Part shown: positions 1-42,319 of the stretch, piece after piece
Numbering within the stretch: the stretch's first letter is position 1
Layout: every line of letters starts with the position of its first letter
Source of the DNA: Negativicutes bacterium
Lineage (GTDB): Bacteria > Bacillota > Negativicutes > JAGPMH01
Direction: 5' to 3'
Length of the DNA: 42,319 bases
NCBI GenBank assembly: GCA_018052945.1
Contig: JAGPMH010000013.1
Location: 1-42,319 of the forward strand
Translations under genes and position numbers: made by a program
The notes under the pieces: generated by a model
Told to the model about the DNA's origin: nothing
Seen by the model: the letters and a program-made list of their open reading frames with translations, nothing else
Database searches by the model: none

Positions 1-1
1 C

Positions 2-355
2 GAAGATTCGTTTGCCGCAATCATTGCTTTTGAATTTGACTTTATTGCAATGACCTTAACTTATGTTACGGCGGGTATTAATTCTTTTTTAAAGCTTAAT
101 AACAAGAAAAAATCCTTTATCAAAGCAACAGGGCCCTTTATTGGCATGCTCGAAGATATCGATTATGAAGAGCATAAAATTCCAATAAGTAGTAATGATG
201 TATTCTGTTTTATGACTGATGGTATTACCGATTTAATGGAAAGTTGTAATTTTTCAATTAAGGATTTACCTGATTTATATCTACAAGTAGAAACTTTAGT
301 CAACAGCAATCCTTGTAAGGATGATGCTACAGCAATCTTAATTAAGGTTAAATAA
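2..355 (+). CDS. PP2C/SpoIIE-type serine phosphatase, C-terminal part (5' end outside window)
   Basis: The frame is open from the first bases of the window, so the gene is cut at its 5' end and only about 117 C-terminal residues are seen. They contain the strand TYVTAGIN, matching the A-x-AG-x-N/H element of SpoIIE-like PP2C phosphatases, then GML and the block FCFMTDGITDLMES, equivalent to the LYTDGl-E-metal-binding strand, and finally DDATAILI, the usual terminal DDxT motif whose Asp coordinates the catalytic metal. Such enzymes dephosphorylate anti-sigma-factor antagonists or end two-component outputs. Which partner is served here cannot be told because the N-terminal sensor part is missing. 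A hairpin terminator follows immediately. Confidence 0.8.
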   Translation, partial: EDSFAAIIAFEFDFIAMTLTYVTAGINSFLKLNNKKKSFIKATGPFIGMLEDIDYEEHKIPISSNDVFCFMTDGITDLMESCNFSIKDLPDLYLQVETLVNSNPCKDDATAILIKVK

Positions 356-382
356 AAATAATCCTGCACAGCAGGATTATTT
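356..382. terminator. Bidirectional intrinsic terminator after the phosphatase gene
   Basis: A 12-bp perfect stem (356-367 with 371-382) and a 3-base loop, with A-rich sequence on the left arm and T-rich on the right, starts directly after the phosphatase stop. It can serve the plus-strand phosphatase and also the minus-strand cadA, which ends about 100 bases to the right. Nothing else is recognisable between 383 and 487. Confidence 0.75.
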
Positions 383-487
383 TTATTTAAATACCAGTAA
401 AGTTTCGCGTTACCTAATGTGAGTTAGATACCTATCTTAAATTTAGATAAACATAATATGTTCTAAAAGCTTAATAATCTATGATAG

Positions 488-2569
488 CTAAGTCTTTTTT
501 AATAACCTCATACTATTTAATGTCACAATAACAGTAGCACCCATATCAGCTAAAATGGCCAGCCACAACGTTAAATAGCCCGGGAAAATACTGATAATTG
601 CCAAAAATTTTATCAGCAAAGCAAATGTTATATTTTGCTTGATAATATTTTTTGTCCGCTTACTTAACTCCATAACATAGTCAAGTTTCGCAATGTCATC
701 TTTCATCAAAACGACATCAGCCGTCTCTAACGCTACTGCTGTGCCCTTTTTCCCCATGGCAATGCCAATATCCGCTATGGCTAACGCCGGAGCATCATTA
801 ATACCGTCTCCCACCATCGCCACTTTTTTGGACTCTTTCATTTTTTTTATCACCAACATTTTTTCTTCAGGCAATAAGTTGGCAAAGAACTCCTTGATTC
901 CACTTTCTGTTGCTACCAGTGTTGCCACCGCACTATTATCACCGGTTAACATTGATACTGCAATATTTTTTTGTAAAAACCGCTTTATCACCGTTTTAAT
1001 ATTATCTTTTAAGTAATCACTAATCGTAATCACACCCAATATTGTTGTTGCTGTCCCCACAATTATTACACTATAACCTTGCTGCTCCAATTGATTTATT
1101 TCCGGGGAAATATTATTAAAAAGCTTGGTATTACCAACTAAATATTCTTGACCTTTGATTACTCCCTTAACACCCTGTCCCGGTATGGCGATAAAATTAT
1201 ATACATTCTCAAGGTTTATCTGTTTATCTTTACTATCAGCAGTAATTGCTCTTGCTAAATGATGTTCCGATAACGACTCTAAACTGGCAGCAATTTGCAA
1301 AATATCATTTTCTCCAATATTGCTTAAACTAATAACGTTCTGAACTTTAGGTTCACCTTTTGTGATCGTTCCTGTTTTGTCAAATGCAATAGCATTAATA
1401 TCTGCTAAACCTTCTAAATGAATTCCCCCTTTTATTAGCACTCCATTTTTAGCAGCTTGTGCAATAGCACTGACCACTGCAATCGGGGTAGAGATAACAA
1501 GGGCACACGGACACGCTACTACCAATAATGCTAGCGCTCGATAAAGCCAACCAATATAATCACCATCATAAAGCAGTGGTGGAATAACCCCCACCATTAC
1601 TGCTAGCACCATTACTACCGGTGTATATATTTCGGCAAATTTTTCAATGAACTTTTGCATTGGTGATTTTTGACTTTGAGCATTCTCCACCAAATTAATG
1701 ATTTTAGCAATAGTACTGTCTTGCGCCAATTTATTTACCGCAACTTCCAAAAAACCATAAGTATTAATGGATCCGGCAAAAACATCAGCTCCAATTTTTT
1801 TATCTCTCGGCAAGGCTTCACCACTAATATGAGCTTCATCAACAGCACTTTCGCCACTGACAACACTGCCGTCTAAAGGAATCTTAGCGCCTGGCTTAAT
1901 CAATATTATATCACCAACATTAACATCACCTACCAACAGCTCGACCATTTCCCGCCCCCGTTTAACGATTGCTTTCGCTGGGGTTAAATCCATTAAATTT
2001 CTAATAGATTGTCTAGCTTTTTCAGTTGACCAATTTTCCAATAGCTCAGAAATAGCATATAAAAAGGCAACGGTTGCACCTTCTTCATATTGACCGATAA
2101 TACAAGCGCCAATAATTGCCACACTCATTAAAACACTCATATTCAGTTTCTTTTGTTGTAGCGAATAAAACCCTTTTTTGAAATTATTCCAGCCTCCGCT
2201 GATAATAGCCAATAAATATAGTCCTACTGACAGTTGACCGCCAATTTGCATTTTCTCAAAAACTATCGCTAGCAGCAATAACGTTCCTGCTAACACCATC
2301 ACTAAAAACTCTTTCGCGTGATAGTATTTCTTTGGAACAGCCAGTACTTGATTATTGTAATAATCAATTTGGTAGTTTTCTTTCTGTCCGAGCTTTCTAA
2401 GTTCTGTTAGTTCGATCTGTCCATCAATTTTTAGCTTTCCTGTTAAAATATTTAAATCAGCACTCTTGATTGTATCAATATCATTGAGTTCACTTTCAAA
2501 ATTCTTCGCACAATCAGCGCAACAAATTCCACTTACCAAAAAAATTTGTTCTTGCTCTTTTTCAGACAT
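488..2569 (-). CDS. cadA: Heavy-metal (Zn2+/Cd2+/Pb2+) P1B-type ATPase, CadA/ZntA-like
   Basis: A 693-residue P1B-type ATPase predicted to pump Zn2+, Cd2+ or Pb2+ out of the cytoplasm. In order it shows an N-terminal HMA domain with the metal-binding pair in GICCADC (Cys17 and Cys20), membrane helices, the actuator loop, the transmembrane CPC motif in VACPCALVIST, the phosphorylation motif DKTGTITKGEP, the SEHHLARAI histidine of the nucleotide domain, and GDGINDAPALA. The last helix has LADMGATVIVTLNSMRLL; an Asp-x-Gly there is typical of the Zn/Cd/Pb subgroup rather than the Cu subgroup. The start has a good AAGGAG eight bases upstream. It lies 12 bp after the CadC-like regulator and almost certainly forms an operon with it. 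Length is normal for the family. Exact metal preference is not decided by sequence. Confidence 0.95.
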   Translation of the reverse strand: MSEKEQEQIFLVSGICCADCAKNFESELNDIDTIKSADLNILTGKLKIDGQIELTELRKLGQKENYQIDYYNNQVLAVPKKYYHAKEFLVMVLAGTLLLLAIVFEKMQIGGQLSVGLYLLAIISGGWNNFKKGFYSLQQKKLNMSVLMSVAIIGACIIGQYEEGATVAFLYAISELLENWSTEKARQSIRNLMDLTPAKAIVKRGREMVELLVGDVNVGDIILIKPGAKIPLDGSVVSGESAVDEAHISGEALPRDKKIGADVFAGSINTYGFLEVAVNKLAQDSTIAKIINLVENAQSQKSPMQKFIEKFAEIYTPVVMVLAVMVGVIPPLLYDGDYIGWLYRALALLVVACPCALVISTPIAVVSAIAQAAKNGVLIKGGIHLEGLADINAIAFDKTGTITKGEPKVQNVISLSNIGENDILQIAASLESLSEHHLARAITADSKDKQINLENVYNFIAIPGQGVKGVIKGQEYLVGNTKLFNNISPEINQLEQQGYSVIIVGTATTILGVITISDYLKDNIKTVIKRFLQKNIAVSMLTGDNSAVATLVATESGIKEFFANLLPEEKMLVIKKMKESKKVAMVGDGINDAPALAIADIGIAMGKKGTAVALETADVVLMKDDIAKLDYVMELSKRTKNIIKQNITFALLIKFLAIISIFPGYLTLWLAILADMGATVIVTLNSMRLLKKT
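1097..1112. promoter_or_regulatory. Candidate Noc-binding site (NBS) in cadA
   Basis: TATTTCCGGGGAAATA differs from the Noc consensus at one central position. It lies within the cadA coding sequence; Noc sites in Bacillus are also mostly intragenic. Confidence 0.55.
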
Positions 2570-2581
2570 TATCTCAACTCC

Positions 2582-2938
2582 TTACTCTTGAATATGCTCA
2601 ATTCCTTGTTTTAAAATATTTAATACATGATAATCATTTAAAGAATACAACGTGTTTTTTCCATCCTTACGACAACGCACCAATCTAGCATTGCGTAAAA
2701 TTCTTAATTGATGTGATACGGCTGATTGTCCCATACTCACTACCGCAGAAATATCGCAAACACATAATTCTTCTTTTGCAACAGCCTGTAATATTTTCAA
2801 TCTAGTGACATCACCAAAAATTCTAAAAAATTCTGCTAAAATCTGTGTTTCAGCCTCCGGAATAATTTGATGTTCTACTGAAAATATTTTCTCTGGATTA
2901 ATACAACAAGCTTTACATTGCTCTGCTTCACTTTTCAT
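2582..2938 (-). CDS. cadC: ArsR/SmtB-family metal-sensing repressor, CadC-like
   Basis: A 118-residue winged-helix repressor predicted to release DNA on binding Cd2+, Pb2+ or Zn2+. It has an N-terminal cysteine cluster (EQCKACC), the alpha-3 motif ELCVCDIS with both cysteines as in staphylococcal CadC, and the recognition helix region SAVSHQLRILRNARLV. In the last helix D-x-H followed eleven residues later by H repeats the alpha-5 ligand spacing of CzrA/SmtB; the fourth ligand position is Glu. The chosen start (2938) has AGAGGTG six bases upstream. A more distal in-frame start would place coding sequence across the operator at 2951-2976, so it is rejected. The gene is co-transcribed with cadA. 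Confidence 0.9.
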   Translation of the reverse strand: MKSEAEQCKACCINPEKIFSVEHQIIPEAETQILAEFFRIFGDVTRLKILQAVAKEELCVCDISAVVSMGQSAVSHQLRILRNARLVRCRKDGKNTLYSLNDYHVLNILKQGIEHIQE

Positions 2939-2950
2939 AATTACACCTCT

Positions 2951-2976
2951 TATATATGAATATATGTTCATATATA
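2951..2976 (-). promoter_or_regulatory. CadC operator: perfect 10-bp inverted repeat
   Basis: TATATATGAA, six bases, then its exact reverse complement TTCATATATA. This is the size and A/T-rich ATGAA...TTCAT form of ArsR/SmtB operators such as those of CzrA and CadC. It lies between the promoter and the start codon of cadC, so binding there would give autorepression of the cadC-cadA operon. Confidence 0.85.
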
Positions 2977-3004
2977 AGTTACTATTTTTTTTCACAATCG
3001 TCAA
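2976..3004 (-). promoter_or_regulatory. Probable promoter of cadC-cadA
   Basis: On the minus strand TTGACG (3004-2999) is followed after 17 bases by TAACTT (2981-2976), a good -35 with a poor -10; slightly shifted TATAT-rich alternatives overlap the operator. Placement directly upstream of the palindrome fits metal-relieved repression. Confidence 0.5.
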
Positions 3005-3010
3005 GACCTA

Positions 3011-3053
3011 AAAAAATTACCCTCCAGCTACAAGTAGCGGAGGGTAATTTTTT
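3011..3053 (-). terminator. Intrinsic terminator of the MORN/PAS-GGDEF operon
   Basis: A 15-bp stem (3011-3025 with 3039-3053), with an inner GCTA/TAGC stem, ends in a run of T on the minus strand. It directly follows the stop codon of the PAS-GGDEF gene and separates it from the cadC promoter. Confidence 0.85.
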
Positions 3054-3964
3054 TAGCCTTCTTTTATGCTAATATTATTATTTTGTCTTTTACTAATTAA
3101 TAGTTGTTGCTCTAAGTTTCTAATTAAACTCTTCAAGGTGTCCTCAGGATAAATAATTACTCCTGCTATTGATACTTTTATTTTATGATTTTCATATCCT
3201 AAAATAATAGATTGTTCAATTAAAGTTTTAAACTTGTTACTCCAATTCAGTAAGGTATTAATTTTATTACTGTTTATAATAATAATAAATTTACCACCAT
3301 ACCACCTTGTAACAAAGCAGTCTGCGATATCTTCTAAATTATTAACAAGCGTTTGTCCAAGTACCTTTAATAAAAAATCGCCACCTTCCAATCCTCCAAC
3401 ATTGTTAAATTCTTGGAGGTTATGAATATCAATTACTAGCAATCCATATTGTGTATCCAAGGGATTTATTTTAGCCTCATTTAAAATTTTAAGAAGTTTA
3501 CTTTCCATATACTCTTTATTCGGCAAACCTGTTATCGAATCAATATAAGCTGTTTTTACTAATTCTTTAATAACATCCGGACGGGCGGAAGTGGTAAATT
3601 GATCTCTTTTAATAAAAAATTCAATTGCACCAATTATTTTTTTATTTTGATTAAAAATCGGTACCATTCTTAAGGATATCGGAATACGATAGCCGGTTTT
3701 ATGACTTAAAAATAAATTATGTTCACTAACCTTACCCTTATCCAGTAATTCTTGAAATGGACATTGGTCTAAACAAAGTTTTTCACCGCTTTCATTGGTA
3801 TGGACAATTTCACTAAGGCTACAGTTTTTGCCGATAACACTTTTTGCATCATAACCGGTTAACTTTTCTGCCGCCTTATTCCAAAATAAAATTTTTTGTT
3901 TATCGTCAATAATATAGGCCGGTTCAAATAATTGATCTAATATTTCAATATATTTAACTATCAT
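3053..3964 (-). CDS. PAS-domain protein with a degenerate GGDEF domain
   Basis: 303 residues: an N-terminal PAS domain (about 1-115) and a GGDEF-type domain (about 130-300). The PAS part carries GKNCSL and, further on, KLCLDQCPF, a cysteine-bearing PAS variant common in bacterial signalling proteins. The second domain keeps the family fold marks (DSITGLPNKEYM, LLVIDIHNLQEFN, GGLEGGDFLLKVLG), but the catalytic signature reads RWYGGKF instead of R-x-GGDEF: the first Gly and both acidic residues are replaced. It therefore probably cannot make cyclic di-GMP and may bind nucleotide or act as a sensor. Start 3964 was chosen because AGGGG lies seven bases upstream; an in-frame GTG/ATG at 4000 would overlap the upstream gene. 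It follows the MORN gene by 19 bp, probably in one operon. Confidence 0.8.
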   Translation of the reverse strand: MIVKYIEILDQLFEPAYIIDDKQKILFWNKAAEKLTGYDAKSVIGKNCSLSEIVHTNESGEKLCLDQCPFQELLDKGKVSEHNLFLSHKTGYRIPISLRMVPIFNQNKKIIGAIEFFIKRDQFTTSARPDVIKELVKTAYIDSITGLPNKEYMESKLLKILNEAKINPLDTQYGLLVIDIHNLQEFNNVGGLEGGDFLLKVLGQTLVNNLEDIADCFVTRWYGGKFIIIINSNKINTLLNWSNKFKTLIEQSIILGYENHKIKVSIAGVIIYPEDTLKSLIRNLEQQLLISKRQNNNISIKEG

Positions 3965-3983
3965 CAGAATACCCCTATCTTTA

Positions 3984-5087
3984 TTATATCGGTTCACCAT
4001 TTAGCCAATAGCCTTCTTCAACATAACCATCACTGTAAGTATAAATTCCATACCCATCCATTAGGCCATAGGCAAACTCACCCTCATAAACATCACCATT
4101 CGGCCATTTGATAATACCATAGCCATGTAAATAGCCATTAACCCAGTCCCCATCATAAGTTGTTCCATCGTTCCACTTAAAAAAGCCCTTGCCTTCTTGA
4201 ACGCCATTAACAATATCACCTGTATAATAATCGCCGGTTTTCCAAGTAATCTTACATTTTCCGGTTCTGGCATCATTAACAAAATCACCCTCATAGACCG
4301 TTCCATCCTGCCATTTATAAACGCCTTTGCCATTTTGTTGACCATTGGCCCATTGACCGCTATAAACATCACCATTTTTCCATTTGTAAACACCATAACC
4401 AACTCTTAGCCCCTTAACAACACTACCGTCATAACTGTCTCCGGTAGTCCAGCTAATCTTCCCTTTGCCGGTCCGTTCATTATCAACAAAATCACCTTCA
4501 TAGACAGTCCCATCAGCCCAAGTATAAATTCCTTTGCCATTTTGCATTCCGGCTTGCCACTGTCCGCTGTAACTATCACCATTACTCCACTTTAAAACAC
4601 CTTTACCATCTCTTTTATTATCTTTAAATTGCCCCTCATAAATACTACCTTCACTCCAAAGATAAACACCCTTTCCTTCTTGATCATTATTTACAAATTC
4701 ACCCTTATAGCTATCACCATTACTCCAGATCAAACTACCTTTGCCGTGCATTTTGCTATCAACGACATTACCTTCATAAATAACTATGCCCACAATATCA
4801 ATGGTCGCTTTACCTTGAAATTTTCCTTTTTTCATATTACCGGAAAAAACTTCAATGACCTCATTATCAATATAAGTTGTTAACTTCCCTTTACCATTAG
4901 CATAATTTTCAGCATCTTTAGCACCATCCCAACTAAAAATCGTTCCAGCAAAAGGATATTCGTTCCAAAACTTAATATTTTCTTTCGTATTAGTCCATTC
5001 GCCGGCAAAAGCCGTTGTATTAAATACTAGCAAGATTAAAGCTAAAACCATTATTAATTTTACTTTATTAACAAACCTGTTTAACAT
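3984..5087 (-). CDS. Exported MORN-repeat protein
   Basis: 367 residues with an N-terminal signal sequence (basic start, hydrophobic residues about 10-27, probable cleavage after AFA) and then about eleven MORN units of 23 residues with the pattern G-x-x-Y-x-G-x-W/F-x-x-G-x-x-x-G-x-G-x-x-x-W-x-x-G. MORN repeats form extended beta-hairpin ribbons that act as scaffolds or bind lipid. Residues about 170-238 and 239-307 form a 69-residue higher-order duplication, exactly three units. No enzyme domain is visible, so the role is unknown; it would act outside the cytoplasmic membrane. It lies upstream of the PAS-GGDEF gene in the same orientation. The ribosome-binding site is weak, but this start gives the complete signal peptide. 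Confidence 0.85.
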   Translation of the reverse strand: MLNRFVNKVKLIMVLALILLVFNTTAFAGEWTNTKENIKFWNEYPFAGTIFSWDGAKDAENYANGKGKLTTYIDNEVIEVFSGNMKKGKFQGKATIDIVGIVIYEGNVVDSKMHGKGSLIWSNGDSYKGEFVNNDQEGKGVYLWSEGSIYEGQFKDNKRDGKGVLKWSNGDSYSGQWQAGMQNGKGIYTWADGTVYEGDFVDNERTGKGKISWTTGDSYDGSVVKGLRVGYGVYKWKNGDVYSGQWANGQQNGKGVYKWQDGTVYEGDFVNDARTGKCKITWKTGDYYTGDIVNGVQEGKGFFKWNDGTTYDGDWVNGYLHGYGIIKWPNGDVYEGEFAYGLMDGYGIYTYSDGYVEEGYWLNGEPI

Positions 5088-5262
5088 AACAATCAGCTAC
5101 TTTCTTGTAAATTTAGGATATCACCTAATTATTAGAAAATTATTGTTTAAACTCGGTTGCTAAATTTTGGGTATTTATTGTATTATTCGCCAATTATGCA
5201 ACAATACCTTTAACTTAATTTTACTACCATTGATATATTATGGTAAATAAAATATTCTAAAA

Positions 5263-5303
5263 TACAAAAATGAAGTAGGGGTTAACCCTACTTCATTTTT
5301 GTA
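5263..5303 (-). terminator. Terminator overlapping the end of yvrJ
   Basis: An 18-bp perfect stem (5263-5280 with 5286-5303) and a 5-base loop. The right arm contains the yvrJ stop codon (5288-5290), so the last codons of the gene are part of the hairpin. The minus strand continues into a T-containing tail. The 5088-5262 stretch beyond it, upstream of the MORN gene, holds no recognisable gene. Confidence 0.8.
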
Positions 5304-5431
5304 ATGGTATTATTTAATTCATTGATACTATTGCCCAATTTTTCTAGCTTTCCTTCAATTCTCACCAACAGATACCAAGCTACGACCATCGGAAAACCGT
5401 AGTTGGAAATTTGACTAAACAATCCTTCCAT
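5288..5431 (-). CDS. yvrJ: YvrJ-family small protein
   Basis: A 47-residue gene: starts MEGLFSQISNYGFP, then a hydrophobic stretch MVVAWYLLVRIEGKL and a polar tail NSINELNNTITKMK. The N-G-F-P turn, single membrane-like segment, R-I-E-x-K-L and trailing short coiled coil are the hallmarks of the YvrJ family, found widely in Firmicutes. The function is unknown. It starts 5 bp after the DUF2922 gene, with AAGG in the end of that gene as ribosome-binding site. The order DUF1659, DUF2922, YvrJ is a recurring Firmicute cassette, which supports both the call and the reading frame. Confidence 0.85.
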   Translation of the reverse strand: MEGLFSQISNYGFPMVVAWYLLVRIEGKLEKLGNSINELNNTITKMK

Positions 5432-5436
5432 AACCT

Positions 5437-5649
5437 TTACACTAAGGCAATTTTATCAGTATTTTTAATATTAATCTCTGCAATACTGCTAAAGTCACCA
5501 TTATCATTGTAAAAAATATTCTTTGCAATAATACTGTTCATAACAGTAGTCACTTGCTCTTTAGTCAAATTTTCTTTAGGGTTATTGATATTAATACTGA
5601 CCTTTTTCCCTTGGGTAGTATTAAACACCATATTTAAAGATTTAGACAT
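5437..5649 (-). CDS. DUF2922 family protein
   Basis: 70 residues. The sequence SLNMVFNTTQGKKVSININN, then PKENLT and an AKNIF element followed by a final IKNTDKIALV strand, fits DUF2922, small proteins of unknown function that almost always sit beside DUF1659 and YvrJ genes. Start ATG 5649 is preferred over the adjacent GTG at 5652 because AAGGAGG lies seven bases before the ATG and only four before the GTG. No signal peptide or membrane helix. Co-transcribed with its neighbours (32 bp after DUF1659, 5 bp before yvrJ). Confidence 0.85.
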   Translation of the reverse strand: MSKSLNMVFNTTQGKKVSININNPKENLTKEQVTTVMNSIIAKNIFYNDNGDFSSIAEINIKNTDKIALV

Positions 5650-5681
5650 CACTCAACCTCCTTTCAAGAAATTAATAAACT

Positions 5682-5906
5682 TTACTTGTTGACTAACACC
5701 GCTTCATCTTGACGAATAACGCTGACAGTCTCTGCTGCTTGTAACTTTGCTAATTGTCCTGCAACCTCATACAAATCGCTATCGCTAATAGTTGCTTTAA
5801 TGTTATTAAAACTTCTTTGACGAAAAACAGCAGTTCCTTTGGCATTCACACCAGCTTTTACTTTTAGCAACAATCTGCATGTTGCCTCTGTTTTTTCAGT
5901 AGCCAT
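5682..5906 (-). CDS. DUF1659 family protein
   Basis: 74 residues. TCRLLLKVKAGVNAKGTAVF, then RSFNNIKATISDSDLYEVAGQL and a final strand match DUF1659, a small soluble family of unknown function. The start at 5906 has a near-perfect GAAGGAGGTG five bases upstream; an in-frame extension to 5981 would read through the bactofilin terminator region and is rejected. First gene of the three-gene cassette. Confidence 0.85.
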   Translation of the reverse strand: MATEKTEATCRLLLKVKAGVNAKGTAVFRQRSFNNIKATISDSDLYEVAGQLAKLQAAETVSVIRQDEAVLVNK

Positions 5907-5962
5907 CTTATCACCTCCTTCACTACTATATATTCCGGAGATGTTAATTTTTAAACTAAATA

Positions 5963-5998
5963 ATAAAAAAAAGCTGAGCACAATAATATGCTCAACTT
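5963..5998 (-). terminator. Intrinsic terminator after the bactofilin gene
   Basis: On the minus strand AGTTGAGCA pairs with TGCTCAGCT around an 8-base loop, followed by a run of eight T. It closes the M23-bactofilin operon and isolates the downstream DUF1659 cassette. Confidence 0.85.
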
Positions 5999-6016
5999 AT
6001 TTATTAACTTTATTTA

Positions 6017-6391
6017 TTATTCGGCAAAAGCCAAATCTGGCTTCACCATATTACTATTACCCTTAAATACGGCCCCTTCACCAACACTTAAAATGGCTAC
6101 TGAAACATCACCATATAAGCTTCCCGTGGATAAAATTTCTAATTTTTTATTAGCGGTAACGTTACCACGAACACAGCCGGAAATCATAACATTATCACCT
6201 TTGATATCACCGGAAACATTTCCTTGGTCCCCAATAATAACATTACCTTCGGCCATTATTTCGCCTTCAATACTACCATCAATTCTAATATTACCCTCAC
6301 TAATAATAGAGCCTTTTATTTTCGTTTCCTTGCTCACTATTGTTTGAATGTCATTACTGATTGATGAAGCATCTTTCTTAAATCCAAACAT
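6017..6391 (-). CDS. Bactofilin (polymer-forming cytoskeletal protein)
   Basis: 124 residues. After a short unstructured N-terminus the sequence runs through a right-handed beta-helix repeat: TKIKGSIISEGNIRIDGSIE, then GEIMAEGNVIIGDQG, VSGDIKGDNVMISGCVRGNV and KLEILSTGSLYGDV. This is the bactofilin (DUF583) core, which polymerises without nucleotide and localises cell-wall enzymes. It follows a membrane-anchored M23 peptidase by 24 bp; bactofilin-M23 pairs are known from cell-shape systems such as CcmA-Csd in Helicobacter. Here the pair probably controls local peptidoglycan trimming, which is an inference from the pairing. Confidence 0.92.
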   Translation of the reverse strand: MFGFKKDASSISNDIQTIVSKETKIKGSIISEGNIRIDGSIEGEIMAEGNVIIGDQGNVSGDIKGDNVMISGCVRGNVTANKKLEILSTGSLYGDVSVAILSVGEGAVFKGNSNMVKPDLAFAE

Positions 6392-6415
6392 AAATCACGC
6401 TACCTTTCCTTATAA

Positions 6416-7318
6416 TTATAGAAATTTATCGGGATTAACAGCGGTACCATTAACTCTTACTTCATAATGTAGATGCGGTCCAGTACTAAAGCCAGTATTG
6501 CCCATATAAGCAATAACCTGTCCTTTTTTAACAACTGTTCCAGCACTTACAACCAAGTCCGAATTATGAGCATATAGCGTTTCGATACCATTGCTATGAC
6601 TAATTTTCACTAAATAACCATAGCCACCGGAATTCCAACCACTTTCTACTACTGTACCATCAGCCGTAGCAACAATTGGCGTACCAATATTATTTGCAAT
6701 ATCAATCCCTGGATGAAAATCACTGCCACCCCAACGCCAGCCAAATCTCGAGCTAACGTCGCCACTTGCCGGCCAAATACTCGGCGTAACAGCAACTTGC
6801 GCTTGTTTTTCCGCTAAAACATTCTTTAAATATTCTAAATTTTGTTTTCTTTGCTGAAAATCAACCTGTAAATTGTCAACAATAGCATTAAGATTTTCCA
6901 CAGTTGGCGTCAACCCGCCTTGACCACCACTTGTGATATTGGGTCTACTAATATTACCGCGCGACGTATTGCCTTCAGTCGTTGTCATTTGGCGTAACTC
7001 AATTTCCAATTGATCCATTTTTTCAATCTCTGTTTGCAATGTGGCCGTCTTTTTTGCTAATTCCGATAATTGAGTTTGTTGCATACTATTAACTTGTCTT
7101 AAATTTTCCAATTCAACTTTGTCATGTTTCAGTTGTGCTGTGTTATAGCTATTATAACAAAATGCCCCTGTTACAAAAACAAAAGTAGCGGCAAGTGTAG
7201 CGACTCCCACTTTTATCATTTTAATTGGTATCCTAATACTGCGAACTTTACCATTATGATGCGGTATAATCTTAAAGGTATATTCTCGAGTATCCGGTTT
7301 AACTACTTTCTTATTCAA
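6416..7318 (-). CDS. Membrane-anchored M23 (LytM-type) metallopeptidase
   Basis: 300 residues: a cytoplasmic N-terminus of about 35, one transmembrane helix (about 36-55), a periplasmic coiled coil (about 60-110), a linker, and a C-terminal peptidase domain. Zinc ligands are visible in FHPGIDI (H-x3-D) and in GPHLHYEVR (H-x-H), so it should be an active endopeptidase cutting peptidoglycan cross-bridges, unlike the degenerate EnvC/NlpD activators. The start is TTG, with GGGAGG seven bases upstream. It forms an operon with the bactofilin, which may position it. The upstream stretch 7343-7530 is AT-rich and probably contains the promoter, but no convincing one could be picked. Confidence 0.9.
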   Translation of the reverse strand: MNKKVVKPDTREYTFKIIPHHNGKVRSIRIPIKMIKVGVATLAATFVFVTGAFCYNSYNTAQLKHDKVELENLRQVNSMQQTQLSELAKKTATLQTEIEKMDQLEIELRQMTTTEGNTSRGNISRPNITSGGQGGLTPTVENLNAIVDNLQVDFQQRKQNLEYLKNVLAEKQAQVAVTPSIWPASGDVSSRFGWRWGGSDFHPGIDIANNIGTPIVATADGTVVESGWNSGGYGYLVKISHSNGIETLYAHNSDLVVSAGTVVKKGQVIAYMGNTGFSTGPHLHYEVRVNGTAVNPDKFL

Positions 7319-7535
7319 ACCAAAGCCTCCCTATTCCAATGAACCTTACTACCGGGAAATTTTACATTTTCTTAGTTAAAGCTTCCTTAAATCTCCTCTA
7401 AAAACAGTAAACTCCAATAATCTATTTTTGTAAATAATATTATATATATTAGACCTTTTTGGGAAAACTCCTGCTTTTTAAAAAAATATTTTATCAAGAT
7501 ACCTCTATAATAATATTATGTCTGCTTACAAAATG

Positions 7536-7576
7536 AAATAGGTCTTTATCATTAATTTTTTGATAAGGACCTATTT
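7536..7576 (-). terminator. Hairpin after the DUF4446 gene
   Basis: A stem of about 16 bp (7536-7551 with 7561-7576, one mismatched pair) just beyond the DUF4446 stop. The T-run on the minus strand is short, so it may be a moderate terminator or an mRNA-protecting 3' structure. It ends the par-hydF gene cluster. Confidence 0.6.
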
Positions 7577-7586
7577 TAAAATATTA

Positions 7587-8090
7587 TTATTTTGTGGCTA
7601 TTTCAATGGCTTGTCTTTCTTCGGTTGTTAAAGCATAGCTTGATTCCAATTTTTCAATCGGTTTTACATAAGTTCTGGAATTATCTCTCGTAAAAATACT
7701 GGATAAAACAAAACCATTGTTATTTTCATCTAACAACGCTATCGCATAGCTTAAATCACTGCCAACACCCTCAAACGCACTAAATCTTACTACGCCAACT
7801 TTCTGTAAACATTTATTCAAGACAATTTGATTGTCTTGACATTGTTGACTTAACTCGTTAACCTGCTTGACGACATCTCTGACCTCATCAATATGCCCCA
7901 TCAATAATCTTTCAATATTGCTACCATCCATGCCGGTCATTAGACGGCGATAGCGCTTGGTCATTTTTGCTAATTTTATATTAATATTTATAAAAACAAT
8001 AAGTGCCATTAAAAAAATTAGCGTTAAACCAATAATAAAATATTGAACATTATTTAAAATAAATTCTGAAATAATCTGTAGTTCAACCAT
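7587..8090 (-). CDS. DUF4446 family membrane protein
   Basis: 167 residues: one N-terminal transmembrane helix (about 17-38), a charged region with predicted coiled coil (about 40-95), then a C-terminal domain with VGVVRFSAFEGVGSDLSYAI, ALLDENNNGFVLSSI and KPIEKLESSYALT, the conserved core of DUF4446. The function is unknown; members often sit in chromosome-partition gene clusters, as here. It follows the DUF554 gene by 15 bp with a clear AGGAGG-type ribosome-binding site. Confidence 0.8.
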   Translation of the reverse strand: MVELQIISEFILNNVQYFIIGLTLIFLMALIVFININIKLAKMTKRYRRLMTGMDGSNIERLLMGHIDEVRDVVKQVNELSQQCQDNQIVLNKCLQKVGVVRFSAFEGVGSDLSYAIALLDENNNGFVLSSIFTRDNSRTYVKPIEKLESSYALTTEERQAIEIATK

Positions 8091-8105
8091 CTGCCTCCTC
8101 CTTTC

Positions 8106-8786
8106 CTAAGCTTTCCATAAATATGCTAAAAATATTACCACCAGCATTGAAGGCAATAAATTGGCAATTCTAATTTTTAAAATATTAAGCATTGATAATG
8201 CTATCGCTATTATTAAAACACCACCCGTTGCGGTAATTTCAGTGATAACGGCAGGAATTAAAAGTGGTTGCAATACTCCTGCCAACAAGGTGATACTGCC
8301 CTGATACACTAAGATTGATAGGGCTGATAAACTAACGCCAATCCCTAATGTTGCCGCAAAAACAATGGCAGAAATACCATCTAGTAGTGCTTTTGCATAC
8401 AAAATACCGGCATCACCATTAATGCCATCTTGAAGCGCTCCAACAATCGCCATTGCACCAATACAATAAATCAAACTAGCCGTTACAAAACCAACCCCCA
8501 CATCACCATATTTTTCACCACATTTAGCTGTGAGCTTTTGACCCAGGTTATCAATTTTTTTATTGAGGGTAAAATACTCCCCCATTATCGCGCCAATAAC
8601 TAAACTTAAAATAACCATAATAAAATTTTCCGAGGCTAGAGCCATCTTTATCCCGATAATCCCAACTGCTAAACCTAAAGTTTGCATCACCGTTTCTTTA
8701 TATTTTTCTGCAAGACCGGTTTTAAGTAACACTCCTAAACCACTACCAACTAACACTGCTACTGTATTAACTAATGTTCCCTTCAT
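8106..8786 (-). CDS. DUF554 family integral membrane protein
   Basis: 226 residues with about seven hydrophobic segments and the family opening MKGTLVNTVAVLVGSGLGVL. Internal features include a conserved glycine-rich turn and IYCIGAMAIVGALQDG in the middle. DUF554 (YdfK/YqgA type) proteins are putative inner-membrane transporters of unknown substrate. Located between hydF and DUF4446 in the same orientation, 34 bp downstream of hydF. Confidence 0.85.
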   Translation of the reverse strand: MKGTLVNTVAVLVGSGLGVLLKTGLAEKYKETVMQTLGLAVGIIGIKMALASENFIMVILSLVIGAIMGEYFTLNKKIDNLGQKLTAKCGEKYGDVGVGFVTASLIYCIGAMAIVGALQDGINGDAGILYAKALLDGISAIVFAATLGIGVSLSALSILVYQGSITLLAGVLQPLLIPAVITEITATGGVLIIAIALSMLNILKIRIANLLPSMLVVIFLAYLWKA

Positions 8787-8820
8787 AACTAACCTTCTTT
8801 ATTTAAATATCATCCACTAA

Positions 8821-10014
8821 TTACTGAAACGGTTTAATCACTCTCGGTAAAATCCCCTTAAGATAAGCAATCAAAATTCCATAGTTTACAATCGGTACAT
8901 TTTGTTCCTTGGCAATACTATTACGATATAATACTTCACGACGGTTTAGCATACAAGCCCCGCAATGAATTATTAATTTATATTCTGCTAAATTAGCCGG
9001 ATATTGACCACCACTAACCCAGTCAAAGGTTAAATCAACGCCGGTGTATTCTTTCAGCCATTTAGGAATTTTAACAGTACCAATATCATCTTTTTGCCGA
9101 TGGTGAGTACAACCCTCAGCAATTAAGATTTTATCATTTTTCGCTAATTTTTCAAGAGTTTTGACACCATTAATATATGTTGTTAAATCACCTTTGTACC
9201 GTGCAAATAAAATGGAAAAAGAAGTAAATGGTATTGCTTCAGGAACAATACTTTCGATTTCTCCAAAAACTTGCGAATCAGTAATTACCAAAGACGGCGG
9301 TCTTTTTAAATTAGCTAAAGCTTCTTTCAATTTATTTTCTTTAGCAATAATAGCATTCGCATCATTATCTAAAATTGCTCTTAACACCTGAACCTGTGGC
9401 AATATTAATCTGCCTTTAGGAGCTGCACTATCAATTGGCACCACTAATACAACATTATCGTCGGCTTTCACTATATCGCCGACTAAAGTTTCTTCGCCCC
9501 ATTTTTCTGGCGTATTTTTTATTAACAACCCTTTTAACAATTCAATCCCAGCACCAGTGACAGTGCTGACTTCAACGACATCATTCCCGAGTTGCTCAAC
9601 AATACTGTGGGGCATTATTCTTTTCTGTAAATCAATTTTGTTAACAACAACGACGATCGGGATGTTTTTAGCTTTTATCTCTTGGAATATTTTTACATCA
9701 AATTCTGTCAGTTCACTTTGCCCATCAATCACCAAAATAGCGAGGTCGGTTTTATTCAAAACCGCCTTGCTTTTTTCAACTCTTAATAAGCCTAGCTGGC
9801 CCTCATCATCTAGTCCCGCCGTATCAATTAATACCACCGGCCCTAACGGTAGTATTTCCATTGCTTTATATACCGGATCAGTGGTTGTTCCCGGTAAATC
9901 AGACACTAAAGCAACATCTTGTTTTGTTAACGCATTAATCAAACTGGATTTGCCGGCATTACGTTTTCCAAAAATCGCAATGTGTAATCGTTCTCCTTTA
10001 GGTGTATCTTGCAT
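8821..10014 (-). CDS. hydF: [FeFe]-hydrogenase maturation GTPase HydF
   Basis: 397 residues. The N-terminal GTPase domain shows P-loop GKRNAGKSS, switch LPGTTTDPV, DTAGLDD and NKIDL. The C-terminal metal-cluster domain has EGCTHH and, about 50 residues later, HCGACMLNRREV, the C-x-H ... H-C-x2-C iron-sulfur ligand set specific to HydF. HydF is the scaffold on which HydE and HydG assemble the 2Fe subcluster of [FeFe]-hydrogenase, so the organism presumably makes such a hydrogenase and is anaerobic. HydE and HydG are not in this window. Its ribosome-binding site GGGAGG lies directly downstream of a perfect parS, and the gene is wedged into the partition locus behind parB. Confidence 0.95.
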   Translation of the reverse strand: MQDTPKGERLHIAIFGKRNAGKSSLINALTKQDVALVSDLPGTTTDPVYKAMEILPLGPVVLIDTAGLDDEGQLGLLRVEKSKAVLNKTDLAILVIDGQSELTEFDVKIFQEIKAKNIPIVVVVNKIDLQKRIMPHSIVEQLGNDVVEVSTVTGAGIELLKGLLIKNTPEKWGEETLVGDIVKADDNVVLVVPIDSAAPKGRLILPQVQVLRAILDNDANAIIAKENKLKEALANLKRPPSLVITDSQVFGEIESIVPEAIPFTSFSILFARYKGDLTTYINGVKTLEKLAKNDKILIAEGCTHHRQKDDIGTVKIPKWLKEYTGVDLTFDWVSGGQYPANLAEYKLIIHCGACMLNRREVLYRNSIAKEQNVPIVNYGILIAYLKGILPRVIKPFQ

Positions 10015-10023
10015 CTTAACCTC

Positions 10024-10039
10024 CCTGTTTCACGTGAAA
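10024..10039. promoter_or_regulatory. parS site 1 (perfect consensus)
   Basis: TGTTTCACGTGAAACA, the exact 16-bp palindromic parS bound by Spo0J/ParB, sits in the 27-bp gap between parB and hydF. ParB loads here with CTP, spreads as a clamp and recruits SMC for origin segregation. Confidence 0.97.
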
Positions 10040-10041
10040 CA

Positions 10042-10938
10042 TTAAACAATTAAATTTCCTTTGAACTTATTGGTAACAGTTTTAGGATTTGTTAAAACCT
10101 CTACTAACCGCTCTAAATCATCTGCTGAATAAAATTCAATCTCAATTTTACTTTTCTTCTTTCCTGGTTTAATTTTAACTTTTGTCCCTAGCGCCATTTT
10201 TAAGACATCTTCAGCTTCCACCACAAAAATATCTTCCTTATATTCTTCCTCTTCTAATTCTTCTTGCAAAACCTGTGGATCTTTCATTAACTTTTTAACT
10301 AGTTTTTCAGCATCACGGGCTGATAAGTCTTCCGCAATAATATATTCAGCAGCTTCTATTTGTAAATCTTCACTTTCTAACGTTAATAATGGTCGAACTT
10401 GACCCATTGTTAATGTTCCACGTGAAACATATTCTTGTACAATTTCTGGTAGATTTAATAATCTAATAAAGTTAGCAATGTGAGATCTACTGCGCCCAAT
10501 TTTTTTTGCTAATTCTTCTTGCGTTAAGCCAAATTCATTAACTAATCTTTGATATGCGCCCGCTTCTTCAATAGCATTTAAATTCTCGCGTTGTAAGTTT
10601 TCAATTAATGCAATCTCCGTTGTTTCAATATCACTATATTCTCTAACAATTGCCGGTATAGTTTTAGCACCGTTTTTTTGGGCGGCGCGCCATCTTCTTT
10701 CGCCGGCAATTAATTCATAACCATTTAATACTTTTCTTACAATAACCGGTTGCAACAAGCCGTATTGATTAATAGATTCTGCCAGTTCCTCTAATGCTTC
10801 TTCATTAAACTCATTGCGTGGCTGATATTTATTAGCAACAATATCAGTAATGAGCAATTCTTTAACTACTTCTTGTTCGCTCATAGTTGGAATAAGTGCC
10901 TCCAGGCCACGACCTAATCCTCTACTTTGCTTATTCAT
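10042..10938 (-). CDS. parB: Chromosome-partition protein ParB (Spo0J)
   Basis: 298 residues. The N-terminal CTPase/clamp domain has LITDIVANKYQPRNEFNEEA, the GERRWRAAQKNG motif and ENLQRENLNAIEEA. The central helix-turn-helix reads LTQEELAKKIGRSRSHIANF, and the C-terminal dimerisation region is preceded by an acidic linker (EELEEEEYKED). It binds parS, slides on DNA and loads condensin. The start overlaps the parA stop by four bases (ATGA), with GAGGTG inside the parA end, so translation is coupled. It carries a second parS inside its own coding sequence. The spo0J-like recognition helix separates it from the Noc paralogue at 15522-16415. Confidence 0.95.
   Translation of the reverse strand: MNKQSRGLGRGLEALIPTMSEQEVVKELLITDIVANKYQPRNEFNEEALEELAESINQYGLLQPVIVRKVLNGYELIAGERRWRAAQKNGAKTIPAIVREYSDIETTEIALIENLQRENLNAIEEAGAYQRLVNEFGLTQEELAKKIGRSRSHIANFIRLLNLPEIVQEYVSRGTLTMGQVRPLLTLESEDLQIEAAEYIIAEDLSARDAEKLVKKLMKDPQVLQEELEEEEYKEDIFVVEAEDVLKMALGTKVKIKPGKKKSKIEIEFYSADDLERLVEVLTNPKTVTNKFKGNLIV
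10414..10429. promoter_or_regulatory. parS site 2 (one mismatch) inside parB
   Basis: TGTTCCACGTGAAACA differs from the parS consensus at one position. A parS within the spo0J coding sequence is also the situation in Bacillus subtilis, so it is likely functional. Confidence 0.9.
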
Positions 10939-11693
10939 TGTGCTAACACCTCTTTTGCTAAATTATAATATACTTCTGCCCCTTTAGATTTAGGATCATA
11001 TTTAATAACCGGACGCCCAAAACTCGGCGCTTCACTCAGTCTAACATTTCGAGGAATAATGGTTTTAAATACTTTTTGCTGGAAGTGGTTTTTTACTTCT
11101 TGCACGACTTGTCCTGATAAATTAGTCCGAGAATCAAACATCGTTAAAACAACCCCCTCCAAGACCAAGTCTTGATTTAAGTTATCTTGAATTAACGTAA
11201 TGGTCTTTAATAGCTGTGATAAGCCTTCTAAAGCATAAAATTCACATTGAATCGGCACCAAAATTGAATTAGCTGCAGTTAACGAGTTAATCGTCAACAA
11301 CCCTAATGATGGTGGACAATCAATAATAACAAAATCATATTCATTTTTAATTTTATCAATTGCTTTTTTTAATTTAGTTTCACGAGACATACTTGCTACT
11401 AACTCAATTTCAGCCCCGGCCAATTGAATTGTTGCTGGTAAAACTTTTAAATTGTCAACTTCCGTCCCAATCACCGTATCTTTTATCGGAATATCATCTA
11501 CTAAAACATCATAAATTGATTTTTCAATTTTACCTTTATCGATACCCAGACCACTGGTTGCATTTCCTTGCGGGTCAATATCAATTAATAATACCCTCTG
11601 TCCCAATTCACCTAAACAAGCACTTAGGTTAACTGATGTAGTCGTTTTACCAACCCCACCTTTTTGATTTGCAATCGCAATAACTTTTGCCAA
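10935..11693 (-). CDS. parA: Chromosome-partition ATPase ParA (Soj)
   Basis: 252 residues. The deviant Walker A motif KGGVGKTTTSVNLSACL, the Walker B region VIIDCPPSLGLLT and the conserved IDPQGNATSGLG are all present, as in Soj. ATP-dimers bind DNA nonspecifically and are turned over by the ParB N-terminus; in Firmicutes Soj also regulates DnaA. TTG at 11693 is chosen as start (MAKVIAIANQ) because GAGGTG lies six bases upstream; the GTG at 11702 is itself part of that ribosome-binding site. First gene of the cluster parA-parB-hydF-DUF554-DUF4446. Confidence 0.95.
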   Translation of the reverse strand: MAKVIAIANQKGGVGKTTTSVNLSACLGELGQRVLLIDIDPQGNATSGLGIDKGKIEKSIYDVLVDDIPIKDTVIGTEVDNLKVLPATIQLAGAEIELVASMSRETKLKKAIDKIKNEYDFVIIDCPPSLGLLTINSLTAANSILVPIQCEFYALEGLSQLLKTITLIQDNLNQDLVLEGVVLTMFDSRTNLSGQVVQEVKNHFQQKVFKTIIPRNVRLSEAPSFGRPVIKYDPKSKGAEVYYNLAKEVLAQ

Positions 11694-11792
11694 AAAACCC
11701 ACCTCATTTTAACTTGATAAATTACTTCAATTCCACAATAGCAGTAAAAGTCCTGCTATTTCTTTAATTCTTTTCACTAAAGATAAAATAGC

Positions 11793-11821
11793 TTGACGGT
11801 TTATGTTAAAATATTAATAAT
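11793..11821 (+). promoter_or_regulatory. Probable promoter of the metH operon
   Basis: TTGACG, 17 bases, AATAAT: one mismatch in each hexamer. Transcription would begin only about 15-20 bases before the first start codon, leaving no room for a riboswitch leader. A small hairpin (11737-11760) lies upstream of it. Confidence 0.6.
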
Positions 11822-11845
11822 GCTAAGCAAGAATTGAGGTATTTT

Positions 11846-12508
11846 ATGGGTATTTATAATGCAACTTTAACTGCAATTGATAAAGAAGAAACAAAAAGAT
11901 ATGCCGGTTTGAAAAATATCAACTTTAATGATGACTTGATTAATAAAGCCTGCTTAGAAGCTCAATTGTTAGCACAACCTAAAGGAAGCTGGGAAATATA
12001 TAATTATGATGCGATGAATGGTTGTATTTTAACACCAGCGCCCTTCCTGATTAATAGCAGTAAGGTTTTAAAATTATTTTGTTATGCTGAAAAAGTCGCC
12101 GTAATGACGGTTACAATCGGTGAAGAAATTGAGAATACTATTACGGCTGAGTTTAAGAAAGGTAATTACGCTTTTTCACTTTTGCTAGATGCTGCTGCAA
12201 CAACTGCCGTAGAAATGCTGGCCGATAATATCAATAACCTGATAAAAATAACCGCTAATAAACTTGGCTATAATACAACTTATCGCTTTAGCCCAGGCTA
12301 TGGCGATTGGGATATAATCGTGCAACCAGAAATTTTGAAATTAGCACGAGCTAATCTAATCAATGTCACTGCAACCAATAGCTGTATGCTGTTACCCCGA
12401 AAATCCGTAACAGCAGTTATCGGTTTTATTCCTGAAAAAAATACAGTCGCACAAGCTAGTTGTACCGACTGTAATCAAAAAAATTGTCTTGCTAGAAAGG
12501 GGTCTTAA
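11846..12508 (+). CDS. Separate methionine-synthase activation-domain protein (reactivation partner of MetH)
   Basis: 220 residues resembling the C-terminal activation module of MetH. The S-adenosylmethionine-binding signature appears as RFSPGYGDWDI, followed by the conserved LLPRKSVTAVIGF block. In long MetH proteins this domain is fused at the C-terminus and supports reductive methylation of oxidised cobalamin; here it is a stand-alone gene directly upstream of a MetH lacking it. The extreme C-terminus carries CTDCNQKNC, a C-x2-C-x4-C cluster that could bind metal or a redox centre. Start ATG 11846 has GAGG six bases upstream; the in-frame TTG at 11834 lies within that signal. The metH ribosome-binding site lies inside this gene's last codons. 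Confidence 0.9.
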   Translation: MGIYNATLTAIDKEETKRYAGLKNINFNDDLINKACLEAQLLAQPKGSWEIYNYDAMNGCILTPAPFLINSSKVLKLFCYAEKVAVMTVTIGEEIENTITAEFKKGNYAFSLLLDAAATTAVEMLADNINNLIKITANKLGYNTTYRFSPGYGDWDIIVQPEILKLARANLINVTATNSCMLLPRKSVTAVIGFIPEKNTVAQASCTDCNQKNCLARKGS

Positions 12509-12512
12509 TTAT

Positions 12513-14873
12513 ATGATTTTTGTGTTTGATGGTGCTATGGGAACAATGTTACAGGGAGCTGGTTTACAAGCAGGTGAATGTCCCGAGCTATGGAATGTTA
12601 CCAGACCTGCTGATATTACCGCTGTGCATAAAAAATATGTTGATGCCGGTGCAAATATAATTGAAACAAATACCTTTGGTGGAAATAGAATTAAACTAAG
12701 CCACTATAATTTACAAGATAGAGTTGTCGAGTTAAATACCGCCGCGGTTAGTGCTGCCAAAGCGGCAGCGACTACCGGAATCAAAATTGCTGGTTCTGTC
12801 GGTTCAACCGGTAAATTCATTCAACCATTAGGTGAACTAAGTTTTGATGATGCGGTCGCCGTTTTTAGTGAACAAATAAAAGCTTTAGCGGATGCTGGTG
12901 TTGATTTCATTTTAATCGAAACTATAATTGATATTCAAGAAATGCGAGCGGCACTACTCGCTGCGAAAAACGTATGTAATAAACCGGTTATTTGTCAATT
13001 ATCCTTTAGCTCTGATGGGCGCACTGTTACCGGAACAGATCCTCAAACCGCTGCCATCACTTTAGCAGCAATGGGAGCTGATGTTATCGGTGCTAACTGT
13101 TCCTTAGGACCAGCCCAATTATTACCGTTAATAGAAGAACTAGCTCAAAACTGTTCTTGCCCCATTAGCGTTCAACCAAATGCCGGTATGCCAAAATTAG
13201 TTGACGGTGAAACTATTTTCCCAATGACTCCCGAAGAAATGGCCAGTTATGTTCCAGCACTAGTACAAGCAGGAGCTACTTATATTGGTGGTTGTTGTGG
13301 CACTACTCCGGCTCATATCGCTGCCGTAAGTACTGTCGCTAAAACCTTAGCACCGGTAGTGCGCCAACAAAAAAAACAAGTTTTAGCCTTGACATCTCGA
13401 AGCAAAACAGTCTTTATTGGTAAAGATGAGCCTACGGTCATCATTGGTGAAAGAATTAATCCAACCGGGCGCAAGAAATTAGCCGCTGACATTAAAGAAG
13501 GCAATTTTATGTCAGTAAAAAAGGAAGCGTTGGAGCAAGTCCAAGCCGGCGCTCATATTTTGGATGTAAATATGGGGGTTGGTGGTATCGACCAAGCTGC
13601 CGCCATGAATAAAGCGATTACGGAAATATCTCAACTAGTTGCAGTTCCTCTAGCCATTGATACCAGTGATACTAAAGCTCTGGAAGCAGGCTTAAAAGCT
13701 TATCCTGGCAGAGCCTTAATTAATTCAGTTAGTGCTGAGCCTGAAAGATTAGCAGAGTTTTTACCGCTTGCTAAAAAGTATGGAGCAGCAATATTATGTT
13801 TGCCGATTGCTAGCGATGTTCCACGCACCGCACCAGAACGAGTTGCTATCATTAAAACCATTATCAATGCCGCTAAAAAAATCGGTCTAACTGATACTGA
13901 TTTCCTCTTAGATGCCTTGGTTATGACGGTAGCGGCTGATGAAATTGCCGCTACCGAAACAATGCAAACCTTAAAAGCATATCGCGAAGAATTTGGTTAT
14001 CCTTCCACAATGGGCTTAAGTAATATCTCTTATGGCTTACCAAACCGACCTTTAATGAATAGTATTTTCTTTGCGATGAATTTAGCCTGTGGATTAGATG
14101 CTCCAATCATTAACCCTTACGATAAGACCATGCAAGATGTTTTACTAACAAGCTCAGCTTTATTAGGTTATGATAAAAATGCCAAAGAGTATAGCCTTAC
14201 TGAAGCTAATGTTGAAACAGTGGTCGCAACACCAACTTCCCCCGATACCGATATTTTAACAGCGATAAAAAATGCTGTTAAAAATGGTGAAAAAGAATTA
14301 GTGGCAGACTTAGTAACTACTGCGCTAAATCAAGGTTATGACTCTTTAACTATTACTGATCAAGCCCTAACAGCAGCCATGAATGAAGTCGGTATAGCCT
14401 TCGGTTCAGGTAAAGCCTTTTTACCACAAGTATTATTATCAGCCGAAGCAATGCGAGAAGCTTTTCTAAAAATTAAAGAGTTGCTACCAGCCCAAGAAGT
14501 TACTAGTAATGGTACAGTGGTATTAGCAACTGTCAAAGGTGATATCCATGATCTCGGCAAAAATATTGTCGCCGCTCTTATGGAAAATAATGGTTTTAAA
14601 ATCATTGACTTGGGCAAAGACGTGCCAATGGAAACAATTGTCGAGGCAGCCTTGACCCATCAAGCTGATATTGTGGGATTATGCGCTTTGATGACAACTA
14701 CCATGCCCCAAATAGATTTAGTAATATCCGCCTTAAAAAAAGCAGGCTGTGGTGCTAAAGTTATGGTCGGTGGAGCAGTCTTAACTGCTGAATATGCTCA
14801 AAGTGCCGGTGCCGATTGTTATGCTGCCGATGGTGTAGTCGCTGTTAATCTTGCGAAAGACCTTTTAAAATAA
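12513..14873 (+). CDS. metH: Cobalamin-dependent methionine synthase, short form without activation domain
   Basis: 786 residues. Domains: homocysteine-binding barrel (about 1-285) with Zn ligands in GANCSLGP and GGCCGTTPAHI; pterin-binding barrel (about 300-560) with VIIGERINPTGRKK and ILDVNMGV; cobalamin cap and B12 Rossmann domain (about 580-786) with the lower-ligand motif KGDIHDLGKNI. It ends after the B12 domain, whereas E. coli MetH (about 1,220 residues) continues into the activation domain, here encoded by the preceding gene. It transfers a methyl group from methyltetrahydrofolate through cobalamin to homocysteine. Start 12513 has AAAGGGG ten bases upstream; the TTG at 12489 overlaps the upstream gene. 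Transcribed toward the origin, head-on to the replication fork. Confidence 0.95.
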   Translation: MIFVFDGAMGTMLQGAGLQAGECPELWNVTRPADITAVHKKYVDAGANIIETNTFGGNRIKLSHYNLQDRVVELNTAAVSAAKAAATTGIKIAGSVGSTGKFIQPLGELSFDDAVAVFSEQIKALADAGVDFILIETIIDIQEMRAALLAAKNVCNKPVICQLSFSSDGRTVTGTDPQTAAITLAAMGADVIGANCSLGPAQLLPLIEELAQNCSCPISVQPNAGMPKLVDGETIFPMTPEEMASYVPALVQAGATYIGGCCGTTPAHIAAVSTVAKTLAPVVRQQKKQVLALTSRSKTVFIGKDEPTVIIGERINPTGRKKLAADIKEGNFMSVKKEALEQVQAGAHILDVNMGVGGIDQAAAMNKAITEISQLVAVPLAIDTSDTKALEAGLKAYPGRALINSVSAEPERLAEFLPLAKKYGAAILCLPIASDVPRTAPERVAIIKTIINAAKKIGLTDTDFLLDALVMTVAADEIAATETMQTLKAYREEFGYPSTMGLSNISYGLPNRPLMNSIFFAMNLACGLDAPIINPYDKTMQDVLLTSSALLGYDKNAKEYSLTEANVETVVATPTSPDTDILTAIKNAVKNGEKELVADLVTTALNQGYDSLTITDQALTAAMNEVGIAFGSGKAFLPQVLLSAEAMREAFLKIKELLPAQEVTSNGTVVLATVKGDIHDLGKNIVAALMENNGFKIIDLGKDVPMETIVEAALTHQADIVGLCALMTTTMPQIDLVISALKKAGCGAKVMVGGAVLTAEYAQSAGADCYAADGVVAVNLAKDLLK

Positions 14874-14884
14874 AATAGTGCCAA

Positions 14885-14922
14885 TAAAAAAAACTGAACG
14901 AAAAAATCGTTCAGTTTTTTTT
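14885..14922. terminator. Bidirectional terminator between metH and the convergent hypothetical gene
   Basis: A-rich left flank, 10-bp perfect stem (14891-14900 with 14908-14917), 7-base loop and a T-run. It sits exactly between two convergent genes, so it serves both. Confidence 0.9.
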
Positions 14923-15466
14923 ATATTATTATAGTACTAAGCATATCATAAAGATCTTGCTGCTTTTTAACTTTCACTTCCACCTTATTAATTTTATTAT
15001 TTTGTGCATAATTTACTGTTAATTGATAACACTTTTCAATCGTTGTCCCCGGAATTAAATTTTCCCATCTTGCATCAGTAAAAGCTTTAACGCTATTATC
15101 AATCAGCCGTCCATCCAGCGTAAACTCAGCTTCTTCCAGTAAAATAATTTGCTGTTCCTTAACCCTAAAATAATAATGTTTCATCACATAGCCAGTATCA
15201 GCTTCAAACTCATCATTATTAACTTCTTTCAACCAAACATCAATAACTTGCTCTTTCAAATAAGGGTGATTATTTAACAAAATTGTCTTTTTATCAAAAA
15301 AATAATCAAAACTATTATCACTTAGTAAATAATTAAATCGATCCGACTCAATAGTAACAGGTTCAATAACCTCATTAGCAGTAACCTTGTCAGTAGTTGC
15401 TTCCTTGCCATAACACAGACTGCTCAGCAATAATAATGACAATAATACTAACAATACTTTTTTCAT
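14921..15466 (-). CDS. Hypothetical exported protein
   Basis: 181 residues. Residues 1-20 are a signal peptide (MKK, then a Leu/Val/Ser-rich core) with a likely cleavage after CYG. The cysteine near the cleavage point is not in a good lipobox (SSLC), so a lipoprotein is less likely. The mature part is acidic to neutral, rich in Asn, Asp and aromatic residues, with alternating beta-type patterns such as VIDVWLKEV, HYYFRVKEQQIILLEE and KVEVKVKKQ. I do not recognise a named family. It stands alone: convergent with metH and 55 bp downstream of noc, with its own terminator shared with metH. Confidence 0.6.
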   Translation of the reverse strand: MKKVLLVLLSLLLLSSLCYGKEATTDKVTANEVIEPVTIESDRFNYLLSDNSFDYFFDKKTILLNNHPYLKEQVIDVWLKEVNNDEFEADTGYVMKHYYFRVKEQQIILLEEAEFTLDGRLIDNSVKAFTDARWENLIPGTTIEKCYQLTVNYAQNNKINKVEVKVKKQQDLYDMLSTIII

Positions 15467-15492
15467 TTTTTCACATCCTTAGCTTAACTTAT

Positions 15493-15526
15493 AATAATAA
15501 GAGGCAGCTTACTGCCTCTTATTATT
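15493..15526 (-). terminator. Hairpin overlapping the noc stop codon
   Basis: A 15-bp perfect stem (15493-15507 with 15512-15526) and a 4-base loop; the noc stop codon (15522-15524) lies in one arm. The minus-strand tail is T-rich but interrupted. Confidence 0.75.
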
Positions 15527-16415
15527 TTTTTTGCTTAGGGATAACCATCTTTATTGTAATGAATTCATCATCTTGTTCTTGTTTTATCTTAACCTTTAGC
15601 CCTGATTTTTTCATTTGGCCGGCAATATCATTAATACTATTTAAAAAGATTCTAACATCACGAATCACACTGACTCTTTTATTATTCTTAGCTTTAGCCG
15701 GTGGCATTTTTTCTGCTAATACCTCTTCGACTAAAACTTCGGTATCTCTTACATTTAAAGCTTTCTCTGTGATTAACTGAATCAACTCTAATTGAGTTTT
15801 TTCATCTTCAACTTTTAACAATGCTCTGGCATGACGCTCGGTAAGATTAGCCTGAAATAAAGCGGTTCGCGCTTGAGTGCTTAGTTTTAACAATCTCATT
15901 TTATTAGCAATAGTAGACTGTTTCCGCCCCATCCGCTGTGCTAATTCTTCTTGCGTAAAGCTAAAATTAGCAATCAATTGTTGAAAGCCTTCGGCTTCCT
16001 CAAAAAAGTGCAGATCTTCTCGTTGCAAGTTTTCAATCATCGCCAGCTCCGCCATTTCCTTGTCTGAGAGCTCTTTAATGATTATTGGAACATTGTCTAG
16101 TCCTGCTAGTTTTGAGGCTCTTAAACGCCGTTCTCCGGCGATTAGTTCGTATTTATCATTTACTTGTCGCACTAATAACGGTTGGATTACCCCATATTCA
16201 GTGATTGAGCTAGCCAGTTCCTGCAACGCCTCCGGCTTAAAGGTCTTTCTTGGCTGAAACGGGTTCGGAATAACATCTTCAATTAACACAGTTTTAATAT
16301 TATTCAAATCTACTGTAGCCTCTGCTTCCGGCAAAGTCGGTTCAATTTGTGGCTCTTTATCTTCAGCTACGGTTTGAGATGAACTTATCCCAAATAATCT
16401 AGCTAATTTTTTCAT
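15522..16415 (-). CDS. noc: Nucleoid-occlusion protein Noc (ParB paralogue)
   Basis: 297 residues. The ParB-type clamp domain has IPNPFQPRKTFKPEALQELA, GERRLRASKLAG and ENLQREDLHFFEEAEG. The DNA-recognition helix region GRKQSTIANKMRLLKL and the following ERHARALL and LNVRDTE are nearly those of Bacillus Noc and differ from the ParB copy at 10042. The first residues, MKKLARLFGI, form a short basic amphipathic segment like the membrane-targeting helix of Noc. Noc binds its sites across the chromosome, tethers DNA to the membrane and blocks division over the nucleoid. The location next to rsmG is the Bacillus arrangement. Its ribosome-binding site is weak (GGGGCGGTG). Confidence 0.9.
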   Translation of the reverse strand: MKKLARLFGISSSQTVAEDKEPQIEPTLPEAEATVDLNNIKTVLIEDVIPNPFQPRKTFKPEALQELASSITEYGVIQPLLVRQVNDKYELIAGERRLRASKLAGLDNVPIIIKELSDKEMAELAMIENLQREDLHFFEEAEGFQQLIANFSFTQEELAQRMGRKQSTIANKMRLLKLSTQARTALFQANLTERHARALLKVEDEKTQLELIQLITEKALNVRDTEVLVEEVLAEKMPPAKAKNNKRVSVIRDVRIFLNSINDIAGQMKKSGLKVKIKQEQDDEFITIKMVIPKQKK

Positions 16416-16486
16416 TTACACACCGCCCCAAAGTACATTTATTGCAATCTTTATTCGTCATAACCAGTGCTAAATCCTTTTGCATT

Positions 16487-17206
16487 TTAAATTAGCGGAT
16501 TTTTTTCAATTTGGCCGGCCTTGCGCGGATACTTAGCCGCCATCGGTTGAACTTTCTTAATATAAATAACCGCCCTGACATCAGCCAAATCCGGTAAAGT
16601 AACTGGCTGAACCTTCACTACTTCACCACCTAAGGTTTTTATCGCCGAGCTTGCTTCTGTTAATTCCGCTTCATACTGCGCACCTTTTAAGGCGATAAAA
16701 TATCCTCCGACTTTTACAAAGGGCAAGCATAACTCACTTAAAACATTTAACCTAGCAACCGCTCTTGATACCGCAATATCAAAAACTTCCCGTAAAAGCT
16801 TATTTTTTCCGCCATCTTCAGCGCGACTATGAACTAAATTAACATTTTCTAAGCCAATTTCAGTTACCACCGCTTCTAAAAACTTTACCCTTTTATTAAG
16901 CGAATCTAACAAGGTTAACTCAATCTCATTATTATAAATTTTTAGTGGTAAACCCGGAAACCCTGCTCCGGTTCCAACATCAATCAGTTTGACTTTGCCT
17001 TTAAAAAAATCTTCATCATAGCAAGTTAAAGAATCAATCATATGCTTTATCGCTACTTGCTGCGGTTCGGTGATTGCGGTTAAGTTGATCTTTTCATTCC
17101 AGCTAATCAATGCTTGATAATATTTATCATAAGCATCAAGTTGCTGTGCTGAAAGCTCTAACTTACTTTTAAGAGCAGCATCTTGTAAAAATTGTTTAAA
17201 CCCCAT
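16487..17206 (-). CDS. rsmG: 16S rRNA (guanine527-N7)-methyltransferase RsmG
   Basis: 239 residues, the usual length. The SAM-binding motif I reads LIDVGTGAGFPGLPLKI, preceded by WNEKINLTAI and followed by the catalytic-region LNKRVKFLE, and AVSRAVARL. It methylates N7 of G527 in 16S rRNA. The start overlaps the mnmG stop (TAATG), giving translational coupling. AAAGGGG in the end of mnmG is the ribosome-binding site. Confidence 0.97.
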   Translation of the reverse strand: MGFKQFLQDAALKSKLELSAQQLDAYDKYYQALISWNEKINLTAITEPQQVAIKHMIDSLTCYDEDFFKGKVKLIDVGTGAGFPGLPLKIYNNEIELTLLDSLNKRVKFLEAVVTEIGLENVNLVHSRAEDGGKNKLLREVFDIAVSRAVARLNVLSELCLPFVKVGGYFIALKGAQYEAELTEASSAIKTLGGEVVKVQPVTLPDLADVRAVIYIKKVQPMAAKYPRKAGQIEKNPLI

Positions 17207-19083
17207 TATGCTTCCCCTTTACGACGTTCTTGTTCCAAATAAACTAGCAATACCGAAATATCTGCCGGTGAAATACCGGAGATTCGAGAAGCTTGACCAA
17301 CCGACAATGGCATAATTTTATTAAGCTTTTGTCGTGCTTCTAAGGCTAAACCTTCAATTTTATTATAATCAAAGTCTTGTGGTAGTAATTTTTCTTCTAA
17401 TTTTAAAACTTTTTCAATTTGTTCACTTTGTTTTTTGATATAACCTTCGTACTTTGCTAATATTTCTAGCTGATTACTGGATTCAGGCATAATTTCTGGT
17501 AAAGCAAACACTTGTTGTAATAAATTATAGGTAATTTCCGTTCTTTTTAACAAATCATACAATGACATTCCGGTATGAATTTCACTGCTACCAATTTGTT
17601 TAAGTTTTTCTTGTGTTTCCTTGGTTGGAGTAATGATAGTATTTTGTAACAATGCTAGATTATCAGTTATCTCTTGTTTTTTCTTAGAAAACAATTGATA
17701 GCGTTCATCTTTTACTAATCCGATTTGACGACCTTTTTCGGTTAACCGCATATCAGCATTATCTTGTCGTAACAATAAGCGATACTCTGCTCTAGACGTC
17801 ATTAAGCGGTAGGGCTCATTAGTCCCTTTCGTAACCAAATCATCAATTAAAACTCCAATATAAGCTTCCGCTCTAGTTAAAATTAACGGCTTTTCCTGAC
17901 GAATTTTCAAGGTTGCATTAATCCCTGCCATCAAACCTTGCGCAGCAGCCTCTTCATAACCCGAAGTACCGTTAGCTTGACCGGCTGAAAATAAACCATC
18001 AATTTCTTTAAATTCTAAGGATGGTTTTAATTGCGTCGGATCAACACAGTCATATTCAATCGCATAAGCCGGTCTCATAATTTCAACATTTTCTAGCCCC
18101 TTGATTGTTCTTAAAAACGCATATTGAACATCAATCGGCAAGCTGGTTGACATCCCTTGAACATACATTTCATTAGTATCAAGACCCTCTGGTTCAACAA
18201 AGAGTTGGTGAGCTTCTTTATCGGCAAATCTAAATAATTTATCTTCAATCGACGGACAATATCTTGGACCAATGCCCTCTACCACTCCGGTAAACATTGG
18301 CGCCCGATGAAAATTAGCTCTAATAATTTCATGAGTTTTAGGATTAGTATAACTAAGCCAACAAGGAACTTGCTCTAATTTATTTTCCTTTGTCATAAAG
18401 GAAAAATGATTAACCTTTTCATCACCAGGTTGAATCGTCATTTTAGAATAATCTAAACTGCGTTTATTAACCCGTGCCGGAGTTCCGGTTTTAAAACGCA
18501 TTAATTTTACGCCAATTTCTTTTAACGAAGTAGACAAATTTTCCGCTGATCGCTGTCCACTCGGACCACCACTATACATTGTTTCACCAATAATTATTTT
18601 TCCGCGCAAATAAGTACCGGTCGCAATAATAACAGTTTTACATAAAAACTCTTCGCCGGTTTCTGCTTTAACACTCTTAACGGTAGCATCTTCTACTATA
18701 ATTTTTTCAATTAAAACTTGTTTGGTATCCAAGTTTTCTTGATTTTCAATAACCTTTTTCATTGAAACATGATAAAGATTTTTATCAGATTGTGATCTTA
18801 AGGCATGAACAGCCGGCCCTTTACTGGTGTTTAGCATTCGCATTTGAATCGACGCTTTATCACCATTAATGCCCATCTCGCCACCTAAGGCATCAATCTC
18901 TCTAATTAAATGCCCTTTTGCCGGTCCTCCAATGGACGGATTACATGGCATCATCGCAATATTATCTAAACTTAATGTTGTCAATAAAGTCTTTGCACCC
19001 ATTCTGGCAGCCGCTAGCGCCGCTTCACAACCAGCATGACCGGCACCAATTACCACAACATCATATGTACCTGCAATAAACAA
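17206..19083 (-). CDS. mnmG: tRNA uridine-5-carboxymethylaminomethyl modification protein MnmG (GidA)
   Basis: 625 residues. The FAD-binding Rossmann motif [20 protein letters not shown] is near the start, followed by [21 protein letters not shown] and the C-terminal GASR-like [16 protein letters not shown] helical domain that docks MnmE. With MnmE it modifies U34 of several tRNAs. TTG at 19083 ([10 protein letters not shown]) is preferred because GGGAG lies eight bases upstream, while the in-frame GTG at 19092 overlaps that signal. Lies 12 bp after mnmE and overlaps rsmG by one base. Confidence 0.95.
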
Positions 19084-19095
19084 ATTATTCACTCC

Positions 19096-20475
19096 CTACT
19101 TACCAATACAAAACTGGGTGAAAATCTGATCAATAATATCATCACTGACCGTATCACCGGTAATTTCACCAAGTTTTTCCCAAGCTGTCCGTAAATCAAT
19201 AACAATACAATCCGCCGGCATCGCGCTTTCAATGGTTAATAATACTTCATCTAAGTTTTTAAGTACTGTTCTTAATAAATCGGCTTGTCTAACATTATTA
19301 ACAAATACCCCTTCACTTTGTGGCATCTTGCCGTGATACACCATATTGACTATTTCCTGCTTTAATTCATTTAATCCGACTTCATCAATTGTCGAAATTT
19401 TTATTATTTTTTTATCTTGTACCAAGGTTTGAACATAAGCACAATCTAACACCTCGGTTAAATCACTTTTATTAACTAAAATAATTGCTTTTTTATCTTT
19501 TATCTTTAATAAAATTTCTTCATCTTCTCTGGTCAAAGCTTTTGAGCTATCTAATAATACTAAAATTAAATCAGCATTATCAATAAAAGTTTTAGCTTTT
19601 TCCACCCCTAATTGTTCCACAAAATCATCAGTTTCTCTAATACCAGCAGTATCAATAATTTTTAGCGGAATGCCTTCAATATTAATAAATTCCTCGATAA
19701 TATCACGCGTCGTTCCCGGAATATCAGTTACTATCGCCCGTTGCTCTTTTAATAAAGCATTTAACAAACTCGATTTACCCACATTAGGTTTTCCAATAAT
19801 CGCTGTTTCTAAGCCTTCACGCAATATTTTTCCGGTATCGGCAGTTGCTACTAAATCATTAATTTCCGCTACTAAATTATTAACCTTTTGTTTAACATCG
19901 GCAATCGCAAATTCCTCAATTTCATCTTCCGGAAAATCAATCGAGGCTTCTAAATGTGCTATCATTCCTAATAATTCATGGCGAAAAGAACTTATTTTGT
20001 CAGCAAATTGACCTGACAAATGCCCCAGTGCCATTTTCAGCGAAGCATCGGTTTTTGATCTGATAATATCCATCACGGCTTGTGCTTGTGTTAAATCTAA
20101 CCGCCCATTTAAAAACGCCCTTTTAGTAAACTCTCCCGGCTCTGCCAAGCGTGCGCCTTGTCTTAAGGTTAAGTCTAAAATATGCTTAACTGTTAACGAG
20201 CCACCATGGCAGTGAATTTCCACTACATCTTCTCTAGTATAAGTATTGGGTGCTTTCATTATGATTAAAATAACTTCATCTAAAATTTCTCCGTCAGCAA
20301 TAATATGCCCATAAGAAACTTGATGTGTTTTTATATCTTCAGCTTTTTTTCCATTAATCCCGCGAAAAATATTATTGGCAATTTCAATTGCCTTATTACC
20401 ACTTATTCTAATAATGCCAATTCCACCATCACCTAACGCTGTTGCTACGGCACTGATAGTATCATCGTGAATCAC
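19096..20475 (-). CDS. mnmE: tRNA modification GTPase MnmE (TrmE)
   Basis: 459 residues. N-terminal folate-binding domain (ISAVATALGDGGIGIIRISG), a helical domain, an inserted G domain with GKPNVGKSSLLNAL, DIPGTTRD, DTAGIRE and NKSD, and the C-terminal zinc-like C-(I)-G-K motif (FCIGK) at the very end. It is the partner of MnmG in wobble-uridine modification. GTG at 20475 is chosen as start because GGAGG lies eight bases upstream; an ATG at 20490 precedes this ribosome-binding site and would add five residues not typical of the family. Confidence 0.96.
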   Translation of the reverse strand: MIHDDTISAVATALGDGGIGIIRISGNKAIEIANNIFRGINGKKAEDIKTHQVSYGHIIADGEILDEVILIIMKAPNTYTREDVVEIHCHGGSLTVKHILDLTLRQGARLAEPGEFTKRAFLNGRLDLTQAQAVMDIIRSKTDASLKMALGHLSGQFADKISSFRHELLGMIAHLEASIDFPEDEIEEFAIADVKQKVNNLVAEINDLVATADTGKILREGLETAIIGKPNVGKSSLLNALLKEQRAIVTDIPGTTRDIIEEFINIEGIPLKIIDTAGIRETDDFVEQLGVEKAKTFIDNADLILVLLDSSKALTREDEEILLKIKDKKAIILVNKSDLTEVLDCAYVQTLVQDKKIIKISTIDEVGLNELKQEIVNMVYHGKMPQSEGVFVNNVRQADLLRTVLKNLDEVLLTIESAMPADCIVIDLRTAWEKLGEITGDTVSDDIIDQIFTQFCIGK

Positions 20476-20522
20476 AAAATTTACCTCCATTTTGCTGATT
20501 TTGCTTGTACTTTACAATCAAC

Positions 20523-20553
20523 AAAACCCAGTAATAATTATTACTGGGTTTTT
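20523..20553 (-). terminator. Intrinsic terminator after jag
   Basis: A perfect 24-base palindrome (20526-20549) flanked by A4 and T5, in the gap between jag and mnmE. It probably separates the rpmH-jag transcript from mnmE, though readthrough is possible. Confidence 0.8.
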
Positions 20554-20560
20554 CATTTAA

Positions 20561-21187
20561 TTATCTTTTTAACGCAATAACAACCTTACGAAAAGGTTCT
20601 TCACCATCACTATAAGTCAAGATACGGCGATCATCTTGTAGCGCAGTATGAATTACTTTGCGTTCATGTCGATTCATTGGCTCCAGTGTTATTTTTTCAC
20701 CAGTTCTTTTAACTTTATCAGCTAATCTATTAGCTAAACGACATAAAGTATCTTCACGTCTTTTTCGATAATCTTCAATATCAATTATGATTTTAACCTT
20801 AGCTTCACTCATATCACTATTAGCCGCTAAATTCGTTAAATATTGCAATGAATCAAGCGTTTGTCCGTGCTTGCCGATTAAAATACCTAAATTATCGCCT
20901 GATAATTTAAATAAAATATGTTCAGCACACTCCACTTTTTCAATATTTACCGTAATATTCATTGCACTAAAAATATCTTCTAAAAATTTAGTAGCAATCT
21001 CAATCGGACTATTCTTCTTCACTGATACTCTAATTTTCGCCGGTTTATTACCAATAAAGCCAAATAATCCTTTACTAGGCTCTTCTAGTACTTCATAGTC
21101 AACCTGATTTTCATCAACATTAAGCTCTCTTAATGCCTCACTAAGAGCTTCTTCCACAGTTTTAGCAGTCTTCTCTATTGTCAACAT
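20561..21187 (-). CDS. jag: RNA-binding protein Jag/KhpB (Jag-N, KH and R3H domains)
   Basis: 208 residues. Jag-N domain (about 1-50: AKTVEEALSEALRELNV ... GLFGFIG), type II KH domain with the GILIGKHGQTLDSLQYL loop, and C-terminal R3H domain with NRHERKVIH (R-x3-H). KhpB binds RNA as a heterodimer with KhpA in Firmicutes and influences division and membrane-protein synthesis. It lies three bases downstream of yidC; the ribosome-binding site is modest. Placement next to yidC and rnpA is universal in Firmicutes. Confidence 0.95.
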   Translation of the reverse strand: MLTIEKTAKTVEEALSEALRELNVDENQVDYEVLEEPSKGLFGFIGNKPAKIRVSVKKNSPIEIATKFLEDIFSAMNITVNIEKVECAEHILFKLSGDNLGILIGKHGQTLDSLQYLTNLAANSDMSEAKVKIIIDIEDYRKRREDTLCRLANRLADKVKRTGEKITLEPMNRHERKVIHTALQDDRRILTYSDGEEPFRKVVIALKR

Positions 21188-21190
21188 CTC

Positions 21191-21853
21191 TTAAACTGCC
21201 CCCTCTTTAACTTTAGCCTCATCACGATACATCCACCATTGTTGAATAATTTGAGCAATATTACTAACTACCCAATATAGTACTAATCCTGAAGGAAAAT
21301 TAATGCTAATATAACCAATAAAAATTGGCATAAAATACATCATCATTTTAGTTTGCGGATTATCATCATTCATGGTTTGTTTTTGCTGAATATATGTTGT
21401 TACTGCTGATAAAATTGGTAAAACATAAATATGATCAGCTACTGATAAATTACTCAACCAAAAAAAAGTCGGATCACCGATATAACTATAATCTCTAATC
21501 GCAAAGAATATTCCCATTAAAATCGGCATTTGCGCTAATAATGGTAAACAACCTGCTAACGGATTAACACCGGAATTTTTATATAATGCGGCCATTTCTT
21601 GTTGTAATTTTTCCGGTTTATCTTTGAATTTTTCTTGAAGTTCTTTCATTTTAGGCTGCAAATCCTGCATTGCCTTCATGGATTTAATTTGCTTTACAGT
21701 CAATGGATATAGCAAAATTTTAATAACAATTGTCATTAAAATAATTGCCACACCATAATTGGCAAAACCGATATAACCACTAATATTATAAAAAACCGTC
21801 AAAATTGCTTGTAAAAAAGCAATGAAACTATCGAACAAAAAACTCAACTCCAC
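21191..21853 (-). CDS. yidC: Membrane protein insertase YidC (OxaA)
   Basis: 220 residues, the short Firmicute form with five core helices and no large periplasmic domain. Core marks are YGVAIILMTIVIKILLYPLT (conserved Arg replaced region before a Lys in the groove), the cytoplasmic hairpin MKAMQDLQPKMKELQEKFK, and NPLAGCLPLLAQMPILMGIF. It inserts and folds membrane proteins with or without SecYEG. Start GTG 21853 is used, but a TTG at 21838 nine bases after GGAG is possible. No lipobox is visible, unlike Bacillus SpoIIIJ. Confidence 0.93.
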   Translation of the reverse strand: MELSFLFDSFIAFLQAILTVFYNISGYIGFANYGVAIILMTIVIKILLYPLTVKQIKSMKAMQDLQPKMKELQEKFKDKPEKLQQEMAALYKNSGVNPLAGCLPLLAQMPILMGIFFAIRDYSYIGDPTFFWLSNLSVADHIYVLPILSAVTTYIQQKQTMNDDNPQTKMMMYFMPIFIGYISINFPSGLVLYWVVSNIAQIIQQWWMYRDEAKVKEGAV

Positions 21854-21870
21854 ACTTTAATTTTATTTTA

Positions 21871-22080
21871 TCATTTAACAGGATCATAACCACCGGGGTG
21901 AAAAGGATGACATTTTAAAATCCGCTTCACCGTCAGTGATAGACCTTTTATGACCCCATATTTTTCAAAAGCTACAATTGCATATTCCGAGCAAGTTGGC
22001 ACAAACCTACAGGTCGGCGGTTTTAGCGGTGAAATAAATAATCTGTAAAACTTGATCAGTAAAATAATCAGCTTATTCAT
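21871..22080 (-). CDS. yidD: Membrane protein insertion efficiency factor YidD
   Basis: 69 residues with the full family pattern: [24 protein letters not shown], and [11 protein letters not shown]. YidD is a small amphipathic inner-membrane protein that assists YidC. ATG at 22080 is chosen because GGAG in the end of rnpA lies five bases upstream; the GTG at 22086 sits inside that signal. It is translationally linked to rnpA and 17 bp ahead of yidC. Confidence 0.95.
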
Positions 22081-22082
22081 AA

Positions 22083-22427
22083 TCACTCCAAAATATTAGC
22101 TTTTTTAGCAATATCCAAAAAAGCTTTTTCCGCCACAGTATATTTTACCGTCGTAAGATTTTTTCTGCCAACCAGCAATAAATCAATTCCCTTTATCAAT
22201 TGAAATTGATTTAAACGATAAACTTCCCTTAATAAACGCTTCACCCGATTACGAGTCACAGCATTTCCTAATTTTTTTCCTGCCGCAAATCCTACTTTAG
22301 AATGCTGATCGTTTCTTTTTAAGATATAAACAACCAACATTCTATTAGCGTAAGATTTACCAAGACGATAAACAGTTTGAAAATTCTTATTTTTTTTTAA
22401 AACTAAATTCTTTGACAAATTATACAT
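22083..22427 (-). CDS. rnpA: Ribonuclease P protein component RnpA
   Basis: 114 residues. Contains [19 protein letters not shown] N-terminal block ([17 protein letters not shown]), [11 protein letters not shown] and the RNR motif in [16 protein letters not shown], which contacts the RNase P RNA. It helps process tRNA 5' ends. Start 22427 has AGGATGG upstream and gives the family's usual N-terminus; an upstream in-frame start (22466) would overlap the rpmH attenuator hairpin. Confidence 0.95.
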
Positions 22428-22452
22428 AAATATTATCCATCCTGCTATATGG

Positions 22453-22478
22453 AAAAAATAGGCCACTAATGCGGCCTA
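22453..22478 (-). terminator. Attenuator-like hairpin between rpmH and rnpA
   Basis: On the minus strand TAGGCC, an 8-base loop and GGCCTA are followed by T6, starting directly after the rpmH stop codon. A leaky terminator here would let ribosomal protein L34 be made in excess over RnpA, which the cell needs in far smaller amounts. Confidence 0.7.
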
Positions 22479-22613
22479 CTAAGCAGATAATTTTTTTCTG
22501 CCTCTAGCACGTCTTCTTTTTAAAACAAGACGACCACCTCTGGTCTTCATGCGCTCACGAAAGCCGTGCGTTCTTTTTCTCCACAATGTATTTGGTTGAT
22601 AAGTGCGTTTCAT
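22479..22613 (-). CDS. rpmH: 50S ribosomal protein L34
   Basis: A 44-residue very basic protein beginning [18 protein letters not shown] and continuing with [20 protein letters not shown], the L34 signature, ending KKLSA. It has a strong GGGAGGTG ribosome-binding site and a consensus promoter. It is the first gene of the leftward origin operon, adjacent to oriC as in nearly all Firmicutes. Confidence 0.98.
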
Positions 22614-22682
22614 ATCTATAACACCTCCCTCAGAAAAAACGAAAACTATACTATGTCAAAATAATCAATTTTAACTATAAAA

Positions 22683-22711
22683 ATTATAGACTAGGTCTTA
22701 GATAGTGTCAA
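22683..22711 (-). promoter_or_regulatory. Promoter of rpmH (full sigma-A consensus)
   Basis: On the minus strand TTGACA (22711-22706), 17 bases, TATAAT (22688-22683): a perfect consensus with ideal spacing, about 70 bases upstream of rpmH, as expected for a ribosomal-protein gene. Confidence 0.92.
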
Positions 22712-22740
22712 GAATTTTACTATTTAATAGTTAATAACTC

Positions 22741-23051
22741 TGTGGATATTTATGAGATTATTTTATTTTTTTCGTGGAAATATGTTGATAACTTTACCTC
22801 CTTTTGATAATATAATCATAGATGTTTATCCACATTATTAACATAGTACTGTAAAAATGTTAATAAATTCATCTCTTATCCCCATAACCCTTGATTTTTC
22901 CACAGTTTTACCCACAAAACATTAAATACTATGCAACATAAGCAAATACTACCTTTTTTTCTTTGCTATATGTATGATAGCATATTTTTTTTCGCCTTTT
23001 TACCTTATATTCCCTAAAGTTATACACACTTGTGGATAGTTTTGTGGATAA
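22741..23051. other. oriC: oriC part 1: DnaA-box cluster upstream of dnaA
   Basis: The 495-bp gap between rpmH and dnaA holds no gene. It has two perfect TTATCCACA boxes, at 22826-22834 (plus) and 23043-23051 (minus), and single-mismatch boxes at 22741-22749 (minus), 22783-22791 (minus), 22876-22884, 22896-22904, 22908-22916, 23020-23028 (TTATACACA) and 23031-23039 (minus). The last three crowd the dnaA start and probably autoregulate dnaA. A small hairpin with a T8 tail (22964-22990) lies in the middle. Confidence 0.92.
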
Positions 23052-23108
23052 CTTATTACCATGTTAATAAAATTTGTTTATATTTTCTCTTGATGAAAGG
23101 ATTTTTTT

Positions 23109-24539
23109 ATGGATACAAAACAATTACAAGCTATTTGGGAGCAGATTTTAGTAGAATTATCCAAAGATATTTCCAAGCTTAGCTGTGATTCTTTTCTAAA
23201 GCCAATCGTTCCGTTATCAATTAACGAACAAATTTTAGAATTAGGCACACCAAATCAGTTTGTCAAAGAATTTTTAGAAGATCGCTATGTTAATTCCATT
23301 AAGGCGGCTACGGCTAAAGTAACTAATAATAATTTGCAGTTAAAAATAATCAACCTCCAATTAGGCGATACTGTCGAACCTGAATTAGTAAGTACCGTTC
23401 CTAGTATTAGTTCTGTTAATACAGCTGAAGAAATAGTATTACCAACCAGTACTGCTGTTACAGCTACCACTGCACCGGAAATAAAACCAACTAATTCAGT
23501 GATTTTAGAAGATTCTTTCTCTTTAAACCCTAAATATGTTTTTGAAACCTTTGTTACCGGTAATTCCAATCGGTTTGCCCACGCTGCTGCTCTAGCCGTA
23601 GCTGAAGCACCGGCTAAAGTATATAACCCGTTTTTTATGTATGGCGGTGTTGGCTTGGGTAAAACTCATTTAATGCATGCTATTGGCCATAGAATTTTAG
23701 AAAAAAATCCTAATTTAAGAGTCTTATACATTTCAAGTGAAAAATTTACTAATGAGCTTATAAATTCTATTCGCGATGGTAATCCTGAAAGTTTTCGTCA
23801 AAAATATCGTAATATTGATGTTTTATTAGTCGATGATATTCAGTTTTTATCAAAAAAAGAACATACCCAAGAAGAATTTTTCCACACCTTTAATACTTTA
23901 CATAATGCTAACAAGCAAATTATTATCTCCAGTGACCGGCCACCTCGCGAAATTCAAACGTTAGAAGATCGTTTAAGATCAAGATTTGAATGGGGCCTAA
24001 TTACAGATATTCAAGCACCGGATTTAGAAACAAGGATTGCAATTTTACGGAAAAAAGCCTTATTAGAAAATTTAACGGTCCCGAATGATGTGATGTTGTT
24101 TATCGCCAGTAGAATCGACAACAATATCAGAGAATTAGAAGGCGCTTTAATCAGAGTAATGGCTTATGCCTCTTTAACTAATCAAGTAGTAACCAATGAA
24201 CTTGTTTCAGAAGCTCTAAAAGATGTTTTTCCACACGGTAAAACCAAAGAAATAACATTAGAGCTGATTCAAGAAATAGTATCTTCTTATTTTAAAATCA
24301 AAATGGAAGATTTATTGGCAAAAAAACGAACCAGAAACTTAGCTTTTCCAAGGCAAATTGCCATGTATTTATCAAGAGAATTAACTGATACTTCTTTACC
24401 GCGTATCGGTGAGCTATTTGGTGGTAGAGATCATACTACGGTAATTCATGCCCACGATAAAATTGCTCGCGAACGTAATGAAGATAATAAATTAAATAAT
24501 ACAATTAAAGAACTTATTAAGAGAATAGAAAGTATGTAG
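23109..24539 (+). CDS. dnaA: Chromosomal replication initiator DnaA
   Basis: 476 residues. Domain I (about 1-85) is followed by a Thr/Val-rich linker (domain II, about 86-135). The AAA+ domain has [20 protein letters not shown], Walker [11 protein letters not shown], Walker [11 protein letters not shown] and sensor motifs with [11 protein letters not shown]-terminal domain IV has the DnaA-box recognition signature [15 protein letters not shown]. It binds the boxes on both sides of its own gene and melts the origin. GAAAGGA lies seven bases before the start. Flanked by oriC on both sides, as in Bacillus. Confidence 0.98.
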
Positions 24540-24549
24540 TGTATAACTC

Positions 24550-24715
24550 TGTGTATAACTGTGTTATTGTGCTGTATATTAACTGTGTATAAATTTTATT
24601 GTGAATTTACCTGTAGATATGTGGATAAGTGTGATATGTTTTATTGACAACTTATTCACATATCTTATTTATACGCCCATTAAGATTTTCAGACTTATAC
24701 ACATATCTACAAGCC
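24550..24715. other. oriC: oriC part 2: DnaA boxes between dnaA and dnaN
   Basis: The 244-bp gap after dnaA contains a perfect box at 24620-24628 (minus), TTATACACA-type boxes at 24550-24558 (minus), 24584-24592 (minus) and 24695-24703 (plus), and TTATTCACA at 24652-24660. The last box points toward the trio and AT-rich elements that follow, as in the Bacillus basal unwinding system. Confidence 0.92.
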
Positions 24716-24733
24716 CTACTACTAATACGACTA
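24716..24733 (-). other. DnaA-trio-like repeat
   Basis: Six consecutive triplets CTA CTA CTA ATA CGA CTA on the plus strand read 3'-GAT GAT GAT TAT GCT GAT-5' on the other strand, the DnaA-trio pattern on which DnaA assembles a single-strand filament. They begin 13 bases after the last DnaA box and run straight into the AT-rich element. Confidence 0.75.
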
Positions 24734-24772
24734 TAAATATATATATTATTAATCAGTATTAATATTTAAGAG
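24734..24772. other. AT-rich DNA unwinding element
   Basis: Almost pure A/T (TAAATATATATATTATTAAT and on) directly after the trio repeat and just before the dnaN ribosome-binding site. Likely site of first strand opening; it may also hold the dnaN promoter. Confidence 0.75.
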
Positions 24773-24783
24773 AGGTGCCCTAA

Positions 24784-25893
24784 ATGAAATTTTCTTGCTC
24801 AAAAGATCAATTGGTTCACGCTGTTCAAGTAGTACAAAAAGCAGTATCAAATAAACCACAAATGCCGATATTATCAGGAATTTATATTAATGCACAACCT
24901 GATTGTATTGAAATTCAAGCCACTGATTATGAAATCGGTATTAGTTGTAAAATCGAAGGTTTAGTTACTGAACCAGGTGCTATAGTCTTATCCGGTCGTT
25001 ATTTTCAAGAAGTTGTTAAGAGATTGCCTGGGGATAATATTGAAATTTATACTAATAAAGAAGATAATACCGTTAAATTAATTTCATTATCAGCACAATT
25101 TAATTTATTAAGTTTACCGGCTGATGAGTTTCCGGTACTATATCCGTTAATTGGTGAAACTAATTTTACAATTCGTGATAATATTTTGCGTGATTTAATT
25201 AAAAAGACTGTTTTTGCAGCATCAAATGATGAAGCTCGTCCTGTTTTTACCGGAGCTTTGCTGGAAGTTGTTGATAGTGAAGTATTAATGGTAGCAACTA
25301 ACACTCACCGCTTAGCCTTAAAAAAAGAAAATTTAGATAATATTACTAATAATATTAAGGTTATTATTCCTTCTAAAATATTAAATGAATTGGCTCGTAT
25401 TATGGTTTCTGAAATACCTAGTCCGATAAAAATAACTTGTCATCATAATCAAATCAGTTTTTCTTTTGATAATATTTATATTATTTCGCGAATTATTGAA
25501 GGACAATTTCCTGATTATCAGAGAGTAATACCGCCAAATTTCGCGACAACAGTAGCAATAAAAACAGCTGATTTTTCATCAGCTGTGGAACGTGTTTCTT
25601 TAATTTCTCGAGATGGTGATTATAATGTTGTAAAATTAGCGTTTAGAAATAATGAGATATTGATAACCTCCAACAATCCAGAAGTTGGTAAAGCGGAGGA
25701 GGCGATTGCTGCCAATATCGAAGGAAATGAATTAGAAATAGCCTTTAATGCAAAATATATTGTTGATATTCTAAAAAATATTGATGATGAGAAAATTTTC
25801 TTTACTTTAAATACTCCACTTAGTCCGGCGAGTATAAAGCCGGAAAATGATGAAAATTATAATTATATTATTACGCCGGTTAGATCAAATTAA
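24784..25893 (+). CDS. dnaN: DNA polymerase III beta sliding clamp DnaN
   Basis: 369 residues, normal for the family. Three clamp folds are recognisable: MKFSCSKDQLVHAVQVVQKA at the start, KKTVFAASNDEARPVFTGAL in the middle, and a C-terminus ending in YNYIITPVRSN, which forms the hydrophobic protein-binding pocket edge (the usual M-P-x-R/L end appears as TPVRSN). It tethers polymerase III to DNA. AGAGGTG is six bases upstream. First gene of a tight plus-strand operon through gyrB. Confidence 0.97.
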   Translation: MKFSCSKDQLVHAVQVVQKAVSNKPQMPILSGIYINAQPDCIEIQATDYEIGISCKIEGLVTEPGAIVLSGRYFQEVVKRLPGDNIEIYTNKEDNTVKLISLSAQFNLLSLPADEFPVLYPLIGETNFTIRDNILRDLIKKTVFAASNDEARPVFTGALLEVVDSEVLMVATNTHRLALKKENLDNITNNIKVIIPSKILNELARIMVSEIPSPIKITCHHNQISFSFDNIYIISRIIEGQFPDYQRVIPPNFATTVAIKTADFSSAVERVSLISRDGDYNVVKLAFRNNEILITSNNPEVGKAEEAIAANIEGNELEIAFNAKYIVDILKNIDDEKIFFTLNTPLSPASIKPENDENYNYIITPVRSN

Positions 25894-25902
25894 GGGGATA
25901 TT

Positions 25903-26127
25903 ATGGAAAAAATATTAATTAAAACAGAAACTATAAATTTAGATCAATTATTAAAATGGGCTAGTATTGTTGATTCTGGTGGCATTGTAAAATTTATGAT
26001 TGAAGATCAATTAATCAAAGTCAATGGTGAAGTGGTCACGCAACGACGAAAAAAAATATATCCTGGTGATATTATTGAAATTATAGATAGTGGGCAGTGG
26101 GAAGTTCAAAGAGAATTTGGGGAGTAA
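25903..26127 (+). CDS. yaaA: S4-domain RNA-binding protein YaaA (RlbA-like)
   Basis: 74 residues forming one S4 domain: TINLDQLLKWASIVDSGG, IEDQLIKVNGEVVTQRRKKI, YPGDIIEI. It is the conserved small gene between dnaN and recF in Firmicutes and is thought to act in ribosome assembly. Spacing: 9 bp after dnaN; its stop overlaps the recF translation start region. Confidence 0.93.
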   Translation: MEKILIKTETINLDQLLKWASIVDSGGIVKFMIEDQLIKVNGEVVTQRRKKIYPGDIIEIIDSGQWEVQREFGE

Positions 26128-26129
26128 TG

Positions 26130-27227
26130 ATGAAAGTCAAAACACTAAGTCTTATTAATTATCGTAATTATGAAGATTTAAAAATTGATTTTATAAATAA
26201 TATTAATATTTTTATTGGTCAAAATGCTCAAGGGAAAACTAATATTGTAGAAGCCATATATTATGCAGCGATGGGAAAATCCCATCGTAGTAATAATGAT
26301 CAAGAATTAATAAAATGGCAAAAAAATAATGCCATGATAAAATTGGATTTTACGCGATTGGAAATTGAAAATAATCTCAATTTTCAATTTAAATTAGCAC
26401 AAAATAAAGAAATAATATATAATAGTCATAATATTAAGCCAAAAGATCTCATTGGCTTACTTAATGTTGTATTATTTTCTCCGGAAGATTTATCATTAAT
26501 TAAAGGAGCGCCTGCTGGTCGCAGGCGCTTCCTTGATACTGAAATATCACAAGCAAATCCTGCTTATTATAAGCAATTGTTGCAATATAATAGAATTATT
26601 TTACAACGAAATAATTTATTAAAAAAAATTAAAGAGAGAAAAGCGGTTAAAGATTTGCTAGATTCTTGGGATGAGCAATTGGTTATTTTAGCGGAAAAAA
26701 TAACCAAAAAACGAATAGAATCGGTAAAAAAATTAAATATGCTGGCAAATTTAATGCATCGCAAAATTTCTACTAATAAGGAAAATTTAGAAATAAGTTA
26801 TGATATAAATGGTTGGGATAATGATGAAAATTTAAAATTATTGGATTTTTATTATAAGAAGATCTCTGAAAATAGAGAGCTTGATATTATTAGAGGTTCA
26901 ACCTCAATCGGTCCGCAACGCGATGATATTATTTTAAAAGTTAATAATGTTAATTTAAGAACTTTTGGCTCACAAGGGCAGCAACGAACCGGAGTTTTAG
27001 CTTTAAAATTGGCTGAACTTGAATTTATAAAATCGGAAACCGGTGAATATCCTATTTTATTATTAGATGATGTTATGAGTGAGCTTGATTTTAATAGAAG
27101 AGAGCAATTGCTAAGCTTTATTAAAGATAAAATTCAGACCTTTATCACCGCTACTGATAGAAATTATTTTCCGGGAAATATTACTGCCAAAATATTTAAA
27201 GTCGAACAAGGAAAAATAATGGGGTGA
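26130..27227 (+). CDS. recF: DNA replication and repair protein RecF
   Basis: 365 residues. Walker A GQNAQGKTNIVEAIYY, the ABC signature region FGSQGQQRTGVLALKLAE and Walker B PILLLDDVMSELD are present, as is the C-terminal D-loop. RecF works with RecO and RecR to load RecA at gaps. ATG at 26130 is preferred over 26127 because of spacing from GGGGAG (five rather than two bases). A Noc-binding-site candidate lies in its last codons (27165-27180). Confidence 0.96.
   Translation: MKVKTLSLINYRNYEDLKIDFINNINIFIGQNAQGKTNIVEAIYYAAMGKSHRSNNDQELIKWQKNNAMIKLDFTRLEIENNLNFQFKLAQNKEIIYNSHNIKPKDLIGLLNVVLFSPEDLSLIKGAPAGRRRFLDTEISQANPAYYKQLLQYNRIILQRNNLLKKIKERKAVKDLLDSWDEQLVILAEKITKKRIESVKKLNMLANLMHRKISTNKENLEISYDINGWDNDENLKLLDFYYKKISENRELDIIRGSTSIGPQRDDIILKVNNVNLRTFGSQGQQRTGVLALKLAELEFIKSETGEYPILLLDDVMSELDFNRREQLLSFIKDKIQTFITATDRNYFPGNITAKIFKVEQGKIMG
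27165..27180. promoter_or_regulatory. Candidate Noc-binding site (NBS) in recF
   Basis: TATTTTCCGGGAAATA matches the Bacillus Noc consensus ATTTCCCGGGAAAT (with flanking T and A) at all but one position. A Noc protein is encoded in this window. Confidence 0.6.
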
Positions 27228-27231
27228 TTGC

Positions 27232-28077
27232 TTGATAAAAATAAATAAACTTATCTCAACAGCAATTAATGAAAAAGCCTTAAATAAAGATGCTAATTTA
27301 CAAAAACTCAACAACTATAATGTTCTGTATCATTGGGAAAAAATTGTTGGTAAAGATATAGCATTGCAATCCATTCCTGTTAATATTGAAAATAAGATTT
27401 TATTTGTTGCCGTTAATAATTCTGTATGGTGCCAACATTTATCAATGTTAAAGGATGATATTATTTATAAAATTAATAAATTTGCCGGAGTTTTATTGGT
27501 AGAAGATTTAAAATTTCGCAATCAATATTATGATAAAAATAAAAGAGCTATTGTAGATAAGAAAGAATATAATTTAGCTAATAATATTGCTCAAATAAAA
27601 TTAACAAAAGAAGAAAATGATAAAGTTAATGAGTTGACAGCTACCATAACAGATGAAAAATTACGAAAAAATTTAAAAAAATTAATGGTGAAGAATCTTG
27701 CTTTTAATAAAATAAAAGTTGATAATAATTGGCATAAATGTTTAAATTGTGATACTCTGTGTTCGAAGCAAGAACAATATTGTACTGTTTGTAAAATTCA
27801 GAGGAAAGCAGAGAAAGCCAGTAAAATTAGGAAATTATTAATAGAAGCACCATGGCTGACTTACGCTGAATTAAATAGTTATGAAAATTGTACATCCAAA
27901 GAATTTATTAATGAAAAAATTATTTTATTGAATTATTATGCTGATTTAGTAGCCAATAATAAAGATAATAAAATTTATTTACTTACTTTAGTAATGTTAT
28001 TTAATGGGGCAAAAATGGAAGAAATTAATGATAATTTAATTCAAAAGACTTTAACAAAGTTTAGGAGGAAAAAATAA
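27232..28077 (+). CDS. DUF721/DciA-like protein with C-terminal zinc-ribbon extension
   Basis: 281 residues. The N-terminal part (about 1-95) fits the DUF721/DciA fold: YNVLYHWEKIVGKDIALQSI, then KILFVAVNNSVWCQHLSMLK and a basic end. DciA is the ancestral helper that loads or regulates replicative helicase DnaB. A lysine-rich linker follows, then CLNCDTLC and YCTVC (about 165-190), a probable four-cysteine zinc ribbon, and a helical C-terminal region of unknown family. Start is TTG with GGGGTGA seven bases before. It is wedged between recF and remB, where Bacillus has no extra gene. That it acts on the helicase is inferred from the family and the replication neighbours. Confidence 0.75.
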   Translation: MIKINKLISTAINEKALNKDANLQKLNNYNVLYHWEKIVGKDIALQSIPVNIENKILFVAVNNSVWCQHLSMLKDDIIYKINKFAGVLLVEDLKFRNQYYDKNKRAIVDKKEYNLANNIAQIKLTKEENDKVNELTATITDEKLRKNLKKLMVKNLAFNKIKVDNNWHKCLNCDTLCSKQEQYCTVCKIQRKAEKASKIRKLLIEAPWLTYAELNSYENCTSKEFINEKIILLNYYADLVANNKDNKIYLLTLVMLFNGAKMEEINDNLIQKTLTKFRRKK

Positions 28078-28319
28078 TGTTTCTACATTTAGGCTCAGAT
28101 GTTAGTGTTGCTTTAAAAGATGTTATTGCAATAAATGATTATTCATATTTAAAAACTATTAATAAAGAATTTTTAAAAAATATGAGAAGTAAGAAATTTA
28201 TTATTGATATCTCTGAGAATGATCCGAAAAGTTTTGTTATAACCGATAAAAAAATTTACTTATCAGCTATTTCTTCAGTAACCTTGAAAAAAAGAGCCGA
28301 TAATTTATATAATGATTAA
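28077..28319 (+). CDS. remB: RemB/YaaB-like regulator (DUF370 family)
   Basis: 80 residues: MFLHLGSDVSVALKDVIAIN, then KFIIDISENDPKSFVITDKK and YLSAISSVTLKKRADNLY. This matches the YaaB/RemB branch of the extracellular-matrix-regulator family and occupies the same place (recF - remB - gyrB) as in Bacillus. Its start overlaps the previous stop by one base, with GGAGG upstream. Role in this organism unknown; RemA-type proteins bind DNA. Confidence 0.88.
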   Translation: MFLHLGSDVSVALKDVIAINDYSYLKTINKEFLKNMRSKKFIIDISENDPKSFVITDKKIYLSAISSVTLKKRADNLYND

Positions 28320-28333
28320 TAGATGGAAAATAA

Positions 28334-30283
<1,950 letters not shown>

Positions 30284-30293
30284 TAGTAATAAC

Positions 30294-30330
30294 AATATGA
30301 GCTTTAGCAAATGCTAGAGCTCATATTTTC
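30294..30330 (+). terminator. Intrinsic terminator after gyrB
   Basis: A 16-bp stem with one G-T pair (30294-30309 with 30312-30327), a tiny loop and a T-rich tail just after gyrB. Ends the dnaN-gyrB operon. Confidence 0.8.
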
Positions 30331-30361
30331 GTAATATTATCGTCTTTTTGGTTAATAACTA

Positions 30362-30370
30362 TGCTATAAT
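30362..30370 (+). promoter_or_regulatory. Extended -10 promoter element of the MarR gene
   Basis: TGCTATAAT, a TGn-extended consensus -10; no good -35 hexamer is present at 17 bases. It lies 44 bases ahead of the start codon. Confidence 0.55.
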
Positions 30371-30413
30371 AAAATGTATTTAATTTGTGATGCTAGAGGT
30401 GTTTATTTAGCTT

Positions 30414-30914
30414 ATGAGTGTTGAATGGATGGAACAAAATCGAGAGTTATTTGAAAAAATAATAAAGTGTGGCAATATATATGCTAATAATCACCATAAA
30501 GTTGTTAATCTAGGACTGTATAATGATGTTTCGTTATCACAAATTCAAGTGTTGGAATATGTGTTAGAGGTTGAAAATCAAAAAATGTCTGATATTGCGA
30601 AGCGACTGGGAATAACTAAAAGTGCATTATCGCAAATAGCTAAAAAACTAGAAGAAAAAGGTTGGCTGGAAAAATATCGTTGTAACAATAATAAAAAAGA
30701 AATTTTTCTTAAAGTAACGCCACAAGGGAAAAATGTTTATATTACTTATTCCAAGGCGATGCATGAATTTTTCTTTAAAGATATTTTTGATATTAGTAAG
30801 CAAATTCCTAAAAAATATAGTGATATTTTTATAAAAATGTTTGATATAATGGCAGATAAATTAATTAATAATCTCTATAAAGAAGAAGAAAAAATTTATA
30901 CTAAAATATTATAA
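30414..30914 (+). CDS. MarR-family transcriptional regulator
   Basis: 166 residues with the winged helix-turn-helix QKMSDIAKRLGITKSALSQIAKKLEEKGWLEK followed by a wing with CNNNKKEIFLKVTPQGK. Helices at both ends would dimerise. MarR proteins respond to small ligands or oxidation and usually control a neighbouring gene; the next genes downstream are behind a terminator and a separate promoter, so the target is not evident. GAGGTG lies 12 bases before the ATG, unusually far, so translation may be weak. Probably monocistronic. Confidence 0.85.
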   Translation: MSVEWMEQNRELFEKIIKCGNIYANNHHKVVNLGLYNDVSLSQIQVLEYVLEVENQKMSDIAKRLGITKSALSQIAKKLEEKGWLEKYRCNNNKKEIFLKVTPQGKNVYITYSKAMHEFFFKDIFDISKQIPKKYSDIFIKMFDIMADKLINNLYKEEEKIYTKIL

Positions 30915-30922
30915 AATTTATT

Positions 30923-30960
30923 AAGAGAGTAAACTTTAATAATTAAGTTTACTCTCTTTT
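30923..30960 (+). terminator. Intrinsic terminator after the MarR gene
   Basis: A 14-bp perfect stem (30923-30936 with 30945-30958), 8-base loop and T-run. Strong terminator. Confidence 0.9.
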
Positions 30961-31092
30961 TTTATAAATTGACAAAAACAAGATTTATTATTACAATATA
31001 GTTAACCAAATGAACAATATTGTAAATTATATAAACTATAATTCTAAAGATGTTTAAGTTAGTTGGTTACCATAGATAGTTTTAAAATTGCA

Positions 31093-31239
31093 GATTGGTA
31101 TTCAACTGAGAGAAAAAACAGTATTAATGGGTTATTATAGCAATAACATCTTTTGGGGATTAGATGTTAATTATTTTTTTACAAATTTGTTATTTCTTAA
31201 ATTGTAAATAGCTATTACAAAACTGTTGAATACCAATCT
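31093..31239. repeat. Non-coding element bounded by 15-bp inverted repeats (MITE-like)
   Basis: AGATTGGTATTCAAC at 31093-31107 is exactly inverted at 31225-31239 (GTTGAATACCAATCT). Similar TTTTAAAA-type sequence lies just outside both ends. The interior is about 117 bp, AT-rich, with a nested AACATCT/AGATGTT hairpin and no open reading frame of note. It could be a miniature transposable element or a structured RNA. Together with 30961-31092 (nothing recognisable) it fills the gap between the MarR terminator and the htpX promoter. Confidence 0.65.
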
Positions 31240-31266
31240 TGAGTTTTAAAAATTAAGAGATAATAT

Positions 31267-31295
31267 TTGACAATATTAAAGGTATATGATAATAT
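31267..31295 (+). promoter_or_regulatory. Probable promoter of the riboswitch-htpX transcript
   Basis: A perfect TTGACA at 31267-31272 followed 17 bases later by TAATAT (or 15 bases later by GATAAT). Transcription would begin about 10-15 bases before the riboswitch aptamer. Confidence 0.65.
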
Positions 31296-31317
31296 TAATG
31301 TGAAATTAATATTACTT

Positions 31318-31401
31318 CAAGGGGAGTAGCTGTACAACAACTGTCGTCAATACGAGCTTAAGCTCCGGCATTGTTGGCAATTTATTGCAAGCAAGACCTT
31401 G
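31318..31401 (+). ncRNA. yybP-ykoY (Mn2+-sensing) riboswitch aptamer
   Basis: The leader contains the family's conserved blocks in order: GGGGAGTAGC (loop L1 region), GTCGTCAATACG (L3 region, manganese-binding adenosine), a GAGC-TTAA-GCTC hairpin, CCGGC, TTGTTGGC, and AGCAAGACCTT closing helix P1 with CAAGG at the 5' end. This arrangement is that of the structurally characterised Lactococcus yoaB riboswitch. Mn2+ joins the two stem loops and stabilises P1. Because the 3' strand of P1 (31397-31401) overlaps the left arm of the following terminator, metal binding should prevent termination and switch the downstream genes on. Confidence 0.9.
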
Positions 31402-31433
31402 TCTCAGCATTTGTTGAGGCTAGGTCTTTTTAT
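31393..31433 (+). terminator. Riboswitch expression-platform terminator
   Basis: AAGACCT (31393-31399) pairs with AGGTCTT (31422-31428), extended inward by CTCAGCA/TGTTGAG, and ends in T5. It shares bases with aptamer helix P1, so the two structures exclude each other. Confidence 0.88.
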
Positions 31434-31472
31434 TTAACTATTTTTAATAACAATGAGAGGGGATTTTATTTT

Positions 31473-32333
31473 ATGAATACTTTTAAAACGACTATATTAT
31501 TAACTGCTTTAACCTTATTATTAGTAGGGGTTGGCGGTGCGGTAGGTGGTAAAACCGGAGCATCAATTATGCTTATTATTTCCTTAGCAATGAATTTTGG
31601 TAGCTATTGGTTTAGTGATAAAATTGTCTTAAGCATGTATAATGCTCAACCGGTGAATGAAAATCAAGCACCGGATTTATATAATATGGTAAAAAAATTG
31701 ACGCAAAATGCGAAGATGCCAATGCCGAGGGTTTATGTGATTAATACTGAAATGCCGAATGCTTTTGCAACGGGGCGTAATCCGGAAAATGGTGTTGTTG
31801 CAGTTACTACCGGGATTATGAAAGCATTAAATTATGACGAATTAGAAGGGGTAGTAGCACATGAGTTAGCTCATATTAAAAATCGTGATACTTTAATTAG
31901 TACGATTGTTGCTTCTATTGCCGGTGTTATTTCTTGGATTGGCACGATGGCTCAATGGGCTGCCATTTTGGGAACTGGGCGTAGTGATGAAGAAGATAAT
32001 GGCGGAGGTATTGCCGGTTTACTATTTACTATCATTGTGGCACCATTAGCGGCAACCTTAATTCAAATGGCAATTTCGCGGTCGCGTGAATTTGAAGCTG
32101 ATGAAGATGGTGGAACTATTTGTGGTAATCCATTAGCTTTAGCAAGTGCGTTAAAGAAAATAGAGCATTACTCTAAGTATGGGGTAATGCAAGAAGCTAC
32201 TCCGGCGACAGCCCATATGTTTATTATTAATCCGTTAAGTGGTAGCGGTAGAGCGATAATGAATTTATTCAGTACTCATCCGACAACGGCGAAAAGGGTT
32301 GAAAAATTAGAAGCTTTAGCAAGACGGAGATAA
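31473..32333 (+). CDS. htpX: Membrane zinc metalloprotease HtpX homologue
   Basis: 286 residues. Two N-terminal transmembrane helices, then the catalytic zinc motif in VVAHELAHIKN (HExxH), further hydrophobic segments, and SREFEADEDGG with the third ligand Glu. HtpX is a membrane-integrated protease that degrades misfolded membrane proteins. ATG 31473 has GAGAGGGG upstream; longer in-frame starts would lie inside the riboswitch and its terminator. Control by an Mn2+ riboswitch is the notable point. A terminator follows, so downstream genes depend on readthrough or own promoters. Confidence 0.93.
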   Translation: MNTFKTTILLTALTLLLVGVGGAVGGKTGASIMLIISLAMNFGSYWFSDKIVLSMYNAQPVNENQAPDLYNMVKKLTQNAKMPMPRVYVINTEMPNAFATGRNPENGVVAVTTGIMKALNYDELEGVVAHELAHIKNRDTLISTIVASIAGVISWIGTMAQWAAILGTGRSDEEDNGGGIAGLLFTIIVAPLAATLIQMAISRSREFEADEDGGTICGNPLALASALKKIEHYSKYGVMQEATPATAHMFIINPLSGSGRAIMNLFSTHPTTAKRVEKLEALARRR

Positions 32334-32341
32334 TATTAATT

Positions 32342-32381
32342 AAAAACGGTCTGTTTAGAATATCTAAAAAGACCGTTTTTT
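32342..32381 (+). terminator. Intrinsic terminator after htpX
   Basis: A 10-bp stem (32342-32351 with 32371-32380) with an inner TTTAGA/TCTAAA helix and a T-run, nine bases after the htpX stop. Confidence 0.88.
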
Positions 32382-32416
32382 GTGTAAAAAGATAATTTTT
32401 AATAAAGAAGGATGTT

Positions 32417-33697
32417 ATGAAAAAAATATTTTTAATAATAATGTTGTTAATCATTAGTAGTAATAATATTTCACAGGCACAAGGAATAGTACAAGAAACA
32501 CAACTATTGAGACCAGAAGCTTTTTATGATTATCAAAATGGTAATAATATTATCTTATCTAATCAACAGATTCTAAAGTTAAATCAAAGCATCTCACAAC
32601 AGCAGTCAGCTTTATGTGATTTAAAAAATTATCAATCTATTATTAATAAAACAGCTTTAAGTAATAAAATAAAATCATCTAGCACTATTTTAAATGAATA
32701 TGATTATTTAGGTTCAGGGTTAATAACTACGGCGCTGAAAAATGATATTATAGCAGAGTTAAATTTAGAAAAAATTCCGACAGAAATAAAGTATGGTGTT
32801 ACTGTAAGGCGTACTAATATTAGAACATTACCTAGTGCTCAAGGTTTATATGAAAGTCTGAAGTCTACTAAATTTGATTATTTGCAAGAAACTGTTGTTG
32901 ATCCCGGTACTGCGGTGGTTATTTTACATACCAGTAAAAATAATCAGTTTTATTATATTCAAACAGCAGATTATAGTGGTTGGGTGGCGACAAAAAATGT
33001 CGCAGTTGCTACAAAATCAGATTGGTTAAAATATTTGGAACCGCAAGATTTTATGGTGGTTACTGCTAATAAAAAAATAATAAACTTTAATGGTGAAGTT
33101 TTAACTTATCAAATGGGTGCTAAAATTCCATTACTAAAAGAAGAGGGCAGTAATAAAATATTAATGCCTTACAATAAAGATGGCTTAAATAATTATTATT
33201 TGAAGCTTAATAATAACGATGGCTTGAGTGAAGGATATTTACCTTATACTACTAATAATATTATCAAACAAAGTTTTAAAATGTTAGGTGATGTTTATGG
33301 TTGGGGTGGCTTAGAGAATAGTGTTGATTGTTCCAGTTTTGTACAAAATATTTATAAAACCTTCGGAATAAATTTACCGCGTAATGCTGATCAGCAAGAG
33401 CTTAGTTTACAACGACATTATTATAATGCTGTCACGGATAACTTAAAAAATGCTGATATTAATAAATTAACTAAAGGTAGTTTATTATTTATGGATGGTC
33501 ATGTGATGTTATATTTAGGTAGTATTAACAATGAACCTTATATCATTCATGCACTAGGAAGTTATAGTATTAGGCAAGGTGATGGCACTATGAAAAAAAT
33601 ACCGATACTAAAAGTTGTTGTTAGCGATTTGCAGCTACAACGTTATAGTGGCAAAACTTTCTTAACAGCGTTAACAAGTGGTGCAGAAATAAAATAA
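32417..33697 (+). CDS. Exported NlpC/P60 peptidoglycan endopeptidase with SH3-type domains
   Basis: 426 residues. Signal peptide (about 1-21, ending SQA or AQG), an N-terminal stabilising region (about 25-130), SH3-like modules (VTVRRTNIRTLPS ... GTAVVILHTSKNNQFYYIQT ... YSGWVATKNVAV), and a C-terminal NlpC/P60 domain (about 290-426) with the catalytic Cys in YGWGGLENSVDCSSFVQN, His in GHVMLYLG and a third polar residue near IIHALGSY. This architecture is seen in gamma-D-glutamyl-diamino acid endopeptidases that trim stem peptides. It precedes the P-type ATPase by a few bases, suggesting one operon; whether it is reached from the riboswitch promoter is unclear. Confidence 0.88.
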   Translation: MKKIFLIIMLLIISSNNISQAQGIVQETQLLRPEAFYDYQNGNNIILSNQQILKLNQSISQQQSALCDLKNYQSIINKTALSNKIKSSSTILNEYDYLGSGLITTALKNDIIAELNLEKIPTEIKYGVTVRRTNIRTLPSAQGLYESLKSTKFDYLQETVVDPGTAVVILHTSKNNQFYYIQTADYSGWVATKNVAVATKSDWLKYLEPQDFMVVTANKKIINFNGEVLTYQMGAKIPLLKEEGSNKILMPYNKDGLNNYYLKLNNNDGLSEGYLPYTTNNIIKQSFKMLGDVYGWGGLENSVDCSSFVQNIYKTFGINLPRNADQQELSLQRHYYNAVTDNLKNADINKLTKGSLLFMDGHVMLYLGSINNEPYIIHALGSYSIRQGDGTMKKIPILKVVVSDLQLQRYSGKTFLTALTSGAEIK

Positions 33698-33712
33698 AGG
33701 ATGGTGGTAACA

Positions 33713-36358
33713 GTGCTTAAAGTAGGTTTAAAAGAAACAGAAGTACTAGATAGTCGTCAAAAATATGGCAGTAATAAACTAACAGAAGTAGAAAGCGAAG
33801 GCTTTAAAAAGAAATTAATAAAGAATTTAGGCGATCCAATGATTAAGATATTGTGCTTTGCCTTGTTTATTAATATTATCTTTACCTTAATGGGAGAAAC
33901 TCCATGGTATGAATCTTTAGGGATAGCTTTTGCCATTGTTATTGCAACATTTGTTTCAACATACTCAGAGTATAGTAATGAGAATGCGTTTAAAAAATTA
34001 CAAGAAGACGCTTCAAAAATTTATTGTAAAGTTTATCGTGAAGAAGAAGTTAAAGAAATTATTATTGATGATATTGTAGTAAATGATTTATTAATTTTAC
34101 AATCAGGTGATAAAATTCCGGCGGATGGTATTTTAATAGAAGGTCATATAAAAGTTGATCAAGCTGTATTAAATGGTGAAAGTAAAGAAGCAACGAAATT
34201 AGTGCAGCCACCTGATTATCAGACTGAAGATAATCAAATGGATTTTTATAATGAATATAAGGTTTTTCGTGGTACCGTAGTTTGTCAAGGTAATGCCGTA
34301 ATGAAGGTGACCAGTGTTGGCGATAATACTGCTTATGGACTAATTGCTAAAGAATTACAAAATGATGAAGAACGAGACTCTCCATTAAAGGTTAAATTAA
34401 CAAAATTAGCGCATGATATTAGCAAGTTGGGATATTATGGTGGTATTTGTATTGCCTTTGCCTTTTTATTGCAAAAAATTATTGTGCATAATAATTTTAA
34501 TATTCAGCAGATTATCATATATTGTTCTAACTATATGAATTTAATGCATGATATTATTCAATCTATTATTTTAGGTGTTGTTATTATTGTAATGTCTGTA
34601 CCGGAAGGCTTACCATTAATGATTGCCTTGGTCTCAGCTTTAAATATGAATAAAATGTTGAAAGACAATGTGTTAGTGCGAAAGATTTCAGGGATAGAAA
34701 CTGCCGGTAGTTTAAATATTCTATTTAGTGATAAAACCGGTACTATTACCAAAGGACAATTAGAAGTTGTAAACTTTATTGATGGTAGTGGTCAGTCCTG
34801 TAGAAAGTTTGAAGAAATTGAAGGAAAATTAGCTGACTATGTTTCTTTAAGTTTATTACATAATACTACGGCCGTTATTAGTCAAGATAATGGCGAAAAG
34901 AAAGTGCTAGGTGGTAATGGGACAGAAAAAGCAGCGTTAGAATTTGTTTGTGGCGATAGTTGCAGAGTTTTTAATGTAGAAAAAGTTGATAATATTCCAT
35001 TTGATAGTGCAATTAAATATTCGGCGACTGAAGTAAAAGGGGAATATAATTATACTTTAATAAAAGGTGCACCGGAAAAAATCATAGAAAAATGTCAATA
35101 TTTCTATGATAAAAATGGTGTAGCACAAGATTTTACCGATAAAAATATTATTGAAGATAAAATTAGTGAATTAGCACAAAAGGCGATTAGAGTTTTAGCA
35201 ATAGCGGTTTCAAAAGATAGTATTGTTGATGATCAATTACCGCCTAATAATGATTGGATTTTTATTGGGTTATTAGGTATTCGTGACGATGTGAGAGAAG
35301 AATCAATTCAAGCGATTAAAGAAGTACATGCTGCTGGCGTGCAGGTAGTGATGATTACTGGTGATAGACAAGATACGGCTTTAGCAATAGCAAAGGAAGC
35401 TGGAATTTTAACTTCACAGCAAGATATTGTCATAACTTCGGCAGAATTAGCACTGTTGTCAGATCAAGAGATTAGTACTAAATTGAAAAATATTAAAGTA
35501 ATTGCAAGAGCTTTGCCAACTGATAAAAGTAGATTAGTAGGAATTGCCCAAAATCTTAACTTAGTGGTAGGTATGACCGGTGATGGAGTTAATGATTCGC
35601 CGGCACTAAAAAAAGCTGATGTTGGCTTTGCGATGGGTAGTGGGACTGAAGTTGCTAAAGAAGCTAGTGATATTGTTATTTTAGATGATAATTTTAGTTC
35701 TATTGATAAAGCGATTTTATATGGCAGAACGATTTTTAACAGTATTAGAAAATTTATTATCTTCCAATTAACAATTAATATTAGTGCGGTGTTGGTATCT
35801 TTTATCGCACCTTTAATGGGGATGGAAAATCCGATTACAATTACACAAATATTATGGATTAATTTAATTATGGATACCTTTGCGGCGTTGGCTTTTGGTG
35901 GAGAACCAGCCTTAAGGCGTTATATGAGTGAGAAACCGAAAAGTAGAGAAGAAGATATTGTTAGCCAAAGAATGAAGCAAGCGATTGCGGTTAATGCATT
36001 ATGGATTGTAGCGCTAAGCTTATTAATTTTATTAACTGCAATTGGTCAATCATTATTTAGGTTTGCTCCTAATTATGAATATTTATTAACGGCTTACTTT
36101 ACCTTCTTTGTCTTTATTGCTATTTTTAATGCTTTTAATTCAAGAACAGATTCGATAAATATCTTTGATAATATTACGAAAAATCAAGGGTTTATTCAAA
36201 TGATTATGCTAATGTTATCGATACAAATTGTTATGACTTATTTTGGTGGTCATATTTTAAGATCATATGGTTTAACGTTTGAAGAGTGGTTAGTTATTAT
36301 ATTGCTGGCAGCAACTATTATTCCAATAGATATGCTTAGAAAAAAAATAGCAAAATAA
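33713..36358 (+). CDS. P2-type cation ATPase (Ca2+/Mn2+, PMCA-like)
   Basis: 881 residues. Ten-helix P2 ATPase with the actuator motif VLNGESKEA, helix-4 PEGLPLMIALVSAL, phosphorylation motif LFSDKTGTITKGQ, the nucleotide-domain KGAPEKI, hinge TGDGVNDSPALKKADVGFAMG and helix-6 QILWINLIMDTFAALAFGGE, which is very like plasma-membrane calcium ATPases. Predicted export of Ca2+ or Mn2+. In Lactococcus an ATPase of the P2 class (yoaB) is under the same riboswitch class seen upstream of htpX, so Mn2+ is a plausible substrate here; that is inference. GTG 33713 has GGTGG about five bases upstream; ATG 33701 is directly abutted by AAAGG and is less likely. Confidence 0.9.
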   Translation: MLKVGLKETEVLDSRQKYGSNKLTEVESEGFKKKLIKNLGDPMIKILCFALFINIIFTLMGETPWYESLGIAFAIVIATFVSTYSEYSNENAFKKLQEDASKIYCKVYREEEVKEIIIDDIVVNDLLILQSGDKIPADGILIEGHIKVDQAVLNGESKEATKLVQPPDYQTEDNQMDFYNEYKVFRGTVVCQGNAVMKVTSVGDNTAYGLIAKELQNDEERDSPLKVKLTKLAHDISKLGYYGGICIAFAFLLQKIIVHNNFNIQQIIIYCSNYMNLMHDIIQSIILGVVIIVMSVPEGLPLMIALVSALNMNKMLKDNVLVRKISGIETAGSLNILFSDKTGTITKGQLEVVNFIDGSGQSCRKFEEIEGKLADYVSLSLLHNTTAVISQDNGEKKVLGGNGTEKAALEFVCGDSCRVFNVEKVDNIPFDSAIKYSATEVKGEYNYTLIKGAPEKIIEKCQYFYDKNGVAQDFTDKNIIEDKISELAQKAIRVLAIAVSKDSIVDDQLPPNNDWIFIGLLGIRDDVREESIQAIKEVHAAGVQVVMITGDRQDTALAIAKEAGILTSQQDIVITSAELALLSDQEISTKLKNIKVIARALPTDKSRLVGIAQNLNLVVGMTGDGVNDSPALKKADVGFAMGSGTEVAKEASDIVILDDNFSSIDKAILYGRTIFNSIRKFIIFQLTINISAVLVSFIAPLMGMENPITITQILWINLIMDTFAALAFGGEPALRRYMSEKPKSREEDIVSQRMKQAIAVNALWIVALSLLILLTAIGQSLFRFAPNYEYLLTAYFTFFVFIAIFNAFNSRTDSINIFDNITKNQGFIQMIMLMLSIQIVMTYFGGHILRSYGLTFEEWLVIILLAATIIPIDMLRKKIAK

Positions 36359-36360
36359 AT

Positions 36361-36410
36361 AAAGGGGCTGTGGACAAAATGATTCCTCATTTTGTCACAG
36401 CCCCTTTTAA
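36361..36410. terminator. Bidirectional terminator between the convergent ATPase and aas genes
   Basis: A long stem (AAAGGGGCTGTG with a one-base bulge and then ACAAAATGA, pairing with 36387-36407), 4-6 base loop and T4. The last codons and stop of aas are encoded within the right arm. Confidence 0.9.
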
Positions 36411-38489
36411 TGTTACATAATCTATTTTACCATTACCGAGTAGAGGTAATTGTTCTAATATTATTATTTCTGCTGGCATAAATAATAAGGTAAAACCTTT
36501 GGCTAAAATAAAGGTTCGAAAAGTTTGTTTATCAAATTGTTTATAGGTGGTGTAAATGATGATTTTTTCACCTTTGCGCTTATCAGGTAAATTAATTGCG
36601 GCAAAACTGCTATTATTAAAACATTCTTCCGCTAATTTTTCGACCAAATCTAAACTGATCATCTCGCCGGAAATTTTGGCAAATCTCTTTAGGCGAGACT
36701 TGATTGAAATAAAACCTTCCTCATCAATATCAACAATATCGCCGGTATCATACCAGTTAGTATGAGGAACAAAGCCTTTATTATGTAATAAATATCCTTC
36801 CATAATGTTAGGACCTTTAACTTTTAAGCTACCACCGGCAGCAATACCGGCAATCGGTTCCAGCTTAACATCAATTCCTGGCATAATTTTGCCGACAGTA
36901 CCTGGTTTATTAAATAATGGTGTATTAACAGCTAAGACCGGAGCGGTTTCGGTTGTACCATAGCCTTCAAAAATCCGTACACCGAATTTTTCGAGCCAAA
37001 AGGTTCTGACTTCATCTTTTAGCTTTTCACCACCGGTAACAAAAAAGCGAATGCTGTAAAAATCATACGGATGAGCATTTTTCCCATAGCCCATAGCAAA
37101 AGTTGGGGTGGTAATCATAATCGTAGAATTATGACGATAAATTATTTCAGGAATTAACTTGTAATGTAGAGGGCTTGGATATAAAAATACTTCCATACCA
37201 TCTAACAGTGGTAATAATGTTCCAGCCGTTAGACCAAGCGAGTGAAACATTGGCAAAGCATTAAAAAATTTATCGTTATTATTGTAATCAATAATAGTGG
37301 AAATTTGATGGATATTACTTAAAATATTTTTATGTGATAAAACGACACCTTTCGGTAAGCCTTCACTACCGCTGGTAAATAAAATTACTGTACCGGTAAA
37401 TTTTGTTTTTACTTTTAATAAATACTTTAAAAAAGATATTATTTTATCATTGAAATTTATTTGCTGTTTAATATCTTCTAGATAAATAATATTAAATTGT
37501 GTTTGTAATTGTTGTTCTAAGTTCTGAAAGTTTCCTTTTTCAATAAAGGCTCTAGAGGTTACAATTGTTTTAAGTTGTGCTACTTGTGCTGAGTTTAAAA
37601 CATTATCAATACCAGTGCTGAAATTTAAAATAGCGGGTGTTTTTCCTAAAAAAGATAAGGATAATAAAGTTAAAACATTGGCAATACTATTAGGTAATAA
37701 AATACCAACATTAGCATTGTTATGTAATAATGGCTTTAGTTTATTAGCAAATAATAAAGTACCAATTAATAATTTTTTATAACTGACCTCACCATTAATA
37801 TCAATAATAATTCTTTTGTTAGCACCAAACAGTTTTGCCGAAGTATAAAGTTGGTTAAAGATATTATCAGCAGGCTCATTTAATTGGCGAGCGGTTAATG
37901 ATAAGTTTTGTAATACTTGTAAAATTTGATTGCTGATTTCTTTTTTTTGCAAACGAAAACTTTTAGCTTTACTAGGATCAAGTTTAAAAGAATCACCGAT
38001 GTACATACTAACTTGTGGAAAAAAATGAGCTTTAAATTTATCGGTGACACGAGATAGTTTAGAATATTTAAGACCGGTAAAAATAATGGGCACTAAAGTG
38101 GCATTGGTTTTTAAAGCAATTAAGCCAATACCATTATAGACTTTCATTAACATACCAGTCCGGCTAATTCGACCCTCAGGAAAGATAACTACCGACTGAC
38201 CACTTTTAACGAGGTTGATGAGTTTTTTTAAGGAATAGGGACTTAGTGGATCAATCGTTACATGATTGATAAGTTTTAACGGTAATTCTAATTTCTTAGC
38301 AATTCTTGTATTAATAACAAAATAAACATCATTTGGTAAATAAGCAAAAACAAAGACCGCATCTAAAAAAGAAGTGTGATTAGGGATAATAATCGAAGGC
38401 TCATTTAATAGTATTTGTTGATGATAGGTTAGCTTGGTTTTAAAAAATAATTTTAAAAATAATCGTAACATTAACTTTAGAATATTCAT
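36387..38489 (-). CDS. aas: Bifunctional acyltransferase / acyl-ACP synthetase, Aas-like
   Basis: 700 residues, close to the roughly 719 of E. coli Aas. N-terminal PlsC-type acyltransferase (about 1-200) with the NHTSFLD (H-x4-D) and FPEGRISRTG motifs; C-terminal AMP-binding synthetase (about 220-700) with FTSGSEGLPKGVVLSHKN, EGYGTTETAPVL and YDTGDIVDIDEEGFISIKSR. Aas re-acylates lysophospholipids at the membrane using fatty acids activated on acyl carrier protein. AGGAG precedes the ATG by five bases. It is transcribed toward the origin. Aas fusions are best known from diderm bacteria, which agrees with a diderm Firmicute. Confidence 0.88.
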   Translation of the reverse strand: MNILKLMLRLFLKLFFKTKLTYHQQILLNEPSIIIPNHTSFLDAVFVFAYLPNDVYFVINTRIAKKLELPLKLINHVTIDPLSPYSLKKLINLVKSGQSVVIFPEGRISRTGMLMKVYNGIGLIALKTNATLVPIIFTGLKYSKLSRVTDKFKAHFFPQVSMYIGDSFKLDPSKAKSFRLQKKEISNQILQVLQNLSLTARQLNEPADNIFNQLYTSAKLFGANKRIIIDINGEVSYKKLLIGTLLFANKLKPLLHNNANVGILLPNSIANVLTLLSLSFLGKTPAILNFSTGIDNVLNSAQVAQLKTIVTSRAFIEKGNFQNLEQQLQTQFNIIYLEDIKQQINFNDKIISFLKYLLKVKTKFTGTVILFTSGSEGLPKGVVLSHKNILSNIHQISTIIDYNNNDKFFNALPMFHSLGLTAGTLLPLLDGMEVFLYPSPLHYKLIPEIIYRHNSTIMITTPTFAMGYGKNAHPYDFYSIRFFVTGGEKLKDEVRTFWLEKFGVRIFEGYGTTETAPVLAVNTPLFNKPGTVGKIMPGIDVKLEPIAGIAAGGSLKVKGPNIMEGYLLHNKGFVPHTNWYDTGDIVDIDEEGFISIKSRLKRFAKISGEMISLDLVEKLAEECFNNSSFAAINLPDKRKGEKIIIYTTYKQFDKQTFRTFILAKGFTLLFMPAEIIILEQLPLLGNGKIDYVTLKGAVTK

Positions 38490-38511
38490 ATAAACTCCTA
38501 TATAAATAAAA

Positions 38512-38545
38512 CCATCAGTACAAAAAAACGCTTTGTTACTAATGG
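38512..38545 (-). terminator. Probable terminator after the guanylate-kinase-like gene
   Basis: On the minus strand CCATTAGTAACAAA can pair with the downstream TTTGTACTGATGG around a T-rich loop, one G-T pair and a bulge, then TTTTATT. It lies between the kinase-like gene and aas. Confidence 0.6.
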
Positions 38546-38555
38546 CTCAAAAAAT

Positions 38556-39098
38556 TTAAATTTTTGGTTTCATAAAGCCCATTATGGCCAAAACTTGTTT
38601 TGCCGCCAAATCTAGATCGGCAGTGTTTTTTACAATATGATCGGTATTTTCCCATAATGAAAAATCAGCAGCTTTCTCAGCGGAATTTATCTTCAATTGA
38701 ATAGCATAAGTATCAATATTTTTTTCTAATAAACGCTGCACAATATTAACTGGATCAAGCATAATGTAAATTGATTCAACTTTTTCCCCTAGTAAGCGAT
38801 ATAGTAAATTTAGTCCGGCTTTGTCTATTTGAATTAACGAAATAGGATGTTGTTGAATCGCTTTAATAATATCTAATTTACTAAAGGCACAAACAATGTT
38901 TTCATAATGAAAAGTGTGAAAGAAATCAATGTTATTAAATTCTTCTTCTGAAACAATTTTAAATTCTTCTACCGAAAAATCTTCAGTGGTAGCTGTCGTA
39001 TAACGTTTTATTTCGTGTAAGCCTAATTTCTTTAGTTCAGAAATAATGGCAGTTTTGCCTGAGGCGGTAGGTCCGATAATTGCATAAACTTTACTCAT
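38556..39098 (-). CDS. Divergent guanylate-kinase-like P-loop protein
   Basis: 180 residues beginning MSKVYAIIGPTASGKTAIIS. The P-loop and the layout (KRYTTATTEDF then KIVSEEEFNNIDFFHTFHYENIV) resemble the guanylate kinase fold, but the GMP-binding motif S-R-x-x-R-x-G-E-x-x-G is largely missing and the lid differs, so it is probably not the housekeeping GMP kinase. The substrate is unknown. Start 39098 gives the P-loop its usual place; in-frame starts further out (39116, 39188) lack a ribosome-binding site. Located between aas and tRNA-Pro, same strand as aas. Confidence 0.6.
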   Translation of the reverse strand: MSKVYAIIGPTASGKTAIISELKKLGLHEIKRYTTATTEDFSVEEFKIVSEEEFNNIDFFHTFHYENIVCAFSKLDIIKAIQQHPISLIQIDKAGLNLLYRLLGEKVESIYIMLDPVNIVQRLLEKNIDTYAIQLKINSAEKAADFSLWENTDHIVKNTADLDLAAKQVLAIMGFMKPKI

Positions 39099-39186
39099 AT
39101 TGACTACTACTTCCATAATGTATTTATAAAGATAATTATAACATAAAAACCTTATAGTAAAAATATTTGTCAGTAAAAAGACAAAC

Positions 39187-39224
39187 AAAAACGAGGGCCA
39201 TTCCGATCAGCCCTCGTTTTCGCA
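39187..39224 (-). terminator. Intrinsic terminator downstream of tRNA-Pro
   Basis: An 11-bp GC-rich stem (39188-39198 with 39210-39220) with an 11-base loop and T5 on the minus strand. About 140 bases separate it from the tRNA 3' end, an unusually long trailer. Confidence 0.8.
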
Positions 39225-39361
39225 CCTCTATACCCTTTACCATCATCACCATGGTTTACCAGACCATAGCAATCCCCGTCTTTTATGATACAATATTTAG
39301 GATTAAAAATCAATAAAAAAAAGAAAACCCTTCTTATTACAAGAAGAGTTACAGATTTTAA

Positions 39362-39438
39362 TGGTCGGAGCGGCAGGATTCGAACCTGCGACCCCCTGGT
39401 CCCAAGCCAGGTGCTCTACCAAACTGAGCCACGCCCCG
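39362..39438 (-). tRNA. tRNA-Pro (anticodon TGG)
   Basis: On the minus strand the sequence starts CGGGGCGTGGCTCAG and contains GGTTCGAATCC (T-loop). The acceptor CGGGGCG pairs with CGCTCCG, and 3' CCA is encoded. The anticodon loop CTTGGGA gives anticodon TGG, which reads proline codons CCN. All four stems fold by eye. It is a solitary tRNA. Confidence 0.96.
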
Positions 39439-39458
39439 CTGTCTTATCGACAAAATAT

Positions 39459-39487
39459 ATTATATAAATAATATATTGATTTGTCAA
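39459..39487 (-). promoter_or_regulatory. Promoter of tRNA-Pro (full consensus)
   Basis: On the minus strand TTGACA (39487-39482), 17 bases, TATAAT (39464-39459), about 20 bases before the tRNA 5' end: a perfect sigma-A promoter. Confidence 0.92.
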
Positions 39488-39579
39488 TATTAAATTAAAG
39501 TAAAATGATTTTTTTCTTTAAAAATCATTTTACAGGGCTGAATGTATTTACTAAATAAAAAAGAAGAGGTAGAATAACA

Positions 39580-39613
39580 ATGGTTAACTTGTTTTTAAAG
39601 ATAGGTTAACTTT
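39580..39613 (+). promoter_or_regulatory. BirA-like operator upstream of bioD
   Basis: Two GTTAAC cores (39583-39588 and 39605-39610) with GG before each, separated by 16 bases. This is the same spacing as the half-sites of the biotin repressor operator (TTGTAAACC-N14-GGTTTACAA). A TATAAT -10 element follows at 39623-39628, so the bound repressor would cover the promoter's upstream part. Confidence 0.65.
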
Positions 39614-39650
39614 TCTTTGTTTTATAATATTGATGTAGAAGGTGAATATT

Positions 39651-40373
39651 GTGATAGGTTTATTTGTAACAGCGACTGATACTGATATCGGTAAAACCAT
39701 TATTTCCGGAGCAATTTTAGCAGCGATAAAAAATAGAGGCATTAATATTGGAGCGTTAAAACCATTGGCATCGGGCTGTATTAGCAATAATGATGGAGTT
39801 TTAGAAGCCGAGGACGCTACATTTTTAATGAGAGCTTTGGATTTTCCGGAAAGTAAAAGAACTGAAGTTAATATGCTAGCGTTAGAACCGGCATTAACAC
39901 CAGCGGTAGCGGCGAAAGTAAGTGGGATAACAATAAATATGGCTACAGTTATGGAGCATTGTTATAAGGTTGCTGATAGTTATGAAGCAGTTGTAGTAGA
40001 AGGGGTCGGCGGTATAACAGCTCCGTTAATAGATGATTATTTATTAGCGGATATGATTGTTGCAATGAACTTGCCAACGATTTTGGTGGCAACAGCAGGG
40101 TTAGGATCAATAAACCAAGTTGTGTTAACGGCTGAATATGCAAAACAACGTAAGATAAATTTAGTGGGAATTATTATTAATAAATATGATGAAAATAAGG
40201 CAGGAATATTAGAAGAAAGTAATCTTGAATATATGACAAGACTGACCGGCTTGCCGATTTTAGGAAAGTTTCCAATGTTGAAAAATTTAGAGATAACTTC
40301 ACCGCAATTAGGAAAAATAGCGGAAGAGTATATCAATATAAATGAGATAATTAAGATGATGGAGCTGAAGTAG
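39651..40373 (+). CDS. bioD: Dethiobiotin synthetase BioD
   Basis: 240 residues. The P-loop TATDTDIGKTIISGAI, GALKPLASG (Lys in the active site) and VVEGVGGITAPL are the BioD signatures. It closes the ureido ring of dethiobiotin from diaminopelargonate, CO2 and ATP. GTG at 39651 has AGAAGGTG six bases upstream; the GTG at 39642 is part of that signal. Followed by bioA two bases later. Confidence 0.95.
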   Translation: MIGLFVTATDTDIGKTIISGAILAAIKNRGINIGALKPLASGCISNNDGVLEAEDATFLMRALDFPESKRTEVNMLALEPALTPAVAAKVSGITINMATVMEHCYKVADSYEAVVVEGVGGITAPLIDDYLLADMIVAMNLPTILVATAGLGSINQVVLTAEYAKQRKINLVGIIINKYDENKAGILEESNLEYMTRLTGLPILGKFPMLKNLEITSPQLGKIAEEYININEIIKMMELK

Positions 40374-40375
40374 TA

Positions 40376-41752
40376 ATGAGAACTATTGATTTAGATAAGA
40401 AATATTTATGGCATCCTTTTACGCAAATGAAAGGGTGGCTAGAGAATGAGCAAACGGTGATAACGGCAGCAAAAGGGATTAAATTAATCGATGAAGAAGG
40501 CCGAGAATACTATGATGGCGTTTCTTCGCTGTGGGTTAATATTCATGGACATCAACATCCTCATATTGATAAAGCAATTATAGCTCAACTGGGCAAAGTT
40601 GCTCACTCTACAGCGTTAGGATTGGCGAATGTGCCCGCCAGTAAATTTGCCGAAAAATTAATTCAGACTATGCCTCAAGGCTTAAATAAAGTGTTTTTTT
40701 CCGATGATGGTTCGACGGCAGTAGAGGTTGCGCTAAAAATGGCGTTTCAATATTGGCAGCATAAAAATCAGCCGAAGAAACAAAAATTTATTTCTTTAGC
40801 AAATGCTTATCACGGTGATACCGTTGGGACTGTTAGTGTGGGCGGAATTGATTTATTTCATAGAGTTTTTAAACCATTGTTGTTTGAAGCGCAGTATATT
40901 CCTGCACCGTCTTGTTATCATTGTAATTTAACTACAACCAAAGAAAATTGTCCCTTAATATGTGCTGATAAATTAGAAGAAGTTTTACAGCAACATCATC
41001 AAGAAATTGCCGGGCTGGTGATTGAACCATTAGTACAAGCGGCCGCCGGAATGTTGATGGCAAAACCGGGCTATTTGAAAAAAGTTTCGGCCTTAACTAA
41101 AAAATATAACGTTTTATTAATAGTAGATGAAGTGGCAACTGGCTTTGGCAGAACCGGCAAGATGTTTGCTTGTGAGCATGAAGATGTTTCACCTGATTTA
41201 CTGTGCTTATCGAAAGGGATTACCGGAGGCTATATGCCATTAGCGGCAACTATTACGACGCAAGAAATTTTCAATGAATTTTTAGGTGAAATGGCCGATA
41301 AAAAAACTTTTTATCATGGTCACTCTTATACCGCGAATCAACTTGCTTGTGCCGCAGGCTTAGCTAGTTTGGAAGTTTTCGAACAAGAAAATGTTATTGC
41401 TAATTTAGAACCAAAGATGTCGTTGATTGCGCAAAAAATTGCTAAAATTAATACCTTAAAACATGTCGGTCAAGCTCGTCAAACCGGTATGATTGTCGGG
41501 ATTGAAGTTATGGCTGATAAAGAAACTAAAACGCCGTATGAATGGGATCAATGTATGGGCGCGGTAATATGTATGAAGGCTCGTGAATATGGTTTATTTA
41601 TTAGACCGGTGGGTGATGTTATTGTCTTTATGCCACCACTTATTAGTACGGAAGAAGAATTGAGTGAAATGCTTGATATTATTTACAAAGCGATTGATGA
41701 AGTAACCAATTTAGGTCATTTAACAACAGCTGGTGGCAGTGCATATTTTTAA
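40376..41752 (+). CDS. bioA: Adenosylmethionine-8-amino-7-oxononanoate aminotransferase BioA
   Basis: 458 residues of a class-III aminotransferase. Marks are LWHPFTQMKGW near the start, DGVSSLWVNIHGHQHP, FFSDDGSTAVEVALKMAFQY, LIVDEVATGFGRTGKMFACE and the PLP lysine in LSKGITGGYMPLAAT. BioA converts KAPA to diaminopelargonate, the substrate of BioD. The neighbouring bioB, bioF and bioC genes are absent. The start lies two bases after the bioD stop. Confidence 0.96.
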   Translation: MRTIDLDKKYLWHPFTQMKGWLENEQTVITAAKGIKLIDEEGREYYDGVSSLWVNIHGHQHPHIDKAIIAQLGKVAHSTALGLANVPASKFAEKLIQTMPQGLNKVFFSDDGSTAVEVALKMAFQYWQHKNQPKKQKFISLANAYHGDTVGTVSVGGIDLFHRVFKPLLFEAQYIPAPSCYHCNLTTTKENCPLICADKLEEVLQQHHQEIAGLVIEPLVQAAAGMLMAKPGYLKKVSALTKKYNVLLIVDEVATGFGRTGKMFACEHEDVSPDLLCLSKGITGGYMPLAATITTQEIFNEFLGEMADKKTFYHGHSYTANQLACAAGLASLEVFEQENVIANLEPKMSLIAQKIAKINTLKHVGQARQTGMIVGIEVMADKETKTPYEWDQCMGAVICMKAREYGLFIRPVGDVIVFMPPLISTEEELSEMLDIIYKAIDEVTNLGHLTTAGGSAYF

Positions 41753-41758
41753 GTTTTA

Positions 41759-41787
41759 TCGACAGAAAAAAATTAATTTGTTATAAT
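41759..41787 (+). promoter_or_regulatory. Promoter of the cyclophilin gene
   Basis: TCGACA, 17 bases, TATAAT: one mismatch in the -35 and a perfect -10, just after the bioA stop. Confidence 0.85.
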
Positions 41788-41844
41788 ATTTTTGGTTTAG
41801 CTATTATTTAATGATGGCAAAAGTAAGTAAAGAGGGGTATTTAA

Positions 41845-42276
41845 ATGAAAAAAGCAATTATTGAAATGAAACATGGCAATATAGTTATTGAATTATTTGA
41901 AAAAGAAGCACCAATTACTGTCGGAAACTTTGAAAAATTAATTAAAGATGGCTTTTATAATGGTCTGAAATTCCATCGTGTTATTCCTGAATTTGTGGCA
42001 CAAGGCGGTTGTCCAGATGGTAACGGTACTGGTGGCCCTGGTTATACAATTCCTTGTGAAACGGAAAATAATCCACACATTCATGATCGAGGAGCTTTAT
42101 CAATGGCACATCGCGGTAAAAATACCGGTGGTAGCCAGTTTTTCATTGTATTAGAAGCACAACCACATTTAGATGGTGTTCATACTGTATTTGGTCAAGT
42201 TGTTGAAGGTATTGATTTAATTGATAAAATTCAACAAGGCGATTTAATGCAAAATGTAACAATAGTAGAAGATTAA
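41845..42276 (+). CDS. ppiB: Cyclophilin-type peptidyl-prolyl cis-trans isomerase
   Basis: 143 residues, a compact cytoplasmic cyclophilin with no signal peptide. The active-site blocks [19 protein letters not shown] and [19 protein letters not shown], with the catalytic Arg and Phe, are present. It speeds proline isomerisation in folding. GAGGGG lies about seven bases before the ATG. Monocistronic between its own promoter and a terminator at the window end. Confidence 0.95.
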
Positions 42277-42282
42277 AACATA

Positions 42283-42319
42283 AAAATACCGGTTAGCTTT
42301 TTAGCTAACCGGTATTTTT
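42283..42319 (+). terminator. Intrinsic terminator after ppiB
   Basis: A 16-bp perfect stem (42283-42298 with 42303-42318), TTTT loop and a T-run reaching the window end. Confidence 0.9.

Follow-up and report, generated by a model that had tools for sequence, protein, structure and literature searches.

In the window, by which we mean the whole 42,319-nucleotide stretch of Negativicutes DNA analysed here, a Mn2+-sensing riboswitch of the yybP-ykoY family probably serves htpX as a transcriptional ON switch; the membrane protease that htpX encodes would clear faulty membrane proteins, and the arrangement most likely came about when terC was lost. The element, its overlapping terminator, the identity of the gene, the recurrence of the pairing and the position of the protease in its tree are all read from sequence. 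The riboswitch class is itself known and is represented here by a form lacking helix P2; htpX as its output, alone or with terC, is apparently unreported, as our literature search found no report of htpX under a Mn riboswitch in either arrangement, an earlier mention in the tables of the 2015 discovery papers being possible. The features on which the argument turns are as follows.

31267..31295, + strand: plausible promoter, -35 TTGACA (31267-31272), 17-nt spacer, -10 TAATAT (31290-31295) preceded by TG; 10 of 12 consensus matches
31318..31401, + strand: Mn2+ (yybP-ykoY) riboswitch aptamer without P2, identified by covariance models R2 and R1, covariation and folding
31318-31322/31397-31401, + strand: P1.1, the switch helix
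31323..31328, + strand: 5' side of L1, GGAGUA, within the block GGGGAGUAG; docking loop, invariant alignment columns
31329-31331/31390-31392, + strand: P1.2
31335-31376, + strand: P3
31347..31353, + strand: L3, UCAAUAC, holding the invariant A31349
31377-31388, + strand: P4
31393-31396, + strand: 3' side of L1, AAGA
31393..31432, + strand: intrinsic terminator (stem 31393-31428, then a U tract) that cannot form together with P1.1
31473..32333, + strand: htpX, membrane zinc metalloprotease (M48; HELAH and SREFEAD motifs), NCBIfam equivalog
32342..32380, + strand: intrinsic terminator after htpX, about -18 kcal/mol, z -4.3
32417..33697, + strand: SH3_6 plus NlpC/P60 peptidoglycan hydrolase (nlpC) by domain match, putative member of the riboswitch unit
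33701..36358, + strand: PMCA-type P-type ATPase (PEGLP in M4), TIGR01517 at 597 bits (cut-off 507), control by the riboswitch unsupported

A manganese riboswitch lacking P2

A preliminary description of this DNA had placed a yybP-ykoY riboswitch at 31318-31401 and proposed the Rfam model RF00080 as its check, with the lack of a significant match counting as refutation. The Rfam covariance model (177 positions) gives the leader only 14.0 bits against a gathering cut-off of 45, and returns no match over the whole genome. However, that cut-off is an unfair requirement because two proven leaders, alx and mntP of E. coli, are also missed by it, and we dropped it as arbiter; the refuting outcome did occur but is invalid, and the placement itself is upheld. 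Among 13 named leaders scanned at gathering score with the Rfam 15 model, together with L201 and L202, the sole match was L061, which possesses a P2. Model R2, a covariance model built from 15 aptamers that all lie outside the Negativicutes and thereby avoiding circularity, scores 78.1 bits (E 1.1e-17) over 31314-31407 of the window, its only match in the 42 kb, which excludes a chance motif as the source of the leader match. Model R1 was built within the class from the aligned htpX leaders of relatives; over the whole genome its single match is the htpX leader of the window. Both models recover the E. coli alx and mntP leaders (45.2 and 22.4 bits with R2, respectively), and a scan of the E. 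coli htpX region with R2 found no such element. In the alignment of relatives' htpX leaders, 84.7% of cells in helices P1.1, P1.2, P3 and P4 are paired, and pair covariation (0.316 vs. 0.203 +/- 0.019 in shuffles) also exceeds that of slid controls. The core features of the family are present as invariant alignment columns: the L1 block GGGGAGUAG, an L3 with its invariant adenosine, and a CAAGACC-type 3' side of L1. Moreover, A31349 aligns with the Mn-discriminating A41 of the Lactococcus lactis riboswitch (UCA41AU43UC), whose N7 contacts Mn2+, and L1 has a role there as the docking loop (PMC6754395). At the level of sequence, membership of leader 31318-31401 in the yybP-ykoY Mn2+ riboswitch family is confirmed.

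The 3' strand of P1.1 (31397-31401) is also part of the terminator stem 31393-31428, an overlap that predicts a transcriptional ON switch, in agreement with the preliminary description, which had read it as switching on by Mn2+. By secondary-structure energies only, the P1.1 form lies 0-3 kcal/mol from the minimum free energy for an RNA ending at 31405-31420, and once the 3' arm of the terminator is complete the terminator is favored by about 13 kcal/mol. For L. lactis it has been shown experimentally that Mn2+ stabilizes P1.1 and blocks termination (PMC11087558). By a crude rule, an overlapping terminator accompanies 61 of 69 leaders in the class, and most of the other eight carry, by eye, an equivalent GAGAC/GTCTC stem. 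Upstream, the promoter at 31267/31290 is suggestive only, as promoter-like sites in a consensus scan of the window are no commoner than in shuffles. A 5' hairpin at 31313-31328 that could sequester P1.1 is specific to the window and was not seen in relatives' leaders. Between a MarR gene and the htpX promoter lies an inverted repeat (31080-31251; 27-nt arms, 89% complementary, 118 nt apart) that folds far better than shuffles (z -4.45); it matches no Rfam family, and its arms are absent elsewhere in the window.

Only three unpaired nucleotides separate P1.2 from P3 in the window aptamer, so that P2 is missing and three helices meet at the junction. The same absence is common to many leaders in other phyla, before terC, P-type ATPase and GDT1 genes, and P2 is here treated as a variable feature of the family; the idea that its loss specially marks htpX leaders was rejected, as the leaders of those other genes also lack it. 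Current RF00080 searches at the cut-off miss such P2-less Mn riboswitches, and their regulons are consequently likely to be under-annotated. The junction thus departs from the four-way junctions of the solved structures, and binding of Mn2+ is a prediction only. As background, yoaB of L. lactis encodes a P-type ATPase, and the alx and mntP riboswitches of E. coli possess a P2. The L. lactis yoaB riboswitch resembles that of the window in its L1 and L3 sequences, its Mn-contacting adenosine, a P1.1 that is exclusive with the terminator and its ON logic, whereas its junction is four-way, P2 included, and its target is yoaB rather than a protease gene (PMC6754395, PMC11087558). The E. coli alx and mntP elements are likewise matched by both R1 and R2, but their genes are annotated as Mn2+ exporters, in contrast to the protease that comes first here; for mntP, control is described as translational or Rho-linked (PMC11647493).

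Recurrence of the pairing and a probable loss of terC

Among the 30 HtpX loci of the Negativicutes that are closest to the protein of the window, 18 have the element upstream on the same strand. R1 matches occur in 134 of 380 genomes of the class and in 60 of 102 genera. Most of the about 72 regions read in the class open with terC; terC-htpX pairs, htpX on its own, GDT1 and P-type ATPase genes are also represented. The HtpX loci we collected, a set partly selected by riboswitch and containing some repeats, comprise 31 with the order riboswitch-terC-htpX and 30 with riboswitch-htpX. Outside the class, a sample of named riboswitches was picked by pattern with matches listed only, and its frequencies are not estimates for bacteria. 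Among the matches listed, riboswitch-htpX is found in Nitrospirota (L069, L081, L100, L136, L165), in a metagenome-assembled genome (MAG; L077) whose HtpX groups with the Nitrospirota ones, and in Geobacter-like bacteria (L092, L133, L148); HtpX identity was verified for L081, L148 and L069. As judged from these loci, the pairing recurs in at least three bacterial phyla, often with terC. The earlier suggestion of a link between Mn and envelope quality control is strengthened by this recurrence and by the terC-htpX operons. In nine rows of the HtpX tree, all class copies, no riboswitch was found in the stretch examined, and control of HtpX by Mn is therefore not universal.

Other genes also stand behind Mn riboswitches in this sample. 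In L069, a Nitrospirae MAG labelled "Mn-Nitrospirae" (MnB_6), two riboswitches a short distance apart (3433-3549 and 4560-4661) precede htpX and a P-type ATPase, one each. L077 likewise carries two (285-388 and 5544-5654), one before htpX and the other before what is by eye a carbonic-anhydrase-like gene, with a P-type ATPase further on. A Tim44-like protein gene lies shortly downstream of the riboswitch in the Geobacter genome L096, and a similar-looking protein occurs in the class (L208). The first gene is a DedA/VTT-domain protein in L185 and L105; UPF0182 membrane proteins follow the riboswitch in the Nitrospirae-type MAGs L065, L074 and L144, with a P-type ATPase next in two of them; and predicted LysR-like regulators stand directly behind it in the proteobacterial MAGs L064, L134 and L176.

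The HtpX of the window falls within a clade of 32 rows with 98% support, of which 29 have the order riboswitch-terC-htpX; the window, G016 and G302 make up the other three, with the direct riboswitch-htpX order. No TerC was found in the genome of the window or in that of G302, and G016 retains one elsewhere in its genome. In the same tree, loci from Selenomonas and Megamonas are intermixed with those of class family f12, and this identifies the class as Negativicutes. Because the protein nests in a terC-htpX clade and its own genome is devoid of TerC, the direct order of the window most likely arose when a riboswitch-terC-htpX operon lost its first gene, terC. The earlier remark that htpX, rather than an exporter, comes first is accordingly correct as to gene order, but is best explained by this loss. 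Outside the clade of the window, direct control of htpX may predate the joining of terC, the HtpX tree being unrooted.

The downstream ATPase and competing readings

Assignment of the first gene to htpX, as originally proposed, is secure (M48B; NF002826 388.1 bits vs. a cut-off of 369), with both the HExxH motif (HELAH) and the downstream glutamate (SREFEAD) in place, and it is the sole HtpX of its genome. That genome is 99.8% complete, and a search that left CDF exporters aside found no MntP, no GDT1 and no DtxR-type regulator (MntR) in addition to the missing TerC; it did find one Nramp protein and one full-length type-II P-type ATPase. As far as models can detect, its only Mn riboswitch serves a protease gene first. 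The ATPase, matched by a model for PMCA-type Ca2+ ATPases (TIGR01517), starts 3 nt past the nlpC stop, and the two genes are probably co-transcribed across this gap. A second P-type ATPase, a 697-aa frame, lies on the - strand at 584-2089 and is 26-37% identical, in pieces, to the type-II pump.

The preliminary description had left room for control to extend over nlpC and the ATPase. One may then suppose that the ATPase is the key target, high Mn2+ allowing read-through past 32342-32380 so that a riboswitch-htpX-nlpC-ATPase operon exports Mn2+, with htpX merely its first gene. The shared strand, the short gaps including that before the ATPase, and the status of this pump as the only full-length type-II enzyme of a genome without the four other functions all favor such a scheme, as does the finding of a P-type ATPase as first gene at 28 of 112 riboswitch loci with a callable first gene among the matches listed, and at five loci of the class. 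We nevertheless judge it rather improbable. The terminator noted after htpX is indeed there, a strong one between htpX and nlpC; the closest ATPases (52-55% identity, five genomes, class family f15) have no riboswitch at their loci; the full array was absent from the related class loci examined; and in many lineages htpX sits behind the riboswitch without any ATPase. The extension is thus unsupported, and so is the ATPase as a conserved partner of the riboswitch. It is still the best exporter candidate in this genome and may have a putative role in Mn handling.

A less probable reading, which we consider distinctly unlikely, holds that HtpX degrades a Mn importer such as the single Nramp at high Mn, a proteolytic shut-off in place of the missing exporters and MntR. 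The gene content of the genome would suit it, and the cleavage of MgtE by YqgP with FtsH offers a precedent (PMC7231995); but larger genomes with more TerC genes have riboswitch-terC-htpX operons as well, the substrates of HtpX are putative here, and the exporters covered by the gene search were TerC, MntP and GDT1. Very improbable, finally, is the view that the aptamer now binds a different divalent metal, or that it survives as no more than a degenerate relic. The lack of P2 and the score far below the Rfam cut-off might suggest as much, yet every core residue is invariant, the helices covary, the overlapping terminator is intact, and P2-less leaders across phyla also precede terC, P-type ATPase and GDT1 genes.

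Manganese excess and membrane-protein quality control

Under the preferred reading, in which the riboswitch switches on htpX itself, the response to Mn, the induction of HtpX and its physiological role are what we infer. At high Mn2+, the ion would be held between L1 and L3 at A31349, the Mn2+-bound aptamer would dock and P1.1 would be stabilized; the terminator at 31393-31428 could then not form and htpX would be transcribed. When Mn is in excess, HtpX would in turn remove membrane proteins that have been damaged, carry the wrong metal or have stalled at the Sec translocon, and its action is probably exerted around that translocon. In Bacillus subtilis, the TerC proteins MeeF and MeeY (MeeY being YkoY) co-purify HtpX, FtsH and SecDF (PMC10550928), which brings TerC, HtpX and a Mn riboswitch into one physiological context, as here. 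The B. subtilis link is one of physical co-purification, whereas here relatives have terC and htpX together in one riboswitch operon, and the window has the direct riboswitch-htpX order. Also in B. subtilis, YqgP with FtsH cleaves MgtE and protects from Mn toxicity (PMC7231995), such that Mn excess raises membrane proteolysis as we propose; there, however, a domain within the protease itself, not a riboswitch, senses the metal, and the protease is of another family.

Mn excess and the clean-up of membrane proteins therefore appear to be wired together. The outputs described for Mn riboswitches are exporters and TerC proteins, to which HtpX, directly or together with terC, would add a membrane protease. 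More tentatively, and with a good deal of doubt, HtpX may be a genuine and widely conserved output of Mn2+ riboswitches. In genomes that have lost TerC and lack MntP, GDT1 and MntR, the single Mn riboswitch would then control a protease, and membrane proteolysis, perhaps also of the Mn importer, would be how these bacteria respond to excess Mn. The occurrence of riboswitch-htpX, with or without terC, in several phyla provides independent genomic support for the co-purification of TerC with HtpX and the secretion machinery, and the question of why Mn excess should call for membrane-protein quality control becomes directly testable.
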